From the NCBI RefSeq assembly GCF_003173355.1, contig NZ_QGMY01000002.1, positions 310,001 through 374,000 on the forward strand: 64,000 bases of DNA, in the 5' to 3' direction. The DNA comes from Methanospirillum lacunae. GTDB lineage: Archaea > Halobacteriota > Methanomicrobia > Methanomicrobiales > Methanospirillaceae. The position numbers and the translations under genes are program-made. Positions 1 to 64,000 of the stretch are shown here, one piece after another. Position 1 is the stretch's first letter; each line of letters begins with the position of its first letter. Under the pieces are notes generated by a model. It had not been told where the DNA came from. It searched no databases and saw only the letters and a list, made by a program, of their open reading frames with translations.

Positions 1-1280
1 TCAACAATTCCCGCAGAATCTTTAAGTGAGGTGAGGGTTGAATCAGCGGTGACATTCCATGAACTCGTTTCATCCAGGCTGATCGCTGATGTATTTATAG
101 CACCTGAAAGGGTAGAGCCATTTTTCAGGGTTGCAGAAATTGAACTTATTGCGTCAGTTTCTAGTGATCCGGTGAGCTGAACATTATCAGCATAAAAGAT
201 CACAATCCCACCATTCTTTCCCTGAGTACCCCATCGTGATGTCCCGGCTGCCTTGATCAACAGATCTGGCGTTCCTATCATCTTCACGTTCTTGAGGGTG
301 ATTACCGAATCAGTGTTTGTTACAAAGAAAGCAGGTCCTGCTATTGGCTCATAGGATCCACCATCCATTGTGAAAGTTCCGGTCCCGGTCTCTGCATCAC
401 CTGAAAAACTCTGGTAGATCATTGTTCCACCTGTCTTTTCAACACCACCAGAGAGTGATGTATTGACCAGATGTATCGAGTTAATTCCCTCTATCACGGC
501 AGCTTCTGTGCCAACTGATTTTACTATTGCGTCGGTGACGTTGATTACTCCAGTTGAATAGAGTCCTGGTGAATCAATTCCAGAGGAAGAAATTGTTCCA
601 CGGGTCACTGTTACCGTTCCTGATCCCCGGTCAGTTGCGATTGGAGCTCCATTCTTTCCTGATGTGATAACATTTACATCTACAAGAGTCAGTGTTCCCC
701 CAAGAGTTGCCATTACGCCATGACCACCATTTCCTGATGCAGTTATCGTGAGATTGTCAAGAGAGATAGAGGTCCCTTCCCCGGTTGGAATTGCACCATT
801 TGCCCCGGTTCCGGTCGTAGTTATTGACCCGCCTGATATTTTTACTGTGCTTGCGTTATTTGCAAGAACTGCACCGTTAAGACCATAAAAACTACTGGCA
901 TCGTTGTTTGATGTGTTACCCGTTGTGCTGATAATAGGGTTTTTAAGGGATAATGAACCCTTGTTTGTTACATAAATAGCTGAAGTGTCAGTTTTATCTG
1001 ACGTATAACTCCTGTCTGATTCAGATACCGTCTTTCCATCAACAGTAAAGTTTCCGGAAAGAGTAAATGATGTTCCCTGGTTTCCACCGGATCCTCCTGG
1101 TGGTGCCCCTGATGGCGGAGTTCCACCTGATGGTGGCTGGCCGTTGCCTATACCTTCTTGTCCTGGAGGCATTCCTGGACTGCCATCGGGAATATTATCG
1201 AGAGATGCACTGCAAATTGCATAGCCAAAGATAATGAATATGACTAGAAATATTGCAGAAAAATAACTGAATTGCCTCAT
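1..1280 (-). CDS. Secreted beta-helix (adhesin-like) surface protein, 3' end cut by window edge
   Basis: The frame is open from an ATG at 1280 to the window edge, so about 426 N-terminal residues are visible. Residues 1-25 form a signal peptide (MRQFSYFSAIFLVIFIIFGY, then a small-residue region). Next is a Gly/Pro-rich linker with repeated PPSGG/PPGG motifs. The rest is Ser/Thr/Gly/Asn-rich with short repeating strands such as GTGTFTMDGG and GTLTLVDVNV, the pattern of right-handed parallel beta-helix surface proteins. Cell-surface location follows from the signal peptide. No catalytic motif is visible, and any adhesive role is inferred from architecture only. The C-terminal anchoring region lies outside the window. 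Confidence 0.7.
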   Translation of the reverse strand, partial: MRQFSYFSAIFLVIFIIFGYAICSASLDNIPDGSPGMPPGQEGIGNGQPPSGGTPPSGAPPGGSGGNQGTSFTLSGNFTVDGKTVSESDRSYTSDKTDTSAIYVTNKGSLSLKNPIISTTGNTSNNDASSFYGLNGAVLANNASTVKISGGSITTTGTGANGAIPTGEGTSISLDNLTITASGNGGHGVMATLGGTLTLVDVNVITSGKNGAPIATDRGSGTVTVTRGTISSSGIDSPGLYSTGVINVTDAIVKSVGTEAAVIEGINSIHLVNTSLSGGVEKTGGTMIYQSFSGDAETGTGTFTMDGGSYEPIAGPAFFVTNTDSVITLKNVKMIGTPDLLIKAAGTSRWGTQGKNGGIVIFYADNVQLTGSLETDAISSISATLKNGSTLSGAINTSAISLDETSSWNVTADSTLTSLKDSAGIV

Positions 1281-1614
1281 ACTATCACTTGGTATATAAG
1301 CAGCGGATCTCCTGCTCATTATATCGGGCAGGTGCCTATGCTCTCTATGTACCTTATCACCTGATTTCATTCAAAGTTTCATAAAGAATGGGTAACATTT
1401 AGGTTGGAGATCGGATAAGATAGTTTTTGAGTTAAATATTCGCGTTTCCTAAAGAAAAATATAAATTAAGTTTCTTTTTTCATTTTTCCTTATTTGTATA
1501 AGAATAAGGTGATATTGATACACCAGAGAGCACAGTAAATCCCGTAATTTATGGGTAGTATTATACACAGTATCTTATATCCGAACCGCAGATTACTTTC
1601 ACCGAGTGATCTGT
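1281..1614. other. AT-rich divergent intergenic region
   Basis: No gene is seen. The stretch separates two divergent genes and is AT-rich, with TATA-like sequences (for example TTATATA about 20 bases upstream of the surface-protein start, and AAATATAAATTAAG near 1460). It probably carries promoters in both directions. Confidence 0.4.
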
Positions 1615-2280
1615 ATGGATGTGATTGAAAGTATTAGCGATGCATTCAGGTATGCATCAGATGCGTTGGTCGGAAAGTGGGTCAGATGGATAATTCTCAT
1701 TATCTCATCAATTATCTTCCCGCTGATCATGGGGTATACGCTTAGGATTATGAAGGGAGTAACACCAGCTCCAGAGCCTGGTGATTACCTGGGTATGTTT
1801 ATTGATGGCATTAAGATGTTGATCATTGGATTTGTCTATATGATCATCCCCTGCATCATAGGTTTTCTGATCTTTTTCTTAAGTGGAGGCTTTGGTGCCC
1901 TTACCATGCTGACGATGAATGTCTCTAATCCTGCAGCATACGCAGGGTTGCTGGTTGGAACACTGGGGATTTCATTCCTGGCCTTTTTCATCATTATGTT
2001 CATCTTCAGCCTGTTTGAGATCATTGGTATGGTTCAGTTTGCACGAACCGGCAGTATGGGAGCAGCGTTTGCATTCAGTGATATACTTGAGAAAATAGGT
2101 AAGATTGGCTGGGGCTCGTACATCATAGCCCTGATTATCCTGAATATTGTTTTCTTTATCATTTATGGCGTTCTCTCTCTGATTCCGATCATCGGTTGGC
2201 TTCTTACCCTGATCCTGCTGCCATTCCTCTCTATCACCGGTGCCAGGTTTTACTCTGAACTCTACGACGCAGGCCAGTAA
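1615..2280 (+). CDS. DUF4013-type membrane protein
   Basis: About 221 residues, very hydrophobic, with five or six predicted membrane segments. The N-terminal block (MDVIESISDAFRYASDAL, then WVRWIILIISSIIFPLIMGY) and the later EIIGMVQFARTGSMGAAF block resemble the archaeal DUF4013 family. Function is unknown for the family; the protein would sit in the cytoplasmic membrane. ATG 1615 is preferred over in-frame GTG 1606 because GAGTGAT lies just upstream of the ATG. It appears monocistronic; the next gene on the same strand starts about 140 bases later. Confidence 0.7.
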   Translation: MDVIESISDAFRYASDALVGKWVRWIILIISSIIFPLIMGYTLRIMKGVTPAPEPGDYLGMFIDGIKMLIIGFVYMIIPCIIGFLIFFLSGGFGALTMLTMNVSNPAAYAGLLVGTLGISFLAFFIIMFIFSLFEIIGMVQFARTGSMGAAFAFSDILEKIGKIGWGSYIIALIILNIVFFIIYGVLSLIPIIGWLLTLILLPFLSITGARFYSELYDAGQ

Positions 2281-2421
2281 TCACCTTTCCTGGTAACCCA
2301 TCCCCTTTTTTAAAGCATCCAAAATGATAACCTCTTGTCAGACTGATATCTAATCTGTATCAACTCCTTCCAGACATCATGATACGTATCAATGAAGGCA
2401 TTAGGAAGGAAAGGACATTTT

Positions 2422-3111
2422 ATGGACACGGGAATTTCCGAATTTCTGCTTGTATTTCAGACCGTAGTACAGTGGATAGCAATCATCCTATCAGCTTCAT
2501 CCGGTGTGTATGATGCACGAAGAAACGGGCTTGATTACTTTGGAGCGTTAGTTATCGCCGTGATTGTTGCAGTGGGAGGTGGAACATTGAGGGATATTCT
2601 TCTTGGGCGGTACCCACTTTTCTGGCTCCAGGACCCCATCTATCTGATCAGTATCTTAATCGTTGGTGTAATTGGGATTATTCTCGTTCCCATCAGTAAA
2701 GGATCCCTAATAACCGAAAATACAGTTCACAATGACCTCTTCAATGCTGTTGTAAGTTTAATGTTTGGAACATCAGGTTCTTTTGCACTGATTGATGCGA
2801 TTTCTCTTGGTATGTGGGCATACCTTGGAACTTTCTATGCTCTGACCAGTGGCATACCACCACTGATCGCCCCGGTTATGGGAGTAATCACCGCATCATT
2901 CGGAGGGGTGCTCAGAGATGTCTTCTTTGTAAAAATTCCTGAGTTATTCAGACCCGGCCAGTTTTATGCATTAGCATCATTCGCCGGAGCTGCAGCCTAT
3001 ACTGTCTGCTGGACTTTTATGATTCCATACCCGACCGGATTTTTAGCCTGTATTATCATCACATTCCTGGTACGAATGATCTCGGTCAGATACAATATCA
3101 CTAGTTTTTAG
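2422..3111 (+). CDS. TRIC-channel-like (UPF0126/YadS) membrane protein
   Basis: About 229 residues with seven predicted membrane segments. Two homologous halves each carry the family's glycine-rich signature: GGGTLRDILLGR near residue 55 and FGGVLRDVFF near residue 160. This is the UPF0126 duplication found in bacterial YadS and archaeal TRIC homologues, which form homotrimeric monovalent-cation channels; the physiological role in methanogens is not established. ATG 2422 is chosen because AAGGA lies six bases upstream. An in-frame ATG at 2392 would add ten residues but has no ribosome-binding site. It converges with the SWIM gene 24 bases downstream. Confidence 0.8.
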   Translation: MDTGISEFLLVFQTVVQWIAIILSASSGVYDARRNGLDYFGALVIAVIVAVGGGTLRDILLGRYPLFWLQDPIYLISILIVGVIGIILVPISKGSLITENTVHNDLFNAVVSLMFGTSGSFALIDAISLGMWAYLGTFYALTSGIPPLIAPVMGVITASFGGVLRDVFFVKIPELFRPGQFYALASFAGAAAYTVCWTFMIPYPTGFLACIIITFLVRMISVRYNITSF

Positions 3112-3135
3112 ATAAATAATCCTGACTGAAACCTG

Positions 3136-3954
3136 TTACTCTTCTTTATCCGTACGTTCATACGCGTACTTTGCAGCTTTGGAATATGTTCCTGATATGT
3201 GATCAGAAAGGTTTACTTTTCCCAGTTTATATGGCGAAGGGCCGAGACGGCTAAAGCAGGCTGTGACGTCTTTTGAAGGCTGAACGTCCCGATATTGTAC
3301 AGTCTCAAATTCTGTGCCGGGATCATAATACCGGGTCAGATCCGGTTTTACGTCTTCTTCGGTCTGATTTTTTTCGACCTGTTTGACTTCTTCCCTCACA
3401 TCCGGATTTACGTACTGAGAAACCCCTGCGATAATCTCGTCACGGGTTTTACCCCTGAGCAGAAAGAGAAGGAGAGGATCTGCGTTCACCTGGTTTCCAA
3501 GTGCCAGGTACGTTGCAACGATATGGCTGCAGGTGTGGTGATCTGATTCGCAGTCGCACCGATAATCCAGGTCTTCAAGTGAGGCCGGTATAACATGAAT
3601 TCTGGCTTCTTTCAGCATCTCGTCAAGTTCCCTGCAGTAATTGCCTGAAAGAAGTTTTGAAAAAAGGTCTTGGTTAGCAGCAAATATCCGGTATACAACC
3701 TCCCAATCATCTTCGAGGTCCATGAGCCAGATCGCTGTATGGTGAGAACCACCAATTGCCTCAAGCACCACAGATTCTGCACCTCCTTGATATATCCCTT
3801 TAATAATTACCTGACCACGTTCTGCAAGTCGTCTTCCTTTCACGAGTTGAGATGTGTCTTTTCCAGGTCTCATCATGGAGAGAAATTCTGCTGTCCACCA
3901 GGATTCTCCTAGAAGTTGCTGTCGGGTCTTCTCATACGTATTGTTCCTCATCAT
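3136..3954 (-). CDS. SWIM zinc-finger protein, partner of the SNF2 helicase
   Basis: 272 residues. Residues about 138-160 hold a SWIM zinc-finger motif, CDC followed by CSHIVA, the CxCx(n)CxH pattern that binds zinc and DNA or protein. The rest has no recognised domain; the C-terminal third is charged and poorly structured. Its ATG overlaps the helicase stop (TGATG), indicating translational coupling. SWIM proteins paired with SNF2 helicases are common in archaea and bacteria, so a shared complex in DNA remodelling or repair is inferred. The exact substrate is unknown. Confidence 0.75.
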   Translation of the reverse strand: MMRNNTYEKTRQQLLGESWWTAEFLSMMRPGKDTSQLVKGRRLAERGQVIIKGIYQGGAESVVLEAIGGSHHTAIWLMDLEDDWEVVYRIFAANQDLFSKLLSGNYCRELDEMLKEARIHVIPASLEDLDYRCDCESDHHTCSHIVATYLALGNQVNADPLLLFLLRGKTRDEIIAGVSQYVNPDVREEVKQVEKNQTEEDVKPDLTRYYDPGTEFETVQYRDVQPSKDVTACFSRLGPSPYKLGKVNLSDHISGTYSKAAKYAYERTDKEE

Positions 3955-6900
3955 CAGATATCATCCCCGAACACCTGTTCACGCAGGCGGAGCACATCCA
4001 TCAGTTCACCGTTAGGCAGTTCAGTAAGCCAGTTTTCTCCAGCAGATATGACCTGATCTGCGACAGTTCGTTTTCGTGCAATCATCTCATGTATCTGTTC
4101 TTCAAGAGTTCCTGCCGTGATCATCATGTGGACCTGCACGGTTTTTGTCTGTCCTATCCGGTATGTCCTGTCAGTGGCCTGATCTTCGACTGCAGGGTTC
4201 CACCACCGGTCTATGTGAAACACATGATTTGCCTGCATGAGGTTCAGGCCCGTTCCCCCTGCCCTGAGTGAGATTACAAAGAAACGGGGGCCGTCAGGTT
4301 TTGCAAACCTCGCGATCATTTCTTCCCGTTTCATCCTGGGTGTTGAACCGGTCAGGAGCAGCACTTCACGCTCCAGTGACTGGTGCAGAGTTCTGGCAAG
4401 ATCTTTTGCAAATGTTGCATACTGGGTAAAGATAATTGCACCATCACCTTCATCCCTGACCTCTTCCAGCATCTCAACAAGACGCTGAACTTTCCCGGAT
4501 CGCAGTGGTTCCATCGCGGGAACTGATCCATGGTCCGGATAATTGCAGATCTGCTTTAACCTGGTAAGAGCTGAAAGAACCCGCCCTTTTCTGGCTATTC
4601 CTGCAACCGACTGGAGATCCCTGGCAAGATCGTTTACGGTACTCTGGTAAAGTGCTGCCTGCTCATGAGTCAGAGTGCAGTAAACCTCCATCTCCATCTT
4701 CTCAGGAAGATCAGAAATGACTGTTTTATCGGTCTTTACACGTCTTAACAGGAATGGCCTGATGATCCTTCTCAGTTCCGCTGCCTTTTCTTCTGCTCCC
4801 CCTTTCTCTATCGGGTTTGCATACATCTTCTGAAATGCTGCAAATGAACCCAGATATCCCGGGTTTATCGTCTCCATCAATGCCCACAGTTCGGTAAGAT
4901 GGTTCTCGACCGGTGTTCCAGTGAGGGCAATTCTGTGATCTGCTTCAAGTATTCTCACGGCCTGGAACTGTTTAGTCTGTGGGTTTTTGACATTCTGAAC
5001 CTCATCAAGAATAAGCACGGCGTATGTAATCCCGGAAAGGAGTTCCATATCCCTGGGAATGAGTGCATACGAGGTGATTATCAGATCATATGATCGGGCC
5101 TTTTCAAGGTATGCTTTCCCTTTCAGCCGGGAGGATCCATGGTGAACAAAACAGGACAACCCCGGAGCAAACCGTGCCAGTTCACGTTCCCAGTTCCCAA
5201 TGATTGAAGTTGGACAGATTATGAGAGAAGGCCCGGAGAGGCCCCCGTTCTCTTTTGCACAAAGCAGGTAGGCTATTGTTTGTGGTGTCTTGCCTAAGCC
5301 CATATCATCTGCTAAACATGCCCCGAATCCGAGCGAACGACACCTGAGCAGGAATGAAACTCCAATCTCCTGGTATGGCCTCAGTATCCCGTTGAAGGTT
5401 TGAGGAATCTGAACATTTGTATGACTCCAGCCTTCCCGTACTCCTCTGATTAAGTCTGTTGTCCAGTCATCTCCGGGATTGATTGAGAGATCTGCATCCG
5501 GACTTTCAGATCGTGCAACCATCTTCAGGAGTTCTGCAACCGAAGCACGGTGTTTTTTGTATTGCTTTTCGATGGCCTTTATCCTGAGATCCAGTGCAGG
5601 TCTGTCAATGGTGACCCACCGTTTTCCTGCTCTCACGGTTGTGATCTGTTGCTCAACCATCTGTCTGAATGCTGCAGGTTCGATGAAATCGTCTCCGACA
5701 GCAATTCGGTAATCATAGTGGAGCAGGCTTGCAAGTCCTACCGTTGAGTTGAAACCTTTTTCCTGCTGTCTCTGGAAAGAGAGGTCAATCCGGGCAGGCT
5801 CCAGCGGCCGTCCCCACCAGTCAGGACAGATAAATTCAATCCCACCCTCCCGAATCCGGGTAACGTCGTGACTTAAAAATCTGATAAGGTCTGATTCAGG
5901 AATCCTTATCACTGGATCGAAGTTGGTTCTGAATGTTATCTCTGACTTCGGCAGATTCGCAGTAGTTTGAACTTTTACCGCTGCATCATGTAAGAGTTTT
6001 ATGAGTTCATCATCACCGGGTAAGGGGATTGGTGTTTTTTTTCCTTGTCCAAGTCGACTGGCAGGAACCAGAAGATCTGGATGATCTGCTGATCTCACCA
6101 GGAAGGTGATCACCCATTCGGGTGGTTGTTTCTCATTTTTGGATGAACTACTGGCTATGTCCTCATCAATCCTGGCAACCACTGTCCATGGAAGATCGTC
6201 AGGGATATCAATGTTTTCGGTGTCAGTCCACTGGTCAAACTTCCCTTTCCATCCATTGGTTATCTGTGGGTTTGTGATCGGCATCTTGTGCCTCTCATAT
6301 CCCTGAAGATAATAGAGGGCAGTCAGTTCCTGGGAATATTTGAGCCTCTCTATCGGGGTAAACCTGGAGATGAGATCCTCTGGATCGGTCTGGGTGGTAA
6401 GGAAGATAATACGGGCGATTATTGATTCAATAAACAGAATTACGGAATCTTTTCTCCCGGATATTTTTGAGCCCTCTGCGTACCTAAGAAAACTCTGTTG
6501 AATTGGAGGCATTGCTCTCGCAAGAGAATCAATCCGGTGTTCATCATAAGATGAGGGGATAAGTTTCCACCTGGTGCAGACCCCTCCATTTTGATAAATT
6601 CCTGATGACGGGAGGTATCTTCCTCTGATCACCATCTCTCTTGCCAAGCCGGTACAACCCCGCCAGAAACGAAGACTTCCCCCGTCAATCCATGAACCTG
6701 ATGCATTGCCTTCAGGAAGATATAGCAGGAATTCAGATTGGCAGACCACAACGGGGACTTCAAAGAAACCTGATGAATCAGGCTCTTTCTGGGTTGTTTC
6801 ATACCGGGATGCGAATTCAGGAGATGCAACGATCTTTCCGTTTGCTGTTGGGAACTCGATTTTACATGAGCCATGAGATGGGACTGGTTGTTTTCTTCCC

Positions 6901-7106
6901 TCCTTATTCTGGCTTGATTGAATCAGGGCAAAGAGGTGCTCTGTACTACTGGCAAATGGATGGTTTGGCGCAGAATCTGTTCCTCCTGAAATCGGGATTG
7001 ATCCTGATTCTCCAGTTTCTCCAAACAGGGTAAGTGAGAATGGCTGGTGTGGATTATACAGGGCATGCAGGATAATTGAGGTATCTGAACGATGAGAGGA
7101 TGACAA
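3954..7106 (-). CDS. SNF2/HepA-family DNA-dependent ATPase (helicase superfamily 2)
   Basis: About 1050 residues. The N-terminal half resembles the SNF2 helicase-associated (DUF3670-type) region. The ATPase core has Walker A as DDMGLGKTPQT (about residue 600), motif Ia SLIICPTSIIGNW, a DEVQN box (about 700), LTGTPVENHLTELW, and the C-terminal RecA lobe ending with HIDRWWNPAVEDQATDRTYR and RIGQT (about 980). These are the diagnostic Snf2 motifs; such proteins translocate on double-stranded DNA using ATP. The likely start is TTG 7106, because GGAGG lies five bases upstream; a TTG at 7118 precedes that Shine-Dalgarno. It is coupled to the downstream SWIM gene. Repair or transcription remodelling is inferred. 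Confidence 0.9.
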   Translation of the reverse strand: MSSSHRSDTSIILHALYNPHQPFSLTLFGETGESGSIPISGGTDSAPNHPFASSTEHLFALIQSSQNKEGRKQPVPSHGSCKIEFPTANGKIVASPEFASRYETTQKEPDSSGFFEVPVVVCQSEFLLYLPEGNASGSWIDGGSLRFWRGCTGLAREMVIRGRYLPSSGIYQNGGVCTRWKLIPSSYDEHRIDSLARAMPPIQQSFLRYAEGSKISGRKDSVILFIESIIARIIFLTTQTDPEDLISRFTPIERLKYSQELTALYYLQGYERHKMPITNPQITNGWKGKFDQWTDTENIDIPDDLPWTVVARIDEDIASSSSKNEKQPPEWVITFLVRSADHPDLLVPASRLGQGKKTPIPLPGDDELIKLLHDAAVKVQTTANLPKSEITFRTNFDPVIRIPESDLIRFLSHDVTRIREGGIEFICPDWWGRPLEPARIDLSFQRQQEKGFNSTVGLASLLHYDYRIAVGDDFIEPAAFRQMVEQQITTVRAGKRWVTIDRPALDLRIKAIEKQYKKHRASVAELLKMVARSESPDADLSINPGDDWTTDLIRGVREGWSHTNVQIPQTFNGILRPYQEIGVSFLLRCRSLGFGACLADDMGLGKTPQTIAYLLCAKENGGLSGPSLIICPTSIIGNWERELARFAPGLSCFVHHGSSRLKGKAYLEKARSYDLIITSYALIPRDMELLSGITYAVLILDEVQNVKNPQTKQFQAVRILEADHRIALTGTPVENHLTELWALMETINPGYLGSFAAFQKMYANPIEKGGAEEKAAELRRIIRPFLLRRVKTDKTVISDLPEKMEMEVYCTLTHEQAALYQSTVNDLARDLQSVAGIARKGRVLSALTRLKQICNYPDHGSVPAMEPLRSGKVQRLVEMLEEVRDEGDGAIIFTQYATFAKDLARTLHQSLEREVLLLTGSTPRMKREEMIARFAKPDGPRFFVISLRAGGTGLNLMQANHVFHIDRWWNPAVEDQATDRTYRIGQTKTVQVHMMITAGTLEEQIHEMIARKRTVADQVISAGENWLTELPNGELMDVLRLREQVFGDDI

Positions 7107-7197
7107 GAAGGCCTCCAATATTTGCCTATATTATTATCTTCAGAGACTTTATGGTGTTCGGAGGGGCAGCATGGAAGCCAATATCTAATTGCTGAGA

Positions 7198-7458
7198 TTA
7201 TAACAGCAATGACTCAAAACGAATCCATTTCAGAAGTCCGGACAACTGGCTGATATGATCCATAGATGTAGCCGCGAGAGCTAAAGGATCAACTGTGACA
7301 GATCCGTCTTCCTTTTCTTCGATTGACTCAACCACCAATACAGTGAACTCCATTGAAGATGCAGCCAGTTTCATATACTGCCGGTACATGAGGTAAAGCC
7401 CAACTACATTTACAATCGTCGCGCCGCCGAGAAAACCACTTACAATCTCCCAGGTCAT
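7198..7458 (-). CDS. Small membrane-anchored protein of unknown function
   Basis: 86 residues: one N-terminal membrane segment (about residues 5-25, rich in Gly/Val/Ile) followed by a short soluble tail. Family not recognised. The ATG overlaps the stop of the upstream reading frame by four bases (ATGA), so it is translated with the secreted-protein gene next to it. That upstream gene carries an in-frame stop, so expression may depend on internal initiation. Confidence 0.5.
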   Translation of the reverse strand: MTWEIVSGFLGGATIVNVVGLYLMYRQYMKLAASSMEFTVLVVESIEEKEDGSVTVDPLALAATSMDHISQLSGLLKWIRFESLLL

Positions 7459-8009
7459 AACCTCCCTCCATAACTCACAAAGTCCCTCACGCTCATATTT
7501 CCAGATACGAACCCTCTGGTTTTCTGAGTGTCATTCCCTTCAAACTGTGATCCGAACCCAATCATACCGGAACCGTTCACCACGGTTCCCCCGGTCAGTC
7601 CGGACCCAACAACCCGCGAGATCTCATAACTTCCATTCTGCAGCATCCCCGTAGTATTCAGATCAGATACCTGGGCGGCCTGCACCCGGGATTCAGTCAG
7701 AAATGTACATCCGACTTCATCCAACACCGTCGGACGAGTCCGGGAATTCGCATAATCAGACGCTATGATCGGACCGTTTCCCCTGACTATCAGGTCAGTC
7801 TGAAATTCATCATCTCCGGTAATGGTCCTGGATAATTGAGATTAATCCACTGCCATAACACGGGATGCGAACGATCCATTTTCGTTATTCCCGGAGCTCG
7901 CGATCATCATCGTTCCATCAGTTGAAATGGACGTACTGACATAATCAGCACCAACGAAAGCCGCGAGGACCAGGAATATGCCACCGGATAAAACTAATTT
8001 CCAATTCAT
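7455..8009 (-). pseudogene. Secreted protein gene interrupted by one in-frame TAA
   Basis: From ATG 8009 the frame encodes a signal peptide (MNWKLVLSGGIFLVLAAFVG) and a Ser/Asn-rich segment for 55 codons, then a TAA at 7842-7844. The same frame continues with plausible coding sequence (SQLSRTITGDDEFQ) to the natural stop at 7455, giving about 184 codons if the stop were sense. No frameshift is needed. The distal part (GLTGGTVVNGSGMIGFGS) is Gly/Ser/Asn-rich, like a surface protein. Family not recognised. Simplest reading: a recent nonsense mutation. An internal ATG at 7727 could give a 90-residue product without a signal peptide. Confidence 0.55.
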
Positions 8010-8040
8010 ATTCCGCCTCGGTTGGAAAAGAAAAGGAAAT

Positions 8041-8544
8041 TTAAGCGAGTAGAGCCACAGTGTCAGCCCAGGACTCGATACCGGTGAGGATCGAATCAGA
8101 CTCGTAGCTTGAAACTGTCACACTGTCACGCTTGAATGTGACATTGAAGTTTTCACCATTTGAGCTGTGAGCTTTGAGTGTACAGCTGAATGAATCCTCA
8201 GAACTGTCATGTGAAGGAGTTCCACCCATCGCAGTCCCAAGTGCAACGGTCCCCAGGATCGTGGTGATATCAGTGTTGAACGCTGCGGAAGTTGGAGCCT
8301 TCACTGAGATCTGACCGACCGTCTTGGCTTCTCCATTTTCATAGACGATCTTCCCTGAGTAGTACTCAGACCCACGGACAACAGCGGCAACGTTCTTTCC
8401 GGCTGAAGTATATGCAACACAACCCCAGGGGTTGTTATCGATCACATCCTGGATAAGTGCCAGGAATGCAGTAATTGTTCCGATCGGAGTGGTAAGTTTC
8501 CTCTCCGCTGACTTTACTGCACCTTTTGCTACAAAGTCTGCTAT
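8041..8544 (-). CDS. Unrecognised protein whose aligned start codon is ATA (GTG 8445 is the alternative)
   Basis: The stop is at 8041. The conservative start is GTG 8445 (134 residues), but the frame stays open upstream and aligns with a diverged copy at 10736-10809. That copy begins ATG-ACA-GAC after GGGTGGAG; here the aligned codons are ATA-GCA-GAC (ATA at 8542-8544) after the same GGGTGGAG. The shared N-terminus is xxDFVxKGAVKSAERKLTTP. The full product would be about 167 residues, with a hydrophobic helix (GTITAFLALIQDVI) followed by a Ser/Thr/Gly-rich beta-type region. No family recognised. It could be a surface or virion-type protein, but nothing proves that. The ATA implies a lost start, a rare start, or use of GTG 8445. 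Confidence 0.5.
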   Translation of the reverse strand: MADFVAKGAVKSAERKLTTPIGTITAFLALIQDVIDNNPWGCVAYTSAGKNVAAVVRGSEYYSGKIVYENGEAKTVGQISVKAPTSAAFNTDITTILGTVALGTAMGGTPSHDSSEDSFSCTLKAHSSNGENFNVTFKRDSVTVSSYESDSILTGIESWADTVALLA

Positions 8545-8686
8545 CTTTTTTCTCCACCCGGACTTTTCCGGTATAAATAGATTTGCCGCGAGTATTTATA
8601 TAGAAAAAATTGGGAGTGAAACGCACGAAGATTTTTAAGTGAAATTACATATCAGGCATGTCTATGTGTGGGCAAGAAATTATACT
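8458..8686. repeat. Direct repeat A, copy 1 (promoter plus 5' end of gene)
   Basis: Imperfect direct repeat of 10727-10952. Shared blocks include CCGCTGACTTTACTGC-like gene sequence, TCTCCACCCGGA, GTATAAATAGATTT, CCGCGAGTAT and TATGTGTGGGC at matching spacing. On the minus strand it covers the first ~28 codons of the neighbouring gene, its GGGTGGAG ribosome-binding site and TATA region. Confidence 0.75.
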
Positions 8687-8794
8687 TGAATTTTTACATT
8701 AAATATCAACGATTTTTGTAATGGGATATATATTTTCAATTTCTATCTTGAGTAAATAGAAGTTTCTTAAAATATATCCTATTGTAATATTTTC

Positions 8795-9400
8795 TTAAAT
8801 CAAGGATCCAGTTTTTTCGATAGAATATTCAAAGAAACCCTCATTTGATAAACCACTTAAAATGCAATCGCGCTTTGTGCTATCACTATCTAGGGATGGG
8901 TCTTTTAAAAATTCATTAAGGGACTCAATATTCGGCCAATTATCGTTAATAACTTTAATAGAAAAGATCTTTGATTCTGTAACTGCTCGAATCTCTTTTA
9001 TTCTCTTTGTTAACCATAAATTTAAATCAACTCGTGAAAACGTAGAATCTTCACTTAGATGAGTATGTGTGCATATATTTTTCTCTAATTTCTTCCTTAG
9101 ATCATCAGGTAAGTTTGATTCCTCTGGTAAATTAGACATAAATGGAAGTTTACTATTTATCAAATAAGCTTTCTCAATTTGATTAATATTAGAAAAAACC
9201 GCAACACATTCTATCAAGGTTCCATTAGTTGCAAAAATGTGAGAATTTAAATCATTATATTTAGGTAAAAATTTTTGTTGCAACCACTTTTCGAATTGAT
9301 ATATATCATTAAAGTCATCGGTTTCTTCAGGGTCTCCTTCAGGTTCTCCATCAACATTAAGAGGTGGATTGGGGTAAAAATCAATAGTAATTTTAACCAT
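8795..9400 (-). CDS. Hypothetical soluble protein in AT-rich island
   Basis: 201 residues from ATG 9400. A TATA-like TTTATATTA lies about 25 bases upstream, suggesting a leaderless transcript. The frame stays open upstream to TTG/GTG codons near 9610, which would add ~70 residues, but no ribosome-binding site is seen there. The product is acidic, with no membrane segment and no motif I recognise. The region is markedly AT-rich compared with flanking housekeeping genes. It lies inside the segment bounded by the two copies of direct repeat A, consistent with acquisition as cargo. Confidence 0.5.
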   Translation of the reverse strand: MVKITIDFYPNPPLNVDGEPEGDPEETDDFNDIYQFEKWLQQKFLPKYNDLNSHIFATNGTLIECVAVFSNINQIEKAYLINSKLPFMSNLPEESNLPDDLRKKLEKNICTHTHLSEDSTFSRVDLNLWLTKRIKEIRAVTESKIFSIKVINDNWPNIESLNEFLKDPSLDSDSTKRDCILSGLSNEGFFEYSIEKTGSLI

Positions 9401-9799
9401 AACAAAATAATGCCTAAATAATATAAAATTCTTATTTTTGAATTTAGTAGCCGTATCTGAAAATATAGTAACTCTCGCCACTAAAATTTGTGGGTAAAAT
9501 CTATAGAAATTCAATCCGAAAATAAAGTGGCCAAAGGCACTACTTATCCCTTCTAATAAATTTTGTAAATCGAGCGGGAATTCAACCACATTCGAAATGA
9601 TTTTCACCAAATCTGATACCGAGATAGATTGAGGTTATACTAATGAAATATCTTTATTCTAAATGTGGGAATTTGATATCTGACTGAACCAATTATATTT
9701 TATTCTTTTTTAAAACAATGATAGAATTCGGATTACCAAGTCAAATAAATATCAACGAGACTATAATTCACCTGTTTTAGACATGCAAAAGGTCTATGC
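9401..9799. other. AT-rich divergent intergenic region
   Basis: Apart from the possible N-terminal extension of the minus-strand gene, no gene is seen. Long A/T runs and several TATA-like elements are present, consistent with promoters for both divergent genes. Confidence 0.35.
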
Positions 9800-10495
9800 A
9801 TGAATAGTAATAATTTAGAATTATTTCTAAAGTACTCTGGAGTATTCATGCTAGGTATATTATTAAAAAAACAAAATCCACGTGAACTTTATGATAATGG
9901 GATAAATGCGTATAAAAAGGGGGACTATAAAGTAGCTATTAAATTTCTCTCTAAATCATTAAAAAATGATAAAGAGAATCCAAAAATAATGAATGCTATG
10001 GCTCTATGTTACTCAAAAATGGATAATAATATAACAGCGAAATATTATTTGTTAAAAGCATGTAAAAAATCTCCTATCAATGAAACCTATAAAAAAAACC
10101 TTGCAATAATTGACAATATAGAAAATCAAAAGAAGGAAGCGGAAAAGAAAAAAATAGAGATTGATAAGCAAAATAAGGAGAGAGAATATCAAGAAAAAGT
10201 TTCAAAGAGATTGGAAGCAGAAAAGCGAAAATCTGGAAAAATAATTGATGAATATCGCCGAACATGTAATAAATGTGGAAAAGTTTGGCATTCTCTCGTT
10301 TCAAGAGAGAAGGAATTGGCAAAATTAAAAAGTGATTATGAGTGGAGATCAATACCGTGCTGTTCTGGATTATTAACAGCCCCTCAATACCAACGAAACC
10401 GAGATGCAGTTTCTTCAGATATTGAAATGTTAAAACAATGCCCAAATTGTAAATCAAAGGATTATAATGAGGAAATAGTTTCACATGAAGTGTAA
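9800..10495 (+). CDS. TPR protein with coiled coil and C-terminal zinc-ribbon cysteines
   Basis: 231 residues. A hydrophobic stretch at about 10-22 may be a weak membrane anchor. Residues about 28-95 hold two tetratricopeptide-like repeats ([20 protein letters not shown], then [11 protein letters not shown]). A Lys/Glu-rich coiled coil spans about 105-150. The C-terminal part has CNKCGKVWH and CPNCKSKDY, two CxxC knuckles that would make a zinc ribbon. TPRs mediate protein contacts; the partner is unknown. It overlaps the YidD gene by 11 bases, so the two are co-translated. AT-rich composition matches the island. Confidence 0.65.
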
Positions 10496-10724
10496 TTTTT
10501 TCTCCATTTTATCCATTAAATTGATTGAAAAAGTTTGGCATGGGAATTACGGAAGAAAATTTGTCAAAAATAATCATATTATTTGCAGATTTTATCCAAC
10601 TTGCTCAAATTATGCAATACTGGCCATAAGGAAGCATGGATTTATCAAAGGCTGGGTTTTAGTTTATCGAAGATTAATGCGATGCAATCCATATAACACA
10701 GATTCTGCTGTTGATTTTCCTTGA
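10485..10724 (+). CDS. yidD: YidD-family membrane protein insertion efficiency factor
   Basis: 79 residues with the YidD (former DUF37, 'haemolytic domain') signature: [20 protein letters not shown], then [16 protein letters not shown]. The conserved Cys of PTCSNYA and of RCNP are present. In bacteria YidD is a small membrane-associated protein assisting YidC-dependent insertion, usually beside rnpA and yidC. Here it follows a TPR/zinc protein in an AT-rich island, away from any translocase gene. Length is typical. Bacterial origin by transfer is inferred from family distribution and context. Confidence 0.85.
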
Positions 10725-10726
10725 AT

Positions 10727-10952
10727 AATATCGCAGTGACGGTCCTGAATGGAGTAGTCAGTTTTCTCTCTGCTGACTTTACCGCTCCTTTGGAAACAAA
10801 GTCTGTCATCTATTTTTTCTCCACCCGGATTATACCTGTATAAATAGATTTTCCGCGAGTATACACAAAGAATAAAGAGAGAATAGACGGGCAGAGATAT
10901 ATTCGGTAAATTTAATTTTGAGTCAGTTTATGTGTGGCCAGACAAAAACCGA
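10727..10952. repeat. Direct repeat A, copy 2
   Basis: Diverged copy of 8458-8686 in the same orientation, with promoter region, ribosome-binding site and the first ~26 codons of the same gene. Homology ends abruptly near 10736, where unrelated island sequence begins. Together the copies bound ~2 kb containing the 9400, TPR and yidD genes. Confidence 0.75.
10736..10809 (-). pseudogene. Truncated 5' fragment of the gene at 8041-8544
   Basis: ATG 10809 (after GGGTGGAG) starts MTDFVSKGAVKSAERKLTTP, which matches the neighbour's N-terminus. After about 26 codons similarity stops and the frame runs antisense into yidD, reaching a stop within ~30 further codons. It is a remnant, not a functional gene, but it keeps the ATG that the larger copy lacks. 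Confidence 0.65.
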
Positions 10953-10963
10953 ATGTTAGATTA

Positions 10964-11194
10964 TCAAAATAGCAATAGAACCGACAACAGATCTTCAATA
11001 TCAATTCCGGCTTGTTTGATTATGGCCTTCAGGGTACCCCGGTCAAGTTCATGATGATCAGGAACGACGATGGTTCGTTGATTATCATGACTTTTCAGAA
11101 CAATATGACTTCCTTTCTGATGATCGATAGAGTAACCCAGCCGAACCAAAGCGTTAATTACTTTTCTAGCAGGAAGAAGAGGAAACTTTGTCAT
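10964..11194 (-). CDS. hicA: HicA-family toxin (mRNA interferase)
   Basis: 76 residues with the HicA double-stranded-RNA-binding-like fold signature: PARKVINALVRLGYSIDHQ, KGSHIVLKS with the catalytic-type His after GS, then VVPDHHELDRGTLKAIIKQA. HicA toxins cleave mRNA and are neutralised by HicB. It starts four bases after the hicB stop, so the antitoxin is translated first, the usual order for one HicBA subclass. Length is typical. It sits between the two repeat-bounded insertions, as expected of a module stabilising mobile DNA. Confidence 0.88.
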   Translation of the reverse strand: MTKFPLLPARKVINALVRLGYSIDHQKGSHIVLKSHDNQRTIVVPDHHELDRGTLKAIIKQAGIDIEDLLSVLLLF

Positions 11195-11198
11195 TCCG

Positions 11199-11459
11199 TT
11201 ATACGTTTACCAGAACTTCTCTGACACAAACCTGACTTGCCCGAAGAGAAATCGCTTCATTCTGAGTTGATTCCAGGTATGCCTCTATTGCTTCCTTAGA
11301 ATTTTCAGTAGCTTCCTCGATAGTCCTCCCCTGGGTGATACAACCAGGAAGACCTGGGACAGTTACTACAAACCATCCATCTTCTCCAGGTTCAATCACG
11401 ACATTGAATTTTTGAAACATCATATTCACTTTTGTTTGGAATGGTATTATCTGTACCAT
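11199..11459 (-). CDS. hicB: HicB-family antitoxin
   Basis: About 86 residues from ATG 11459; an ATG at 11423 (MMFQKFNV) would give a more typical HicB N-terminus and is a fair alternative. The HicB core is clear: FNVVIEPGEDGWFVVTVPG, then LPGCITQGRTIEEATENSKE and AIEAYLES. No separate DNA-binding domain is obvious. It neutralises HicA by direct binding; autoregulation is likely but not shown by the sequence. Confidence 0.88.
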   Translation of the reverse strand: MVQIIPFQTKVNMMFQKFNVVIEPGEDGWFVVTVPGLPGCITQGRTIEEATENSKEAIEAYLESTQNEAISLRASQVCVREVLVNV

Positions 11460-11598
11460 ATCTCTATGTTTGTATCATCTTTAAAATACCTAATAATGGT
11501 TGATGTCAGATAATCAGGATCTCAGGGAAATGGAAAAATTTACCGCAGCGTCCTCGGATATACCTGGTAATGCAAATCCTTCATATTGTTGTTCATTC

Positions 11599-11790
11599 TC
11601 ACAACCTTGATAAAAAATGATCCTCACAAATATCATGGATGTAATCCCATACTCCCATAGCCGTAGGTCGTTTCCCGGGAATGGCTAAATCCCGCTCTTT
11701 GTATCGCAACCAAAACAAATTTCTGCATAACTCAGAATCGTACTGATACCCTGGTTCCACCTCCTTACCACAGTATTTACACTGGCTCAT
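11599..11790 (-). CDS. Small zinc-knuckle protein
   Basis: 63 residues. N-terminal CKYCGKEV plus SELCRNLFW suggest a Cys-based zinc site. Function unknown. Its ATG overlaps the TGA of the 47-residue Cys protein upstream (ATGA). A truncated relative lies at 16832-16906 in the second copy of repeat B, so this gene keeps the original 3' end of the split operon. Confidence 0.6.
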   Translation of the reverse strand: MSQCKYCGKEVEPGYQYDSELCRNLFWLRYKERDLAIPGKRPTAMGVWDYIHDICEDHFLSRL

Positions 11791-12206
11791 TTCTTCGGCA
11801 ATTCACACGTTTTAGGAATAGTAATCGGATTGGTGATTGGACTAGGATTTTTATCACAGTAAAAACCACGGGTTCCAACCATGACCAACGGACAGGATTT
11901 ACAGGATTCTACGATAATGACCCGGGTCATTATCTGATAATCTCCATCATTCCAATTGAGTTCTCATCTCCATACCGCCAGATTCCCCGCTCAAAACCGG
12001 AAAAAAAGATCTCTTTACAGGCCTCTGTGTCGACAAGAGCGTCGTGGCAGTCGATAAGATTCGCTTTAGCAATAATTTCGTATGCTTCTGAAAGCTTGGG
12101 AAATTTATATCCTGAATTCCCATTTCCCCGTGGTAACCTACAAAAGCGGTAGAGTGTGCCATCATGCAGAATTGAGGTTTCGATAGCTGATTGCTGTTTA
12201 TGTTCG
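11752..12206. repeat. Direct repeat B, copy 1 (~455 bp)
   Basis: Diverged direct repeat of 16867-17324, covering the exonuclease C-terminus, the 47-residue Cys gene and the first ~14 codons of the zinc-knuckle gene. Long identical blocks such as ACCGCCAGATTCCCCGCTCA and AAAAAAAGATCTCTTTACA are shared. Confidence 0.88.
11787..11930 (-). CDS. 47-residue Cys-containing protein (copy 1)
   Basis: Starts at ATG 11930 overlapping the exonuclease stop (TAATG) and ends at 11787 overlapping the next ATG. It begins MTRVIIVESCKSCPLVMVG, with CxxC and two later Cys (FYCDK, TCELP), so metal binding is plausible. Its paralogue at 16903-17046 has the same length and overlaps, which supports real coding. Function unknown. 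Confidence 0.6.
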   Translation of the reverse strand: MTRVIIVESCKSCPLVMVGTRGFYCDKNPSPITNPITIPKTCELPKK

Positions 12207-12220
12207 CCTGATATTCGTGA
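11930..12220 (-). pseudogene. DnaQ-type exonuclease, C-terminal fragment (copy 1)
   Basis: Open frame of ~96 codons lacking a start: ...ETSILHDGTLYRF, YKFPKLSEAYEI, then CHDALVDTEACKEIFF, which is the Exo III HxxxxxD motif of DEDDh exonucleases. The N-terminal Exo I and II motifs are absent. The equivalent N-terminus is found 5 kb away at 17324-17651. This copy is free of the frame breaks seen in copy 2. Confidence 0.7.
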
Positions 12221-12315
12221 TTAGTTAACCACTTTAAATGTTTCATAGTACCAAACCATAAAGAACCTCCGGGGAAGAAAGAAAAGAAAAAAGGATTTAT
12301 GAAAGACTTTGGGAT

Positions 12316-12594
12316 TTATATCATAGGATGTGGTTGTCTATCAGTTTCATCTTCCATATATAAATACATTTTGTTTGAATAAACCTTCGCCCCAGCTAAA
12401 ATTATAGCCTTTCCTTTATCAGTTAACGCATAGATCGGTTTGATCTTACGTGTGGTAAATATCGATCTTGGCCCAATAACCTCATTGATATATTTGGATG
12501 CACAACTCCATACGAGATCCGTCTTCAATAAAATTTCGGCATCGCTTTTTTCAATTGCTCCCGTGCATACAGATAGTATTGTAATTTCACACAT
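12316..12594 (-). CDS. DUF2099 (methanogenesis marker 8-like) C-terminal part
   Basis: 92 codons in the same frame as the gene ending at 12598, separated from it by TAA-AAT only. It matches the family's C-terminal region: VCTGAIEKSDAEILL, DLVWSCASKYINEV and KPIYALTDKGKAIIL. Together the two parts reconstruct one DUF2099 protein of about 286 residues. Either a nonsense mutation split the gene or this half is made separately from the ATG at 12594, which has no clear ribosome-binding site. Confidence 0.6.
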   Translation of the reverse strand: MCEITILSVCTGAIEKSDAEILLKTDLVWSCASKYINEVIGPRSIFTTRKIKPIYALTDKGKAIILAGAKVYSNKMYLYMEDETDRQPHPMI

Positions 12595-12597
12595 ATT

Positions 12598-13176
12598 TTA
12601 AGATTCTATCTGGCGTATTGAATCAATTTGTGAGATATATCGTTCTGCTACAGTTACTGCAATCCGCTTATACCCAAGATCTATAGCCATCTGCACCCCT
12701 TTTACTGGATCGATTGCTGCAGTTTCCTCGTCAACAATATTCACACCTCGGTCTTTAAGTCTTGTTATCAAACCCGGAATAGGGGATGTTTTTATTATTC
12801 CTGACATCCATCCTCCTATTCCTTGAATAATGTCTGGATTATTACTGATAACTGTTCCAGCACCATCACAGACGATAATTGCTACATCAATGATTCCGAT
12901 TTTTAGGCTACAATGAAGTAACTCAGAAGCTCCAAACGAAAAAATTAGATTTTGATTCTCAATCATCCGGTCAGACTTAAAAAGATGGGCTATATGTATA
13001 CGCTTTTCAATTATCTCTTTAATAGTATCTTCGTTTAACTCACCAGATAAACCCAAAACTTTTTGCCATGTTGGACAAAATTCTATCTTTGGGCCAGTCA
13101 AAACTTTAATTTCATCATCTGTGATCTGAAGTGTCGCTTTTGCAACTTCAATAACATGTTCATTTGTTTTATCCAT
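12598..13176 (-). CDS. DUF2099 (methanogenesis marker 8-like) N-terminal part
   Basis: 192 residues with DUF2099 features: IEFCPTWQKVLG, IFSFGASELLH, IIVCDGAGTVISNNP, QGIGGWMSGIIKTSPIP and GYKRIAVTVAE. In methanogens a canonical marker-8 protein is nearly universal but of unknown biochemical role; the Cys and Gly-rich motifs suggest a ligand or redox site. This is probably a paralogue tied to the sulfur/selenium cluster, 14 bases downstream of selD. The frame ends at a TAA that interrupts the family's normal length. Confidence 0.65.
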   Translation of the reverse strand: MDKTNEHVIEVAKATLQITDDEIKVLTGPKIEFCPTWQKVLGLSGELNEDTIKEIIEKRIHIAHLFKSDRMIENQNLIFSFGASELLHCSLKIGIIDVAIIVCDGAGTVISNNPDIIQGIGGWMSGIIKTSPIPGLITRLKDRGVNIVDEETAAIDPVKGVQMAIDLGYKRIAVTVAERYISQIDSIRQIES

Positions 13177-13190
13177 AATATTCTCACTTT

Positions 13191-14222
13191 TTACTCGGTT
13201 AATGATGAAATTTCTTGAATGTTAGGATTGTGTAAGAGAACAGGATTATCATGATATTTTGTCACAAACCCGACCTCATATGCGGGAATCTCCCTCTTTG
13301 ATAACTCTGCAATGAGATCATTTTTTGCATCCGGCGCAATTGAGATCAGTAACCCCCCTGCAGTCTCAGATGAAATCCCTTTTTCTAATCCAAACCCAAA
13401 AAAATCTGATAAAATTGGTGCATTCTTGATAGATGGGATCGTGTGAATATTCAAGGTAACATGACTATTATCGGCTATTTTTGCTGCATGCCCATAAAGA
13501 CCAAATCCAGTAACATCTGTCAGGGCATGAGCACCTGTAACCTGCACAGCTTCTGCGGCTTTCTGATTCGAGGTAGTCATGCAGGTTATTGCAATATCAA
13601 CTGATTCCTGAAGATCACTAGAATCAACAATTGAATCAATTTCTTCAGGATTCTTCTCATATATTCTGGATGCAGACATTATAGGCTGAATACCAACCGG
13701 TTTAGTTAATAATAAAACATCTCCCGGTTTTGCACCTGAATTATAAATGATCTCTTTAGGATGTGCAACCCCAGTTACTGCTCCACCTATTATTGGCCAC
13801 GGATTTATTATCGTGTGCCCCCCAACGAGAGGAGCCTTAATTGAATCGCAAAAATCACGAAAACCTCCCAGTAACTTTTTAGATTGATCAACACTTACCC
13901 CTCTAGGAAGACCCAGAATCGCTAAAACCCCAGCGATCACTGTTCCTCCCATCGCGAAAACATCATTCGTACAGTTACAAGCTGCAATCTCCCCCTGAAG
14001 ATATGGATCATCAACAATCGGGGTAAAAAAATCAACGGTTTTAATTAATACAATATTTTCATTAATTTTGATAATTGCGGCATCATCTCCAGGTCCAAGG
14101 ACATTTTCTGGGTATGATCCTCCAATAGCCTCTAATAATTTTTCCAACTCATTTTCCGGGAGTTTACAAGAACAACCGAATAAATCTACCATATCAGTCA
14201 AAGCCGGAAATTTTTGGCTCAT
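13191..14222 (-). CDS. selD: Selenide, water dikinase (selenophosphate synthetase)
   Basis: 343 residues, typical SelD length. The N-terminal catalytic segment GCSCKLP places Cys17 and Lys20 where E. coli SelD has its Cys and Lys. It then shows the ATP-binding GPGDDAAII, VDFFTPIVDDPYLQGEIAA, NDVFAMGG, LVGGHTI and DVTGFGLYGHA motifs. The reaction is selenide + ATP + water to selenophosphate + AMP + Pi. No selenocysteine genes (selA, selB, pscS, pstK) or tRNA-Sec are in the window, so its selenium sink is unknown; selenouridine in tRNA or labile selenium in an enzyme are options. It overlaps the TusA-like gene by 29 bases and belongs to its operon. Confidence 0.9.
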   Translation of the reverse strand: MSQKFPALTDMVDLFGCSCKLPENELEKLLEAIGGSYPENVLGPGDDAAIIKINENIVLIKTVDFFTPIVDDPYLQGEIAACNCTNDVFAMGGTVIAGVLAILGLPRGVSVDQSKKLLGGFRDFCDSIKAPLVGGHTIINPWPIIGGAVTGVAHPKEIIYNSGAKPGDVLLLTKPVGIQPIMSASRIYEKNPEEIDSIVDSSDLQESVDIAITCMTTSNQKAAEAVQVTGAHALTDVTGFGLYGHAAKIADNSHVTLNIHTIPSIKNAPILSDFFGFGLEKGISSETAGGLLISIAPDAKNDLIAELSKREIPAYEVGFVTKYHDNPVLLHNPNIQEISSLTE

Positions 14223-14454
14223 TTATTTCCCCATTTTTTCTAATTAAGATATGATATTTTCCATCAATTTCTTGAATTTGACAAAGTTCATGCCTTTCAC
14301 GGAGTATAAACCTGATTATATTATCTTTCGAAGGAGGGTATTCCACAATGATAAGTAATTCATCACCAATTGCCATTTCACGAATCTTTTTTCGTGTTTC
14401 TAATACAGGAATCGGGCAACTTCTCCCACATACGTTTAATTCCAATTTAGTCAT
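14194..14454 (-). CDS. TusA/YedF-like sulfur (selenium) carrier protein
   Basis: 86 residues of TusA/SirA fold. It has the CPxP signature CGRSCPIPVLETRKKI with the active Cys13, then ELLIIVEYPPSKDNIIRFI. TusA-family proteins carry persulfide sulfur on this Cys; YedF relatives occur next to selD and are linked to selenium metabolism. The overlap with selD and the six-base gap to the DsrE-like gene suggest one transcript and a Cys-based relay delivering selenide or sulfide to SelD (inference). Confidence 0.85.
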   Translation of the reverse strand: MTKLELNVCGRSCPIPVLETRKKIREMAIGDELLIIVEYPPSKDNIIRFILRERHELCQIQEIDGKYHILIRKNGEINEPKISGFD

Positions 14455-14460
14455 TGATAG

Positions 14461-14817
14461 TCAGAAAAATATTACTTTATCACTTTTCATAACGAGATCA
14501 GTAAGATCGTGCATAGTTCCAAAGTGTATCCCATCTACAATTTTGTCTTTTGTGATACCCCTAGCCTGGCAACACGGACCACACATGATGATTTTAGCTC
14601 CGGATTCTATAGCCTCTCGGACTAAATTTTCAATATTGGCAAATTCAACCGGATTTTGGTCTTTTAATCCAACATAGGTTCCATTTTCTAGAAAGAATAT
14701 ATTGACCTTAATTTCTTCCAATAGTGCAGTAAGGACAAATCTCAATGCAGAAAAAGATCTTTCACTTCCGTATGGTGCGTCCCCAATGATAACAGTAACA
14801 GATTTTTGTGAACTCAT
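14461..14817 (-). CDS. DsrE/DsrF-like sulfurtransferase-type protein
   Basis: 118 residues of the DsrE-like fold: VTVIIGDAPYGSERSFSALR at the N-terminus, LENGTYVGL in the middle, then IIMCGPCCQARGITKD containing the conserved Cys of the TusD/DsrE family, here a CxxCC motif. DsrE proteins exchange persulfide with TusA. It is the first gene of the operon; GTGAT lies four bases before its ATG. The divergent regulator and a 25-bp palindrome lie upstream. Confidence 0.82.
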   Translation of the reverse strand: MSSQKSVTVIIGDAPYGSERSFSALRFVLTALLEEIKVNIFFLENGTYVGLKDQNPVEFANIENLVREAIESGAKIIMCGPCCQARGITKDKIVDGIHFGTMHDLTDLVMKSDKVIFF

Positions 14818-15175
14818 AGTATCACGGCGTACTATTATCTGATTTGAACTGAATTTTAAGACATAATCTTATCAAGAATTGAATATCCAATTTTAATCGG
14901 TTTTCATAATTCATGACCTAATTTGAGATTGAAAGGCTTTCATTAATTTTGACGGTTATTTTTCTTCTATGACCTGAATATTAATCTTGAAGATTAATAT
15001 TATGTGGATGAATTAACCATTTATCCGTCTTTAACCAAAAGGATAATAATCGATTGAATTTCAAAAGATAGAAAAGAATAAACCCGCCTTTTTTTTGTAA
15101 TTACCTTGAGTATAAATAATCAATTCATAACTCTCTTAACGACTGAGAAGAAATATAAAGATTCAATGATCTCTC
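14818..15175. promoter_or_regulatory. Divergent control region of the sulfur/selenium module
   Basis: 358 bases between the DsrE-like operon and the regulator gene, AT-rich with no ORF. A TATA-like AAATATAAAG lies about 20 bases before the regulator ATG, suggesting leaderless transcription. The palindrome at 14977-15001 is nearly central. Confidence 0.6.
14977..15001. promoter_or_regulatory. 25-bp perfect palindrome, candidate operator
   Basis: Arms AATATTAATCTT and AAGATTAATATT are exact reverse complements separated by one G. It sits about 160 bases from the DsrE-like start and 175 from the regulator start, so it could serve both promoters as a binding site for a dimeric winged-helix protein. 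Confidence 0.6.
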
Positions 15176-16021
15176 ATGACTTCCCCAGTTGTATTGTATA
15201 ATGATATCAGATGTGGATTAGACTCTATTCTACGATCTAGACTACAAATGCAAATTTTATTATCGCTTGGTGAAGGTTGCAAAACCCTGTCTGATCTAAG
15301 AGCGATCACCGGCAGCTCATCACAGGCATTGGTACCTAAAATTCGTGAGCTCGAAACCCGATTTATTATTTCATCAAAAAAATACGAATACTGTCTGACT
15401 CCGTTAGGACGGCTAATTCAGGAGAAACTTACGGACTTCACGAGGTTATTATCAGTCCTTTTTAAACATGATGATTTTTGGAATAGTCATTATCTTGATG
15501 GCATTCCCCCGGAGTTTATTAAGGAGATTAGCGATCTTTATGACTCTCGGATAATCGCCGACACGAATATTGAAGTTTTTCAGGTTTATTCATACTATCT
15601 AAAAATTCTCGAAGAGTCTGATAATATCCACTGGATATCATCTATATTAAACCCACATCACATCCAGGCTATTACCTCTAGACTTGCTTATGGAATTCAT
15701 GTTGAAATGATTGTGAATTCTGAAATAGCAGAAATGATAAAAACTGAACCATACTGCTCACTACTTGGTTCAATTGATCCCAGTTCACATTTCAAATTAT
15801 ATCTCACTGAAGAAAGAATAAAAATTGGAATGATTGTGAGTGACACTAATCTTTTTTTGGGTCTTTTTAAAAACGACATGATTACTTTTGATGCATCCTC
15901 TCATTTTATCAGTGTAGATCCTGATGCACTTTCATGGGGAGAACGATTGTTTTCATATTATAAAGACCGTTCATCGGGATTATGTTTTCAAAAATCATGT
16001 AATAAAACAATATCAACCTGA
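15176..16021 (+). CDS. Winged-helix regulator with FilR1 (DUF1724)-type sensor domain
   Basis: 281 residues. Residues about 20-85 form a winged helix (ILLSLGEGCKTLSDLRAIT, SSSQALVPKIRELETRFII, YCLTPLGRLIQ). The C-terminal two thirds resemble the FilR1/DUF1724 domain found in many methanogen regulators, ending LFLGLFKNDMITFDASSHFI. Such proteins are probable ligand-responsive transcription factors. It is divergent to the DsrE-TusA-SelD operon across a palindrome, and the CcdA-like gene follows on the same strand, so local control is inferred. Confidence 0.8.
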   Translation: MTSPVVLYNDIRCGLDSILRSRLQMQILLSLGEGCKTLSDLRAITGSSSQALVPKIRELETRFIISSKKYEYCLTPLGRLIQEKLTDFTRLLSVLFKHDDFWNSHYLDGIPPEFIKEISDLYDSRIIADTNIEVFQVYSYYLKILEESDNIHWISSILNPHHIQAITSRLAYGIHVEMIVNSEIAEMIKTEPYCSLLGSIDPSSHFKLYLTEERIKIGMIVSDTNLFLGLFKNDMITFDASSHFISVDPDALSWGERLFSYYKDRSSGLCFQKSCNKTIST

Positions 16022-16139
16022 TCGATGAATATTCATTAAGTCCTTTAATTTTCATTATGGGAACTAATATGTGAATTCCTTATAATCTTATTTTGATGCA
16101 TTGGAACACTATCAATGGGTATTTTCCTGGAGGCAAATT

Positions 16140-16808
16140 GTGACCAATTTTGATCCATCAATCTGGGGAATTTTTATATTTGGATTAATTGCAGGGATTT
16201 GCCCCTGCAATAGTGTCTTATGCCTGGGCCTAATTGGATATTTGACTAGTGGCAATACGAATCTCTCCCTAATTAACATTCTGAAACTTACAACTTCATT
16301 CTGTATTGGGACAATTATTGTTTTAATTCCCTTGGGGATGATTGCCGGGTTGATTGGGCATTATCTACTTTTTCTCAATGGTACGATCGCATGGTCAATT
16401 GGCGGGGTGCTTTTAATACTGATGGGATTACAACTCCTTCATGTATATAAGCCTCCAATTCGGAGCATTTTTAACTTTTTCAGACGCCCCTCTTCATATA
16501 CAGTAATGGGAGCTTTTTTACTTGGACTTTCGTTTGGTGCTATAACCGTTGGGCGTGGGGCCCCTATGCTCTTGATAGTTTTGACTTACATCGCTTTATA
16601 TCAGACAATGTTCCAAGGGTTCTTCACAATTCTCATCTATGCTATTGGATTAAGCATCCCGCTCATTATTATCAGTTCATTGGGTGGCGCATTAGGCAAA
16701 AAGATTAAGGGATATTCACGGATAAGTGGGGATGTCGCTGATAAAATTATTGGGTCTGTAATAATTATTATAGGGATATACTTTGTGTATTTGGCATTTA
16801 CTCTGTGA
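16140..16808 (+). CDS. CcdA/DsbD-like membrane thiol-redox transporter
   Basis: About 222 residues with six predicted membrane segments. CPC in GLIAGICPCNSVLCLGL near the first helix and LGLSFGAITVGRGAPMLL in the second half match the pseudo-symmetric Cys-Pro pattern of CcdA/DsbD-type proteins, which move reducing equivalents or small thiol-linked cargo across membranes. GTG 16140 is chosen because GGAGG lies six bases upstream; TTG 16101 is a weaker option. Next to TusA/DsrE/SelD genes it could supply reductant or move a sulfur or selenium species (inference). Confidence 0.7.
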   Translation: MTNFDPSIWGIFIFGLIAGICPCNSVLCLGLIGYLTSGNTNLSLINILKLTTSFCIGTIIVLIPLGMIAGLIGHYLLFLNGTIAWSIGGVLLILMGLQLLHVYKPPIRSIFNFFRRPSSYTVMGAFLLGLSFGAITVGRGAPMLLIVLTYIALYQTMFQGFFTILIYAIGLSIPLIIISSLGGALGKKIKGYSRISGDVADKIIGSVIIIIGIYFVYLAFTL

Positions 16809-16831
16809 TAATATTGAGTAATCAAAATTAT

Positions 16832-16906
16832 CTATTTATAGAAATAAATTAAATCAGATTTCGGTTCGGGTTCCACCTCCTTACCGCAGTATTTACACAG
16901 GCTCAT
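16832..16906 (-). pseudogene. Truncated zinc-knuckle gene (copy 2)
   Basis: MSLCKYCGKEVEPEP matches the 63-residue gene at 11599-11790 for ~14 codons, then unrelated sequence leads to a TAG at 16832. The junction marks one edge of the inserted segment. Confidence 0.65.
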
Positions 16907-17324
16907 TTTTCCGGCAATTCACACGTGTCTGGAATAGTCAGCGGATCGGCGATTGGACTAGAATTTTTATCACAATATAAACCACGAGTTCCAACCATGA
17001 CTAACGGGTAGGATTTACAGGTTTCCACGATAATGACCCTGGTCATTACCTGATAACCTCCATCATTCCGATTGATTTTTCATCTGCATACCGCCAGATT
17101 CCCCGCTCAATACCGGAAAAAAAGATCTCTTTACACGCTTCTGTATCGACAAGAGCAACGTGGCAATCGATAAGATCAGACTTCACAATAATCTCGTACG
17201 CTTCTGAAAGTTTGGGAAATTTATAACCTGTGTCCCATTTCCCCGTGGTAACCTAAAAAAGACGGTAGAGTTTACCATCGTGTTGAATTGAGGCTTCGAT
17301 AGTTGATTGCTATTTATTTTCGTT
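16867..17324. repeat. Direct repeat B, copy 2 (~455 bp)
   Basis: Diverged copy of 11752-12206 in the same orientation, about 5.1 kb away. The two copies enclose 12207-16866. Upstream of this copy the exonuclease N-terminus continues; downstream of copy 1 the zinc-knuckle gene continues, which is single-crossover geometry. Confidence 0.88.
16903..17046 (-). CDS. 47-residue Cys-containing protein (copy 2)
   Basis: Same length and same TAATG/ATGA overlaps as the gene at 11787-11930. The second Cys of the CxxC has become Tyr (ETCKSYPLVMVG), while the later YCDK and TCELP cysteines remain. Probably a decaying duplicate. Confidence 0.5.
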   Translation of the reverse strand: MTRVIIVETCKSYPLVMVGTRGLYCDKNSSPIADPLTIPDTCELPEK

Positions 17325-17651
17325 CGTAAGCACTCTCTTTTTATTATTTTCCGGTCATACTGCAAATTGTGACCTACCAGGAGATCGGCATCTTCCATAT
17401 CACTGAAGAAGTCAGACAGAACTTTGGAGAGATCTTCACCTTCATTGATCGCCACTTCAGTAGTGATCCCATGAATCTTCGCGGATTCTTCCGGGATAAT
17501 GAACCCGTCCGGCTTAATCATCCTGCTATCTTCGAGAATTATTTCTCCTTCTGTAGTTGCAAACAGCCAGGCAATCTCAACTACCCGGTCTTTGTTTACA
17601 TCGGCACCGGTTGTTTCAGCATCAAAAAAATAAAATGTGTTTTGGTTTCAT
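17046..17651 (-). pseudogene. DnaQ-type DEDDh exonuclease, frame-broken
   Basis: ATG 17651 follows GGAG by five bases and begins MKPKHILF, but a seven-base homopolymer (17624-17630) shifts the frame just before the Exo I motif FDAETTG. Exo II-type LLVGHNLQYD is intact. Near 17320-17250 the frame shifts again, a CAG present in copy 1 is TAG here, and another indel precedes YKFPKLSEAYE; the Exo III region (CHVALVDTEA, with Asp to Val) follows. Several independent lesions mean a pseudogene. The family is the proofreading/RNase T-like 3'-5' exonucleases. Confidence 0.75.
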
Positions 17652-17717
17652 GTATTCTCCTTATCCATACACAACCTCATTAGCGTGATAATCAGTAACA
17701 ATCCAGGAAGCCGGGCG

Positions 17718-17936
17718 TTAGAAATACATTTTAGTCCCCGGCATCCGGTTTACTGTTGCAGTGATCGTCATCTTACGGGGTATTTCATCCAATGTGGCTA
17801 GTTTCGGGTAATCCTCCGGATGAGCTTTAACATCATCTTCGATGTATCGCCTGAGAATTACCGTACAGCCTTGATCCTGAAATTTTTTTATCGTTTTTTG
17901 TATCTCATTCTGGTATATGGTCACATTTCTGAACAT
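17718..17936 (-). CDS. Small hypothetical protein
   Basis: 72 residues, basic N-terminal half (NEIQKTIKKFQDQG), no motif recognised. Overlaps the end of the upstream Cys-rich gene by about one base. It lies in a run of short overlapping minus-strand genes (18492 to 11599) interrupted by the repeat-flanked insert, resembling a virus- or plasmid-derived operon. Confidence 0.45.
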   Translation of the reverse strand: MFRNVTIYQNEIQKTIKKFQDQGCTVILRRYIEDDVKAHPEDYPKLATLDEIPRKMTITATVNRMPGTKMYF

Positions 17937-18103
17937 TATTGCACCTCAACGTCTGCAATCCCGTACATTATTTTTCCTGTGCTTGAGCAGTACTCACAGT
18001 ATGGATCTGCCGGGAAGGGATGGCCAGCACAACAGACACAAGGGACAATTATATTTCTGTATTCAATCCCCAGACTACTTAGAATATCTAATAATTCTGG
18101 CAT
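17936..18103 (-). CDS. Small DnaJ-like zinc-finger protein
   Basis: 55 residues from ATG 18103, which has a G-rich ribosome-binding site upstream. CVCCAGHPF and CEYCSSTGK give two CxxC(G) knuckles of the DnaJ zinc-finger type. Overlaps the preceding gene's end. Function unknown; metal-dependent folding is likely. Confidence 0.5.
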   Translation of the reverse strand: MPELLDILSSLGIEYRNIIVPCVCCAGHPFPADPYCEYCSSTGKIMYGIADVEVQ

Positions 18104-18492
18104 TCGTCCCCCTGGGGTGAGAGAGTCACACCGGAATTCACGTAACAAGAATCACAGACACAAGTCTGATTATCAGAATCTCTCCAGGTCGCTTTCCCGG
18201 AATGACAGATCTTACACCGACCAAGGTCAGTATAAACCCGTTTCATACCTGCAATATTCAGAACTCCAGGAAGGGACCTGAACGTTTCGGACTTTTTCTT
18301 TTTGGCTTTGCCTAAACATTTCTTGCAGATACGCCGGGCAGGAAGGTTATTCCGGTTTTTTCTCCGGTCTTCAGTCACCTTTTCGATATACTCAACATAC
18401 CGAGAACCACAGAGATCGCAGGGACCTCGGATAGCCAGATCAAGTATTTTCAGATTCGGGAAGCGTTGAAATTCCCGGTATCTACTGCACAC
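18088..18492 (-). CDS. Zinc-ribbon protein with two CxxC pairs
   Basis: About 134 residues from GTG 18492; a stop in frame lies just upstream. Two candidate zinc sites: CDLC with CKKC, and CKIC with CDSC. A Lys-rich central stretch (GKAKKKKSETF) suggests nucleic-acid contact. First gene of the small-protein operon that continues to the exonuclease. No specific family recognised. Confidence 0.5.
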   Translation of the reverse strand: MCSRYREFQRFPNLKILDLAIRGPCDLCGSRYVEYIEKVTEDRRKNRNNLPARRICKKCLGKAKKKKSETFRSLPGVLNIAGMKRVYTDLGRCKICHSGKATWRDSDNQTCVCDSCYVNSGVTLSPQGDECQNY

Positions 18493-18745
18493 TGTTTATC
18501 TGAAAAAGTACGCTCAATGTGCCCAGGGCGGATTTTATCAGAGTTAGCGATTCGGGATCATTGGGAGGAGAACATCGGACTCGTCTACATATATAGATCC
18601 AGAACAAGCGGCCTACTTAAGAACAAAGAATTTATGAGTTGAGCGTCCTCTTCTGTTATTAATCAGGCTTTGAGCACTTTTGGTATAGGATCATTGAATT
18701 TTTTCCTATAATCATGAAATTGATCGCTCTCAGTCAGGGGGATAT

Positions 18746-19888
18746 ATGAGATCATCTTTCTATGAATATGTAAAATTTGTAACTTCGATAAGCAAGAATA
18801 CTACCGGATTTGTAGTTCTGTCTGTAATAACTATACTGGTGCTCTTCTCCGGTGCCAGTGCCCAGACTAATGCTAATCCTGACTCCTTCTCCTTTATAGG
18901 GACAGTGGTGTATCAGGATCTTGAAGGGGGCTTCTTTGGGATTATTACTGATACCGGAGATCAACTTCTTCCAACGAACCTCCCAGCCCAGTATGAGATT
19001 GATGGCCTCAAAATCTCCGGGACTGCCACACCACAGACTGATATGGTCTCCACCCGGATGTGGGGTACCATGGTCTCTGTAGAAAATGTAACTCCACTGA
19101 ATGGGGGAGGAGTAACTGAACAGGCCTGGTATGAATCTGAAACAACTGTACCGGTTTTATCTGACGATCAGATCTTCCAGGTACTTGGGAGGATCTCTGC
19201 AGATCTGCAGAAGAGACTTGATACAATTGATGGGGAACTGGCTGATGTTGCTGCAAACTTAAGCAGCAATGATGTCTCGAAAGAGAACCAGAACCTCCAA
19301 CTCTCGTCTCTCGTAGAAAATCCTGCACTTAACCAGATCGGTCTGTATGAATCATCTCTTCTGGATAAGTCAGGGAGGATAACTGCCGTTTATCCGGATG
19401 TTTATCTGTCATCAATCGGGACAGACCTATCAAAAATGCCGCATATTGCCAGTATAATCTCATACCCTGCCCCTACTATGAGCACATACCTGAAAACTGT
19501 AGAAGGAAAAGATGCAGTTGTCATCACCTACCCGATTGTATCAAAACAAAAAACTGTAACCGGATATGTATCAGCACTCGTGGATCCGGCAGTGCTCGTC
19601 TCGCCTGACAAGATGCAGACACTCAAAGATTCCGGTTATTCTCTCATGGTCGAACAACCAGAAGGGACAGCACTCGCAGAAAGTGATTCAACCCAGATTG
19701 GCAGGTCAGCCTGGAATGATCCTCAGTTTAATGCTTCACCCTCACTTCTCAAATCTGCAGTGCACCTGCAAAATGCGAGGGCTGGTATAGATTCATATTC
19801 CGGATTGAATAAAGAGGATGTTAAGATTGCATGGACTACGGTATCACTCCATGGCATGCCATGGAGAGTTGCAGTCATGAAACATTAA
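18746..19888 (+). CDS. Secreted cache-like sensor/ligand-binding protein
   Basis: 380 residues. Residues 20-40 are a hydrophobic signal sequence ending GASA. Residues about 45-115 form a small beta-rich domain (SFIGTVVYQDLEGGFFGII ... MWGTMVSV). Residues about 140-380 resemble a double-cache periplasmic sensor (QIGLYESSLLDKSGRITAVY, VVITYPIVSKQKTVTGYVSA, MPWRVAVMKH). There is no C-terminal transmembrane or signalling domain, so it would act as a free or anchored binding protein. Ribosome-binding site GGGGGAT precedes the ATG. Role unknown. Confidence 0.55.
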   Translation: MRSSFYEYVKFVTSISKNTTGFVVLSVITILVLFSGASAQTNANPDSFSFIGTVVYQDLEGGFFGIITDTGDQLLPTNLPAQYEIDGLKISGTATPQTDMVSTRMWGTMVSVENVTPLNGGGVTEQAWYESETTVPVLSDDQIFQVLGRISADLQKRLDTIDGELADVAANLSSNDVSKENQNLQLSSLVENPALNQIGLYESSLLDKSGRITAVYPDVYLSSIGTDLSKMPHIASIISYPAPTMSTYLKTVEGKDAVVITYPIVSKQKTVTGYVSALVDPAVLVSPDKMQTLKDSGYSLMVEQPEGTALAESDSTQIGRSAWNDPQFNASPSLLKSAVHLQNARAGIDSYSGLNKEDVKIAWTTVSLHGMPWRVAVMKH

Positions 19889-19913
19889 CATTCTTTATTC
19901 TTTTTTCCTGAAA

Positions 19914-21281
19914 TCAGGCATATCGCATTAGCCGGCTGATATATATCCTGACCCAGATAAATCCAACAATTCCTCCAAGAATATCTCCGATAACGATCCC
20001 GTACCATACTCCGTGCTCACCAAGTCCGAAGACAACACCAAGCAGATATGCTGATGTGGCCATGAAGACCATGTTTCGGAGCACATTCAGTATCAGTGAT
20101 GAGATCCCACGTCCTGTTCCCTGGAAAATAGATGAGGACATGATTCCTGGTGGAACAAACGGATAAAATATACACATCGTGGCGAGGAAGGAGGCAATTG
20201 CCGGTGCAAGATGTGCTCCTTCTGCTGAATATGTGAAAATAAATGAGATTTGAGATGCAAAAAGCCAGGTCAGGATGCTGATGGCTATTGCAATACCTAT
20301 CCCCAATATGATTGAGAATGAATGGATTACCGGGAATTTTTCAAAGTGTCGCCCTCCATACGCTGCACCTGTCACAGATACGACTGAAGTTGATATTGCC
20401 ACGAGTGGGATAATTGCAAAGAAAACAACACGCCATCCTGCAGTATATACCGCGACTGCATCTGTTCCTGAAACCATAACCAGCATTGCGTTGATAAAAA
20501 TCGCCAGAAATGACATGAGAAAAAACTCGCAACTTGCTGGTAGTCCTACCCCGAGGATATCTCTAATATTTCTGGGTTCTTTGAGATTGACTTTCCATGA
20601 CAGGTTTACGTACGTATCTTTTTTGATGAGGAACCAGTAGAGAAGAACTACAGTCACAAGTAACAATGAAACGATCATACCCCATGCAGCACCTGCAATT
20701 CCCATCTTGAAATAATAAATGAGAATCGGATCCAGGATGATGTTCAAGATTGATGAGGCTCCCATCACGTACATCGTCCGCTTGGTGTCTCCCTCTGCCC
20801 TGAGAATTGCGTACACTACATTGGTAAAGAGAATAAGGACAGTACCGGCAAAAACGATGTTTCCGTATTCAACTGCCAGATCAACAGTTTTCCCTGCACC
20901 AAAAAGGATCATCAGCGGGCGTGCCAGAGCAATCAGAAGTACTGTGATAACCACCGATATTCCGAGCACCAGTAAAATTGCCTGCATCGCTGCACCGTTT
21001 GCACCGTTCCTGTCTCCTGCACCTATTCTTCTGGCAATAACCGAGGTGGCGCCTGCTCCAAGCCCGTTACCAAGTCCGATGAGTACCATAAAAAGAGGGG
21101 TGATGAACCCTACTGCAGCTAATGCATCTGATCCAAGACCTGCCACCCAGACAGCATTGACCAGGTTGTAGGTTGACATCAGCAGCATTGCGATGATCAT
21201 CGGGATTGAGAGCTTAAGGATCGCAACCTTTGGATCTCCCTTGAGGAGATTCACACCTTCAGTCTCTTGAGAATTATTCAT
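19914..21281 (-). CDS. MATE-family multidrug/Na+ efflux transporter
   Basis: About 455 residues with twelve predicted membrane segments in two homologous bundles. Family motifs include AILKLSIPMIIAMLLMSTYN, GFITPLFMVLIGLGNGLGAG and LRAEGDTKRTMYV. MATE carriers export cationic compounds in exchange for Na+ or H+. ATG 21281 is preferred over 21287: GGAGGTG is properly spaced from it and it overlaps the MarR stop as ATGA. Control by that MarR protein is likely. Confidence 0.88.
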   Translation of the reverse strand: MNNSQETEGVNLLKGDPKVAILKLSIPMIIAMLLMSTYNLVNAVWVAGLGSDALAAVGFITPLFMVLIGLGNGLGAGATSVIARRIGAGDRNGANGAAMQAILLVLGISVVITVLLIALARPLMILFGAGKTVDLAVEYGNIVFAGTVLILFTNVVYAILRAEGDTKRTMYVMGASSILNIILDPILIYYFKMGIAGAAWGMIVSLLLVTVVLLYWFLIKKDTYVNLSWKVNLKEPRNIRDILGVGLPASCEFFLMSFLAIFINAMLVMVSGTDAVAVYTAGWRVVFFAIIPLVAISTSVVSVTGAAYGGRHFEKFPVIHSFSIILGIGIAIAISILTWLFASQISFIFTYSAEGAHLAPAIASFLATMCIFYPFVPPGIMSSSIFQGTGRGISSLILNVLRNMVFMATSAYLLGVVFGLGEHGVWYGIVIGDILGGIVGFIWVRIYISRLMRYA

Positions 21282-21778
21282 GCACATTCACCTCCGGAGC
21301 AGCATGAAGTAAAGGAGTTTTCACCGATGTCATTGACCCCCTGGATACTGGCTGAAGCTACTCTCCAGAGAAGATCTTTGAACTGAGTTTTTTCTTCCTT
21401 ATTCAATCCGGATGAAGCAGTCATTTCCCATTCGGTATCTATCCGAATCAAATCAGAAATAATGGACGTCCCTTTCTCTGAAAGGAAAAGTTTTACAGCC
21501 CTTCTGTTATCTGGATCGATCCTTCTGATAACGTAACCTGCATCTTCAAGTTTTTTTACCGACCTGGCAATTGTCCCTCTATCGATATGAAAGTGGCGTG
21601 CCAGTGTCTCCTGTGTAACATTCTGATGGTTCCTGAGAAACATGAGAACCGGGAACTGACCATAGGAGAGGCCGAGTGAACGAAGATGGTGATTCAGGAA
21701 TATTGCCTGAGTTCTGAAGATAATTGATGTTAATCCCCCTATGGGAATATCATGAGGTAAGATAGATTTTGCTGTCAC
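21278..21778 (-). CDS. MarR-family regulator with Cys-rich C-terminus
   Basis: 166 residues. The winged-helix core is clear: SYGQFPVLMFLRNHQNVTQE, LARHFHIDRGTIARSVKKLE and IRRIDPDNRRAVKLFLSEKG with the basic wing. The tail ends SCCSGGECA, three cysteines that could sense metal or oxidants. The codons for this tail also form the Shine-Dalgarno of the MATE gene. Likely regulates its own operon. Confidence 0.88.
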   Translation of the reverse strand: MTAKSILPHDIPIGGLTSIIFRTQAIFLNHHLRSLGLSYGQFPVLMFLRNHQNVTQETLARHFHIDRGTIARSVKKLEDAGYVIRRIDPDNRRAVKLFLSEKGTSIISDLIRIDTEWEMTASSGLNKEEKTQFKDLLWRVASASIQGVNDIGENSFTSCCSGGECA

Positions 21779-21865
21779 CTCAACAGATTAGCAGTGTTCC
21801 CATATAATGTTGTCAGTGCAATAGTTTTAAAAATAAAATATGGTCTATGCAACAATAACCCCGGT

Positions 21866-22849
21866 CTACCCGAAGATCTTTGTTATCATGAGATTAGATC
21901 TGCTTTTTTCTGGATAATTGATGTATGCAACATTTTTTTCTGATATTGCAGGCCATGCATCGTTGCCTGTATCATTTGTGACCCTGAACTCTGAACCTGA
22001 TGAGAGATTATACCCATAGATATCCCACTGCCTGTTTCTTTCGTCTATCCATACGATGATATCTCCGGATATTACAGGAAGCCATTGTCGTGATGGATCG
22101 GTTGTTACCTGAATCTGTTTCCTTGTGGTCAGGTTTTCTGCCATAATATCAAAGTTACCGTGTTTACTTGATTGCCAGACTACCCATCCTCCTGAAACAG
22201 CCGGAAACCAGTCCTGTGTGGAGGAATTCGTAATTTCAATCTCCTGATTGAGAGGAATGTTATAGGCATAGATATCACCTTCCGATCTTGGCCCTCTCCT
22301 CCAGTCCTCCCATACAACCCAGTCCCCATCAATATCAGGCTGCCACTGAACGTCAGGAGATGTGCAGATCATATACTCTTTTCCGGTCGAAATGTTGAAT
22401 AATGCAATGTCCTGAGAGATGTTTCTCTCAGTAACATACACGATCCTGTCACCAGAAATATGCGGAGTGGTCTCCCGGTCAGTACGATTCGTAATCTGGG
22501 TGAGACTTCCTGAGGTGAGATTTTTTAGGTAAATATTCCAGTATCCTGATCGTTTGTCCTGCCATACAACCCTATCTTTGTCAATATCTGGTCTGTACTG
22601 ATTACCTTCTTCTTCTGAGAGATCTTCGTGTTCACCTGAAGAAGTATTGATAAACAGGATATCTGCATTATACAAGTTTGTTCGGCTCTCATATGTCACC
22701 AGATCCTGATATATTCTGGGAAAGACCGGTCCACCTGGATCTTTATCTGGTTCCTGCCCGGAATTCTGGATAAATAAGAGTAATACGATTACCGCAATTC
22801 CTGCAAGGGCAACAACCAGGTGTATCTTTGCTGGAGTAAATCTGCTCAT
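21866..22849 (-). CDS. Membrane-anchored TolB-like beta-propeller protein
   Basis: 327 residues. An N-terminal membrane anchor (residues about 8-27) precedes at least five repeats of the form GDRVVWxDxRxGxWNIY (VVWQDKRSGYWNIYLKN, VVWEDWRRGPRSEGDIY, IVWIDERNRQWDIYGY). These are PD40/TolB-type blades facing outside the cell. Such proteins bind proteins or sugars; no enzyme motif is seen. Divergent from the Nramp-like gene. Confidence 0.7.
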   Translation of the reverse strand: MSRFTPAKIHLVVALAGIAVIVLLLFIQNSGQEPDKDPGGPVFPRIYQDLVTYESRTNLYNADILFINTSSGEHEDLSEEEGNQYRPDIDKDRVVWQDKRSGYWNIYLKNLTSGSLTQITNRTDRETTPHISGDRIVYVTERNISQDIALFNISTGKEYMICTSPDVQWQPDIDGDWVVWEDWRRGPRSEGDIYAYNIPLNQEIEITNSSTQDWFPAVSGGWVVWQSSKHGNFDIMAENLTTRKQIQVTTDPSRQWLPVISGDIIVWIDERNRQWDIYGYNLSSGSEFRVTNDTGNDAWPAISEKNVAYINYPEKSRSNLMITKIFG

Positions 22850-22953
22850 ATGAGATCTATTGCAGCCTTTCCCTCGATTGAAGGTCCAAAAAAGGACAGT
22901 CTGCTAAAAACCTGAAACATGGTCTTCAAATAAACCGTTATCAAATATCGTAT

Positions 22954-24198
22954 ATGAAAAGTTCCGTGTCTGTTAGCGGAATACGATACCCGCTCCCGGG
23001 CCCTGGGATACTCATTGCTCTTTCATCTAGTGGATGGCTTGGTCTGTTATCGCTTATTACTTTTGGGGCAGATGAAGGTTATACATTTCTTGGGATCATC
23101 GCTATCACCCTGCTGTTCAAGTATGCCCTGCTCACCGGTCTTGGCAGATATACACTTGCGACCGGAAAAGACATATTTGCAGGAATTGCAGAAATTCCAG
23201 GCCCGATGAACTGGGCAGTCTGGCTGCTCAATAGTATCTATTATGTAGAGATCTTCATGCTTGGATATTCTTCTCTTGCAATGGCCAGGCTTTTTACAGC
23301 ACTGGTTCATGTATCCATTCCTCCAATTATCTGTGTCTTTGTCTTTTTTGCAGCAATATTTTTTCTAGTATCTGTCAACTCATACTGGTTTTTCAGAAAG
23401 ATCCTGATGGGTGCCATAGGGATTATCATGGTTGGCCTGTGTGCCATGCTCTTTGCCATGCCACTCTCGGGACATGATGTGATCTTTCTGAAACTTCTGG
23501 ACCTGAACACGTTCATGAGTGTGTACGAGTCCTCGATCATTATGAGTAGTGTCGGATCTGGTTTTTCACTCCTTTTCTATTCGGTCTGGCTTGTCAACCA
23601 TCTCAAAGGTTCAACTGTAACTGGTCATAAAAGAGATTTTCTGGGACGGATAAGACTTGATGCCGCACTTGGTATGTCCTCACTCTTTATGTTATGCATC
23701 CTGTACCTCTCGGTTGGGTACGTCTTTTTATATGAACATGGTCTCGGTGCACCCGAATCAGATCTTACACTTGAAATCGTTCTCATGGTAACCAACCTCG
23801 GTGTCTTTGGTAACAGCCTGTTTGTTCTCGTCTGTTTTGTTGCCCTGTTCTGCAGTATGTTTGGTGGTGTCTATGGGAGGTCAAGGGTTCTTCAGGTAAC
23901 ACTTCCCCGAACGATTCCCGGGTTTGTGATGACCAGGAAGGTATATCTTTCAACGGTCCTGGTTCTCATAACATCAGCCTTTTTTTCCCAGTTTTTCTGG
24001 TCTATGGACCTTACCAGAAGTTTTGTATCAATAAGGCTCATGCTCTTCAGCTTGATCGTAGGGATTCTTATCTGGATAGATCGTTGCCTATCTTCTGATG
24101 ATCGTGGGTCTGTATGGTGGTATGGGATTATGATAGCAGGAGCCGGTGTATCCTTTCTGATTGGAATAAGCCTGCTATCCTGGCTTATAGATTATTGA
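22954..24198 (+). CDS. Nramp-related membrane carrier without the metal-site motif
   Basis: 414 residues with eleven or so membrane segments. The first repeat (PGPGILIALSSSGWLGLLSL, DEGYTFLGIIAITLLFKYAL, YTLATGKDIFAGI) follows the Nramp/SLC11 helix-1 to -3 pattern, but the DPGN metal-binding motif is replaced by SSSGW and the MPH of helix 6 is not found. It is therefore probably not a Mn/Fe carrier of the usual kind; substrate unknown. It converges with aroC about 50 bases away. Confidence 0.6.
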   Translation: MKSSVSVSGIRYPLPGPGILIALSSSGWLGLLSLITFGADEGYTFLGIIAITLLFKYALLTGLGRYTLATGKDIFAGIAEIPGPMNWAVWLLNSIYYVEIFMLGYSSLAMARLFTALVHVSIPPIICVFVFFAAIFFLVSVNSYWFFRKILMGAIGIIMVGLCAMLFAMPLSGHDVIFLKLLDLNTFMSVYESSIIMSSVGSGFSLLFYSVWLVNHLKGSTVTGHKRDFLGRIRLDAALGMSSLFMLCILYLSVGYVFLYEHGLGAPESDLTLEIVLMVTNLGVFGNSLFVLVCFVALFCSMFGGVYGRSRVLQVTLPRTIPGFVMTRKVYLSTVLVLITSAFFSQFFWSMDLTRSFVSIRLMLFSLIVGILIWIDRCLSSDDRGSVWWYGIMIAGAGVSFLIGISLLSWLIDY

Positions 24199-24247
24199 AA
24201 ATGAGAAAAAATAGGTAATATGAACAGGCAGATTCAAATTATCAGAT

Positions 24248-25273
24248 TTATAATTCCTGGCTACCCGGCTCTCTCCAGGCAGCATACTTATCCTGCTCAA
24301 GTAGGGTGTCAAGAATTACAAGAGCAGCCATTGCTTCAGCAACCGGCACGATTCTGAGGGCAATACAAGGGTCATGTCTGCCTCCTACAACTATTGTCCT
24401 GGGATTTCCTTCAAGGTCAATCGTGCTTTGTGGGGTGCATATTGACGGGGTTGGCTTTACGGCTAGTTTTATTGAAATGTCCTGTCCGTTAGAGATCCCC
24501 CCCAGGATTCCTCCGGCATTATTTGAGAGATATCCGCCAGGGATCATGGGATCGTTGTGTTCAGATCCAAACATTCGTGCAGCTGCATATCCTGCTCCTA
24601 TCTCGATCCCTTTCACTCCTCCGATTCCCATGAGTGCACCGGCAAGCAGACCATCCAGTTTCCCAAAGACCGGATCTCCAAGACCTGACGGGCAGCCGGT
24701 GATGGTCAGGCTGATTATGCCTCCAACAGAGTCTCCCCGATCCCGGGCCTCCCGGATCTCCTGCTCAAACATTACAGGATCAGAATTTCCGTGAATTTCA
24801 ACTATCTTTCCTACAATTGAGATATTCCGTCTCTTCAGGCAGATTGCAGCAACTGCTCCGGCTGCCACCCGTCCTGCTGTTTCCCTGCCTGACGATCGTC
24901 CGCCTCCCCGGTGATCCCTGATTCCATACTTTTCAAAATATGTCCTGTCTGCATGGCCTGGTCTGAAGAGATCCCGGAGATGTTCATAATCTGATGACCT
25001 GGCTGATTGATTTCTGATGATGAGCCCGATCGGGGTTCCAGTGGTCTTTCCCTGGAAAACACCTGAGAGGATCTCCACGAGATCTGATTCACGCCGTGGC
25101 GTTACCAGGTCAGAAGTACCTGGTTTTCTTCGGTCGAGAAATGGCTGTATATCTTCAACAGAGAGTTGTACCCCGGGTGGGCATCCATCAATGACAGCTC
25201 CGATGGCTGCACCATGACTCTCTCCAAATGTGGTAACTCTGAATGAGCGACCTAACGTGTTCAGAGTATCCAC
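24248..25273 (-). CDS. aroC: Chorismate synthase
   Basis: 341 residues, normal length. Motifs: FRVTTFGESHGAAIGAVIDGCPPG, RRKPGTSDLVTPRRE, RPGHADRTYFEKYGIRDHRGGGRSSGRETA and GRHDPCIALR. Converts EPSP to chorismate with reduced FMN, the last shared aromatic step. Last gene of the operon, overlapping the kinase-dehydrogenase gene by 13 bases. Confidence 0.97.
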   Translation of the reverse strand: MDTLNTLGRSFRVTTFGESHGAAIGAVIDGCPPGVQLSVEDIQPFLDRRKPGTSDLVTPRRESDLVEILSGVFQGKTTGTPIGLIIRNQSARSSDYEHLRDLFRPGHADRTYFEKYGIRDHRGGGRSSGRETAGRVAAGAVAAICLKRRNISIVGKIVEIHGNSDPVMFEQEIREARDRGDSVGGIISLTITGCPSGLGDPVFGKLDGLLAGALMGIGGVKGIEIGAGYAAARMFGSEHNDPMIPGGYLSNNAGGILGGISNGQDISIKLAVKPTPSICTPQSTIDLEGNPRTIVVGGRHDPCIALRIVPVAEAMAALVILDTLLEQDKYAAWREPGSQEL

Positions 25274-26664
25274 CTCCGCACGGTATCAGCCGGGATATCA
25301 ATACCGGTCAAAACTTTAAACTGTTCTATAAGCTGGTGAATAAACATCTCAGTTCCCGGGATGATGCTACATCCCTTATCAAGAGCTCCCCGTAAAAGTG
25401 GTGTCTCTGCAGGAGTGTATACGAGATCAAATATGTGCATATCAGGTGTCAGTGATGAGACAGGTATTGGTGTCTGATTTGCTGCCGCTGTGTGGGATTT
25501 CATTCCGACAGACGTTGTATTGATGACAAGATCCGGATGATATCTGGTAAAGTCACTCAAAGCCCCGGTTTCTACACCAAAATGTCTTCCCATCTCTCTG
25601 GCTCTTTCAACTGTCCGGTTAAGGATGATCGGAGTAAATCCCCGCATTGATGTAGCATACACAGCAGATGCTGCTGCCCCTCCTGCACCAAGGATGACAG
25701 CCACCTCGCCACTTATTCCTTCAAGAGGGCGATAAATTCCCTTCCAGTCAGTATTGAATCCATATCGTTTTCCATCAAGGAGAAGGATCGTGTTCACTGC
25801 TCCGATGACAGTTGCATCCTTTCGTATCTCATCAAGGAGTGGCATAACTCGCCCTTTATGGGGAATGGTTACACTGAGGCCCCTTACTCCTGCCTTTTCA
25901 GCAGCCGGGATGAACCTTGCGGGGTCAGGACATTCGAACCAGGTATTTCTGGCTGGAATTTCGAGTTCCTGAAAGAGCCTGTTCCAGATGGGAGGAGAGA
26001 GGCTGTGCATGCAGGGGTTTCCGAGGATTCCATAGATCCTGATTGAGGGATCGGGAATCGTTGCCTGAAGTGGTTCATGGGCTGCAGCGGGAATCGGCGT
26101 TGTAAGCACCCAGTTCACAAGTTTCTGCCTGGCATTGATCTCATCTGAAAGTCGTTTTCCGGGTCTGATGATCTGAAGGATCTCAGATGCTGCCTGCCTG
26201 GGAGTTTTTCCGGTTGAGTCATACACAAGATCAGCAACTGCCCGGTACTGAGGCATCCGTTCGGTCAGGGTAGTATGGATCTCCTCTTCAAGTGGAAGCC
26301 CGGTAAGGGATGGGCGGGCGGTTCCCCCGATCCGCTTAGCTATCATTTCTTCGGTACTGGTAAGCAGAATGATCTGACTATTTCTTCGAAGGGATCTGAT
26401 ATTCCCGGACCTGAGAATCGCACCGCCACCGGTGCTGATTACTGCAGGTTTGTCTGACAGTTTTGCAATAATCCCTGATTCTATAGAACGAAAGAGATCT
26501 TCTCCTCCTTCAGCAAAGATCTCGGGAATGGTTCTCCCTTCTGTCTCTTCGATCAGGGCATCAAGATCAAGATGCCCAAATCCAAGCGTTGCTGCAATAT
26601 TCTTCCCGATACTGCTCTTCCCTGTGCCACGATAGCCAATCAGCACGATCCTGCGGTCTTCCAT
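25261..26664 (-). CDS. Fused shikimate kinase (AroK type) - shikimate dehydrogenase
   Basis: 467 residues. Residues 1-165 are a bacterial-type shikimate kinase: Walker A GYRGTGKSSIG, DLDALIEETEGRTIPEIFAE and STGGGAI. Residues about 205-467 are shikimate dehydrogenase: GNPCMHSLSPPIWN, LSVTIPHKG (catalytic Lys), GAVNTI, NTDWKGI, VILGAGGAAASA, NTTSVGM and PGTEMFIHQ. It would perform two steps, dehydroshikimate reduction (NADPH) and shikimate phosphorylation. Most archaea use a GHMP-family shikimate kinase, so the P-loop type here is unusual. Overlaps aroA by 25 bases and aroC by 13. Confidence 0.93.
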   Translation of the reverse strand: MEDRRIVLIGYRGTGKSSIGKNIAATLGFGHLDLDALIEETEGRTIPEIFAEGGEDLFRSIESGIIAKLSDKPAVISTGGGAILRSGNIRSLRRNSQIILLTSTEEMIAKRIGGTARPSLTGLPLEEEIHTTLTERMPQYRAVADLVYDSTGKTPRQAASEILQIIRPGKRLSDEINARQKLVNWVLTTPIPAAAHEPLQATIPDPSIRIYGILGNPCMHSLSPPIWNRLFQELEIPARNTWFECPDPARFIPAAEKAGVRGLSVTIPHKGRVMPLLDEIRKDATVIGAVNTILLLDGKRYGFNTDWKGIYRPLEGISGEVAVILGAGGAAASAVYATSMRGFTPIILNRTVERAREMGRHFGVETGALSDFTRYHPDLVINTTSVGMKSHTAAANQTPIPVSSLTPDMHIFDLVYTPAETPLLRGALDKGCSIIPGTEMFIHQLIEQFKVLTGIDIPADTVRRWIL

Positions 26665-27941
26665 ACTGATCTGAACTCCTCCCAGAATTCAGGATATGAT
26701 TTTGTCACGCAACCAGCATCAAGAATGGTGAGGCAACCTATTGCCGTTCCAAGAATTGCAAAACTCATCGCAGTCCGGTGGTCACGTTCAGGGTGAATTA
26801 CGCCCCCTTTAAGTGTCCCCGGGATGATTCCGATCTCATCCTCTGATGCGTCGCATCTGATTCCAAGTTCCTGTAATCCGTTCACGATAGCTGCAATGCG
26901 GTCGCTCTCTTTAGCACGGAGATGATGAATGCCGGTAATCCTTGTTGGTGTCTCTGCTACGGCTGCAACAACTGCAACTGTCTGGACTACATCAGGACAG
27001 TCTGCCATATCCACGTCCACACCTGATAGTGCACCACTCCTGGAGACCGTGACTTCTGATTCGCCAGGTTTGCTGGGATTGCTCCAGGTGATGGTGCACC
27101 CCATCTTTTCCAGGATATCAAGCAACCGTTTGTCACCCTGTTCAGAATCAGGATTCAGTCCTTCTACCGTTACAGTCCCCTTTGTTACAGCAGCCAGGGC
27201 AAACCAGTATGATGAAGATGAGTAGTCACCTTCGACTGTATATGATGATGGTTTGTACTGCATTCCTCTTGGAATCTTCCAGACTAGAGGATCTGTACTC
27301 TTCTGTTCTGGTTTAATTCCAAATATTTCCATCATACCGGTTGTGATCCTGATGTATGGTTCTGATACAACCGGACCGATAAGGGAAATCGTGGCATCAT
27401 ATTCTGCATATGGGGCTGCAATCAGCAGTGAGGAGATGAACTGGCTTGATATGCTGCCATCGGCTCTGATCTCTCCACCTGTAAGTGTCCCGTCAATGAT
27501 CAATGGCGGACATCCCGGGTTTTTAGTATAGGAAATCCTCGCTCCTGCATTGTTGAGTGCTTCAACAAGCGGGCCGATCGGTCTCTCCTGCATTCGTGCA
27601 CTGCCGGTCAGGGTGACCGGTCCGTCAGCCAGCAGACATACGGCCGTAAGTAACCTCATACTTGTCCCTGAATCTCCGATATCGATTGGTGTGTCTGGAG
27701 CACGAAGTCTCCCTCCAGTGCCATACACCGTGATCAGGTCCTGTTCCCATACGATCCTGACACCAAGTGCTGCAAGAGCACGGGCTGTAATTCTGGTATC
27801 ATCAGCATCAAGCTGACCCTTAATTGAAGATATCCCATTAGCGAGGGCAGCAATGATCAGGGCACGATGGGTATAACTCTTTGAAGGTGGGGCTTTTATC
27901 CTGGCATGAACCGGACCAGACCTGCCGATGTGCATGTCCAT
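26640..27941 (-). CDS. aroA: 3-phosphoshikimate 1-carboxyvinyltransferase (EPSP synthase)
   Basis: About 433 residues. Signature motifs: KAPPSKSYTHRALI, GDSGTSMRLL, RMQERPIGPLVEAL, EGDYSSSSYWFA and LRAKESDRIAA. Transfers enolpyruvyl from PEP to shikimate 3-phosphate. ATG 27941 is chosen because it overlaps the pheA stop as TAATG with GGAGAA upstream; an in-frame ATG at 27968 would extend it by nine residues. Confidence 0.95.
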   Translation of the reverse strand: MDMHIGRSGPVHARIKAPPSKSYTHRALIIAALANGISSIKGQLDADDTRITARALAALGVRIVWEQDLITVYGTGGRLRAPDTPIDIGDSGTSMRLLTAVCLLADGPVTLTGSARMQERPIGPLVEALNNAGARISYTKNPGCPPLIIDGTLTGGEIRADGSISSQFISSLLIAAPYAEYDATISLIGPVVSEPYIRITTGMMEIFGIKPEQKSTDPLVWKIPRGMQYKPSSYTVEGDYSSSSYWFALAAVTKGTVTVEGLNPDSEQGDKRLLDILEKMGCTITWSNPSKPGESEVTVSRSGALSGVDVDMADCPDVVQTVAVVAAVAETPTRITGIHHLRAKESDRIAAIVNGLQELGIRCDASEDEIGIIPGTLKGGVIHPERDHRTAMSFAILGTAIGCLTILDAGCVTKSYPEFWEEFRSVWKTAGSC

Positions 27942-28768
27942 TATGAATTCTCCATCTGTTTTTGCCATCTCCCATAGCAGCCAAGATGTTTGATCGGTGC
28001 AATCTGCTGCAATTCTGTAACTGATGTCTTCCAGTTTCCCTCACACTGAATATCAAGAAAGAAGACATACGTGCCCATGCTCCGTTTTGATGGCCGTGAT
28101 TCAATGCGGGTGAGGTTTACTCCTTCCCGCTTGAAAGGGGTGAGAAGATCATAGAGAAGTCCGGCCCTGTTCTCATCAGGATCAATGATCAGACTACACT
28201 TTTCGAGGCCCTGATCCATTTTTTTCTCTCCTGTAGCCTGTAATCCTTGTGAAGAATTGCCCGGACTTATCTGTACAAACCTCGTGATATTGCAGGCATT
28301 GTTTTCGATATTGGATCTGATGAGTGGGATCTGGTGCCGTGAAGCAAGCCGTTCTGAGATAATTGCTGCAGATCCCGGATCGCTCTTCTGTGCAATGGCA
28401 CTTGCGGCATTACTCTCTGTATGGATTACCGGGACATTCAGGTCTTCTATTATCCTGCTGCATTGTTCATGACTCTGGGGATGAGCATAGATCCTTGTGA
28501 TCTGCTCTGAGGTACCGGCAAGACAGTGATGGATTGGGAGGTAGGATTCAAGCGTAATCGTCACCGGGTATTGCATAAGACAGTCAAGTGTTGATGTAAC
28601 TCCACCGGCCTCACTGTTTTCAAGAGGAACAAGACCTGTCGTTCCGGTTTTGACAACCTCAGCAAAGACTTTGCCTATTGTTGGAACCAGAACAATCTCG
28701 TCTGCACCGATGAGTGTTGCCATCTCGTGCGAGAATGTCCCTTCAGGCCCGAGGGTGACGATCTTCAT
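27941..28768 (-). CDS. pheA: Prephenate dehydratase
   Basis: 275 residues: catalytic domain with GPEGTFSHEMA, VPLENSEAGGVTSTLD, the HHCL block, AHPQSHEQC and AAIISERLASRH, then a C-terminal ACT domain (ENRAGLLYDLLTPF, NLTRIESRPSKRSMGTYVFF) expected to bind phenylalanine for feedback inhibition. No chorismate mutase domain. Makes phenylpyruvate. Overlaps tyrA by four bases (ATGA). Confidence 0.94.
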   Translation of the reverse strand: MKIVTLGPEGTFSHEMATLIGADEIVLVPTIGKVFAEVVKTGTTGLVPLENSEAGGVTSTLDCLMQYPVTITLESYLPIHHCLAGTSEQITRIYAHPQSHEQCSRIIEDLNVPVIHTESNAASAIAQKSDPGSAAIISERLASRHQIPLIRSNIENNACNITRFVQISPGNSSQGLQATGEKKMDQGLEKCSLIIDPDENRAGLLYDLLTPFKREGVNLTRIESRPSKRSMGTYVFFLDIQCEGNWKTSVTELQQIAPIKHLGCYGRWQKQMENS

Positions 28769-29589
28769 GCCTTCACCATCGCCGCAATGAGTTTGTCAGT
28801 CATTTCCAGGGATCTGGTACAGTACTCGCCAAACCATTTGCGATCTGCCATGAAGAGTTCAGTAAACGCATCAGTATCTCCTGATTCTATGACATTCTTT
28901 AGATTGCCGGCAGCCTGGCAACATGTGTCAAGTACATGGGATACCTCAGGGTTCTGACTCAGAATGTCTGCATACAGCATGGGATCCTGCGCCAGAATCC
29001 TTCCTGCCACAGAGGTCTCTATCCGGTAGATTGGACTCATAAAAAGTTCTGTCTCTTCGGGCGTGATAGAGAGGAGTTTCATGGTTTCTGCCATGACAAG
29101 TGCCTTGAAATGTGTCAGTCCCTGGATGACAGCCATCATCCTGTCATGATGTCCGGGGGTGGTAACCGTCACCCGTGCTCCCTGATCTGAAAAGATACCA
29201 GAGACCATCTTGATCTGATCATCACTGCATCGTCCCGGTGTTATCACGACGGTCTGACCTTTGAGTGATTCTGCAGTTGGCCCGAACATGGGGTGCATTC
29301 CGATGACATCTGCTACACTCTCCATCATCGCTGTAACCGGTCCCGATTTGAGTGAGGTAAGATCACTGACGATCTGTCCTTTTTTGAGGAATGGTATGAT
29401 CTCTTTGATCACCGGTATAGTGGAGTGGATCGGCACTGATATTATTATAAGATCAGACTGCTCTGCAAGGTCGCGGTTTGTGAGTTCGGTTTTTCGCCCA
29501 CTCACCCTGACCTCATGACCGGCAGTGGTGAAAACACGGGCAAAAAAAGCTCCCATCTGCCCTGTGCCACCAATGATCCCGACCTTCAT
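28765..29589 (-). CDS. tyrA: Prephenate dehydrogenase
   Basis: 274 residues. N-terminal Rossmann motif VGIIGGTGQMGAFFARVF; SDLTSLKSGPVTAM; catalytic-region GMHPMFGPTAESLKGQ and the HHDRMMAVIQGLTHF helix. Oxidises prephenate to 4-hydroxyphenylpyruvate with NAD(P)+. No mutase or ACT domain is seen. Its start touches the stop of the DHQ synthase gene. Confidence 0.92.
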   Translation of the reverse strand: MKVGIIGGTGQMGAFFARVFTTAGHEVRVSGRKTELTNRDLAEQSDLIIISVPIHSTIPVIKEIIPFLKKGQIVSDLTSLKSGPVTAMMESVADVIGMHPMFGPTAESLKGQTVVITPGRCSDDQIKMVSGIFSDQGARVTVTTPGHHDRMMAVIQGLTHFKALVMAETMKLLSITPEETELFMSPIYRIETSVAGRILAQDPMLYADILSQNPEVSHVLDTCCQAAGNLKNVIESGDTDAFTELFMADRKWFGEYCTRSLEMTDKLIAAMVKA

Positions 29590-30575
29590 TACTTCTCCAG
29601 GATCGTCTCGTTGACAGCCATCCCAAAGTGTCTTCCTGCGGTATCAAGAGCACCTAGGACCACGTCACCGGGATTGAGCGCTGCAACTGATATTGCAGAA
29701 CCATCTGGTTTAGCGAGCCGTATTGTCTCTGCATTCTGGAGAATGATGGTGACTTCTGCCCCTTTGTGTTCTGCCTCGATAAGAAGAAGCGGACGTTGCT
29801 CTATCTTAACTCTCCCGACTGTTGCTTCCCGGCAGGATCCTTTTGCCCCGTTTACCATGACCCGGTCTCCTGCCTTGAGATCAGCAAGGTAGGCAGTCTT
29901 CCCGTCTGCAAGTTTCAGGTAGGCATGTACAGCACCGGCATTAACCCTGAAGGGACGTGGAGCCACGTAGGGGTTCTCCAGGGTCTCGGCGTGAACCAGG
30001 AAGAATCCTGAAGAAGTATTGCCGACAAGCATCCCTTCACCGTCAGTCATCAGGGAACAGGTATCAACACAGACCCGGTCTCCCATTCCAGCCGGAGTAA
30101 CCGCAGTAATCGTGAGAGGAATCAGATCCTGTCTGCATCCATGCCCCTGAACTGCTTTTGCAACATCGCGGATAACTGCTGGATCTTCAGTCTGAAGAAG
30201 TACTCCTGAAACACCTTTCTCAAGGATACCCAGAGCCAGTTCTGCTTCATGCAGGTTCTTTACAACTGCAATAACCGAGTCAGCGACAGCAACCAGGTTT
30301 TCAAGTGGGATGACGGTCCAGTCTGGTGTATGAACAATGACAGGCATCCGCTTTGCTGTCTCCATCGCCTTATCCTGGTCTTCTGTGCTTTTGATGATAA
30401 TCTCAACGATATCTTTTCCAAGCACCAGATCCCCGTCCGGTGCGATGGTTGTGATCCGCCCGAGTTCCCTGACCGGTGCGGCAGAATCAGTAACAATTCC
30501 GTCTGCACCAGATTCAAGGGCTGTAATTGCAAGTTCCTTGTTCCATGGCCTGACATCGACCAGGACCTGTTTCAT
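29589..30575 (-). CDS. 3-dehydroquinate synthase II
   Basis: 328 residues of the archaeal DHQS-II (AroB') family: MKQVLVDVRPWNKELAITAL at the start, GVLLQTEDPAVIRDVAKA, VGNTSSGFFLVHAET, PRPFRVNAGAVHAYL and VKIEQRPLLLIEAE. It oxidatively deaminates and cyclises the ADTH-synthase product to 3-dehydroquinate using NAD+, bypassing DAHP. Follows the aldolase gene with a TAATG overlap. Confidence 0.95.
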   Translation of the reverse strand: MKQVLVDVRPWNKELAITALESGADGIVTDSAAPVRELGRITTIAPDGDLVLGKDIVEIIIKSTEDQDKAMETAKRMPVIVHTPDWTVIPLENLVAVADSVIAVVKNLHEAELALGILEKGVSGVLLQTEDPAVIRDVAKAVQGHGCRQDLIPLTITAVTPAGMGDRVCVDTCSLMTDGEGMLVGNTSSGFFLVHAETLENPYVAPRPFRVNAGAVHAYLKLADGKTAYLADLKAGDRVMVNGAKGSCREATVGRVKIEQRPLLLIEAEHKGAEVTIILQNAETIRLAKPDGSAISVAALNPGDVVLGALDTAGRHFGMAVNETILEK

Positions 30576-31348
30576 TACAGGTCCTCCGGTTTTGCCTTCC
30601 CATGAACTACCTTGCAGACTTTGTCTACAAAGATTGCAGTGTCTTCCCGCTGGAATGCATTTCTTCCCATGCAGACACCGGCACAGTTTGCTATGTGGGT
30701 TGCTTCACTGATGATCTTTAGGGTTTCAAGATCGCCTGCCTTTTCTCCGCCTGCAATAAATACAGGTATTGAACTTGCCTCAACGATCTTTTTAAAATTC
30801 TCTACATCCCCGGTGTAATTGGTCTTTACCATATCTGCGCCGAGTTCTTCAGCAACCCTGACTGCATGTCCGACATGCCTGGGGTCTGTTGGATTGATCC
30901 CTTTTCCTCGTGGGTACACCATTGCAAGAAGTGGAATTCCCCACCTGTTGCAGTCCCTGACAACTATTCCGGCATCTTCTATCATCTTTGACTCCTGCTG
31001 AGCTCCAAGGTTAATATGAATCGAGACTGCGTCTGCACCAAGTGAGATCGCTTCTTCAACCGTGCAGGTGATGACCTTGTCGTTGGGATCAGGATTCATA
31101 CTTGTTCCGGTGGAAAGATGAATGATGAGCCCTATATCTCGGCCATGACGACGGTGTCCTGCTTTGACAAGCCCTTTGTGCAGAATGATAGCATTGGCAC
31201 CGCCGTCAGATACGGCACCAATTGTCTCGCTCATATTGAGAAGTCCGTCTATCTGACCGAGTGTCATACCATGATCCATCGGGATGATGACAGATTTTCC
31301 AGTATTTCTGTCCATGATCCGTTCCATCCGGATCTGTTTGCCGATCAT
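30575..31348 (-). CDS. Class I aldolase, ADTH synthase-like (second tandem copy)
   Basis: About 257 residues, DhnA/class I FBP-aldolase fold. Motifs [50 protein letters not shown] (Schiff-base Lys) and CAGVCMGRNAFQ. The family includes 2-amino-3,7-dideoxy-D-threo-hept-6-ulosonate synthase, the archaeal entry step to aromatics, and true FBP aldolase. Operon position beside DHQS-II favours ADTH synthase. ATG 31348 lies two bases past the upstream stop; GTG 31357 is the alternative. Confidence 0.85.
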   Translation of the reverse strand: MIGKQIRMERIMDRNTGKSVIIPMDHGMTLGQIDGLLNMSETIGAVSDGGANAIILHKGLVKAGHRRHGRDIGLIIHLSTGTSMNPDPNDKVITCTVEEAISLGADAVSIHINLGAQQESKMIEDAGIVVRDCNRWGIPLLAMVYPRGKGINPTDPRHVGHAVRVAEELGADMVKTNYTGDVENFKKIVEASSIPVFIAGGEKAGDLETLKIISEATHIANCAGVCMGRNAFQREDTAIFVDKVCKVVHGKAKPEDL

Positions 31349-31349
31349 C

Positions 31350-32144
31350 TTACACACCCTTCAGGATCTCAAGCGCTTCGTGTGCACTCTTTCCTTCATG
31401 CACAATCAGGGCACAGGCACGGACGAACTGGGCGGGATCAGGATGCTGGAATGCGTTTCTGCCAATGGAAATTCCTGCAGCTCCTCCTTCCATTGCACCT
31501 TCGATAAGTTCCAGCGTGATTATGTCATCTGTCTTTGAGCCGCCTGCAACCACAACAGGGACCGGACAACCCCGTGTTACCTCCCGGAAGGTATCAGGAT
31601 CTCCTGTGTAGTTTGTCTTTACAATGTCAACTCCAAGTTCTGCAGCAACCCGGGCTGCGAGCCTGACATGCTCGACTGCATGCTCATCCTTGATGTTTTT
31701 CCCTCTCGGGTACATCATGGCGAGAAGTGGCATTCCCCATTCCATACATTCAATTGAAACGCGTCCAAGATCTGCGAGCATCTGCGCTTCAGAGTCTGCA
31801 CCGATATTCACATGAATTGAGACTGCGTCTGCTCCCATCTTTATGGCGTTGGTCACAGAGTTGACGAGAACTTTCTCGTTCGGGTCTGGTCCGATGGCAG
31901 TGGAAGCTGAAAGATGCATGATAAGTCCTACATCGTGTCCACGTTGTCGATGTCCGAATAGCGACAGTCCAATATGGCCGAGAACAGCATTAGCTCCGCC
32001 TTCTGCCACAGCATTAACTGCATCAGGGAACTCGATCAATCCTTCTATAGGACCCAGGGATACTCCGTGGTCCATCGGGACTATGATCGTCTTTCTCGTG
32101 TTACGGTTCATGATACGTTCCAGTCTTATATCTTTACCTCTCAT
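31350..32144 (-). CDS. Class I aldolase, ADTH synthase-like (first tandem copy)
   Basis: 264 residues, close paralogue of the next gene: [54 protein letters not shown] with the Schiff-base Lys, and [14 protein letters not shown]. Both copies keep the catalytic residues, so either could be the ADTH synthase and the other may make the 6-deoxy-5-ketofructose phosphate precursor or act as FBP aldolase. First gene of the operon, with GGTGATCG before the ATG. Confidence 0.85.
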
Positions 32145-32162
32145 AATCGATCACCATGATAT

Positions 32163-32187
32163 GGTACAGGCGATCGTGCCTAGTACC
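32163..32187. promoter_or_regulatory. Inverted repeat before the aromatic operon, candidate operator
   Basis: GGTACAGGC and GCCTAGTACC form arms with one bulged base around GATCGT. It lies about 20-45 bases upstream of the first aldolase start, a position expected to overlap the transcription start or leader, so an operator or leader hairpin is possible. Confidence 0.5.
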
Positions 32188-32299
32188 AAAAATACCTAAA
32201 ATAGCGAAAACCGCTAAACGGCCAAAAAGAATGATGCCAGACTCCTGTTGTCAGAAGAGCAGTAAGACTCTCTGAAACAATTAATAGCATCGTAGAAAG

Positions 32300-32355
32300 G
32301 CAACCGGATGTTCCACTCAGACAGGTTCCCTCAGGCCCCGCTGAAGTCCGGTTGC
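32300..32355. other. Long-range hairpin, possible structured RNA or terminator
   Basis: GCAACCGGA (32300-32308) and TCCGGTTGC (32347-32355) are exact complements. Inside, on the minus strand, TTCAG/CTGAG can form a second stem and GGAAC occurs twice. It lies between the aMBF1 stop and the aromatic operon. Function unknown. Confidence 0.4.
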
Positions 32356-32496
32356 TCTTCATTATCAGAACGTCGCTCAGAAGAATATAAAAATATATCG
32401 GGATCATTGCCATGCTATTGCATGTCACGAAGAGATCAGCCTCATAAAATATGAAATTCTCTAATCCACGCATATCATTAGGAAAAAAAAGATGCG

Positions 32497-32997
32497 TTAT
32501 CTCTTTACTTTCTTGATCTTGATGACGTCACCCATGGTTGTAGTCATCCTGGACTGATGAATATCAAGCGATTCTAATGAAGAATCCTCGATAAGTTTGA
32601 TTCCAAGTTCTTTTTCGATCTTCTTCCTGACATCTTCTTCGGGAATCAGTTCTCCCTTCTCGATCTTCTTGATAAGGAGTTCCTTCTCCATCATGGCGAG
32701 AGCAAGATCTTTCTGGGAAAGACCGAGTTTTAACCGGGCATTTCTGATCTGATCTGCATAATCCTCTACCAGATCACCCCCGAGTTGATCAAAGAGGTCG
32801 CGTGAGCGACGAGCCTGGGGAACTGAAGCCTGAGTGTATCCTGTCGCTCTGCTAGCCAGAGCTGCAGGTGATTTTGCAGCCCCTGGCAGTTCTGTCCCGT
32901 ATTTGGCACAGTTACTGCAGACTGAGAGTTCGGCCCCTTCAATCCGAACTCGTTTCAAAGGGCCCTTACTTTCTGCCCCACACATTTCACACTGCAT
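32497..32997 (-). CDS. Archaeal multiprotein bridging factor aMBF1
   Basis: About 166 residues. N-terminal zinc ribbon CEMCG ... CSNCAKYG, flexible linker, then the conserved HTH (YADQIRNARLKLGLSQKDLA, ELLIKKIEKGELIPEEDV, KIEKELGIKLIE). aMBF1 binds the small ribosomal subunit and resembles eukaryotic MBF1. ATG 32997 preferred (GATGATT upstream) over TTG 33006. Divergent from PAN across ~50 bases. Confidence 0.93.
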   Translation of the reverse strand: MQCEMCGAESKGPLKRVRIEGAELSVCSNCAKYGTELPGAAKSPAALASRATGYTQASVPQARRSRDLFDQLGGDLVEDYADQIRNARLKLGLSQKDLALAMMEKELLIKKIEKGELIPEEDVRKKIEKELGIKLIEDSSLESLDIHQSRMTTTMGDVIKIKKVKR

Positions 32998-33047
32998 ATT
33001 TCGCAATCATCATATAGTCACTTTCCCCTATATAACTAATCAGACGG
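32998..33047. promoter_or_regulatory. Overlapping divergent promoters of aMBF1 and PAN
   Basis: TATA-like CATATAG at 33011-33017 is about 33 bases before the PAN ATG. CTATATAAC near 33029-33037 reads as TATA for aMBF1 on the other strand. The promoters overlap, so the two genes may compete or be co-regulated. Confidence 0.5.
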
Positions 33048-34286
33048 ATGTCAGAGACTGGCCGCCAATCAGATGACCCGAAAACGCCCGAGGAGTTGTA
33101 TCGCTACCTCGTTGAGCGCGTAGCAGGGATGGAGTCGCAGAACCAGGAGCTGAAGGAGCAGATACGTCAGTTGGAATCTGACAAGCGGTATATCGAGACT
33201 CAGAAGATCCGATATGAACGTGAGGTCAGAAAACTGAAGAGCGAGGTTGAACACCTTAAAACTCCGCCCCTGATTGTTGGGACGATCACTGATGTAATAG
33301 ATTCCGGACGGGTTGTGGTACGGTCAAGCGCCGGGCCACGCTTCCTTGTCAGGGTCTCGCAGTCGGTGGATACTGAGCAGATGAAAGCCGGGGTCAGGTG
33401 CACCCTGAATCAGCAATCCCTGGCTATCGTTGAATTACTGCCAAGCAGTTATGACTCGCAGGTCTACGGAATGGAGGTTGTAGAGCTGCCAGGAGAAACA
33501 TACGAGGATATCGGAGGGCTTGAAAAACAGATAACAGAGATCAGGGAAGCTGTTGAACTTCCAATGACACGCCCTGAACTCTTTGCCAACATCGGGATTA
33601 CCCCGCCGAAGGGAGTGCTGCTCTACGGTCCACCCGGAACAGGCAAGACGCTGCTTGCAAAAGCAGTAGCCCACGAGACTCATGCAGCGTTTCTGCATAC
33701 AGTAGGATCTGAATTAGTACAGAAGTATATTGGAGAAGGAGCACGGCTAGTCCGCGAACTCTTTGACCTCGCCAGGGAAAAAGCACCATCCATCGTATTT
33801 ATCGATGAGATCGATGCAATAGGGGCATCACGAACAGAGGCAATGACCTCTGGTGACCGGGAAGTTCAGCGTACGCTGATGCAGCTCCTTGCAGCCATGG
33901 ATGGATTTGAGCAAAGGGGTGATGTGAAGATCATCGGTGCCACCAACCGGATTGACATTCTCGATGCAGCCTTGCTCAGGCCGGGAAGGTTTGACCGTAT
34001 TATCGAGATTCCGCTTCCAGATACCGAAGGAAGGTTTGCCATTCTTCAGGTACACACCCGGGGTATGAACATTGACACCAGTGTGGACATGATGGAGGTT
34101 GCACGCCTGACTGAAGGACGTAATGGTGCTGATCTGAATGCCATATGTATGGAGGCGGGTATGTTTGCCATCAGACAGGAACATACCAAGGTTTGCCAGA
34201 ATGATTTCATAATGGCACTCAGTAAGTTCAGATATGACTTTGAACGGGAATCCCGCCTGCCAACCACCAGTGTCATGTTCGCCTGA
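33048..34286 (+). CDS. pan: Proteasome-activating nucleotidase
   Basis: 412 residues. Residues about 15-70 form a coiled coil ([20 protein letters not shown] onward), then an OB domain ([20 protein letters not shown]), then an AAA+ core: Walker A GPPGTGKT, pore loop with [12 protein letters not shown], Walker [13 protein letters not shown], and arginine fingers in [16 protein letters not shown]. The hexamer unfolds substrates for the 20S proteasome. The C-terminus is SVMFA: Phe replaces the Tyr of the HbYX docking motif usual in PAN. Confidence 0.97.
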
Positions 34287-34429
34287 ACGGTTGACAGCAG
34301 ATTCAGACTCCCTTTTTTAAAAATAATTTAGTAAATCCCTTATAAAATTTTAAAATTTTAGGTGTATGACTCTATTATAAAAGAAAAGAAGGGACCTGAT
34401 CCATATTGGTGATAAAGATAGCCATTCGT

Positions 34430-36145
34430 CTATGTGGAATTGGCATCATCGGTTTGGAGATGATACTGGCCTCCCGGGATTCGGATTTCAAAACGGGCAC
34501 CAACTCCGGGCACTCCGGTTTCAGTAATTAAACAGTCTGTGATGGAGAGGATCTCTCTGACAAGAAAGAGCCCAAGTCCTGTATTGTGTCCGTATCCTTT
34601 TTGGAAGATTTTTTCCTTGTCTTCGATGGCAATTCCTATTCCATCGTCTTCGATGATCCATTTCAGGGTTCCGCCATCGATAACATAATACGACCTGATG
34701 AAAGTGGTCTTCACACCATATCTGATAGTATTGTCAAACAGGTTGTACAGAACACGTTCAAGCATTGGATCTGCATATATTTTCACTCCATTGAGTTCAT
34801 TGATAAAATTTAACGTAGTGGCTGGAATTTGATTTTTTACCTGTTCCATGAGTATTGAGAGATTGAACCACTTGGGTTCAAAAAGCCCGATATCCTGATA
34901 TACAGAGGTGAATTCTATCTGCTGGTTAATCATCCAGGTCGCGGTTTTAATTTTTTCAAGATAAGTACTCTTGAACTCCTCTGAATCAATTTCATCTGCC
35001 AGGGAGAGATATCCGGTGAGTACTGAAAGCTGGTTCTTGATGTCATGTCTTGTGATACCTGAAAGGAGCTGGAGTTTCTGGTTTGCTCTATGGATTGATC
35101 GTACTGCTGTGGTCTGCTCATGTACATCATGAAGAGTAATCAGTTTGCCAATCAGAATTCCCCCATTATTTATCACCGGAATACATGTCATTTCAAAAAA
35201 ACGTAAAAATCCATTCACTGGAAGTTCAATGGGGACCCCTGGGGTATTTGAACCTATAGTGCAGTTTTCAAGAACTTCCCTCGTAAATGGGAATACTGTA
35301 ATGATTTTTTCACCCAGGTAGGATTTAACTCCGTCTGTCCGGTGTATAAGGGCAGCAGGATTTACATCGACAATGATATCCTTGGTGTCAATTACGATCA
35401 ATGCATCTTTCAGGTTTTTTAAGAGCAGGTTGTGAGCCACCGGCTCCAGGTTTAAAAACTGGAAGAAGTAAGAAGAAATAAACAATCCAACTGCGGTAAT
35501 AAAAAAGACGATTGGTGTGATATCTACACCTTTTACTGACCACATTCCTGAAACATACAGGATATTGAAGAAGAATGGGATCAGGCACACAATAAAAATT
35601 ATAAGAAGTTGTTTTCGATAGATTGGACTTTTGAAAATAAGTTCAGACGCAAGAATTCCTATTCCGCTTAATATTAAGATATATGAATAAATTGTGTGAA
35701 TCCAGAACAAGGGGCCGTGCTGATAGACCAGGTACGAAACCCCGTCGATTATTTCAGTGGTTATTGATGTGTAATATAACTGGTGAACCGGGTTTGTGAT
35801 AACAGCTAACTCCACAATGGCTGGAATAATGAAGAACAACCAGATTTTTCTCCCCTGAATCCATTCATCCCTGCCTGTGTAGGTGAGGATGAAGAGAAAC
35901 CAGGCAACCGGGACAAGCACAATTCCCAAGTATTCAAAGATGACAGCAGTATACCTGATACCTGGTTCCAGAAGTGCGTACTCAAAGATACTGCCAACCA
36001 GCCATATCGTCACCCCGAACATCAGGAAAATAAATGACCTTAATCCCGGGATATGAAGGTTCTTATAACTATAAACTCCTAGGGCTCCACACATTACAGC
36101 CGAAAAAATAAGTGGGACAACAAATGGGGAGTTTTGGAAAATCAT
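34430..36145 (-). CDS. 7TM-PAS sensor histidine kinase
   Basis: About 571 residues: seven N-terminal membrane helices (His-kinase N7TM type), a PAS domain (ALIVIDTKDIIVDVNPAALI), then a kinase core with the H-box SGITRHDIKNQLSVL, N-box NLFDNTIRYG and G-boxes EDDGIGI and HNTGLGLFLVREILS. ATG 36145 is chosen because it aligns with the start of the paralogue at 56729 (MIFQNSPF / MAFQNYPL). No receiver domain is nearby; partner unknown. Confidence 0.88.
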   Translation of the reverse strand: MIFQNSPFVVPLIFSAVMCGALGVYSYKNLHIPGLRSFIFLMFGVTIWLVGSIFEYALLEPGIRYTAVIFEYLGIVLVPVAWFLFILTYTGRDEWIQGRKIWLFFIIPAIVELAVITNPVHQLYYTSITTEIIDGVSYLVYQHGPLFWIHTIYSYILILSGIGILASELIFKSPIYRKQLLIIFIVCLIPFFFNILYVSGMWSVKGVDITPIVFFITAVGLFISSYFFQFLNLEPVAHNLLLKNLKDALIVIDTKDIIVDVNPAALIHRTDGVKSYLGEKIITVFPFTREVLENCTIGSNTPGVPIELPVNGFLRFFEMTCIPVINNGGILIGKLITLHDVHEQTTAVRSIHRANQKLQLLSGITRHDIKNQLSVLTGYLSLADEIDSEEFKSTYLEKIKTATWMINQQIEFTSVYQDIGLFEPKWFNLSILMEQVKNQIPATTLNFINELNGVKIYADPMLERVLYNLFDNTIRYGVKTTFIRSYYVIDGGTLKWIIEDDGIGIAIEDKEKIFQKGYGHNTGLGLFLVREILSITDCLITETGVPGVGARFEIRIPGGQYHLQTDDANST

Positions 36146-36472
36146 GATTGGCCTGTCCCTCACATCCTGTGAAGTACTTGGAAATTGTACCCTAATTCAG
36201 GAGATTATATTGAAAAATATTGCTTTACATTTCTGCAAGTTATTTTACGATTTCTTAAATTGTAGGGCATCTTTTCTGTATTGCTTCAGATGAATACGAT
36301 TTTTTAATTCATACTGAAAGTATGTCTTCTAAATTTTGATTTTGTTCTTGATCTTTATTTGATGCATTAAAACAGTATTAAAGTTTCCAGGGTCATGACC
36401 CTGTTTTTGTTTAAATAAGAACGTCTCAAACGAATGAGATAATAAACTAAAAAAAAGAGGGTTTGAATAAGA
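36146..36472. other. Intergenic region with 16-bp palindrome at 36388-36403
   Basis: No gene seen. CAGGGTCATGACCCTG at 36388-36403 is a perfect palindrome followed by TTTTTG. It may be an operator for the histidine kinase gene or part of the transcript end of the receptor gene. Confidence 0.45.
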
Positions 36473-38581
36473 TTATCCGTTAAGCCTGGATACTGATTCA
36501 TTAATCCTTGTAGCAACTGTTGAGAGATCGCTGATAATCGTAGAGACCTGGTTGAGTGCAGCCGAAGTCTCTTCTGTTGCAGCAGACGATCCTACTGCTT
36601 CCTCGGCAGTCTCGGTTGTCATGTTCTTGACTTCTGTGACACTGGCAGTGATCTCTTCAACTGATGCTGCTTCTTCCTCTGAAAGACCAGCAACTTCAGT
36701 CATATTGCTTGAGATATCTTCTATCTGTTCAGCAATTGTGTGGAAGAACTTGATCGTGTCAGTTATCGCCACAGATCCTTTTGAAACTTCACTGGTTGCA
36801 AGGTTCATCGCAGTTGCGGCACGCTCTGATTGTTGCTGCAATGATCTGATAATCTTAGCGATATTTTCTGCAGAACCCTGGGATTCCTGTGCAAGGGTCT
36901 TGACTTCGTCTGCTACTACCGCAAAACCCATACCCGCTTCTCCGGCACGAGCTGCCTCGATTGCAGCATTGAGTGCCAGAAGGTTGGTCTGATCTGCTAT
37001 ATCACTTATTATAACGACTATCTTATTGATCTCATTCATCTGGCTGCGAATTTCTGATATAATCGTTCCGACATCATTGACAGCACCATTTATTGCCGTT
37101 ATTCCATTCTCTGCTACTGCAGCCTGGGCAACTCCTCTTGATGATGTTTCGTTTGCCTGTTGAGATAGTCTGCTTACTGCCTCAACTTTAGAAGCGACGA
37201 CTGTCACTGATGTTGAGAGTTCTTCCATAGCTATCAGAACCTGTTCTATAGCTTTGACACTACTCTCGGCATTTGAACTTACTACACCTGAACTCTGTGC
37301 TACTGATGCAGATCCTGCGGTGATCTCTTCGACACTTGCTGCTGCTTCTTCAGAAGAGGCTGTCAGATTTCCTATCTGAATTGAAATTTCTGATATAGCC
37401 TTTGAAAGTTCCTCTCCTATGGTGTTCAGTCCGGTTTTCAGAGCGATAAGATCTCCTTTTACTGAAACGTTTTCATCGAACCTTGCACTGAATTTTGCAT
37501 GTGAATAGAGGTTTGATACCCTTAATGCTTCATTGAGAGGAGTGGTTATTGCGTCAAGCATATTGTTGATGCCCACAATGATATTCTGGTATGCACCAGA
37601 GAACTGGGAAGTATCACCTCGTTTCTGCAGTCTTCCTTCTTCTGCCTCTGTGATAAGAAATCCGACTTCATCAACTATTCCATTGATAGCAGATGTCAGT
37701 TGATTTAATGCCGGTCCTATCTCATCCTTGTCATCATGGGCAGCAACAGAGAGTGAAATGTCACCGGATGCAATCTGTTTCAGTCCTGAAACAACTACAA
37801 ATTGCAGATCATCCGAAAAATTGTCCATTGCACCTGCAAGAACTCCGATTTCATCTTTCCGATCCAACCTGAGTCTGTTGCTTAAATGACCCAGACTCAT
37901 CTCTTGCATTACATGAGCACCCTTTGAAAGTGGCACGGTAATGCTTCTGCCGATGATGGTTGCCAGAGATACTGCAAGAATAATTCCGATAAGGATGGCA
38001 AAAATAATTATCAGGATAATGCTTGATACCGTTTTAACTCCTTCTTCTTTTAACGATTTAGCCTGGTTATGATTAATTAAGACGAGTTTATCTACTGCTG
38101 CAGTGAATGCTTTCCTTTCGGTTACAAGATCTCCTGTTGTTAATGCAGCGACTGCAGCCTTGGTATCTCCAGTGTCAACGATTGTATTGAAATTAGCGAA
38201 AGCAGCTTTATAACCATTCCAGGATTTGACTGCATTATTATATATTGCACGTTCATCATCAGATGCCAGATACGCTTCGTATCCCGAGAGGTTCGCATCA
38301 ATGGATTTCATGAGATCATCACTTTCGGCCCTGCTTGCCGCCAGGGTTTCAGGGATGAGAACAAATCCGGGTGGATTTCCACGAAGATGCCAGATATTAG
38401 TCTGCATTGAATCCAGCATTTCAGTAGGAACGAGTTGCTGACTGTACATCTGTTCAAGGTAATTATCAGTTGTTGTCACCCCAACATAGCCGGTAATTCC
38501 GACTAGGGCCATAATAATTACCACAGCAAGAAATGAACCTCCCAGTTTCCTGCCGATAGATATATCATCTAATTTTTTCAT
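36473..38581 (-). CDS. Methyl-accepting chemotaxis protein (4HB sensor, HAMP)
   Basis: About 702 residues. Membrane helices at about 16-36 and 188-212 bracket a four-helix-bundle-like sensor; a HAMP domain follows, then tandem HAMP-like linkers and the signalling hairpin with tip [20 protein letters not shown] and [15 protein letters not shown]. Glu/Gln-rich heptads suggest methylation sites. ATG 38581 is preferred because GGAGGGGG lies six bases upstream. Relays an extracellular signal to CheA/CheW. Confidence 0.93.
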
Positions 38582-38961
38582 AAAAAACCCCCTCCGATTT
38601 AGGTTAAACATATTTCTTTGAGCTGTGGTGATATTTATTTCACGTGCTCTGTATCTTAAAAATAAAAAGTGGGTTATACTAAAAATTGAAAATGAATTAA
38701 ATTTTATCTTGAAATAATTGTGCTTTTTTAAGGATGTTCTATATTGGTTTTTCTCCTGTCATTAGTATTTTTGGAACATATTGATTGAAAGTTGAATCGT
38801 ATTAATAGTACTCTGGAAATATTTATAAAAACGGAGTCCTGTGAATTATTTGATGTAGATTCTTTTATAAAATGAATATTTATTAAAATTAGGTCTCAAT
38901 TCTGTGTTTTTTCTCATTGAGATCGATGCACCTATATAGGAACAGTTTAATAATCGAGGAG
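38582..38961. other. Divergent intergenic region between two chemoreceptor genes
   Basis: AT-rich and without a convincing gene apart from a possible short N-terminal extension of the plus-strand receptor (TTG 38917, ATG 38926). Probably holds both promoters. Confidence 0.35.
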
Positions 38962-41556
38962 ATGAAATCCAAAGTTGCTCTGTTTTTTGTATTCTTACTA
39001 TTTGTTTGTGTTTTGATCATTCCGGTCAATGTTTCAGCCGAAGATAAGGCTTACAACATTCTGAATATCAACTCCTATCATCTGGGATGGGGCTGGTCTG
39101 ACAGAATCACAAATGCTATCAGAAGTGAGGTTGCAACCCGGCTTCCTGGATCTGAAGTGTATGTTGAGTATCTGAATACCCGGACGATCCCATTAAATGA
39201 GACCAGAATTGCTGATCTGCAATCATATATGAAACAAAAATATGCATCAAAGCACTTTGATGCTATTATTGTCTCTGATGATGATGCGTATCAGTATATA
39301 TTGAAAAGCCGGGACTTGTTATTTCCTGGGACCCCGGTTGTCTTTTGCGGAGTGAATAACTTTGATGATTCACAGCTTAAGGGAATATCTGGGTTTACAG
39401 GGATTGTAGAAAAAGCCTCTTTTAAAGATAATATTGATTTGATCTTGAAAAACCATCCACAAGCCAAAACGATCTATATCATCAACGAGGAATGGACTTC
39501 TACAGGGAAAGCATTCAGGTCGCAACTGGATGCCATCCTTCCTGAGTATAAAAATAAAGCAGAATTTAAAATCCTGAATAATCTCACAGTTGATGAACTG
39601 ACAGATCAGGTCTCTAAAATTCCGTCAACAGATGCTATTCTCCTGGTAAACTTTGCCAAAGATAAGAATGGTAAAGTTTTAACATATGAAGAAGATGCTG
39701 ACCTGGTCCGCAGATATCGTAGTGCCCCGGTATATGGTGTTCTGGATTCCACTCTTGGGAATGGTGTTATTGGCGGAAAGATGAACAGTGGGACTCAACA
39801 TGGTAACACAGCAACCGATATGGCAATCAGGATTCTGAAAGGAGAAAAACCAGAAAATATCCCGGTGATGAAAGAAAGCCCTAATGTTTATATGTTTGAC
39901 AATGTTGAGATGCGTCGCTTTAATATTGAACCTGGTATGCTTCCGGCAGGAAGTACCATTGAAAACAGACCTTTCAACTTCTTAGAAGCATACTGGCTGT
40001 ATATTGTCGTTACAATCGTAATCTTCGTTATTTTTATTATTTTTATCCTCTATCTCATGCGAAATATCAAGAAGATCAAGAAATCTGAAATGGAAGTAAA
40101 AGAATCATCAGAGAAGATATCTGGTCTGATAAACAAAACCGAGACACTTATTCAAAAAAGCCCTATAGCAATTGTTACCTACAACCCTGAATTGAAAACA
40201 GTAGCGGTTAATGATGTCTGGATACAGATATCGGGATATAAACGAGAAGAACTCCTTACGATGAGTTTAAAAGACTACATGATTGAAACACGTGATGGAG
40301 GGAGTGCCGAAGATGCCATACAAACCTCAACAATTCAAAGAGGAAAGGTCAGTATTAAAACTCCTCTAGGTGTCCGGCATCTTGATTTTTATTATATTCC
40401 GATAACAGATGGAAATAATATTGTTATCGAACTGGTTGGGATGTATGATGACTTTACAGATCAGAAAAACCTGGCACTTAGTTTAGAAAAGAGTATTGCT
40501 GAACTATCCACGAATCTGTCTGCTGTTGCACATAGTGATCTGACTTCTTCTGCACCCATTTTTGAAGGAGATCCTCTTGTCTCAATTAAGCGTGATCTGA
40601 ATACATCTCTTGAGTCACTTCGAAATGCACTGACCAGTATCAATGCAAAGATGGAACTGCTTGATGCATCCTCCGGTCATGTGGCCGAAGGGGCATTGAA
40701 TCTCACCGGGCTTGCTGCCCATGTTGCGAATATTAGTGATGAGACCTCAAAAACCGTATACCGTCAGGTCGATCAGCTCGGTAAAGTAACTGAGGATATC
40801 ACTCATTTATCAGCATCTATTGAAGAAATTGCCGGGAGCTCAAGAGAGATTTGTGATGTTTCTGCAGGAGTTGCAAAAGCCGGGGAAGAAGCTGTCTCGC
40901 TTGGTCAGGATGCCAGTTCGAAAATGAAATCTGTAGAAGTGATATCCCGGCAGGCTGTCGAGGAGATGAAGGCATTTAATCAGGATATCCTTGAGATTTC
41001 CAGTATTTTAAAAATCATCACTGATATTTCAGAACAGACAAATCTGCTGGCATTAAATGCAGCAATTGAGGCAGCGAGAGCAGGTGAATCTGGTAGAGGT
41101 TTTGCTGTCGTTGCAGATGAAGTTAAAACACTTGCCGGAAGATCGCAGGAAGCAGCAGGAAATATTGATCAGTTGATCACAAAAATTACCCGTAACAGTG
41201 TTACCACAAGCACTGCAATGCAAAACGCATATAATGAAATTCTTATCGGTATTGAAAGCGTAAATCAGACATTAGCCTCATTAAATGTCATTGTATCAGA
41301 TGTCAATGGAGTAATCAGTAGTATTTCAGATATCACGAGAACTACAGAAAACCAGGCTGATGTTACTAACCAGATCAATACTGAAATTCAACTCATCGAC
41401 GATGCTATGAATCCAATTAAAAAGGCCATTGCAGATCTTTCTGATCTTGCGAAAGAGACAGATCAGGCAACAGGAAAGGTTGCTGATGAGGCTTCACTTA
41501 TGAAGACAATGGTTGAGGAGACCCAGAAATTAATCCATGTGTTTAAAACCGGATAA
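38962..41556 (+). CDS. Chemoreceptor with ABC-type binding-protein sensor, PAS and MCP domain
   Basis: About 864 residues: signal/anchor ([20 protein letters not shown]), an extracellular ABC_sub_bind (TrpX-like) domain with [37 protein letters not shown] and [11 protein letters not shown], a second membrane helix near 355, a PAS domain ([16 protein letters not shown]), then the MCP hairpin ([35 protein letters not shown]). The sensor probably binds a small ligand directly. ATG 38962 gives the best signal peptide; longer starts exist. Confidence 0.88.
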
Positions 41557-42127
41557 CATTCTCCTATTTTTGAAATGACATGATTTGATAACATTATCCT
41601 GATATGTTATATATCTTCATGGGATGGATGATGTTTTGAAAGATGATCAACTCTGGTAATGGATGAAATGAAAACATCCCGATAAAGGGCATAAATGGAT
41701 CACTCGATGGCACTGGTCAAGGTTGGAAACAGAAACTTGGTTTTGTGTAGAAAGGAAAACAAACTACGTGTGTATTCTGGAACACCAGTCCGAGAAATTT
41801 TATGGTTAAACTAGAAATGAATCCATATCTTGATCATGAGTACTTAATTACCCGCATGGATAGGATGTATCAAGAACTCCAGATGTCTAAGTGTAGCGTA
41901 CTTACTTTCCTTATATCTGCCCGAAATTTGGGTTTCATGATGTATGAACCGCATAAATAAAAAGGGTCACGTATGGTTCTTAAAAGGGGGAGATGGACCG
42001 ATCCATTTTTCCTATTTGATTGTAACTAAAGACACACCAAAAATTGCTTGTTATTGAGTAATATGGTTCTGATTTTCTTAATAATGCTCCTAATAAAACC
42101 TCGGATTTGGCACTGTCTTCAATCAAG
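41557..42127. other. Intergenic region, one doubtful 47-codon ORF
   Basis: ATG near 41818 starts MNPYLDHEYLITRMDRMYQE and runs 47 codons to about 41960. It matches no family I know and could be a remnant. Otherwise nothing is seen. Confidence 0.3.
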
Positions 42128-43819
42128 TTATAATACCCAAATTGATTCGATAGAACCTATGACGTTTGATTCCGTATCATACAGTGGAGCAGCTTTTATC
42201 CGTATTGTTTTTAATTCACCTTTTATTAGTATTGAGGACTTTTCTGCAGTTATCACGAGTCCTTTTCGATGAATATTATGATAATTATTTTTTATTACGA
42301 TAGACTCAGCAAAAAGGTAATCGATCAGAAAGGGATTTTTTTTTTTGTAAATAATAAAAGAGCATTCATCTTTATGTTTTCCAATTATATCTGATGCATC
42401 AAAGCCGCTCAGTTCTTCGATAGCATAGTTCCATGCTATCACAATCCCTTTAGAATCAACAACAAATGTTGCATCCGGAGAAAAATTTATGATATCAAGG
42501 AGCACTTGATTCATCTCCCGCAAAGATATTTCAGTCTGTTTTCTGATTGTTATCTCTTTACGAAGAGCCAGAGTTCTCTCCCAAATTGTTGATTCGAGAG
42601 TATTTCGGTACTTATCCAATTCATCAAGGAAAAGTTTTCTATCTGTTATGTTTCTGTTTACACCAACGATTTCAGATGGATTTCCTAGATCATCACACAT
42701 ATATTGGGCTACAATCTCAGTCCATACATTGGAACCATTTTTATGTGAGAGCCTGATCTCTACCCTATCAATAAGAGGTTTTTTGGTCCTTCTCACAGTT
42801 TCAATATTTTCCTGGATCATGTTCAGAATATACGGACAATATTTAGGGTGAACAATTTCGGGGATTGTCTTTGTTAACATTTCATCCTGATGATATCCAA
42901 GGAATTGAAGAACTGAAGGACTGATATAGGTAAATTTACCATTTAAATTCATCACCCAGATAACATCCTGAACATTATCAGCAATCATTCGGTATTTTTT
43001 TTCACTTTCCTTAAGATCCTTTTCCATCTGCTGATGTTCAAGTGCGATACCAATAAAATATGAAATACCTTCAAAGAAACTGAGTATGTCATTTGAAAAA
43101 ATATTTTTCCTTTTATCGAATAATTGAAGCAGACCAATAACTCCCCTTTGGGATGTAATGGGAATAATGGCCAACGATTCATATTTGTCGTGGCTTTTCT
43201 GGTTCAGAATAGTATCCTGAAGATCAGGTCCCTTGAATGATATTATCAAATCATTCAACGAATTAATGTAAAAACTACCGCCGTTTGTAAAAAATGGATC
43301 CTCGATATCGGTTTCACCTCTACAAATACAGGCATACAACTCTGCTGCTATTCTCTCACCCAAAACCGATTTGAGATATTTATATGCTATCGTATTGGAT
43401 GTGCCCTGATTGATATCTCCCAAAAAAAAGGGTAATTCTCTGGAATCGCTTAAAGGAGATCCATTATTTATTAATTCTATTTCTACTATTTCTACCAAAG
43501 AAGATTGCAGGATACTGAGCCGAATATTTTGTATAGCACTATTGCCCTCACTAAACCTGGAGTTTAGAATTTGGAGTACGGATATCATAAGTTCCTGACA
43601 TTTCTGACCTATTTTTTGTGACGTGATATCTTCAGCGATAATGGCTATAGACATTGTGCCTGGTTTTAAGTAAAGACTGACAATCGATATTGAATACCAA
43701 AGCGATTTTTCATTCCATGTATATGGGATTTCTATACGGGATATTTTCTCAGGTGTAAACGATTTTAGACCTTCGAGAATCTCCCGGGAAGAAAAAAGAT
43801 CAAGATTTAATGATTCCAA
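42128..43819 (-). CDS. PAS-GAF-PAS-PAS part of frame-broken HTH sensor regulator
   Basis: 563 codons: end of a first PAS, a GAF-like region (AIIPITSQRGVIGLLQLFDK), a second PAS (KYRMIADNVQDVIWVMNLNG ... VGVNRNITDRK), a coiled segment, and a third PAS (FSPDATFVVDSKGIVIAWN). There is no kinase or output domain, because the HTH lies in the upstream frame at 43807-44145. The break is a T9 run (A9 in the message) at 43856-43864: one more base would give IEYINHSAKKKLGIEEQ and one protein of about 670 residues. Confidence 0.75.
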   Translation of the reverse strand: MESLNLDLFSSREILEGLKSFTPEKISRIEIPYTWNEKSLWYSISIVSLYLKPGTMSIAIIAEDITSQKIGQKCQELMISVLQILNSRFSEGNSAIQNIRLSILQSSLVEIVEIELINNGSPLSDSRELPFFLGDINQGTSNTIAYKYLKSVLGERIAAELYACICRGETDIEDPFFTNGGSFYINSLNDLIISFKGPDLQDTILNQKSHDKYESLAIIPITSQRGVIGLLQLFDKRKNIFSNDILSFFEGISYFIGIALEHQQMEKDLKESEKKYRMIADNVQDVIWVMNLNGKFTYISPSVLQFLGYHQDEMLTKTIPEIVHPKYCPYILNMIQENIETVRRTKKPLIDRVEIRLSHKNGSNVWTEIVAQYMCDDLGNPSEIVGVNRNITDRKLFLDELDKYRNTLESTIWERTLALRKEITIRKQTEISLREMNQVLLDIINFSPDATFVVDSKGIVIAWNYAIEELSGFDASDIIGKHKDECSFIIYKKKNPFLIDYLFAESIVIKNNYHNIHRKGLVITAEKSSILIKGELKTIRIKAAPLYDTESNVIGSIESIWVL

Positions 43820-44145
43820 CCGTACTCCTGCAATCTTTTGTTCTTCGATTCCGAGTTTTTTTTTGCTGAATGGTTAATGTATTCAATCCTGTGTTGGCAA
43901 TTTATGATGAGGATAAGATCTGATGTAACATCTATCAATCCTAAAGCCGGAATAGAATTTATCAGATAATACTTTTTAGATCTGCCGATCTCGATTTTCC
44001 TGACTTGTCCTAATAGTTCTAGTATATCTAAATTCCTGGCAGTGGTGTGAGGATTCAGGTTACAGACTTCTGATATTTCTCTGATATTTAGCCCCTTTTT
44101 GTGTCCTGAAAGTGCATTCAGGATTGATTTGTGGATTGTGTCCAT
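43807..44145 (-). CDS. HTH and first PAS of the frame-broken regulator (N-terminal part)
   Basis: 112 codons. A winged-helix-like DNA-binding part (LNALSGHKKGLNIREISEVC, NPHTTARNLDILELLGQVRK) is followed by the first half of a PAS domain (VTSDLILIINCQHRIEYINH). After the homopolymer the frame runs into an unrelated tail (NSESKNKRLQEYGW). Probably one gene with 42128-43819. Sequencing error, slippage or true mutation cannot be told apart here. Confidence 0.7.
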   Translation of the reverse strand: MDTIHKSILNALSGHKKGLNIREISEVCNLNPHTTARNLDILELLGQVRKIEIGRSKKYYLINSIPALGLIDVTSDLILIINCQHRIEYINHSAKKNSESKNKRLQEYGWNH

Positions 44146-44453
44146 ACCTTAGTTGGTTTTTATAAACCTTGTTAAATGTATGGAAATCAGCGCCGATACC
44201 CTCCTGCTAAAATAGGGGTACGGCCGATTGAAGGTTATCATGAGTATTGCGGGTGAGGTATGTATTCGAGTCTTTTGATAGAGAATGCGATTGACTTTAA
44301 AAAAATGGAATCTGGTTCATTTTTTTATTGTGATGGTTTTCTGGATCTGATCAACGTAAAATTCAGGATGGTTGTTTAAACAGGCGTTCAGATCCAGTTT
44401 TTGATAGATTATTGAATTTGTTAAATTAGATTTGGGATATATTTGGTGTAAAA
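44146..44453. other. Divergent intergenic region
   Basis: No gene seen. Contains promoters for the HTH-PAS gene and the chemoreceptor by position. Confidence 0.3.
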
Positions 44454-46490
44454 ATGATTAATTTTGACAATATCACGTTAAGTAAGAAATTGTACACTCT
44501 TGTAACGATTGGAATTATTGCTATTATTGTTGTCGGTTTGAGTGGGATGTATACGGCAAATCTCATCAATTCACAGTTAAATGAGATGTATGAGATAAAA
44601 TACATTCATACAATGCAGGCAGAAGAAGCAAATTCAAATCTATTATATTTTGCAAATGGGGTTTCAGAGTACATACTTGAAGAAGATAAAACCAAGATGG
44701 ACTCAATAAAAAACCAAAGCATCGATAAATCACTGGATTCCTTCAACAAAAAGATTTCAGAGTATGAAGCCATGAAGATGACTGATGAAGGAAAGGCTGC
44801 AATTCAGGAAATAAAGCAGACAATGCCCGAATATGTTCAGTCAATAGAGAAGGTTCTTGCATTAAGTTATGAAGGAAAGAATGATGAAGCCCGTACACTT
44901 CGTGCACAAGAAGCTGTGCCGAAACGGCAAGCGATTGAAAAGAAATTACAAAACCTCGTAGATATCAATAACCAATCTGCGTATCAGTTCTACAAAGATA
45001 CTGATAGCCTGTATAATCAGATGCTGACATTATCAATAATCATTATCATTGTCAGTTTGGTGGCCCTTCTTGGCTTTGCATGGTTTATAATAAAGAATCT
45101 TACCCGTAGGTTTAACCTCCTCCTTAAAGGCATGGAATCTGTCGGATCCGGTGATCTGTCATACCGGATTAATATGATCGGTACCGATGAACTCAGTAAA
45201 GTTGGAAGTTCATTTGATTCTATGACAATAAATCTTGAAAACCAGAATCGGAAGATTAATGAAAATCTTGAAAAATCCAAAGCCACAAATGCTGCAATAC
45301 TGGCAACTGCGGAGAAGATCAAAGATGGCAATCTGGATGTTCATCTTGATGCATCCCAATATGATGGTGAATTCAGGGTTATGGTACAGGGCACCAATGA
45401 TCTGGTAGAGGCATTTGTCAACCCGAACCTGGAAGCAATGAGAATCGCCAATGAATTTGCGAGTGGAAATTTCTCGGTTAGATATGACGAAAAGGCAAAT
45501 GTTAAGGGTGATTTCAAACGATTCAAAGATGCCCTTAATAATAGTGGTAAATCGGTATCTGATGCCATTTTTATAATTAAGCAACAGATGGCTGAACTTA
45601 CAGCAAATGCTGAAGAAGCTAATGCAAGTTCAGAGGAGGTTGCTGCAAGTGTGAAATCAGTTTCTGATTCATCAATGAATGTAAGTGAAAATGCTGATAA
45701 ATGCAACAATGGGGTAACACAGATCCTTAAGGCAATGGAAGATCTCAATACTACCGTAAACCAGGTTGCAATCAAGAGCGAACAGGTGAGTAAACTTACC
45801 AATGAAGCAGATAAATATTCAAAAGAAGGTGTCACTCTTGCCAGTATTGCTGAAAGGGGAATGGGTGGAATAACCACATCCACGAATGAAAGTAAGGAGA
45901 TTATTGAAGATATCAGGGAACAGATGGAAGAGATTGGAAAAATTGTTGGCCTTATCCGGGACATTTCTGATCAGACAAGCCTTCTCGCTCTCAATGCTGC
46001 AATAGAAGCTGCACGGGCAGGGGAAGCAGGACTTGGGTTTGCTGTTGTGGCTGATGAGGTCAAATCACTTGCACAGGAGACCCAGACCTCTGCCGAAAAC
46101 ATTGCAACCATTATTGAGAATCTTCAGAAACGTTCTATTCAGGCATCGGATGCAATGGAAAAGACATCGAAGGATGTCGAAGACGGAGGAAAGGCACTTC
46201 AGGATACCCTGCAGGCTTTTACTCGGATTGTTGATCTCATTAGTAATATCAACCAGAATGTAACGGATGTTGCTGCAGCAACTGAAGAACAGGCTGCATC
46301 AGTTCAGGAGATTACTGCTAGTGTAACTGAGGTTGGTGGTCTTGTATCAGATACATCAAAAGAGGCTGACATGTCTGCCAATTCAACAAATGATGTTGCA
46401 GCAGCAGTAAATCAGATCTCTCAGGTGATAGGAAACCTGAATGGCATTGTCGAGAATGTACAGAACCAGGTGAATTTCTTTAAGATTTGA
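44454..46490 (+). CDS. Methyl-accepting chemotaxis protein (4HB sensor, HAMP)
   Basis: 678 residues: membrane helices at about 12-34 and 191-213 around a four-helix-bundle sensor ([20 protein letters not shown]), HAMP ([20 protein letters not shown]), a second HAMP-like unit, and the signalling tip [35 protein letters not shown]. Followed 13 bases later by CheW, so the two likely work in one array. Confidence 0.94.
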
Positions 46491-46503
46491 CGGTGATTGT
46501 TGC

Positions 46504-47040
46504 ATGCAGGAAAGTGTCATCACTAGTCAGAATGAATCTGGTTATCAAAGTTCGAACATTCATCAGGCAACAGGATCGAGAGACATCAAAGTAATTGAAT
46601 TTATTATTGAGTCCCAACCTTTTGCAATCAATTTATTTGATACAAAAGAAGTTATAAATTGCCAGGAGATAACATTAATTCCAAATTCTCCTTCATATAT
46701 CCGTGGAATCACTAATCTCCGGGGGGTTATTACTTCTGTAATTGATATCAAAAATTTATTATCAATTAATTCAGAGAAAACAGATCAGAAGAAAAAAGAC
46801 AGAATTATCATTCTCGATCCCTCTATTTGTCAGAAACCAATTGGAATTCTGGTTGATGATGTTCGGTCAGTTCAGAATTATTCTCCACATGAGATCGATA
46901 TTCATGAATCTTCTTCTGATCATTATCAGAAGGGTGTAATAAAGAGGTCATATCAGGATTTAATGGGGAAAGATATATCTGAATTGATACTTCTTCTGGA
47001 TGTAAAAAAGATTGTACAGAATATTAATCTGGATTGGTAA
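46504..47040 (+). CDS. cheW: CheW-like chemotaxis coupling protein
   Basis: 178 residues; an N-terminal unstructured ~30 residues, then the CheW fold: KVIEFIIESQPFAINLFDTK, IPNSPSYIRGITNLRGVITS (conserved N-L-R-G), VIDIKNLL and IGILVDDVRSVQNY. Couples receptors to CheA. GGTGATT lies before the ATG. No CheA or CheY is in this window. Confidence 0.93.
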   Translation: MQESVITSQNESGYQSSNIHQATGSRDIKVIEFIIESQPFAINLFDTKEVINCQEITLIPNSPSYIRGITNLRGVITSVIDIKNLLSINSEKTDQKKKDRIIILDPSICQKPIGILVDDVRSVQNYSPHEIDIHESSSDHYQKGVIKRSYQDLMGKDISELILLLDVKKIVQNINLDW

Positions 47041-47461
47041 TATTATATTCATTAATTATCTTTTATGCTTAGACAATTTTATTGGAGATTAATTGTTTAA
47101 AATAATCTCATCACCGAAAAGTATGTGGAAGTCATTCTTTCTCGAATCGATATTTGAAGTCTGTCATTGAGGAAGTAATTCAAATTTTACACTGATCTAG
47201 TGGAGAAGAGAAGGATGCAACGAGTAGATAAAACCGTAGAAGCGGGTATGATATTTTCTTTCAATATTGGATACTATCTCTTTTAATTTTACAAATTGTT
47301 ACATTACAGATTCTTTTTTTCATCGAACTTCTTATCAACTCATAGGTATCATTTGACGTAACGTGTAATGGTGGCATCTGCCAGATTCTGCAACCAGGAT
47401 ATCATAAAGCGGTGAGATAGACGATGGCAACAAACCAGAGTCGTAAAAATTGGTGTCAATC
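47041..47461. other. Intergenic region before the P-type ATPase
   Basis: No reliable gene. A minus-strand frame ending at 47335 (SGLLPSSISPLYDILVAES) looks faintly protein-like but overlaps the ATPase start. Promoter expected near the 3' end. Confidence 0.3.
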
Positions 47462-50035
47462 ATGACTATCTTCGAAATTGACGATGTCAGGGGTCTTTCC
47501 AGTGAGCAGGTAACTGAGAAGATCAGAACTGAAGGATATAATGAACTCCCGGAAACAAAAAAACGTGGTATTCCCGGAATCATCCTCGAGGTTGTCAAAG
47601 AACCGATGTTCATCCTCCTGGTAGCAAGTGGGCTGATCTACTTCTTCCTCGGCGATATTACTGAAGGTATCATGCTGATGAGCTTCGTGGTTGTCATCAT
47701 CGGGATCACGGTGTACCAGGAGCAGAAGACAGAAAAAGCCCTGGAAGCTTTACGAAACCTTTCAAGTCCACGTGCTCTGGTAATCAGAGACGGAGAACAG
47801 AAACGAATCGCAGGAAGGGAAGTGGTAACCGGTGATATTCTCATCCTTTCAGAAGGAGACCGGGTGCCTGCAGATGGTATTCTTCTTTCATCAAATCATA
47901 TATCAGTGGATGAATCACTTCTGACCGGAGAATCAGTCCCGGTCAGAAAAATCCCCTGGACAGAAGGACAATCTGAACAGCATCCCGGAGGAGATGATTT
48001 GCCCTTCATTTATTCCGGTACTATGGTTGTTCAGGGGCAGGGTCTTGCGGAGGTCAAATCCACCGGTTCCCGGACAGAGATGGGCAAGATTGGCTCTGTT
48101 TTACAGACCGTCGACAGGGATGATACCAGGCTTAAAACAGAGATCTCCTGGATGGTCAAGACCATTGCAACTGTCGGGCTCTTTCTCTGCCTGATCATCG
48201 TGGTAGTGTATGGGTTTACACAGGGAGACTGGATATCAGGTCTTCTTGCCGGGATTACACTGGCTATGGCTATTCTCCCTGAAGAGTTCCCGGTTGTCCT
48301 TACAATATTTCTCGCTCTTGGTGCATGGAGAATATCACAAAAACAGGTATTGACACGCCATGTTCCGGCAATTGAAACCCTTGGTTCAGCCACCGTACTT
48401 TGTGTAGATAAAACCGGTACCCTCACCCTGAACAAAATGACAGTTCAGACCTTTTTTGCCGGTGGGGTGATCTGTGATCATGATCCAACCGGTGCAAATT
48501 CAGTTCCAGATATCTGTCATGAATTATCTGAGTACGCTATCCTTGCCTGCAAAAAAGATCCCTTTGATCCGATGGAGAAGGCACTCTTCCACCTGTCAGA
48601 TGGCGATTTTGGGAAGACAGAACATATCCACACCGGCTGGAACCTGATTGTAGAATATCCCCTTTCAGCCGAACTCCTGGCTATGTCTAACGTCTGGAGA
48701 TCCCCTGATGGAAATGAGTTCATTATTGCATCAAAAGGAGCACCCGAGGCAATAGCTGACCTCTGTCATCTTCCTGAACCTGACCGTGAAATGCTGGCCG
48801 AACATATCAACACGCTTGCATCCAAAGGACTTCGTATTCTTGGGGTTGCGAAAGCTTCGTTTGTTCTTCCTGAACTTCCTGAAATACAGCATGATTTTGA
48901 GTTTGAATTCCTGGGACTGATTGGATTCGCAGACCCGATCCGGCCTGGAATTCCTGAGGCCGTGGAAGAATGTCATTCAGCCGGAATACGGGTTATCATG
49001 ATCACCGGAGACTATCCGTTGACTGCACGAAGCATTGCACAACAGATCGGTCTTCATCATGCTGATGAATGTATTACCGGATCAGAACTTGAACAGATAC
49101 CGGAACCAGAATTAAAAGACAAAATCAGAACTGCCACCCTGTTTGCACGGGCTGTCCCTGAGCAAAAATTGCGGATTGTCAATGCCCTTAAAGCCAATCA
49201 TGAAGTTGTTGCTATGACCGGTGACGGGGTAAACGACGCTCCTGCATTAAAATCTGCTGACATCGGTATCGCGATGGGAGGAAGGGGAACCGATGTCGCA
49301 AGGGAATCTTCGTCACTTGTTTTGCTTGACGACAACTTCACCTCGATTGTATCTGCGGTCAGGTTAGGAAGGAGAATCTATGATAATCTGAAGAAAGCCA
49401 TGGCATATATCTTCTCCATTCATGTTCCAATTGCCGGAATGTCCCTCATACCTGTGCTTTTTAATCTCCCTCTCATTCTTATGCCAGTTCATATCGTCTT
49501 TCTTGAATTGATCATTGATCCAGCCTGTTCAATTGTGTTCGAATCTGAAAAAGAAGAATCAAATGTCATGAATCGTCCTCCTCGTCAGAAAGATGAACGA
49601 CTTTTTACCAGGAAGACACTCTTTCTCAGTCTTCTCCAGGGGTTCGTAGTTCTTACAATTGTCTTTCTGGTGTATCTTTCTGCGATAAACAGGGGTCTTA
49701 ATGAAGCAGAAGTGAGAACACTCACCTTTACAACGATTGTTATAGCTAATCTGCTCCTGATCCTGACAAATCGTTCATGGTCAGAGACGATGGTTCAGAC
49801 AATCCAGACTCCGAACAAAGCGATGGGGTGGGTATTTGCCGGAACACTCATTGGTCTCACTCTGATTCTCATAATTCCTTCACTTCAGAATCTCTTCAGG
49901 TTTGCTCCGATATCTTTCGAAGAATTTATTACCTGTGTGCTTGCCGGAGTTGTGAGTGTCCTCTGGTTTGAGGTGTATAAGATCTGGAATTCACGGCAAA
50001 AGAGAAAAGAAGAAGCAGACCTCCTGATTCAGTAA
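47462..50035 (+). CDS. Cation-transporting P-type ATPase
   Basis: About 857 residues, full P-type architecture: N-terminal cation-ATPase domain, actuator LLTGESVPV, PEEFPVVLTIFLALGAWR in M4, phosphorylation site CVDKTGTLTLNKM (Asp about 316), KGAPE nucleotide site, and hinge MTGDGVNDAPALKSADIGIAMG, with ten predicted membrane helices. The M4 motif is PEEFP, not the PEGLP of typical Ca2+ pumps, so the ion (Ca2+, Mg2+, H+ or other) is uncertain. ATG 47462 chosen for the GGTG just upstream; TTG 47450 and GTG 47453 are alternatives. Confidence 0.92.
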   Translation: MTIFEIDDVRGLSSEQVTEKIRTEGYNELPETKKRGIPGIILEVVKEPMFILLVASGLIYFFLGDITEGIMLMSFVVVIIGITVYQEQKTEKALEALRNLSSPRALVIRDGEQKRIAGREVVTGDILILSEGDRVPADGILLSSNHISVDESLLTGESVPVRKIPWTEGQSEQHPGGDDLPFIYSGTMVVQGQGLAEVKSTGSRTEMGKIGSVLQTVDRDDTRLKTEISWMVKTIATVGLFLCLIIVVVYGFTQGDWISGLLAGITLAMAILPEEFPVVLTIFLALGAWRISQKQVLTRHVPAIETLGSATVLCVDKTGTLTLNKMTVQTFFAGGVICDHDPTGANSVPDICHELSEYAILACKKDPFDPMEKALFHLSDGDFGKTEHIHTGWNLIVEYPLSAELLAMSNVWRSPDGNEFIIASKGAPEAIADLCHLPEPDREMLAEHINTLASKGLRILGVAKASFVLPELPEIQHDFEFEFLGLIGFADPIRPGIPEAVEECHSAGIRVIMITGDYPLTARSIAQQIGLHHADECITGSELEQIPEPELKDKIRTATLFARAVPEQKLRIVNALKANHEVVAMTGDGVNDAPALKSADIGIAMGGRGTDVARESSSLVLLDDNFTSIVSAVRLGRRIYDNLKKAMAYIFSIHVPIAGMSLIPVLFNLPLILMPVHIVFLELIIDPACSIVFESEKEESNVMNRPPRQKDERLFTRKTLFLSLLQGFVVLTIVFLVYLSAINRGLNEAEVRTLTFTTIVIANLLLILTNRSWSETMVQTIQTPNKAMGWVFAGTLIGLTLILIIPSLQNLFRFAPISFEEFITCVLAGVVSVLWFEVYKIWNSRQKRKEEADLLIQ

Positions 50036-50046
50036 AAAATCAGGAG
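50021..50046. terminator. Bidirectional hairpin between convergent genes
   Basis: CTCCTGATT and AATCAGGAG, perfect 9-bp arms with an 8-base loop, span the stop codons of both the ATPase and lipid-kinase genes, which are only four bases apart. Probable shared transcript end or decay barrier. Confidence 0.6.
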
Positions 50047-51014
50047 ATCTCCGGGTCAGAACCAGGTACATTTAGTAGAAGGTGTTCATCATGATCCTGA
50101 AATGAATCAGGAGCCATGATGGTAACCGCTGCCGGATCGATCGCAAGACGGATTGGTGTCCGTGTCATCTTTTCTCCCCCCATGATCACGTATTTCCCGG
50201 GTTTTGTCTCGATACATGCTGACTGTGCCTTAAACAACCGTGATTCAGGAAATACAAGATGCCGGCCGAGAAGGAATCCTATCCAGAACTTGAGTCCCTG
50301 CCATTCACTTTCCGAGTCCATTGCAAAAATGATGAGAGTTTTGTTATCGATATGAGCATCTGGAGTAATTTTACGAGTCCCATAAAAACTTCCGTTTGCA
50401 ATGATCAATTGTCTTGTTTTGATACATTCAGTAACTCCGTCAATGGTGATAGAACAGGAAAACAGTTGTTGTGAAATGAGATAACTGGTTTCATACAATA
50501 GGTAAGATACCATTCCAAGGTATCGTTTCAGAAGTTTCGGAGTTGCCGAAACCACATCCCGGGAAAATCCTATCGTTGCGATGTTGATAAAATATTGATC
50601 ATTTATCATTCCGAGGTCTACGTCAACAACTTTTCCATGAACGATAACCTCTATAGCTTTTTCAAGCGACATAGGGATCCCCATTGACCGGGCAAAATTG
50701 TTCGCCGTCCCCATTGGAAGAATGCCCAGAACAGAATCTTTGTGGACAAAAAGATCAGTAATTGTGTTAAATGTCCCGTCACCACCGCCAATGATAATGA
50801 GAGGATGTTTCTGATCCAGTACCTCGGTTACCACTTTTCTCAATCGTTCGGGTTTTCGGACAGGATATGATGCGATTACGTCAATACCCCGAAGATGGAG
50901 AAGATCAAGAGCCCTGAAAAATAACTTCTCCCCTTTACGGGAATGGGTATTGACGATGAGAACTGCCTGCCTTTTTTTCCTGATAAGATCTCCAAGTTCC
51001 CGCTTATTTGTCAT
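50040..51014 (-). CDS. Diacylglycerol/lipid kinase (YegS/DagK-like)
   Basis: 324 residues: VLIVNTHSRKGEKLF, nucleotide-binding GGGDGTFNTI, LPMGTANNFARSMGIP and VVDVDLGMINDQYFINIATIGF, all typical of the DAGK catalytic domain and YegS-like C-terminal sandwich. Phosphorylates a lipid alcohol at the membrane; in an archaeon the acceptor may be archaeol-type or a long-chain base. Substrate not deducible. Confidence 0.88.
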   Translation of the reverse strand: MTNKRELGDLIRKKRQAVLIVNTHSRKGEKLFFRALDLLHLRGIDVIASYPVRKPERLRKVVTEVLDQKHPLIIIGGGDGTFNTITDLFVHKDSVLGILPMGTANNFARSMGIPMSLEKAIEVIVHGKVVDVDLGMINDQYFINIATIGFSRDVVSATPKLLKRYLGMVSYLLYETSYLISQQLFSCSITIDGVTECIKTRQLIIANGSFYGTRKITPDAHIDNKTLIIFAMDSESEWQGLKFWIGFLLGRHLVFPESRLFKAQSACIETKPGKYVIMGGEKMTRTPIRLAIDPAAVTIMAPDSFQDHDEHLLLNVPGSDPEIS

Positions 51015-51080
51015 GCAATTTCCTAAAAGAAGAGCGGATGAGATCTCGAATTGGATTTTGAATAAAAGAAAAGTGATTTT

Positions 51081-51524
51081 TCATTCTTTACCAGAAAGAG
51101 TGGACTTGAGTGCTGTATCGATTGCACTTGAAAGATAATCACCTGCAAGGTCAGGAATCACTGATTCGTTGAGTTCTGTAAGATTCTGAACTTTTTCAAT
51201 GATTGTGTCCTGTTTATTAAGGGCTACGATGGCCTTTTCCCGTATTGGGATCACTTTTTCAGAAACCTGAAGCGAATTCAGATGATCAATCTCGGTCTTG
51301 ATCACTCCCTGATATTCTTTCAGATCGGCTTTCACAGCATCCCACTGCTTCAGTTTTACATCAGCATTGATATGTCCTATCCTGGTTACTGACTCATTCT
51401 GAAATTCCTGAAGCGAGCTGAGGAATGTGAGATCGTTGGTGTTTATAACTGATGAACATCCGGCGACGAGAAGAGAACCGGAGATGACTGATATTAGCAT
51501 AATTGATAGCCACATTTTTTTCAT
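51081..51524 (-). CDS. Small lipoprotein-like secreted protein
   Basis: About 147 residues from ATG 51524 (AGAGG upstream). The signal peptide ends in a lipobox-like LLVAGCSS. The mature part is helical and charged (NESVTRIGHINADVKLKQWD), possibly a helical bundle. Family not recognised. Confidence 0.6.
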   Translation of the reverse strand: MKKMWLSIMLISVISGSLLVAGCSSVINTNDLTFLSSLQEFQNESVTRIGHINADVKLKQWDAVKADLKEYQGVIKTEIDHLNSLQVSEKVIPIREKAIVALNKQDTIIEKVQNLTELNESVIPDLAGDYLSSAIDTALKSTLSGKE

Positions 51525-51611
51525 ACAAATACCTCTGTTTTGATGAGAAAGATCATTTCTCTCTCGTACCATAGCATAATGCAAAACGTGCTGGAGCAAT
51601 CCTGAATGATT

Positions 51612-51628
51612 GCTTCATACTATGAAGC
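51612..51628. promoter_or_regulatory. 17-bp palindrome, candidate operator
   Basis: GCTTCATA and TATGAAGC are exact complements around one C. It lies about 90 bases upstream of the lipoprotein start; its protein partner is unknown. Confidence 0.4.
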
Positions 51629-52320
51629 GTATGTAGATTGCACGTTTAGAATTAATCCTGTTTCACTTCAATTATTTCAAACATTATGCTTTGTATTATG
51701 AGTGATATGATTGTGAATATGAAGTATCCGTTTTGCAATATCAATCTCCTCATGAGTGAACAGTTCTCATCATCACAAGATTAGGATCCATTATACGAAA
51801 GTAGTTGTCTGAAAGGGGAAAACGCGATTACTTGTTCAATAGCGGCAGGATAGATCAGTCTCTGTACTGTTCGGTTCGTTGGAAATGGTTTTGTTCTATT
51901 CTGGCAAAATCTCTGATGATAAGCATAATTTATGCCAGGATTACGCTTATTATGGCTATGATTAGAATGAGGAACAACATAACAAGAACCATTCTTTGAT
52001 GATCTCTTCTGATGATTTTTTGTACGAAAAAATCCCTCATATTGAAGGTTTAAGAGTAATCTCACCTGTATCGAGTTTACATGAATAGAGATACTTGTCA
52101 AGTGGAATCCATGTTTCCGATTCCTTTCAGGTTAGCTCTTTTCTTTTGTAAGATCCAAAAGATGGTTATCGATTTAAAAAATTTCTATTAAGAGCCTAAT
52201 TGATTCCTTTTCAATACCTGTCGGGGATGTTTTTCAGTATTCCTTATCTCTTTGTGAATCTCTTTGGAACACATTTTCAGATATCGGAAAAAAGAGAAAT
52301 CCGTCAATAAAGGGGAATCA
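51629..52320. other. Intergenic region without recognised gene
   Basis: About 690 bases. Open frames here are short and show no family features. Possible 3' untranslated region of the large histidine kinase at the right side. Confidence 0.4.
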
Positions 52321-55300
52321 TTATCCAATCTTTCTAAATTTCCCCGCAGGTACCAAAATCTCAAACCTTGCTCCATGACCCGGGACACCTGTCTCAATGA
52401 TGCTTATTCCCGTGATATCAAGAATTTCTCGTGAAAGATTGAGCCCGAATCCGGTATGCTTATAGTATCCCCTGGTGAAAATTTTTGATTTATATTCAGT
52501 CGGGATTCCTACCCCGTCATCCTCAATGATGATGGAATATCCCTCTTTTCCTTCAAATCCGGAGAATCGAATCAAGGTGATAGTATCGCCATATCTCTTT
52601 GCGTTATCAACAAGGTTTAAAAAAACTTTCTCAATCAATGGGTCTGCATACACCTCAACCCCTGATATATCTATTTGAATCTGAATCGGGCTGATATCAA
52701 TAGATTTGATCGAATGAGAGATCACTTTACTGACATCCTGCCAGATTGGTGAACGTACACCAATATCCTGGTAATCACGTGTGAATAATATCTGTACCTC
52801 AACATTTTTTGCAGATGCATATGCTTTTTCTAAAAACCCTTTCACCGGTTGATTCAGGTCTTCCTCCATTGCAAAATCAAGATAACCAAGAACTACCTGG
52901 AGATCATTTCCGATATCATGTCTGGTAATACTTGATAACAGGTTAAGTTTTGCATTTGCCTGAACTAACGCATCTTCAGCAAGTTTGCGTTGTGTTATAT
53001 CGAGAAGCGAGATAATGACTTTTTCAAGAGTCTGTTCAAAGCCGGGTACAACGAGCATCTTCAGCAGGACCACCCTTTTATCACCGGTCATCGTCTGAAA
53101 AGGAAGTTCAGATTCAAACTCGGTTTTCCCGGATATCAGGGAAATAATCTCCTCTTTGAAGGATGTATAAGAGTCAGATTCAAAGATGGTTGAAAAGCCA
53201 CTTGAAAAATCCGTTTTGGATTTAGCCTTAAATAACAGCAGTGTAGCACGGTTTATTCGGGTGACCTTTACCATCTTGGCACATAACCTGACTTCATCAG
53301 GGTGCGTTTCAAACCATCTTCTAAAATCTTCGATACCTTCTCCTTGTTTCTTATCAATCCAGTACCTGATCTTAGAAAAGTCTTCCTCCCATAGGGAAAT
53401 TGGAGACTCATCAAACAAGACACGATATCGTTCCTCGCTCTCCCGTAAGGCTTTTTCTGCCCGTTTTCGTTCAGTAATGTCCCGGATCATGACAAGTGAG
53501 CCGGTCTCTCCCTGATACTCAAATGGTACTTCTTTTACCCCGACATAAACCGGGGTTCCATCCAGTTTCAGGTAAATCAGATCACGGAGTTCGACTATGA
53601 CCTGGTCTTCGTTATTGTTTTGTATCCGGTCCCGAATATTCTCATGAAATGAGGGATCGATACGGTCAATAAAATCCGTTCCCAGTAGTTGATCTGCTGA
53701 AGCGGCGCCAAATAACTGCAAGGCGGCATTATTGAGGTACCTGAAACGATTATTTGTTTGTATATATATTGCATCAGGGGCGTTATCTACAAGAATTCTG
53801 AAGTTCTCCTCACTCTTTGCCTTTTCCTGATGAACTTTAACAATTTCTTCGAGTTGTGTTCGCAATTCCTCTTCACTCTGACGGAGCGCTTCCTCAGCTC
53901 GTTTTCGTTCGGTAATATCAGATGCGATTCCAATAAGACCATAGACCATTCCCTCTTCATCATAGATTGGATTGGTATAAACATCTAAAATTATGCCATC
54001 GATATTTACTTGTAATGATTGTGGTTTTCCACTCAAGGTTTCTTTACATGCAATAATGATATCGGGATATTCTGCATACAAATCATCAACCCGCTGGCCT
54101 AAAACCTGATTAGGTTCAAAATTTAAACTCCTCAAACCAAGTCCTTCAGAAAGGGTGAAACGCATCTCTTTATCCATTGCAAAGAGAACCACCGGGATAT
54201 TTGCGATTATCGTTTCAAGACGGTTCTTACTCTCACGTAAATCGTCCTCTATTCTCCTGCGTTCAGTAATTTCATACGTGATTCCGAGGATGCGGTCTAT
54301 ATGACCGTCCCGGTTCCGAAGAGGGACCAGTGATGAATGGAAGATACGTTTTCCACTAGGCAGATCCAGTTCAATCTCATCTTCATAGGTTGTCCCTAAC
54401 TCCAGACACCTGCGGTACTTGGCATTTACTGCCTGACCAACCTCCGGAGAGACTGTTTCATCAACATATTTCCCGATGAGGTCTTTTTTGGAGATTCCTA
54501 CACTTTTCTCCAGGGCAGGATTAACTTCCAGGTTCTTAAAGCGGCTATCCTCTGTCACTTCCAGGAGATAGATACCTTCTGAAACGTTATCAAAAATCTC
54601 CCTGAATCGTTGTTCGCTCTTTTGCAGCGCCTCATCTGCTTTCTTGCGTTCGGTGATATCAAACGCAATGCCCATGAAATAACTAAAATTCCCGTCTATA
54701 TCCCTTATAACATTTCCTCGGGAGACGTGCCAGCGCCATTCTCCAAAGGCATTACGGACACGATATTCCGTTCCTTGGGGAGTGCAGTCAACACTAATAT
54801 AGCGCTGAAATACTTCCTGAAGGTTGGGAAAATCATCAGGATGGATGAGTGGCTGGAAAGAATGACCGGTAATTTCATCAGGATTGTAACCAAGAACCGT
54901 TTGAAAAGATGGAGATACATAGAGGAATTCTCCTCTGGAGTTAAGTGTGTAAATGAGGTCCTGGCTGTTTTCTACTATAAGCCGATATTTTTCTTCATTT
55001 GCCCGCAACGCCGCCTCTGCTCTTTTACGAGCAGTGATATCCCAACCTTCGGCAATGAGGAGAATAGTATTGCCCTGTGGATCTCTCACTGGTTTTAGTG
55101 AAAAATCGATATCCATCAGTTCTTTACCTAATGGATGGGTGGTTTCGAACCGTATCACCTCGCCGTTTCTGACCCGGGTGATCGCATTTTTTAATTGTTC
55201 CTGGCTGGCAGGATCGTGTGTCCACCATGAGGTAAGCCAGAGCGGTTTTCCGAGTTCTGATCGTGGATCTTTATGCTCATCCTGGAGATATTTGGTTACA

Positions 55301-56244
55301 ACCGTGTTGAGTTCTATCAGGGTTCCCTGGGGGTCAAGGACGGCCATCAAATGAAATGTCTGATTAAAAACCGCCCGGAATTGTCCCACACTCTCCTTCA
55401 GGGCTTTTTCCTTTTCTGTTAAATCATGGAGGATGAGGTTATATGGCCTGGTCAGGCTGATGACGACAAATGCCCGGTAGAATAGATAGACTGATAAAAA
55501 TCTGAAGAGGTGCCCGAGCATATTCGTGAAACCAAAAACTGAGACATAGGAGGTGAATGCCAGTTCTCCAAGAATGAGGAGTACCTGTGCAACGATGATA
55601 TACTGCCAGACTTCATTATCAAAGTGTTTCCGTTTATGATACAGGATAATGATCGTGGCAATAAGGATGAGTGAAATGAGGTACTCACTTGTAATCTTAA
55701 ACCGGGTGAGCCCGATACCTTCAATGTAGCAGGTTGGGAAGATTTGCCAGATGAAGATACTGGCAAATATCAATGTAATGGCTGCAGTGAAAACGGTAAT
55801 GATGATATCTGCATCATACTTCCGGCCTTTTGTAATCGTTCTACCAATAAAAAGTGACCCAATAATGAATGAAATGCTCTGGAAGTATCGTGCTGCAATC
55901 CAGAGTTGGGTAGCATAATCCGCATCGGGACCGGGTACTATTCCCATCCCCTTATATGCAAGTGTATGTACAAGATCAATTCCTCCGATAAAGAGGAATG
56001 AGATCCCCAGAATGAGGAAAAATGTATCGTTGATGACACCACGGGTATTCCAGATGATGATGAAGATGGAGAATGCAACTGCAATACCGGCGAGTTCAAC
56101 AACTCCATGAAAGAGAAGGTAATTTCGGAGACTTATGTAGAAGAGGACAACAAGGACAGTTGCGATGAAGGTAATCTGAAGAAAACCTGACGGGCTGGTG
56201 AGTTCTTTCAGGTCTCTTCGCAATGTGGTATAAATATCGGTCAT
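52321..56244 (-). CDS. Large MASE3-multi-PAS sensor histidine kinase
   Basis: 1307 residues. Residues about 20-270 are a MASE3 membrane sensor (FLFIGGIDLVHTLAYKGMGI, QLWIAARYFQSISFIIGSLF) with about eight helices. Six PAS units follow (for example KYRLIVENSQDLIYTLNSRG, RFREIFDNVSEGIYLLEVTE, NFRILVDNAPDAIYIQTNNR), most ending in ITERKRAEEALR-type linkers. The kinase core has H-box SSITRHDIGNDLQVV, N-box NLVDNAKRYGD, EDDGVGIP and HTGFGLNLSREIL. An integrator of redox or ligand signals; partner response regulator not visible. Confidence 0.92.
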   Translation of the reverse strand: MTDIYTTLRRDLKELTSPSGFLQITFIATVLVVLFYISLRNYLLFHGVVELAGIAVAFSIFIIIWNTRGVINDTFFLILGISFLFIGGIDLVHTLAYKGMGIVPGPDADYATQLWIAARYFQSISFIIGSLFIGRTITKGRKYDADIIITVFTAAITLIFASIFIWQIFPTCYIEGIGLTRFKITSEYLISLILIATIIILYHKRKHFDNEVWQYIIVAQVLLILGELAFTSYVSVFGFTNMLGHLFRFLSVYLFYRAFVVISLTRPYNLILHDLTEKEKALKESVGQFRAVFNQTFHLMAVLDPQGTLIELNTVVTKYLQDEHKDPRSELGKPLWLTSWWTHDPASQEQLKNAITRVRNGEVIRFETTHPLGKELMDIDFSLKPVRDPQGNTILLIAEGWDITARKRAEAALRANEEKYRLIVENSQDLIYTLNSRGEFLYVSPSFQTVLGYNPDEITGHSFQPLIHPDDFPNLQEVFQRYISVDCTPQGTEYRVRNAFGEWRWHVSRGNVIRDIDGNFSYFMGIAFDITERKKADEALQKSEQRFREIFDNVSEGIYLLEVTEDSRFKNLEVNPALEKSVGISKKDLIGKYVDETVSPEVGQAVNAKYRRCLELGTTYEDEIELDLPSGKRIFHSSLVPLRNRDGHIDRILGITYEITERRRIEDDLRESKNRLETIIANIPVVLFAMDKEMRFTLSEGLGLRSLNFEPNQVLGQRVDDLYAEYPDIIIACKETLSGKPQSLQVNIDGIILDVYTNPIYDEEGMVYGLIGIASDITERKRAEEALRQSEEELRTQLEEIVKVHQEKAKSEENFRILVDNAPDAIYIQTNNRFRYLNNAALQLFGAASADQLLGTDFIDRIDPSFHENIRDRIQNNNEDQVIVELRDLIYLKLDGTPVYVGVKEVPFEYQGETGSLVMIRDITERKRAEKALRESEERYRVLFDESPISLWEEDFSKIRYWIDKKQGEGIEDFRRWFETHPDEVRLCAKMVKVTRINRATLLLFKAKSKTDFSSGFSTIFESDSYTSFKEEIISLISGKTEFESELPFQTMTGDKRVVLLKMLVVPGFEQTLEKVIISLLDITQRKLAEDALVQANAKLNLLSSITRHDIGNDLQVVLGYLDFAMEEDLNQPVKGFLEKAYASAKNVEVQILFTRDYQDIGVRSPIWQDVSKVISHSIKSIDISPIQIQIDISGVEVYADPLIEKVFLNLVDNAKRYGDTITLIRFSGFEGKEGYSIIIEDDGVGIPTEYKSKIFTRGYYKHTGFGLNLSREILDITGISIIETGVPGHGARFEILVPAGKFRKIG

Positions 56245-56728
56245 CGTTTTTTCTTGCCTATTCCCAATATGCTTCTATAAGATTTTTACCAGATAAGGGT
56301 ATTTCACTAGATCTATGGGTTGGGAAACTTCATGTTAGAGAGAGATGTTCGGGTTTTTGTTCCGCTCTCATGTACTGAATTACAGTTTTTTAAGTATATG
56401 CGTATCTTTTGGGATAAAATAAGATTGGCCAGCCTTGTGATCGGTTGAGACTGGGCACCAGGTCGTATTATAATTCCTGATATTTGAGTTTTTGATATAA
56501 ATTATACTTTCATTCCACTCTTGAATTTTAATTTCCTGAGTTATGGTATCTTTTGCATGAATACGAATCAATATGATCTGTGTGGTACAAACGAGTGTGT
56601 TTAGGCATCTATAAATGTCTCCTTATGAAATATTGATCAGAAATCTCAAAGACCTGGTAATACGTGCTGCATGTTAAAAACTGTCGTAAATATTTAACAT
56701 ATTTCTTTCAGTTAAGGGGTTCGCTGGT
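56245..56728. other. Divergent intergenic region between two histidine kinase genes
   Basis: AT-rich with no convincing gene. Likely holds both promoters; AAGGGG lies before the plus-strand start. Confidence 0.35.
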
Positions 56729-58459
56729 ATGGCATTTCAAAATTATCCGTTGTTTTACCTATTTTTTCTCTCTGCATTAATTACAGGATATCTATCCCTT
56801 TACACATGGAAGAGGAGAGAGATTCGAAGTGCAAAATCATTTAGCATTCTGATGGGTCTTATCTCTGTATGGTCTCTCTTCTATGGATTTGAGGTTATCA
56901 CAGATGATCCCGCACTTCATGTCCTTTTTTTGAAACTTGAGTATCTTGCCATACCCTGGATTTCAGGTTTTCTGATTCTGTTTGCACTGGAATTTGGAGG
57001 ATATACGAAATACCTGACAAATAAATTATTGTTTCTGATTTTTCTCATCCCGGTTATCGTGTTTATCGGGTATTTTACAAATGATTACCATCACCTGTAT
57101 TATGAAAATTCAACATTTCTCCTGATCAATGACCTGGTGGTCATTTCCAATACTCCGGGGATGCTATACCGACTCCTCACTGTAGCCAATATTGCAGCTG
57201 CCATTTTCGGATTTTTAGTTGTTCTTCAGGTATATTATCATGCTCCGCCATTGCTCCGTCCTCAACTCAAATATACTCAATTATCCTTTATTGTGGGAAT
57301 CGTGTGTGTATTATCATATTTCGTGTTTCCGAAATTGTATCCAGATTTTGATTTGTCTCCCATTTTTCTCGTGATAATTGGTGTTTTTTTACTTCATGCC
57401 ATATTCAGGTACAAACTTCTCGATCTCATGTATATCCCGTACCGGAACATTTTCAGTTACCTTCATGAAGGTGTGATGGTACTGGATCCAAAAAACCGGA
57501 TACTGGAGATTAATGAAGCAGCATCACTCTTCTTTGATCAAGATCAGGAAATATTGCGGGGAAGGAATCTGGAATCAATAGATTCGCCTCTCAAAGAGTA
57601 TTACCCGGCCTTAACTGGAAATGACGGAACAAAGTTTACTATTCACAAGAAAAAAGACCAGACAGAATATTTTTTTCTTGTTGAGATGTATCCGGTCTAT
57701 AATTTGAAAGAGATGATAACATGCAGGATGGTTATTTTACATGATATATCAGATATTACAAAGTCTAACAAGGCACTTGAAGAAGCAGGAAAAAAATTAA
57801 GTTTATTAAATTGCATTACCCGGCATGATCTTCTGAATCAAATCGCGATAGTTTCAGGATATTCAAATGTCATGATCGATTCATCATACAATCCGGACCT
57901 CTATAAACATCATTTAGAGATTATCAGGGATTCTTCTGATATGATGAAAGATTTAATTCAGTTTACCGCAGCCTATCAAAATCTTGGAGTCGGAAGTCCG
58001 GTCTGGTTATCAGTAGAAGGATTAGCAACCCGGGCATGGAAATCTCTTCCAAATGCTGATGGGATTTCGCTTGAAGTTCGCTCAAGCGTTGAAATTTTTG
58101 CTGATTTATTACTGGAAAAAGTATTTTTCAATCTTTTTGATAATTCAATCAGGCATGGAGGGGAAATACACAAAATCTCAATATTTTCATATGAACAAAA
58201 TGGAATTCATTTTCTGGTATACGAGGATGATGGTATGGGAATCGAACCCGAAATTAAACCTAAAATATTCAGTCGCGGGTTTGGGAAAAATACCGGGTAC
58301 GGATTGTTTCTGATTCGCGAAATCCTGTCGATTACATCTATTACTATTAATGAAACCGGGATATATGGAAAAGGTGTGAGATTTGAGATGAAAATTCCCG
58401 CCGGTGGTGTCAGGAAGAGATCAGATAATTCTGGCAGTGAGGAGAGGGAAGAGAAATAA
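56729..58459 (+). CDS. 7TM-PAS sensor histidine kinase
   Basis: 576 residues, same layout as 34430-36145: seven N-terminal helices, PAS (VMVLDPKNRILEINEAASLF), H-box NCITRHDLLNQIAIVSG, N-box NLFDNSIRHGG, EDDGMGI and KNTGYGLFLIREILSITSIT. The shared tail ITINETGIYGKGVRFEMKIP shows it is a paralogue of the two other kinases. Orphan kinase. Confidence 0.9.
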   Translation: MAFQNYPLFYLFFLSALITGYLSLYTWKRREIRSAKSFSILMGLISVWSLFYGFEVITDDPALHVLFLKLEYLAIPWISGFLILFALEFGGYTKYLTNKLLFLIFLIPVIVFIGYFTNDYHHLYYENSTFLLINDLVVISNTPGMLYRLLTVANIAAAIFGFLVVLQVYYHAPPLLRPQLKYTQLSFIVGIVCVLSYFVFPKLYPDFDLSPIFLVIIGVFLLHAIFRYKLLDLMYIPYRNIFSYLHEGVMVLDPKNRILEINEAASLFFDQDQEILRGRNLESIDSPLKEYYPALTGNDGTKFTIHKKKDQTEYFFLVEMYPVYNLKEMITCRMVILHDISDITKSNKALEEAGKKLSLLNCITRHDLLNQIAIVSGYSNVMIDSSYNPDLYKHHLEIIRDSSDMMKDLIQFTAAYQNLGVGSPVWLSVEGLATRAWKSLPNADGISLEVRSSVEIFADLLLEKVFFNLFDNSIRHGGEIHKISIFSYEQNGIHFLVYEDDGMGIEPEIKPKIFSRGFGKNTGYGLFLIREILSITSITINETGIYGKGVRFEMKIPAGGVRKRSDNSGSEEREEK

Positions 58460-59047
58460 TTTTTTATATATCGTTATATTAATTGCCTTCATCTCTGGTT
58501 GTATGGAGGTTCGTGGTTTTCGAGCAGAGGGTGAGATCAAATATATTCACCCTCAAAAATGGGGTTTATTCCTGTTCTGAGTTACCTGGTGATTCCATTT
58601 TACGTCAGGTCATAATTTGGTTTTGAGAGAGTGCTATTTTTCTGATTAAACCAATTATTTGGTTAATATTGTAAATTGGAGTGAAATAATTTGATTTTGT
58701 CTTTGTAATATCTCCCAAAAAATCCTTTACATATCCTTTTTATATTGGCCTATTTATGGATGAGTTGATATAGACTATGTTGTAAATCTGGAGGGGAATT
58801 ACGGGTCCTTATTGTGTGAATAGTGACACTCAAATCAAAGTTATTTTTATAAATCACGTGATTTGAGAGGGTTTTTTGTTGTGCATTGCAAAAAACCACG
58901 ATATGGGGTTATTTAATGATCTCTTTGTTCATTACCTGATAAAATAAGGCTAAATTGGGCTTATTTTTACATGAAAGAAAAACAACCCATATTCTGATTA
59001 CTCTCTTACAGAGGAATTAAACTACCCCGGATATCTCTATTCATATT
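58460..59047. other. AT-rich region without recognised gene
   Basis: About 590 bases beginning with a T-rich stretch that may end the kinase transcript. No coding signal seen. Confidence 0.4.
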
Positions 59048-59260
59048 ATGATTTTTAGTCCCGAAGTCATACTCGAAAAACTAAATATTCTCCTTCCAAT
59101 GTTTCAGAAAAAAAATTGAGTTGTCCGGATTGGATTATTTGGATCATCCATTCGCGGAGAGGCTTTTCCTAACAGTGACATTGACATTATTGTCGCCTTC
59201 CAGGAGAACAGGGAGATCTTTGATAATTATATGGACCTGAAGTCTTTTCTGGAGGATTAA
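59048..59260 (+). pseudogene. MNT-type nucleotidyltransferase, broken
   Basis: From ATG 59048: MIFSPEVILEKLNILLPMF, then an in-frame TGA at 59117-59119 where the family usually has Gly, then VVRIGLFGSSIRGEAFPNSD and IDIIVAF, the GSxxRG(x)nSDID catalytic motif. The frame ends early after YMDLKSFLED at 59258. Intact relatives pair with a HEPN protein as toxin-antitoxin or AMPylating systems. Nonsense plus truncation indicates decay. Confidence 0.75.
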
Positions 59261-59430
59261 GTCTATTTGAATTTTCTGAGTCTATAGCCTTGATAATATC
59301 TCGTAGTTTCCCGGGTGTCTATGATATATCTCTATTTTTTATAGGGGTTCGTGGCCTTGGATAGGTGAAATGAGTACGAGTGGTGTCTCTTACCCAACTT
59401 TATTCATTAATTGGTCTATCAAAAGTACTT

Positions 59431-59720
59431 TATAAAATTAGGTGAAAAAACACCGATAGAACCAATTTTAGAAGGAAATAAAGAAGCAAAATTCATTGCA
59501 ATAAGATGTTGTCAACCTCCCGCTGGTTGTATTCGATGGACTTTCAACTCCTTTCCGAGCATATGATAGAATTTGAGATAACTGATAGTTTTTCTCTAAA
59601 AATTGTGGAAAAAGTCAAAAAAGGATCAAACCCGAATTATAAAATTCTGAGGTAATTCCTCCTCAACAGAACGCTGAATGTGTTGCTCATATTGAAGGAT
59701 TGTCAATGTAAATCGGAAGA
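59431..59720 (+). pseudogene. IS630-family transposase remnant
   Basis: Fragments in changing frames resemble IS630: KEAKFIAIRCCQPPAGCIRW, then in another frame FQLLSEHMIEFEITDSFSLK and KIVEKVKK, then IPPQQNAECVAHIEG. The catalytic DDE part is missing and at least two frameshifts occur. No terminal inverted repeats found. Confidence 0.6.
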
Positions 59721-59896
59721 AGAAGAATCAAACTCCGTCACCTATTTTTAAAGATTGATGTGATGAGTGGCATTAGTAATTATCTGACAATCTTTAGTTT
59801 TAACAAGAAAAAACGCGTTCAATTTGACAAACCCTACCGATATTTATCCTTGTAAAGCTACCATTGATATCACCCTGCTTTGTAGGAGGTATGGGA

Positions 59897-60688
59897 ATGG
59901 TTAAAAAAATTTTAAGCATTATTGTTGTATTAATTCTCTTTTCATGTCTGATTTCAAGTGCAGTCGCTGAAAAAAGTAGTAATGTAACAGCTTCACTTTC
60001 AGAAGCAAAAAAAGAGGTAACTCCGGCTGGTGTCTGTGATCAACCATATGCTCTCTGTGATACCGCATATTGTGTTCCTTCACAGGATGACCCCTCAAAA
60101 GTTATCTGCTCTTGTTCGGTTGAAAAAGGACCATCAATAGGAGCAAAGAATTGTTCATCCTGGGCCCCCATTGGCATGTACAAAAATGAGGATGGACAAT
60201 GGATGATTAAGGCAGGATATGCTGTTGGACAGATTACATCGACGTACTCATTCCATAATGCTGCCCCTGTTGATGGGCGTGAGATCGACGCTGCTAATAC
60301 ATCTTCTGATTATACGGGTGATGTATATTTGAAAACCATCCAAAACGGAACCTGGGCAGATTGCTGGACTAAACCCTGTTCAGTGCTTCCACAAGATATT
60401 ACAGCAGATGTTAATACAGAAAGAAAAGCATCAGACAACGCTGTATGCAATTGTGGACTGGTTGTAAATTCATCTGAATGGTATATCGGAGTTAATGGAG
60501 TAGAAAAATGTGAAAATGCTTCAGTTGGACATGATTATATCATTTCAGGAGCAGACCCGAAGACCACTGATGGCGGCATGAAAATGCTGGCAAAATACAT
60601 TAAAGACCATCCTGGATCAGATCCAACCCAGCAGTATATGATGGGATACTGTGAAAATTGCACTACATCTGCAAACTCAACTTCTTGA
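59897..60688 (+). CDS. Secreted Cys-rich protein of unknown function
   Basis: 263 residues from ATG 59897 (GGAGGT six bases upstream; ATGs at 59864 and 59891 are less well placed). Signal peptide MVKKILSIIVVLILFSCLIS ending near AVA. The mature part contains about 14 cysteines in clusters (CDQPYALCDTAYCVP, ICSCSV, CWTKPCS, CNCGL, CENC), probably disulfides or metal sites. No known family; not obviously a cytochrome, since CxxCH is absent. A terminator-like hairpin follows. Confidence 0.6.
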   Translation: MVKKILSIIVVLILFSCLISSAVAEKSSNVTASLSEAKKEVTPAGVCDQPYALCDTAYCVPSQDDPSKVICSCSVEKGPSIGAKNCSSWAPIGMYKNEDGQWMIKAGYAVGQITSTYSFHNAAPVDGREIDAANTSSDYTGDVYLKTIQNGTWADCWTKPCSVLPQDITADVNTERKASDNAVCNCGLVVNSSEWYIGVNGVEKCENASVGHDYIISGADPKTTDGGMKMLAKYIKDHPGSDPTQQYMMGYCENCTTSANSTS

Positions 60689-60690
60689 TA

Positions 60691-60712
60691 AGGGGATTTT
60701 TCCTCTTTTTTC
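60691..60712 (+). terminator. Hairpin plus T-run after the Cys-rich gene
   Basis: AGGGGA and TCCTCT pair (one G-T) around TTTT, followed by a run of T, just past the stop codon. Confidence 0.55.
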
Positions 60713-61078
60713 TGATATTCCTAAAAAACATCTCTTCATGTCACTCAAATTTCCCGATAATTTCTGGTGCCACTCTGATCTCTCCACGAGTGTTCTGTAG
60801 CGGATTTTTTCCCTGACAGAAGAGACGTATTGTTTTTCAATAGATTTTAAGTACTTCTTGAAAGATATCTGAAGAAAATATAATGGGTGAAATTACCAGG
60901 GAGTTATATCGAGGCAAACAACCACTAATGTACTGACCAAATTTAACTCCTAAAGATCCTCTGCAATAACCATATCCCATATTGAATGGCATCCCACATC
61001 TTACCCCACTTGAAACAGCGAAGAGCCAAACTGCTTAACATGAGAATATGGCCGGGAAAAAAGAAAATGGATCATAAT
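60713..61078. other. Intergenic region with short repeat
   Basis: No gene seen. AGGGAGTTATATCGAG at 60898-60913 recurs with one mismatch at 62388-62403, on the other side of the methyltransferase gene. Confidence 0.35.
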
Positions 61079-61921
61079 TCACTTTTTCCGTGCTACATAG
61101 AAGGTTACCATAGTATGAGTTCCCGAACCATCATCTGGTAACAGGTCATCACATGTGTCTTCTACAGAAAACCCCTCTTCACCAAGGATGGCAACTATAC
61201 TGTTATACTGGTAATAATGGGTCCAGAAACGGTACACCGAACATTGATCCGGTTCTGAGCAGACAATATGTTGCTGGAGGATAACATTTGCTCCCTCATA
61301 ATGAAATGATTCAGATAGGACAAGATATGTCCCCATTTTCCAAAACCCGTCATTTGCCATATCCCAAGATTTACCTGGAATTGTCATGACGGCGGGTGCT
61401 TTGGGATTGAGGGTATCAAAAATGAATAATCCCCCTGGTTTTAACGCTCGATAGATATTTTGCAGTAACCTGGTTCGATCATGTGGAATGAGAACATCAA
61501 AATCACAGAATATGATGATAACCAAGTCAAACTGGTTCTCAAAGGTGAGATCAAGATAATTGCTTTGAAGATATTCGATCGATAATCCTTTATGGGTGCT
61601 ACTCTGGCGGGCATATTCGATTGAACGTTTCGAAAAATCTACGCCTGTCACTTGATATCCGTGTTCTGCTAGAAGTTCACAATATAAACCAGGTCCGCAT
61701 CCAAGGTCAAGGATCGATTTTTGCTTGGTTTCCAGATGTCTCTCTATCCACTGAACTGTTCTTTCGATAGTAACTCGTTTTCTGCTAGCTGCATCGCAGT
61801 CCTGATTCAGGTGCAGTTGAAGTAGGTGATGGGAGATATAATCGTCTTCCCACATGCTTGCATTGCCTGGTTCATAGAGCGCCGGTTTAGTAATAGTTTT
61901 TAAAAGGCTGGATATCTGCAT
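61079..61921 (-). CDS. Class I SAM-dependent methyltransferase
   Basis: 280 residues, Rossmann methyltransferase: motif I ILDLGCGPGLYCELLAEHGY, motif II VTGVDFSKRSIEYAR, motif IV FDLVIIIFCDFDVL, then LKPGGLFIFDTL. The C-terminal half (NDGFWKMGTYLVLSESFHYE) resembles uncharacterised small-molecule methyltransferases of COG2226 type. Acceptor unknown. Its flanks are gene-poor and contain mobile-element debris. Confidence 0.82.
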   Translation of the reverse strand: MQISSLLKTITKPALYEPGNASMWEDDYISHHLLQLHLNQDCDAASRKRVTIERTVQWIERHLETKQKSILDLGCGPGLYCELLAEHGYQVTGVDFSKRSIEYARQSSTHKGLSIEYLQSNYLDLTFENQFDLVIIIFCDFDVLIPHDRTRLLQNIYRALKPGGLFIFDTLNPKAPAVMTIPGKSWDMANDGFWKMGTYLVLSESFHYEGANVILQQHIVCSEPDQCSVYRFWTHYYQYNSIVAILGEEGFSVEDTCDDLLPDDGSGTHTMVTFYVARKK

Positions 61922-62788
61922 AGTAATCTCCAGATTTAGGATGCTTTCAAAAGACGTTTCCTGTTTTCACTTTCAGGTACCTATCCGGTAACACAATACC
62001 TCATATGAGATGTCACTAGTGATGGGCACATGAACAACTATCTATTCAGATAGTTCATATCTGGAAATTAGAGATTTCAAATCTCATTGATTTCTGCATC
62101 TAACAATAAATCCTTTCCGTTTTTCCCGTATCAACTCCAGGAGGCTGTCCTGTTAGATGATTCACGCTGGACAGCCTCCATACTGGGGATTTTTACTGTG
62201 CATATTTTTTTCCACCGAATCATCAGATAAACGAATTCATAGATGTTATTTTGGGTACCTTAAATTACGTAAATTTTTGGACTAATTTTTTTTAAAATTG
62301 GCAGTTACAGGATTCTTACTTTCTTAATCGAAAAATGCAAGAACATCAAATTTCTAGAGGAACGCTCAGCTAATAATAAGAAATTTCAGGGAGTTATGTC
62401 GAGCCATTCTACCCCTAAAGTGGTGACCGGATTGATCCGGTTCATCCGCTGAAAACAGTCCATGCATAATATCCAGAAAATTATAAACGCATTTTTCTGG
62501 CATAAGTGTTTCCTGGATCTTTATGGAAGTTAGTGGCTTTGTAGCGAAGGAGCGAAGCGATGGGGTGCAAACCGAACCAAGACACCCACGGAAGAAACGA
62601 GTTTCTCTCTCCTGGGGTTTGGCTTGGAGAGAGGGATTAGGGGTGAGAGGCAAGGTCACAGGGGTGAAATATGGAATTATTTTAATATTTTGTTAAAAGA
62701 CTCAAAATCGTGATTTAAATAACATTTGGTTTTACTTTTTCATTTCTTATATATTACATTATCTTTTTCGAATCGATCTAATATCAAA
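61922..62788. other. Gene-poor region with several hairpins
   Basis: No gene recognised. Contains inverted repeats at 62140-62179, at 62426-62441 (ACCGGAT / ATCCGGT, 2-base loop) and at 62605-62633 (CTCTCTCC / GGAGAGAG), plus the second AGGGAGTTATGTCGAG repeat at 62388. Confidence 0.45.
62140..62179. repeat. 11-bp perfect inverted repeat
   Basis: GGAGGCTGTCC (62140-62150) and GGACAGCCTCC (62169-62179) with an 18-base loop. Could be a terminator stem, a palindromic repeat element or an element end. Confidence 0.6.
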
Positions 62789-63563
62789 TCACAAATTTTT
62801 TAGTTTTCTGATATTGAGATTCTTTTTTGGTATGATAAGCGGCAAAATCCTATGATTTAAAAGTGGTTCAGCATAATTTTCATATGCGTAACATCCTCTG
62901 TCAAGTATTATACTATCGTTCTCTTTCAAAATGCTTCTTCTCATTAATTCAGCGATTATTTCAGAAAAAATTTTCGAATCATTTGGAGAACCTGAATGTA
63001 GCAAAAAAAGTTAATGGCAATAATGATTTTGAATCTATTGCCAGTGTTAGTTTATATCCGATGTAATACTCTTTTGAAGGCGAATATCCCCAGGAATAAG
63101 GTAATGAGTCAAGCTTTGATTTTGAATATTTCCTTCGAAACCAATTCAAATCAATGGATAATGCAGAACCGTCAATTATGATTGTTTGTGACTTTTTAGT
63201 TCTTTTCCTCGGTTTTATAGAATTTAATATTCCATTGGTTAATGCAATGAATTGTTCATCTGAAAATTGACTCGAAAATTGGTAAAGCCAATCGGCAGAT
63301 GGAATCGCCCTAATATTTAGAAATTTTCGTTATTAGGGACGTTTCTTAATTTCACTAATGACATACATGATGTCTATAGAGAAAAACATAGCAACAAATA
63401 TTATTGAAAGATAGAATCGGGCAAATGGACCCGGATTTATACCCGCTTTAGAGATTTCTTGTCCAAATCTGCGTTTATCAAAATTACAAATGACAGTTTC
63501 AAGCAATAACCATTTATGATCGTTAGGATCAACTATAAGTAGAGATTTCATTGTTATAACCAA
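62789..63563 (-). pseudogene. DDE transposase (IS4/IS5 superfamily), degraded
   Basis: Read on the minus strand: an N-terminal part (MVITMKSLLIVDPNDHKW ... ISEIKKRP), tandem TAA TAA stops at 63330-63335 in the same frame, RKFLNIRAIPSADWLYQF, the first-Asp region QTIIIDGSALSIDLNWFRRK, YYIGYKLTLAIDSKSLLPL, then a frame break in a seven-base homopolymer (63003-63009), LHSGSPNDSKIF, and SIILDRGCYAYENY, ending at a stop. The element is inactive. Exact IS family not assigned; no terminal repeats found. Confidence 0.7.
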
Positions 63564-64000
63564 AAATAAATGTCCTTCTTGTAGCTTAGTTCTTTCGGTT
63601 TGAGTTTCTCCTTTTATCAGAATTAAGGGACATTAGAATACACTTTTCATGAGCCAGTGATATTTGGAGTAGTTAGGGTGAATTGGGGCATATTCATCCG
63701 GCTCAACCTAATTCATTTGTAATATTGCGTGCATATGGGCGATTCACTCATCGCCATGAACATTTTTTCCTGGTTATGGCAAAGCCGAGATACAATACTC
63801 CCTACCACCCTATCGATCAGATATTCCGTAAAAAACGTTTCAATCCAATCTGGCTGATAAATATTAGGATATCCAACAATCCGATTAATGATCAACAGAT
63901 CATCTTCATCAAAAAAACCGTTTCGACGGGGTAAGATCAATTTATTCGTGCAATGAGCAGAAGCTAGCCCACCGGTGCAGTGTCACAACCAGGTGTTCTA
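63564..64000. other. Window end, nothing certain
   Basis: A minus-strand frame 63713-63940 (EDDLLIINRIVGYPNIYQPD) and an opposite-strand frame overlap each other; neither shows a family motif. One may be a fragment continuing beyond the window or transposon debris. Confidence 0.3.

Follow-up and report, generated by a model that had tools for sequence, protein, structure and literature searches.

For what purpose does a methanogen keep a selenophosphate synthetase (SelD) when no known selenium trait accompanies it? Archaeal SelD proteins without a known use of their product have been an open point since 2014. In the passages of the 2014-15 accounts considered here, Methanoplanus petrolearius, now renamed Methanolacinia petrolearia (PMC4149034), stands out among archaea for an orphan SelD that no known selenium trait accompanies, and these passages give the SelD gene only, not its operon partners (PMC4210487, PMC5322559). 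The same question is raised by a stretch of 64,000 nucleotides from Methanospirillum lacunae (contig NZ_QGMY01000002.1, positions 310,001 to 374,000), here termed the window, in which a SelD gene is surrounded by genes of the DsrE, TusA and DUF2099 families. A preliminary description, made from the sequence alone, had interpreted this locus as a compact sulfur/selenium module. Here, we describe the locus together with its counterpart in M. petrolearia and discuss a candidate consumer of selenophosphate encoded in both.

A four-gene operon shared by two methanogens

Profile searches of the open reading frames in the window confirmed the four genes DsrE-TusA-SelD-DUF2099 as an operon on the minus strand, running from 14817 to 12316. 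The first gene (14461..14817, minus) encodes a DsrE family protein of the YchN type (PF02635, E 8e-24) and is followed after 6 nt by a gene for a TusA-like sulfurtransferase with a CPxP cysteine (14194..14454, minus; PF01206, E 1e-20). The latter overlaps by 29 nt with the gene for SelD, selenide water dikinase, which carries a GCSCK active site (13191..14222, minus; TIGR00476, 263 bits). Another 14 nt downstream begins the DUF2099 sequence related to methanogenesis marker 8, divided into a reading frame for the N-terminal 192 amino acids that ends at an in-frame TAA (12598..13176, minus; PF09872, E 2e-61, profile positions 1-184) and a second one for the C-terminal 92 amino acids in the same frame (12316..12594, minus; PF09872, E 1e-15, profile positions 188-254). 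An AT-rich intergenic region with a GC content of 0.27 (14818..15175), presumed to hold the promoters, separates the operon from two divergent genes on the plus strand, a FilR1-type winged-helix regulator (15176..16021; PF08350, E 6e-23) and a CcdA/DsbD-type membrane protein with a TTG start (16101..16808; PF02683, E 2e-10); both assignments agree with the preliminary description. Elsewhere in the window, a YidD-like reading frame (10485-10724; TIGR00278, above cut-off) overlaps the end of a TPR gene.

Within the class, SelD was found in two of 232 genomes, namely those of the window and of M. petrolearia; none turned up in the 11 further genomes from the genus of the window. The SelD locus of M. 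petrolearia comprises DsrE-TusA-SelD-DUF2099 in an order identical to that of the window, with DUF2099 as one intact reading frame, and the amino acid identities between the two operons are 57, 59, 57 and 60%, respectively. Between the same two genomes, EF-1alpha is 76% and the canonical marker 8 protein (mmp8) 54% identical. The class search for DsrE likewise yielded these two genomes, and in addition one remote relative at 35%. Its recurrence in a second genome, with gene content and order preserved, shows that the four-gene arrangement is not due to chance, and the uniform identities together with this order suggest that the unit has travelled and diverged as a whole. The operon proposed in the preliminary description is thereby borne out by the gene calls as well as by its repetition, and its genes do co-occur in another genome. 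The orphan SelD of M. petrolearia and that of the window are orthologous (57%), come from the same class, lack a known selenium trait and belong to the same four-gene operon.

The two copies differ in that the window copy has the split DUF2099 gene and adds the FilR1 and CcdA genes. Neither the regulator gene nor the CcdA-like gene lies beside the M. petrolearia operon, and both were therefore dismissed as core parts of the module. It follows that the relay starting at a membrane thiol carrier, as had been envisaged previously, is not supported in its membrane part.

Properties of the DsrE, TusA and SelD proteins

The SelD of the window reaches 263.5 bits against TIGR00476 (cut-off 125) and 380 bits against NF010705 (cut-off 291). 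Its motifs GCSCK, GDDAA, DFFTP, CN..ND and DVTGFG align with those of other archaeal SelD proteins and were also compared with solved structures; they include the catalytic Cys/Lys near the N-terminus and the metal- and ATP-binding Asp and Asn residues as named in PMC4210487. By its conserved residues and scores, the protein is predicted to be a true and catalytically complete SelD. It shares 49% identity with SelD from a selenocysteine-using genome and attains just 31.5 bits against the S-type family NF038049 (cut-off 250). The SelD also scores against mmp2, a methanogen marker in the same ATPase superfamily, and a parallel between mmp2/mmp8 and SelD/DUF2099 may be offered as an idea only.

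In DsrE, an invariant CxxC..RG motif (MCGPCCQARG) is common to the proteins of the window, M. petrolearia, three haloarchaea and YchN, the last of which is also the closest solved structure (1jx7). Membership in TusD of the TusBCD complex (TIGR03012) was rejected at 26 bits against a cut-off of 89, the protein being YchN-like. Alignment of TusA showed residues C13, P14 and P16 to be invariant. Assignment to YedF (TIGR03527) was likewise discarded, as the scores of 38.1 and 15.2 bits fall short of the required 110 and TusA and DsrE are encoded by separate genes.

Search for known selenium traits in the host genome

The host genome comprises 3.74 Mb in 25 contigs, with the window located on contig 2, and is 99.94% complete. 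A tRNA-Sec was found at gathering score neither here nor in M. petrolearia; matches of 71-85 nt below this score were taken as ordinary tRNAs. Whole-genome searches of both gave no SelB, the best matches and thus the SelB-like candidates being EF-1alpha, and no SepSecS, the same search having recovered a true cluster in another genome (G411). The 2-selenouridine synthase YbbB/SelU, fused or split, was missing from both genomes with a positive control from M. jannaschii, and YqeB was found in neither methanogen genome, its cut-off being exceeded by the haloarchaeal XdhC-YqeB fusion. Since tRNA-Sec, SelB, SepSecS, 2-selenouridine synthase and YqeB are all absent, the window SelD is an orphan. 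The preliminary description had noted no visible selenocysteine machinery and an unclear selenium sink within its stretch of DNA; both statements hold genome-wide for every known sink searched for, so that this SelD is not an ordinary one.

In addition, no selenium-specific transporter was found in the two genomes. A PF04143 pair of M. petrolearia was considered as a selenium importer and discarded: it lies under all cut-offs of the NCBIfam models, including those for YedE selenium transporters, is closest to TsuA and stands beside a metallo-beta-lactamase/rhodanese protein. The corresponding pair in the window genome is matched by Pfam alone. The cluster recovered in G411 (L065, 7860-14628) appears to be a complete selenocysteine cluster with SelD, a PSTK-SelB fusion of 706 amino acids and SepSecS; such a fusion was previously reported in an Archaeoglobi species (PMC9499178).

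DsrE and TusA as putative selenium supply genes

The proximity of DsrE and TusA to SelD is not new. In bacteria, the YedF protein consists of fused TusA and DsrE domains and is tied to SelD (PMC5322559), and it shares a CxxC-type motif in its DsrE part with the proteins described here, which differ in being encoded by separate genes in the order DsrE-TusA and in scoring far under the YedF cut-off. Furthermore, in haloarchaeal SelD loci (L066, L067 and L068) TusA immediately precedes SelD, and a YchN-type DsrE with the same CxxC..RG motif lies nearby. These loci also contain the XdhC-YqeB fusion and, where scanned, YqeC above cut-off, and L068 additionally encodes a molybdenum hydroxylase. The haloarchaeal clusters for selenium-dependent molybdenum hydroxylases thus resemble the methanogen operons in their supply genes, but YqeB is absent from both methanogens and DUF2099 stands in place of the hydroxylase maturation genes. 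A methanogen example is provided by Methanococcus maripaludis, in which tusAD transcripts rise by about 4.5 log2 units upon selenium depletion (PMC11097638). This TusA and DsrE-type pair likewise responds to selenium supply, but its host uses selenocysteine, and the likeness concerns the gene pair and its response, not a sequence comparison.

On the basis of the haloarchaeal clusters, YedF and the tusAD response, DsrE and TusA appear to be a pair of general use in selenium delivery. As the DsrE-TusA-SelD set stands beside YqeB/YqeC in haloarchaea, it also resembles a supply unit whose consumer can be exchanged. Our main inference, drawn from gene context, is that DUF2099 would take the consumer slot in the two methanogens.

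Relation of the DUF2099 protein to methanogenesis marker 8

The SelD-linked DUF2099 protein belongs to the marker 8 family (TIGR03275/DUF2099) and shares C34, C103 and C223 (M. petrolearia numbering) with two aligned canonical copies. It is not the canonical marker 8 protein itself, as a separate, higher-scoring copy is present elsewhere in both genomes. Against TIGR03275 (cut-off 232.7), the window protein reaches 228.0 bits when read through the stop and the M. petrolearia protein 234.6 bits, compared with 316 bits for the canonical copy. In the phylum, searched in 394 genomes, only the window genome and M. petrolearia carry the SelD-linked form, with E below 1e-170 and the next best match at 6e-66. 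In a tree of a 14-row set that includes other lineages, with long branches that leave the exact placement unsure, the SelD-linked pair forms its own clade (100/99) outside the sampled canonical copies of Methanomicrobiales. A recent duplication of the host mmp8 is disfavoured by this tree, again with caution on account of the long branches. As both genomes encode canonical mmp8 separately, the SelD-linked protein represents a distinct lineage: it is a second copy beside the canonical one, in a clade of its own, with a lower score and tied to SelD. No published description of a pairing between SelD and a marker 8 relative was found in the literature searched, in agreement with the preliminary description.

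The canonical DUF2099 gene of one genome adjoins mmp16, which belongs to the HcyBio sulfur-incorporation family, and that of another adjoins a fragment of an MCR component A2 gene as well as a ferredoxin gene. These neighbourhoods give hints of chalcogen or MCR-related chemistry, no more. They may also be read in favour of a sulfur module, with a thiophosphate as the product of SelD and sulfur as the substrate of DUF2099, a use that is also conceivable for canonical mmp8; TusA and DsrE carry sulfur as well, and Crenarchaeota SelD-like proteins were proposed to act on sulfur (PMC4210487). We regard this as unlikely, because the window SelD exceeds its family cut-offs, is close to that of a selenocysteine user and remains far below the cut-off of the S-type family. 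Several observations concern the family at large. At L031 (G237, 1495-3641), a DUF2099 gene lies immediately ahead of methanogenesis marker 16 (HcyBio), a possible functional hint for mmp8. A DUF2099 frame in another genome (G442, contig C9, 219944-220717; L042) contains one in-frame TAG, which is possibly a pyrrolysine codon or the mark of a broken gene. In family f8 (G468, G367, G337, G426 and G536), several genomes have two DUF2099 copies near each other on one contig.

No biochemistry for DUF2099 was found in the literature searched, a PDB sequence search gave no relative and the structure prediction yielded no usable fold (pLDDT 34), so that the consumer role rests on gene context. With no catalytic activity known for DUF2099, DsrE, TusA and SelD might instead feed a sink elsewhere in the genome, the paralogue being a selenium or sulfur carrier, a chaperone or a regulator. 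The C-terminal piece shows a weak likeness to winged-helix families (HTH_45, E 1e-5; Sso10a, E 0.0017) in line with such a reading, but this match sits within the far stronger DUF2099 match. In view of DUF2099 being the only non-supply gene kept in both operons and of the absence of all known selenium traits searched for, such a role seems rather improbable.

Origin and genomic context

Both operons have a GC content of 0.37, and their GC3 values of 0.24-0.31 lie below those of three ordinary window genes (0.43-0.47). In the window, the module is bracketed by direct repeats of 455 bp that are 87% identical (455-column alignment), one on the operon-end side (11753..12206) and one just past the CcdA gene (16869..17322). 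The repeats overlap decayed exonuclease-like sequence, with a remnant resembling RNase_T at the second copy, and gene remnants flank the module on both sides. They may be left over from an insertion event or mark a place where recombination could lead to loss. The M. petrolearia operon has genes for an integrase, an ArdC-like protein and a Cdc6/AAA protein at distances of up to about 10 kb. Near both operons there is also a gene without a Pfam match (window 8023-8553; L010 8403-8906), 46% identical over 177 amino acids, whose reading frame appears interrupted in the window. Both copies lie in surroundings that resemble mobile elements. The module was likely acquired laterally and is compositionally foreign.

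The paralogue was further sought in genome contigs and viral contigs. Viral contigs contained no relatives, and neither did a genome-contig scan, which also missed the M. petrolearia copy, so that its silence carries little weight. Among plasmids, the only matches were generic DsrE proteins and a distant mmp8-like gene on the Methanosphaera plasmid pNP174 (L053).

The mobile genes of M. petrolearia, the direct repeats and the foreign composition, together with the CcdA-type thiol-redox membrane protein next door, would also suit a mobile-element-borne system for the detoxification or storage of selenite or selenide without a biosynthetic product. SelD, however, spends ATP and does not belong to the known enzymes of detoxification, and the CcdA gene is not kept beside the second copy, which makes this reading highly improbable.

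The interrupted DUF2099 gene of the window

At 12592-12600, the two DUF2099 reading frames of the window, which share one frame, are separated by TAA-AAT-ATG, the ATG standing one codon after the stop. It had been overlooked previously that the reading frame 12316-12594 encodes the C-terminal third of this DUF2099 protein. Each part is 61% identical to the intact M. petrolearia protein, with identities of 0.73-0.76 at codon positions 1 and 2 and of 0.38-0.40 at position 3, and the stop falls in a linker whose length varies across the family. Recoding of the stop as a selenocysteine or pyrrolysine codon was ruled out, as the codon is TAA. The gene may have undergone fission, giving two co-translated chains, or may have acquired a nonsense mutation recently; a sequencing error is a further possibility.

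If the stop inactivates the gene, the module may be a decaying island that has lost its function in this particular genome, a reading with which the remnants at both sides and the lack of SelD matches in 11 congeneric genomes are consistent. Nevertheless, DsrE, TusA and SelD are intact, the two parts of DUF2099 show equal conservation and the stop lies one codon ahead of an ATG in the variable linker; we therefore consider decay very unlikely.

A possible role for the orphan SelD

The reading we prefer, to which we assign somewhat less than an even chance, is that of a laterally acquired, SelD-dependent module for selenium use with DUF2099 as the consumer of selenophosphate. The YchN-type DsrE, through its CxxC motif, and TusA, through its CPxP motif, would bind reduced selenium and pass it to SelD, which would convert it into selenophosphate. 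The consumer of the latter would be the DUF2099 protein, which differs from the canonical mmp8 copies sampled in the order and would most likely insert selenium into a protein side chain or a small molecule by means of its conserved cysteines. In the window genome, DUF2099 would be made as two chains or have been recently inactivated. The direction in which the chalcogen flows, its identity as selenium instead of sulfur and the consumer role of DUF2099 are inferred. Of the sulfur/selenium module first proposed, the complete SelD, the lack of a known sink and the undescribed pairing have stood, whereas the relay starting at the membrane has not.

The full module is known from two genomes only. 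Tentatively, it may constitute a further SelD-dependent trait, so far in two methanogens, in which a DUF2099 paralogue puts selenium into a methanogenesis-related protein or cofactor. For the archaeal SelD proteins without a known product use, the operon provides a concrete hypothesis with one candidate consumer, in an organism, M. petrolearia, that is in culture. If true, this would explain the archaeal orphan SelD and open a biochemical approach to methanogenesis marker 8.
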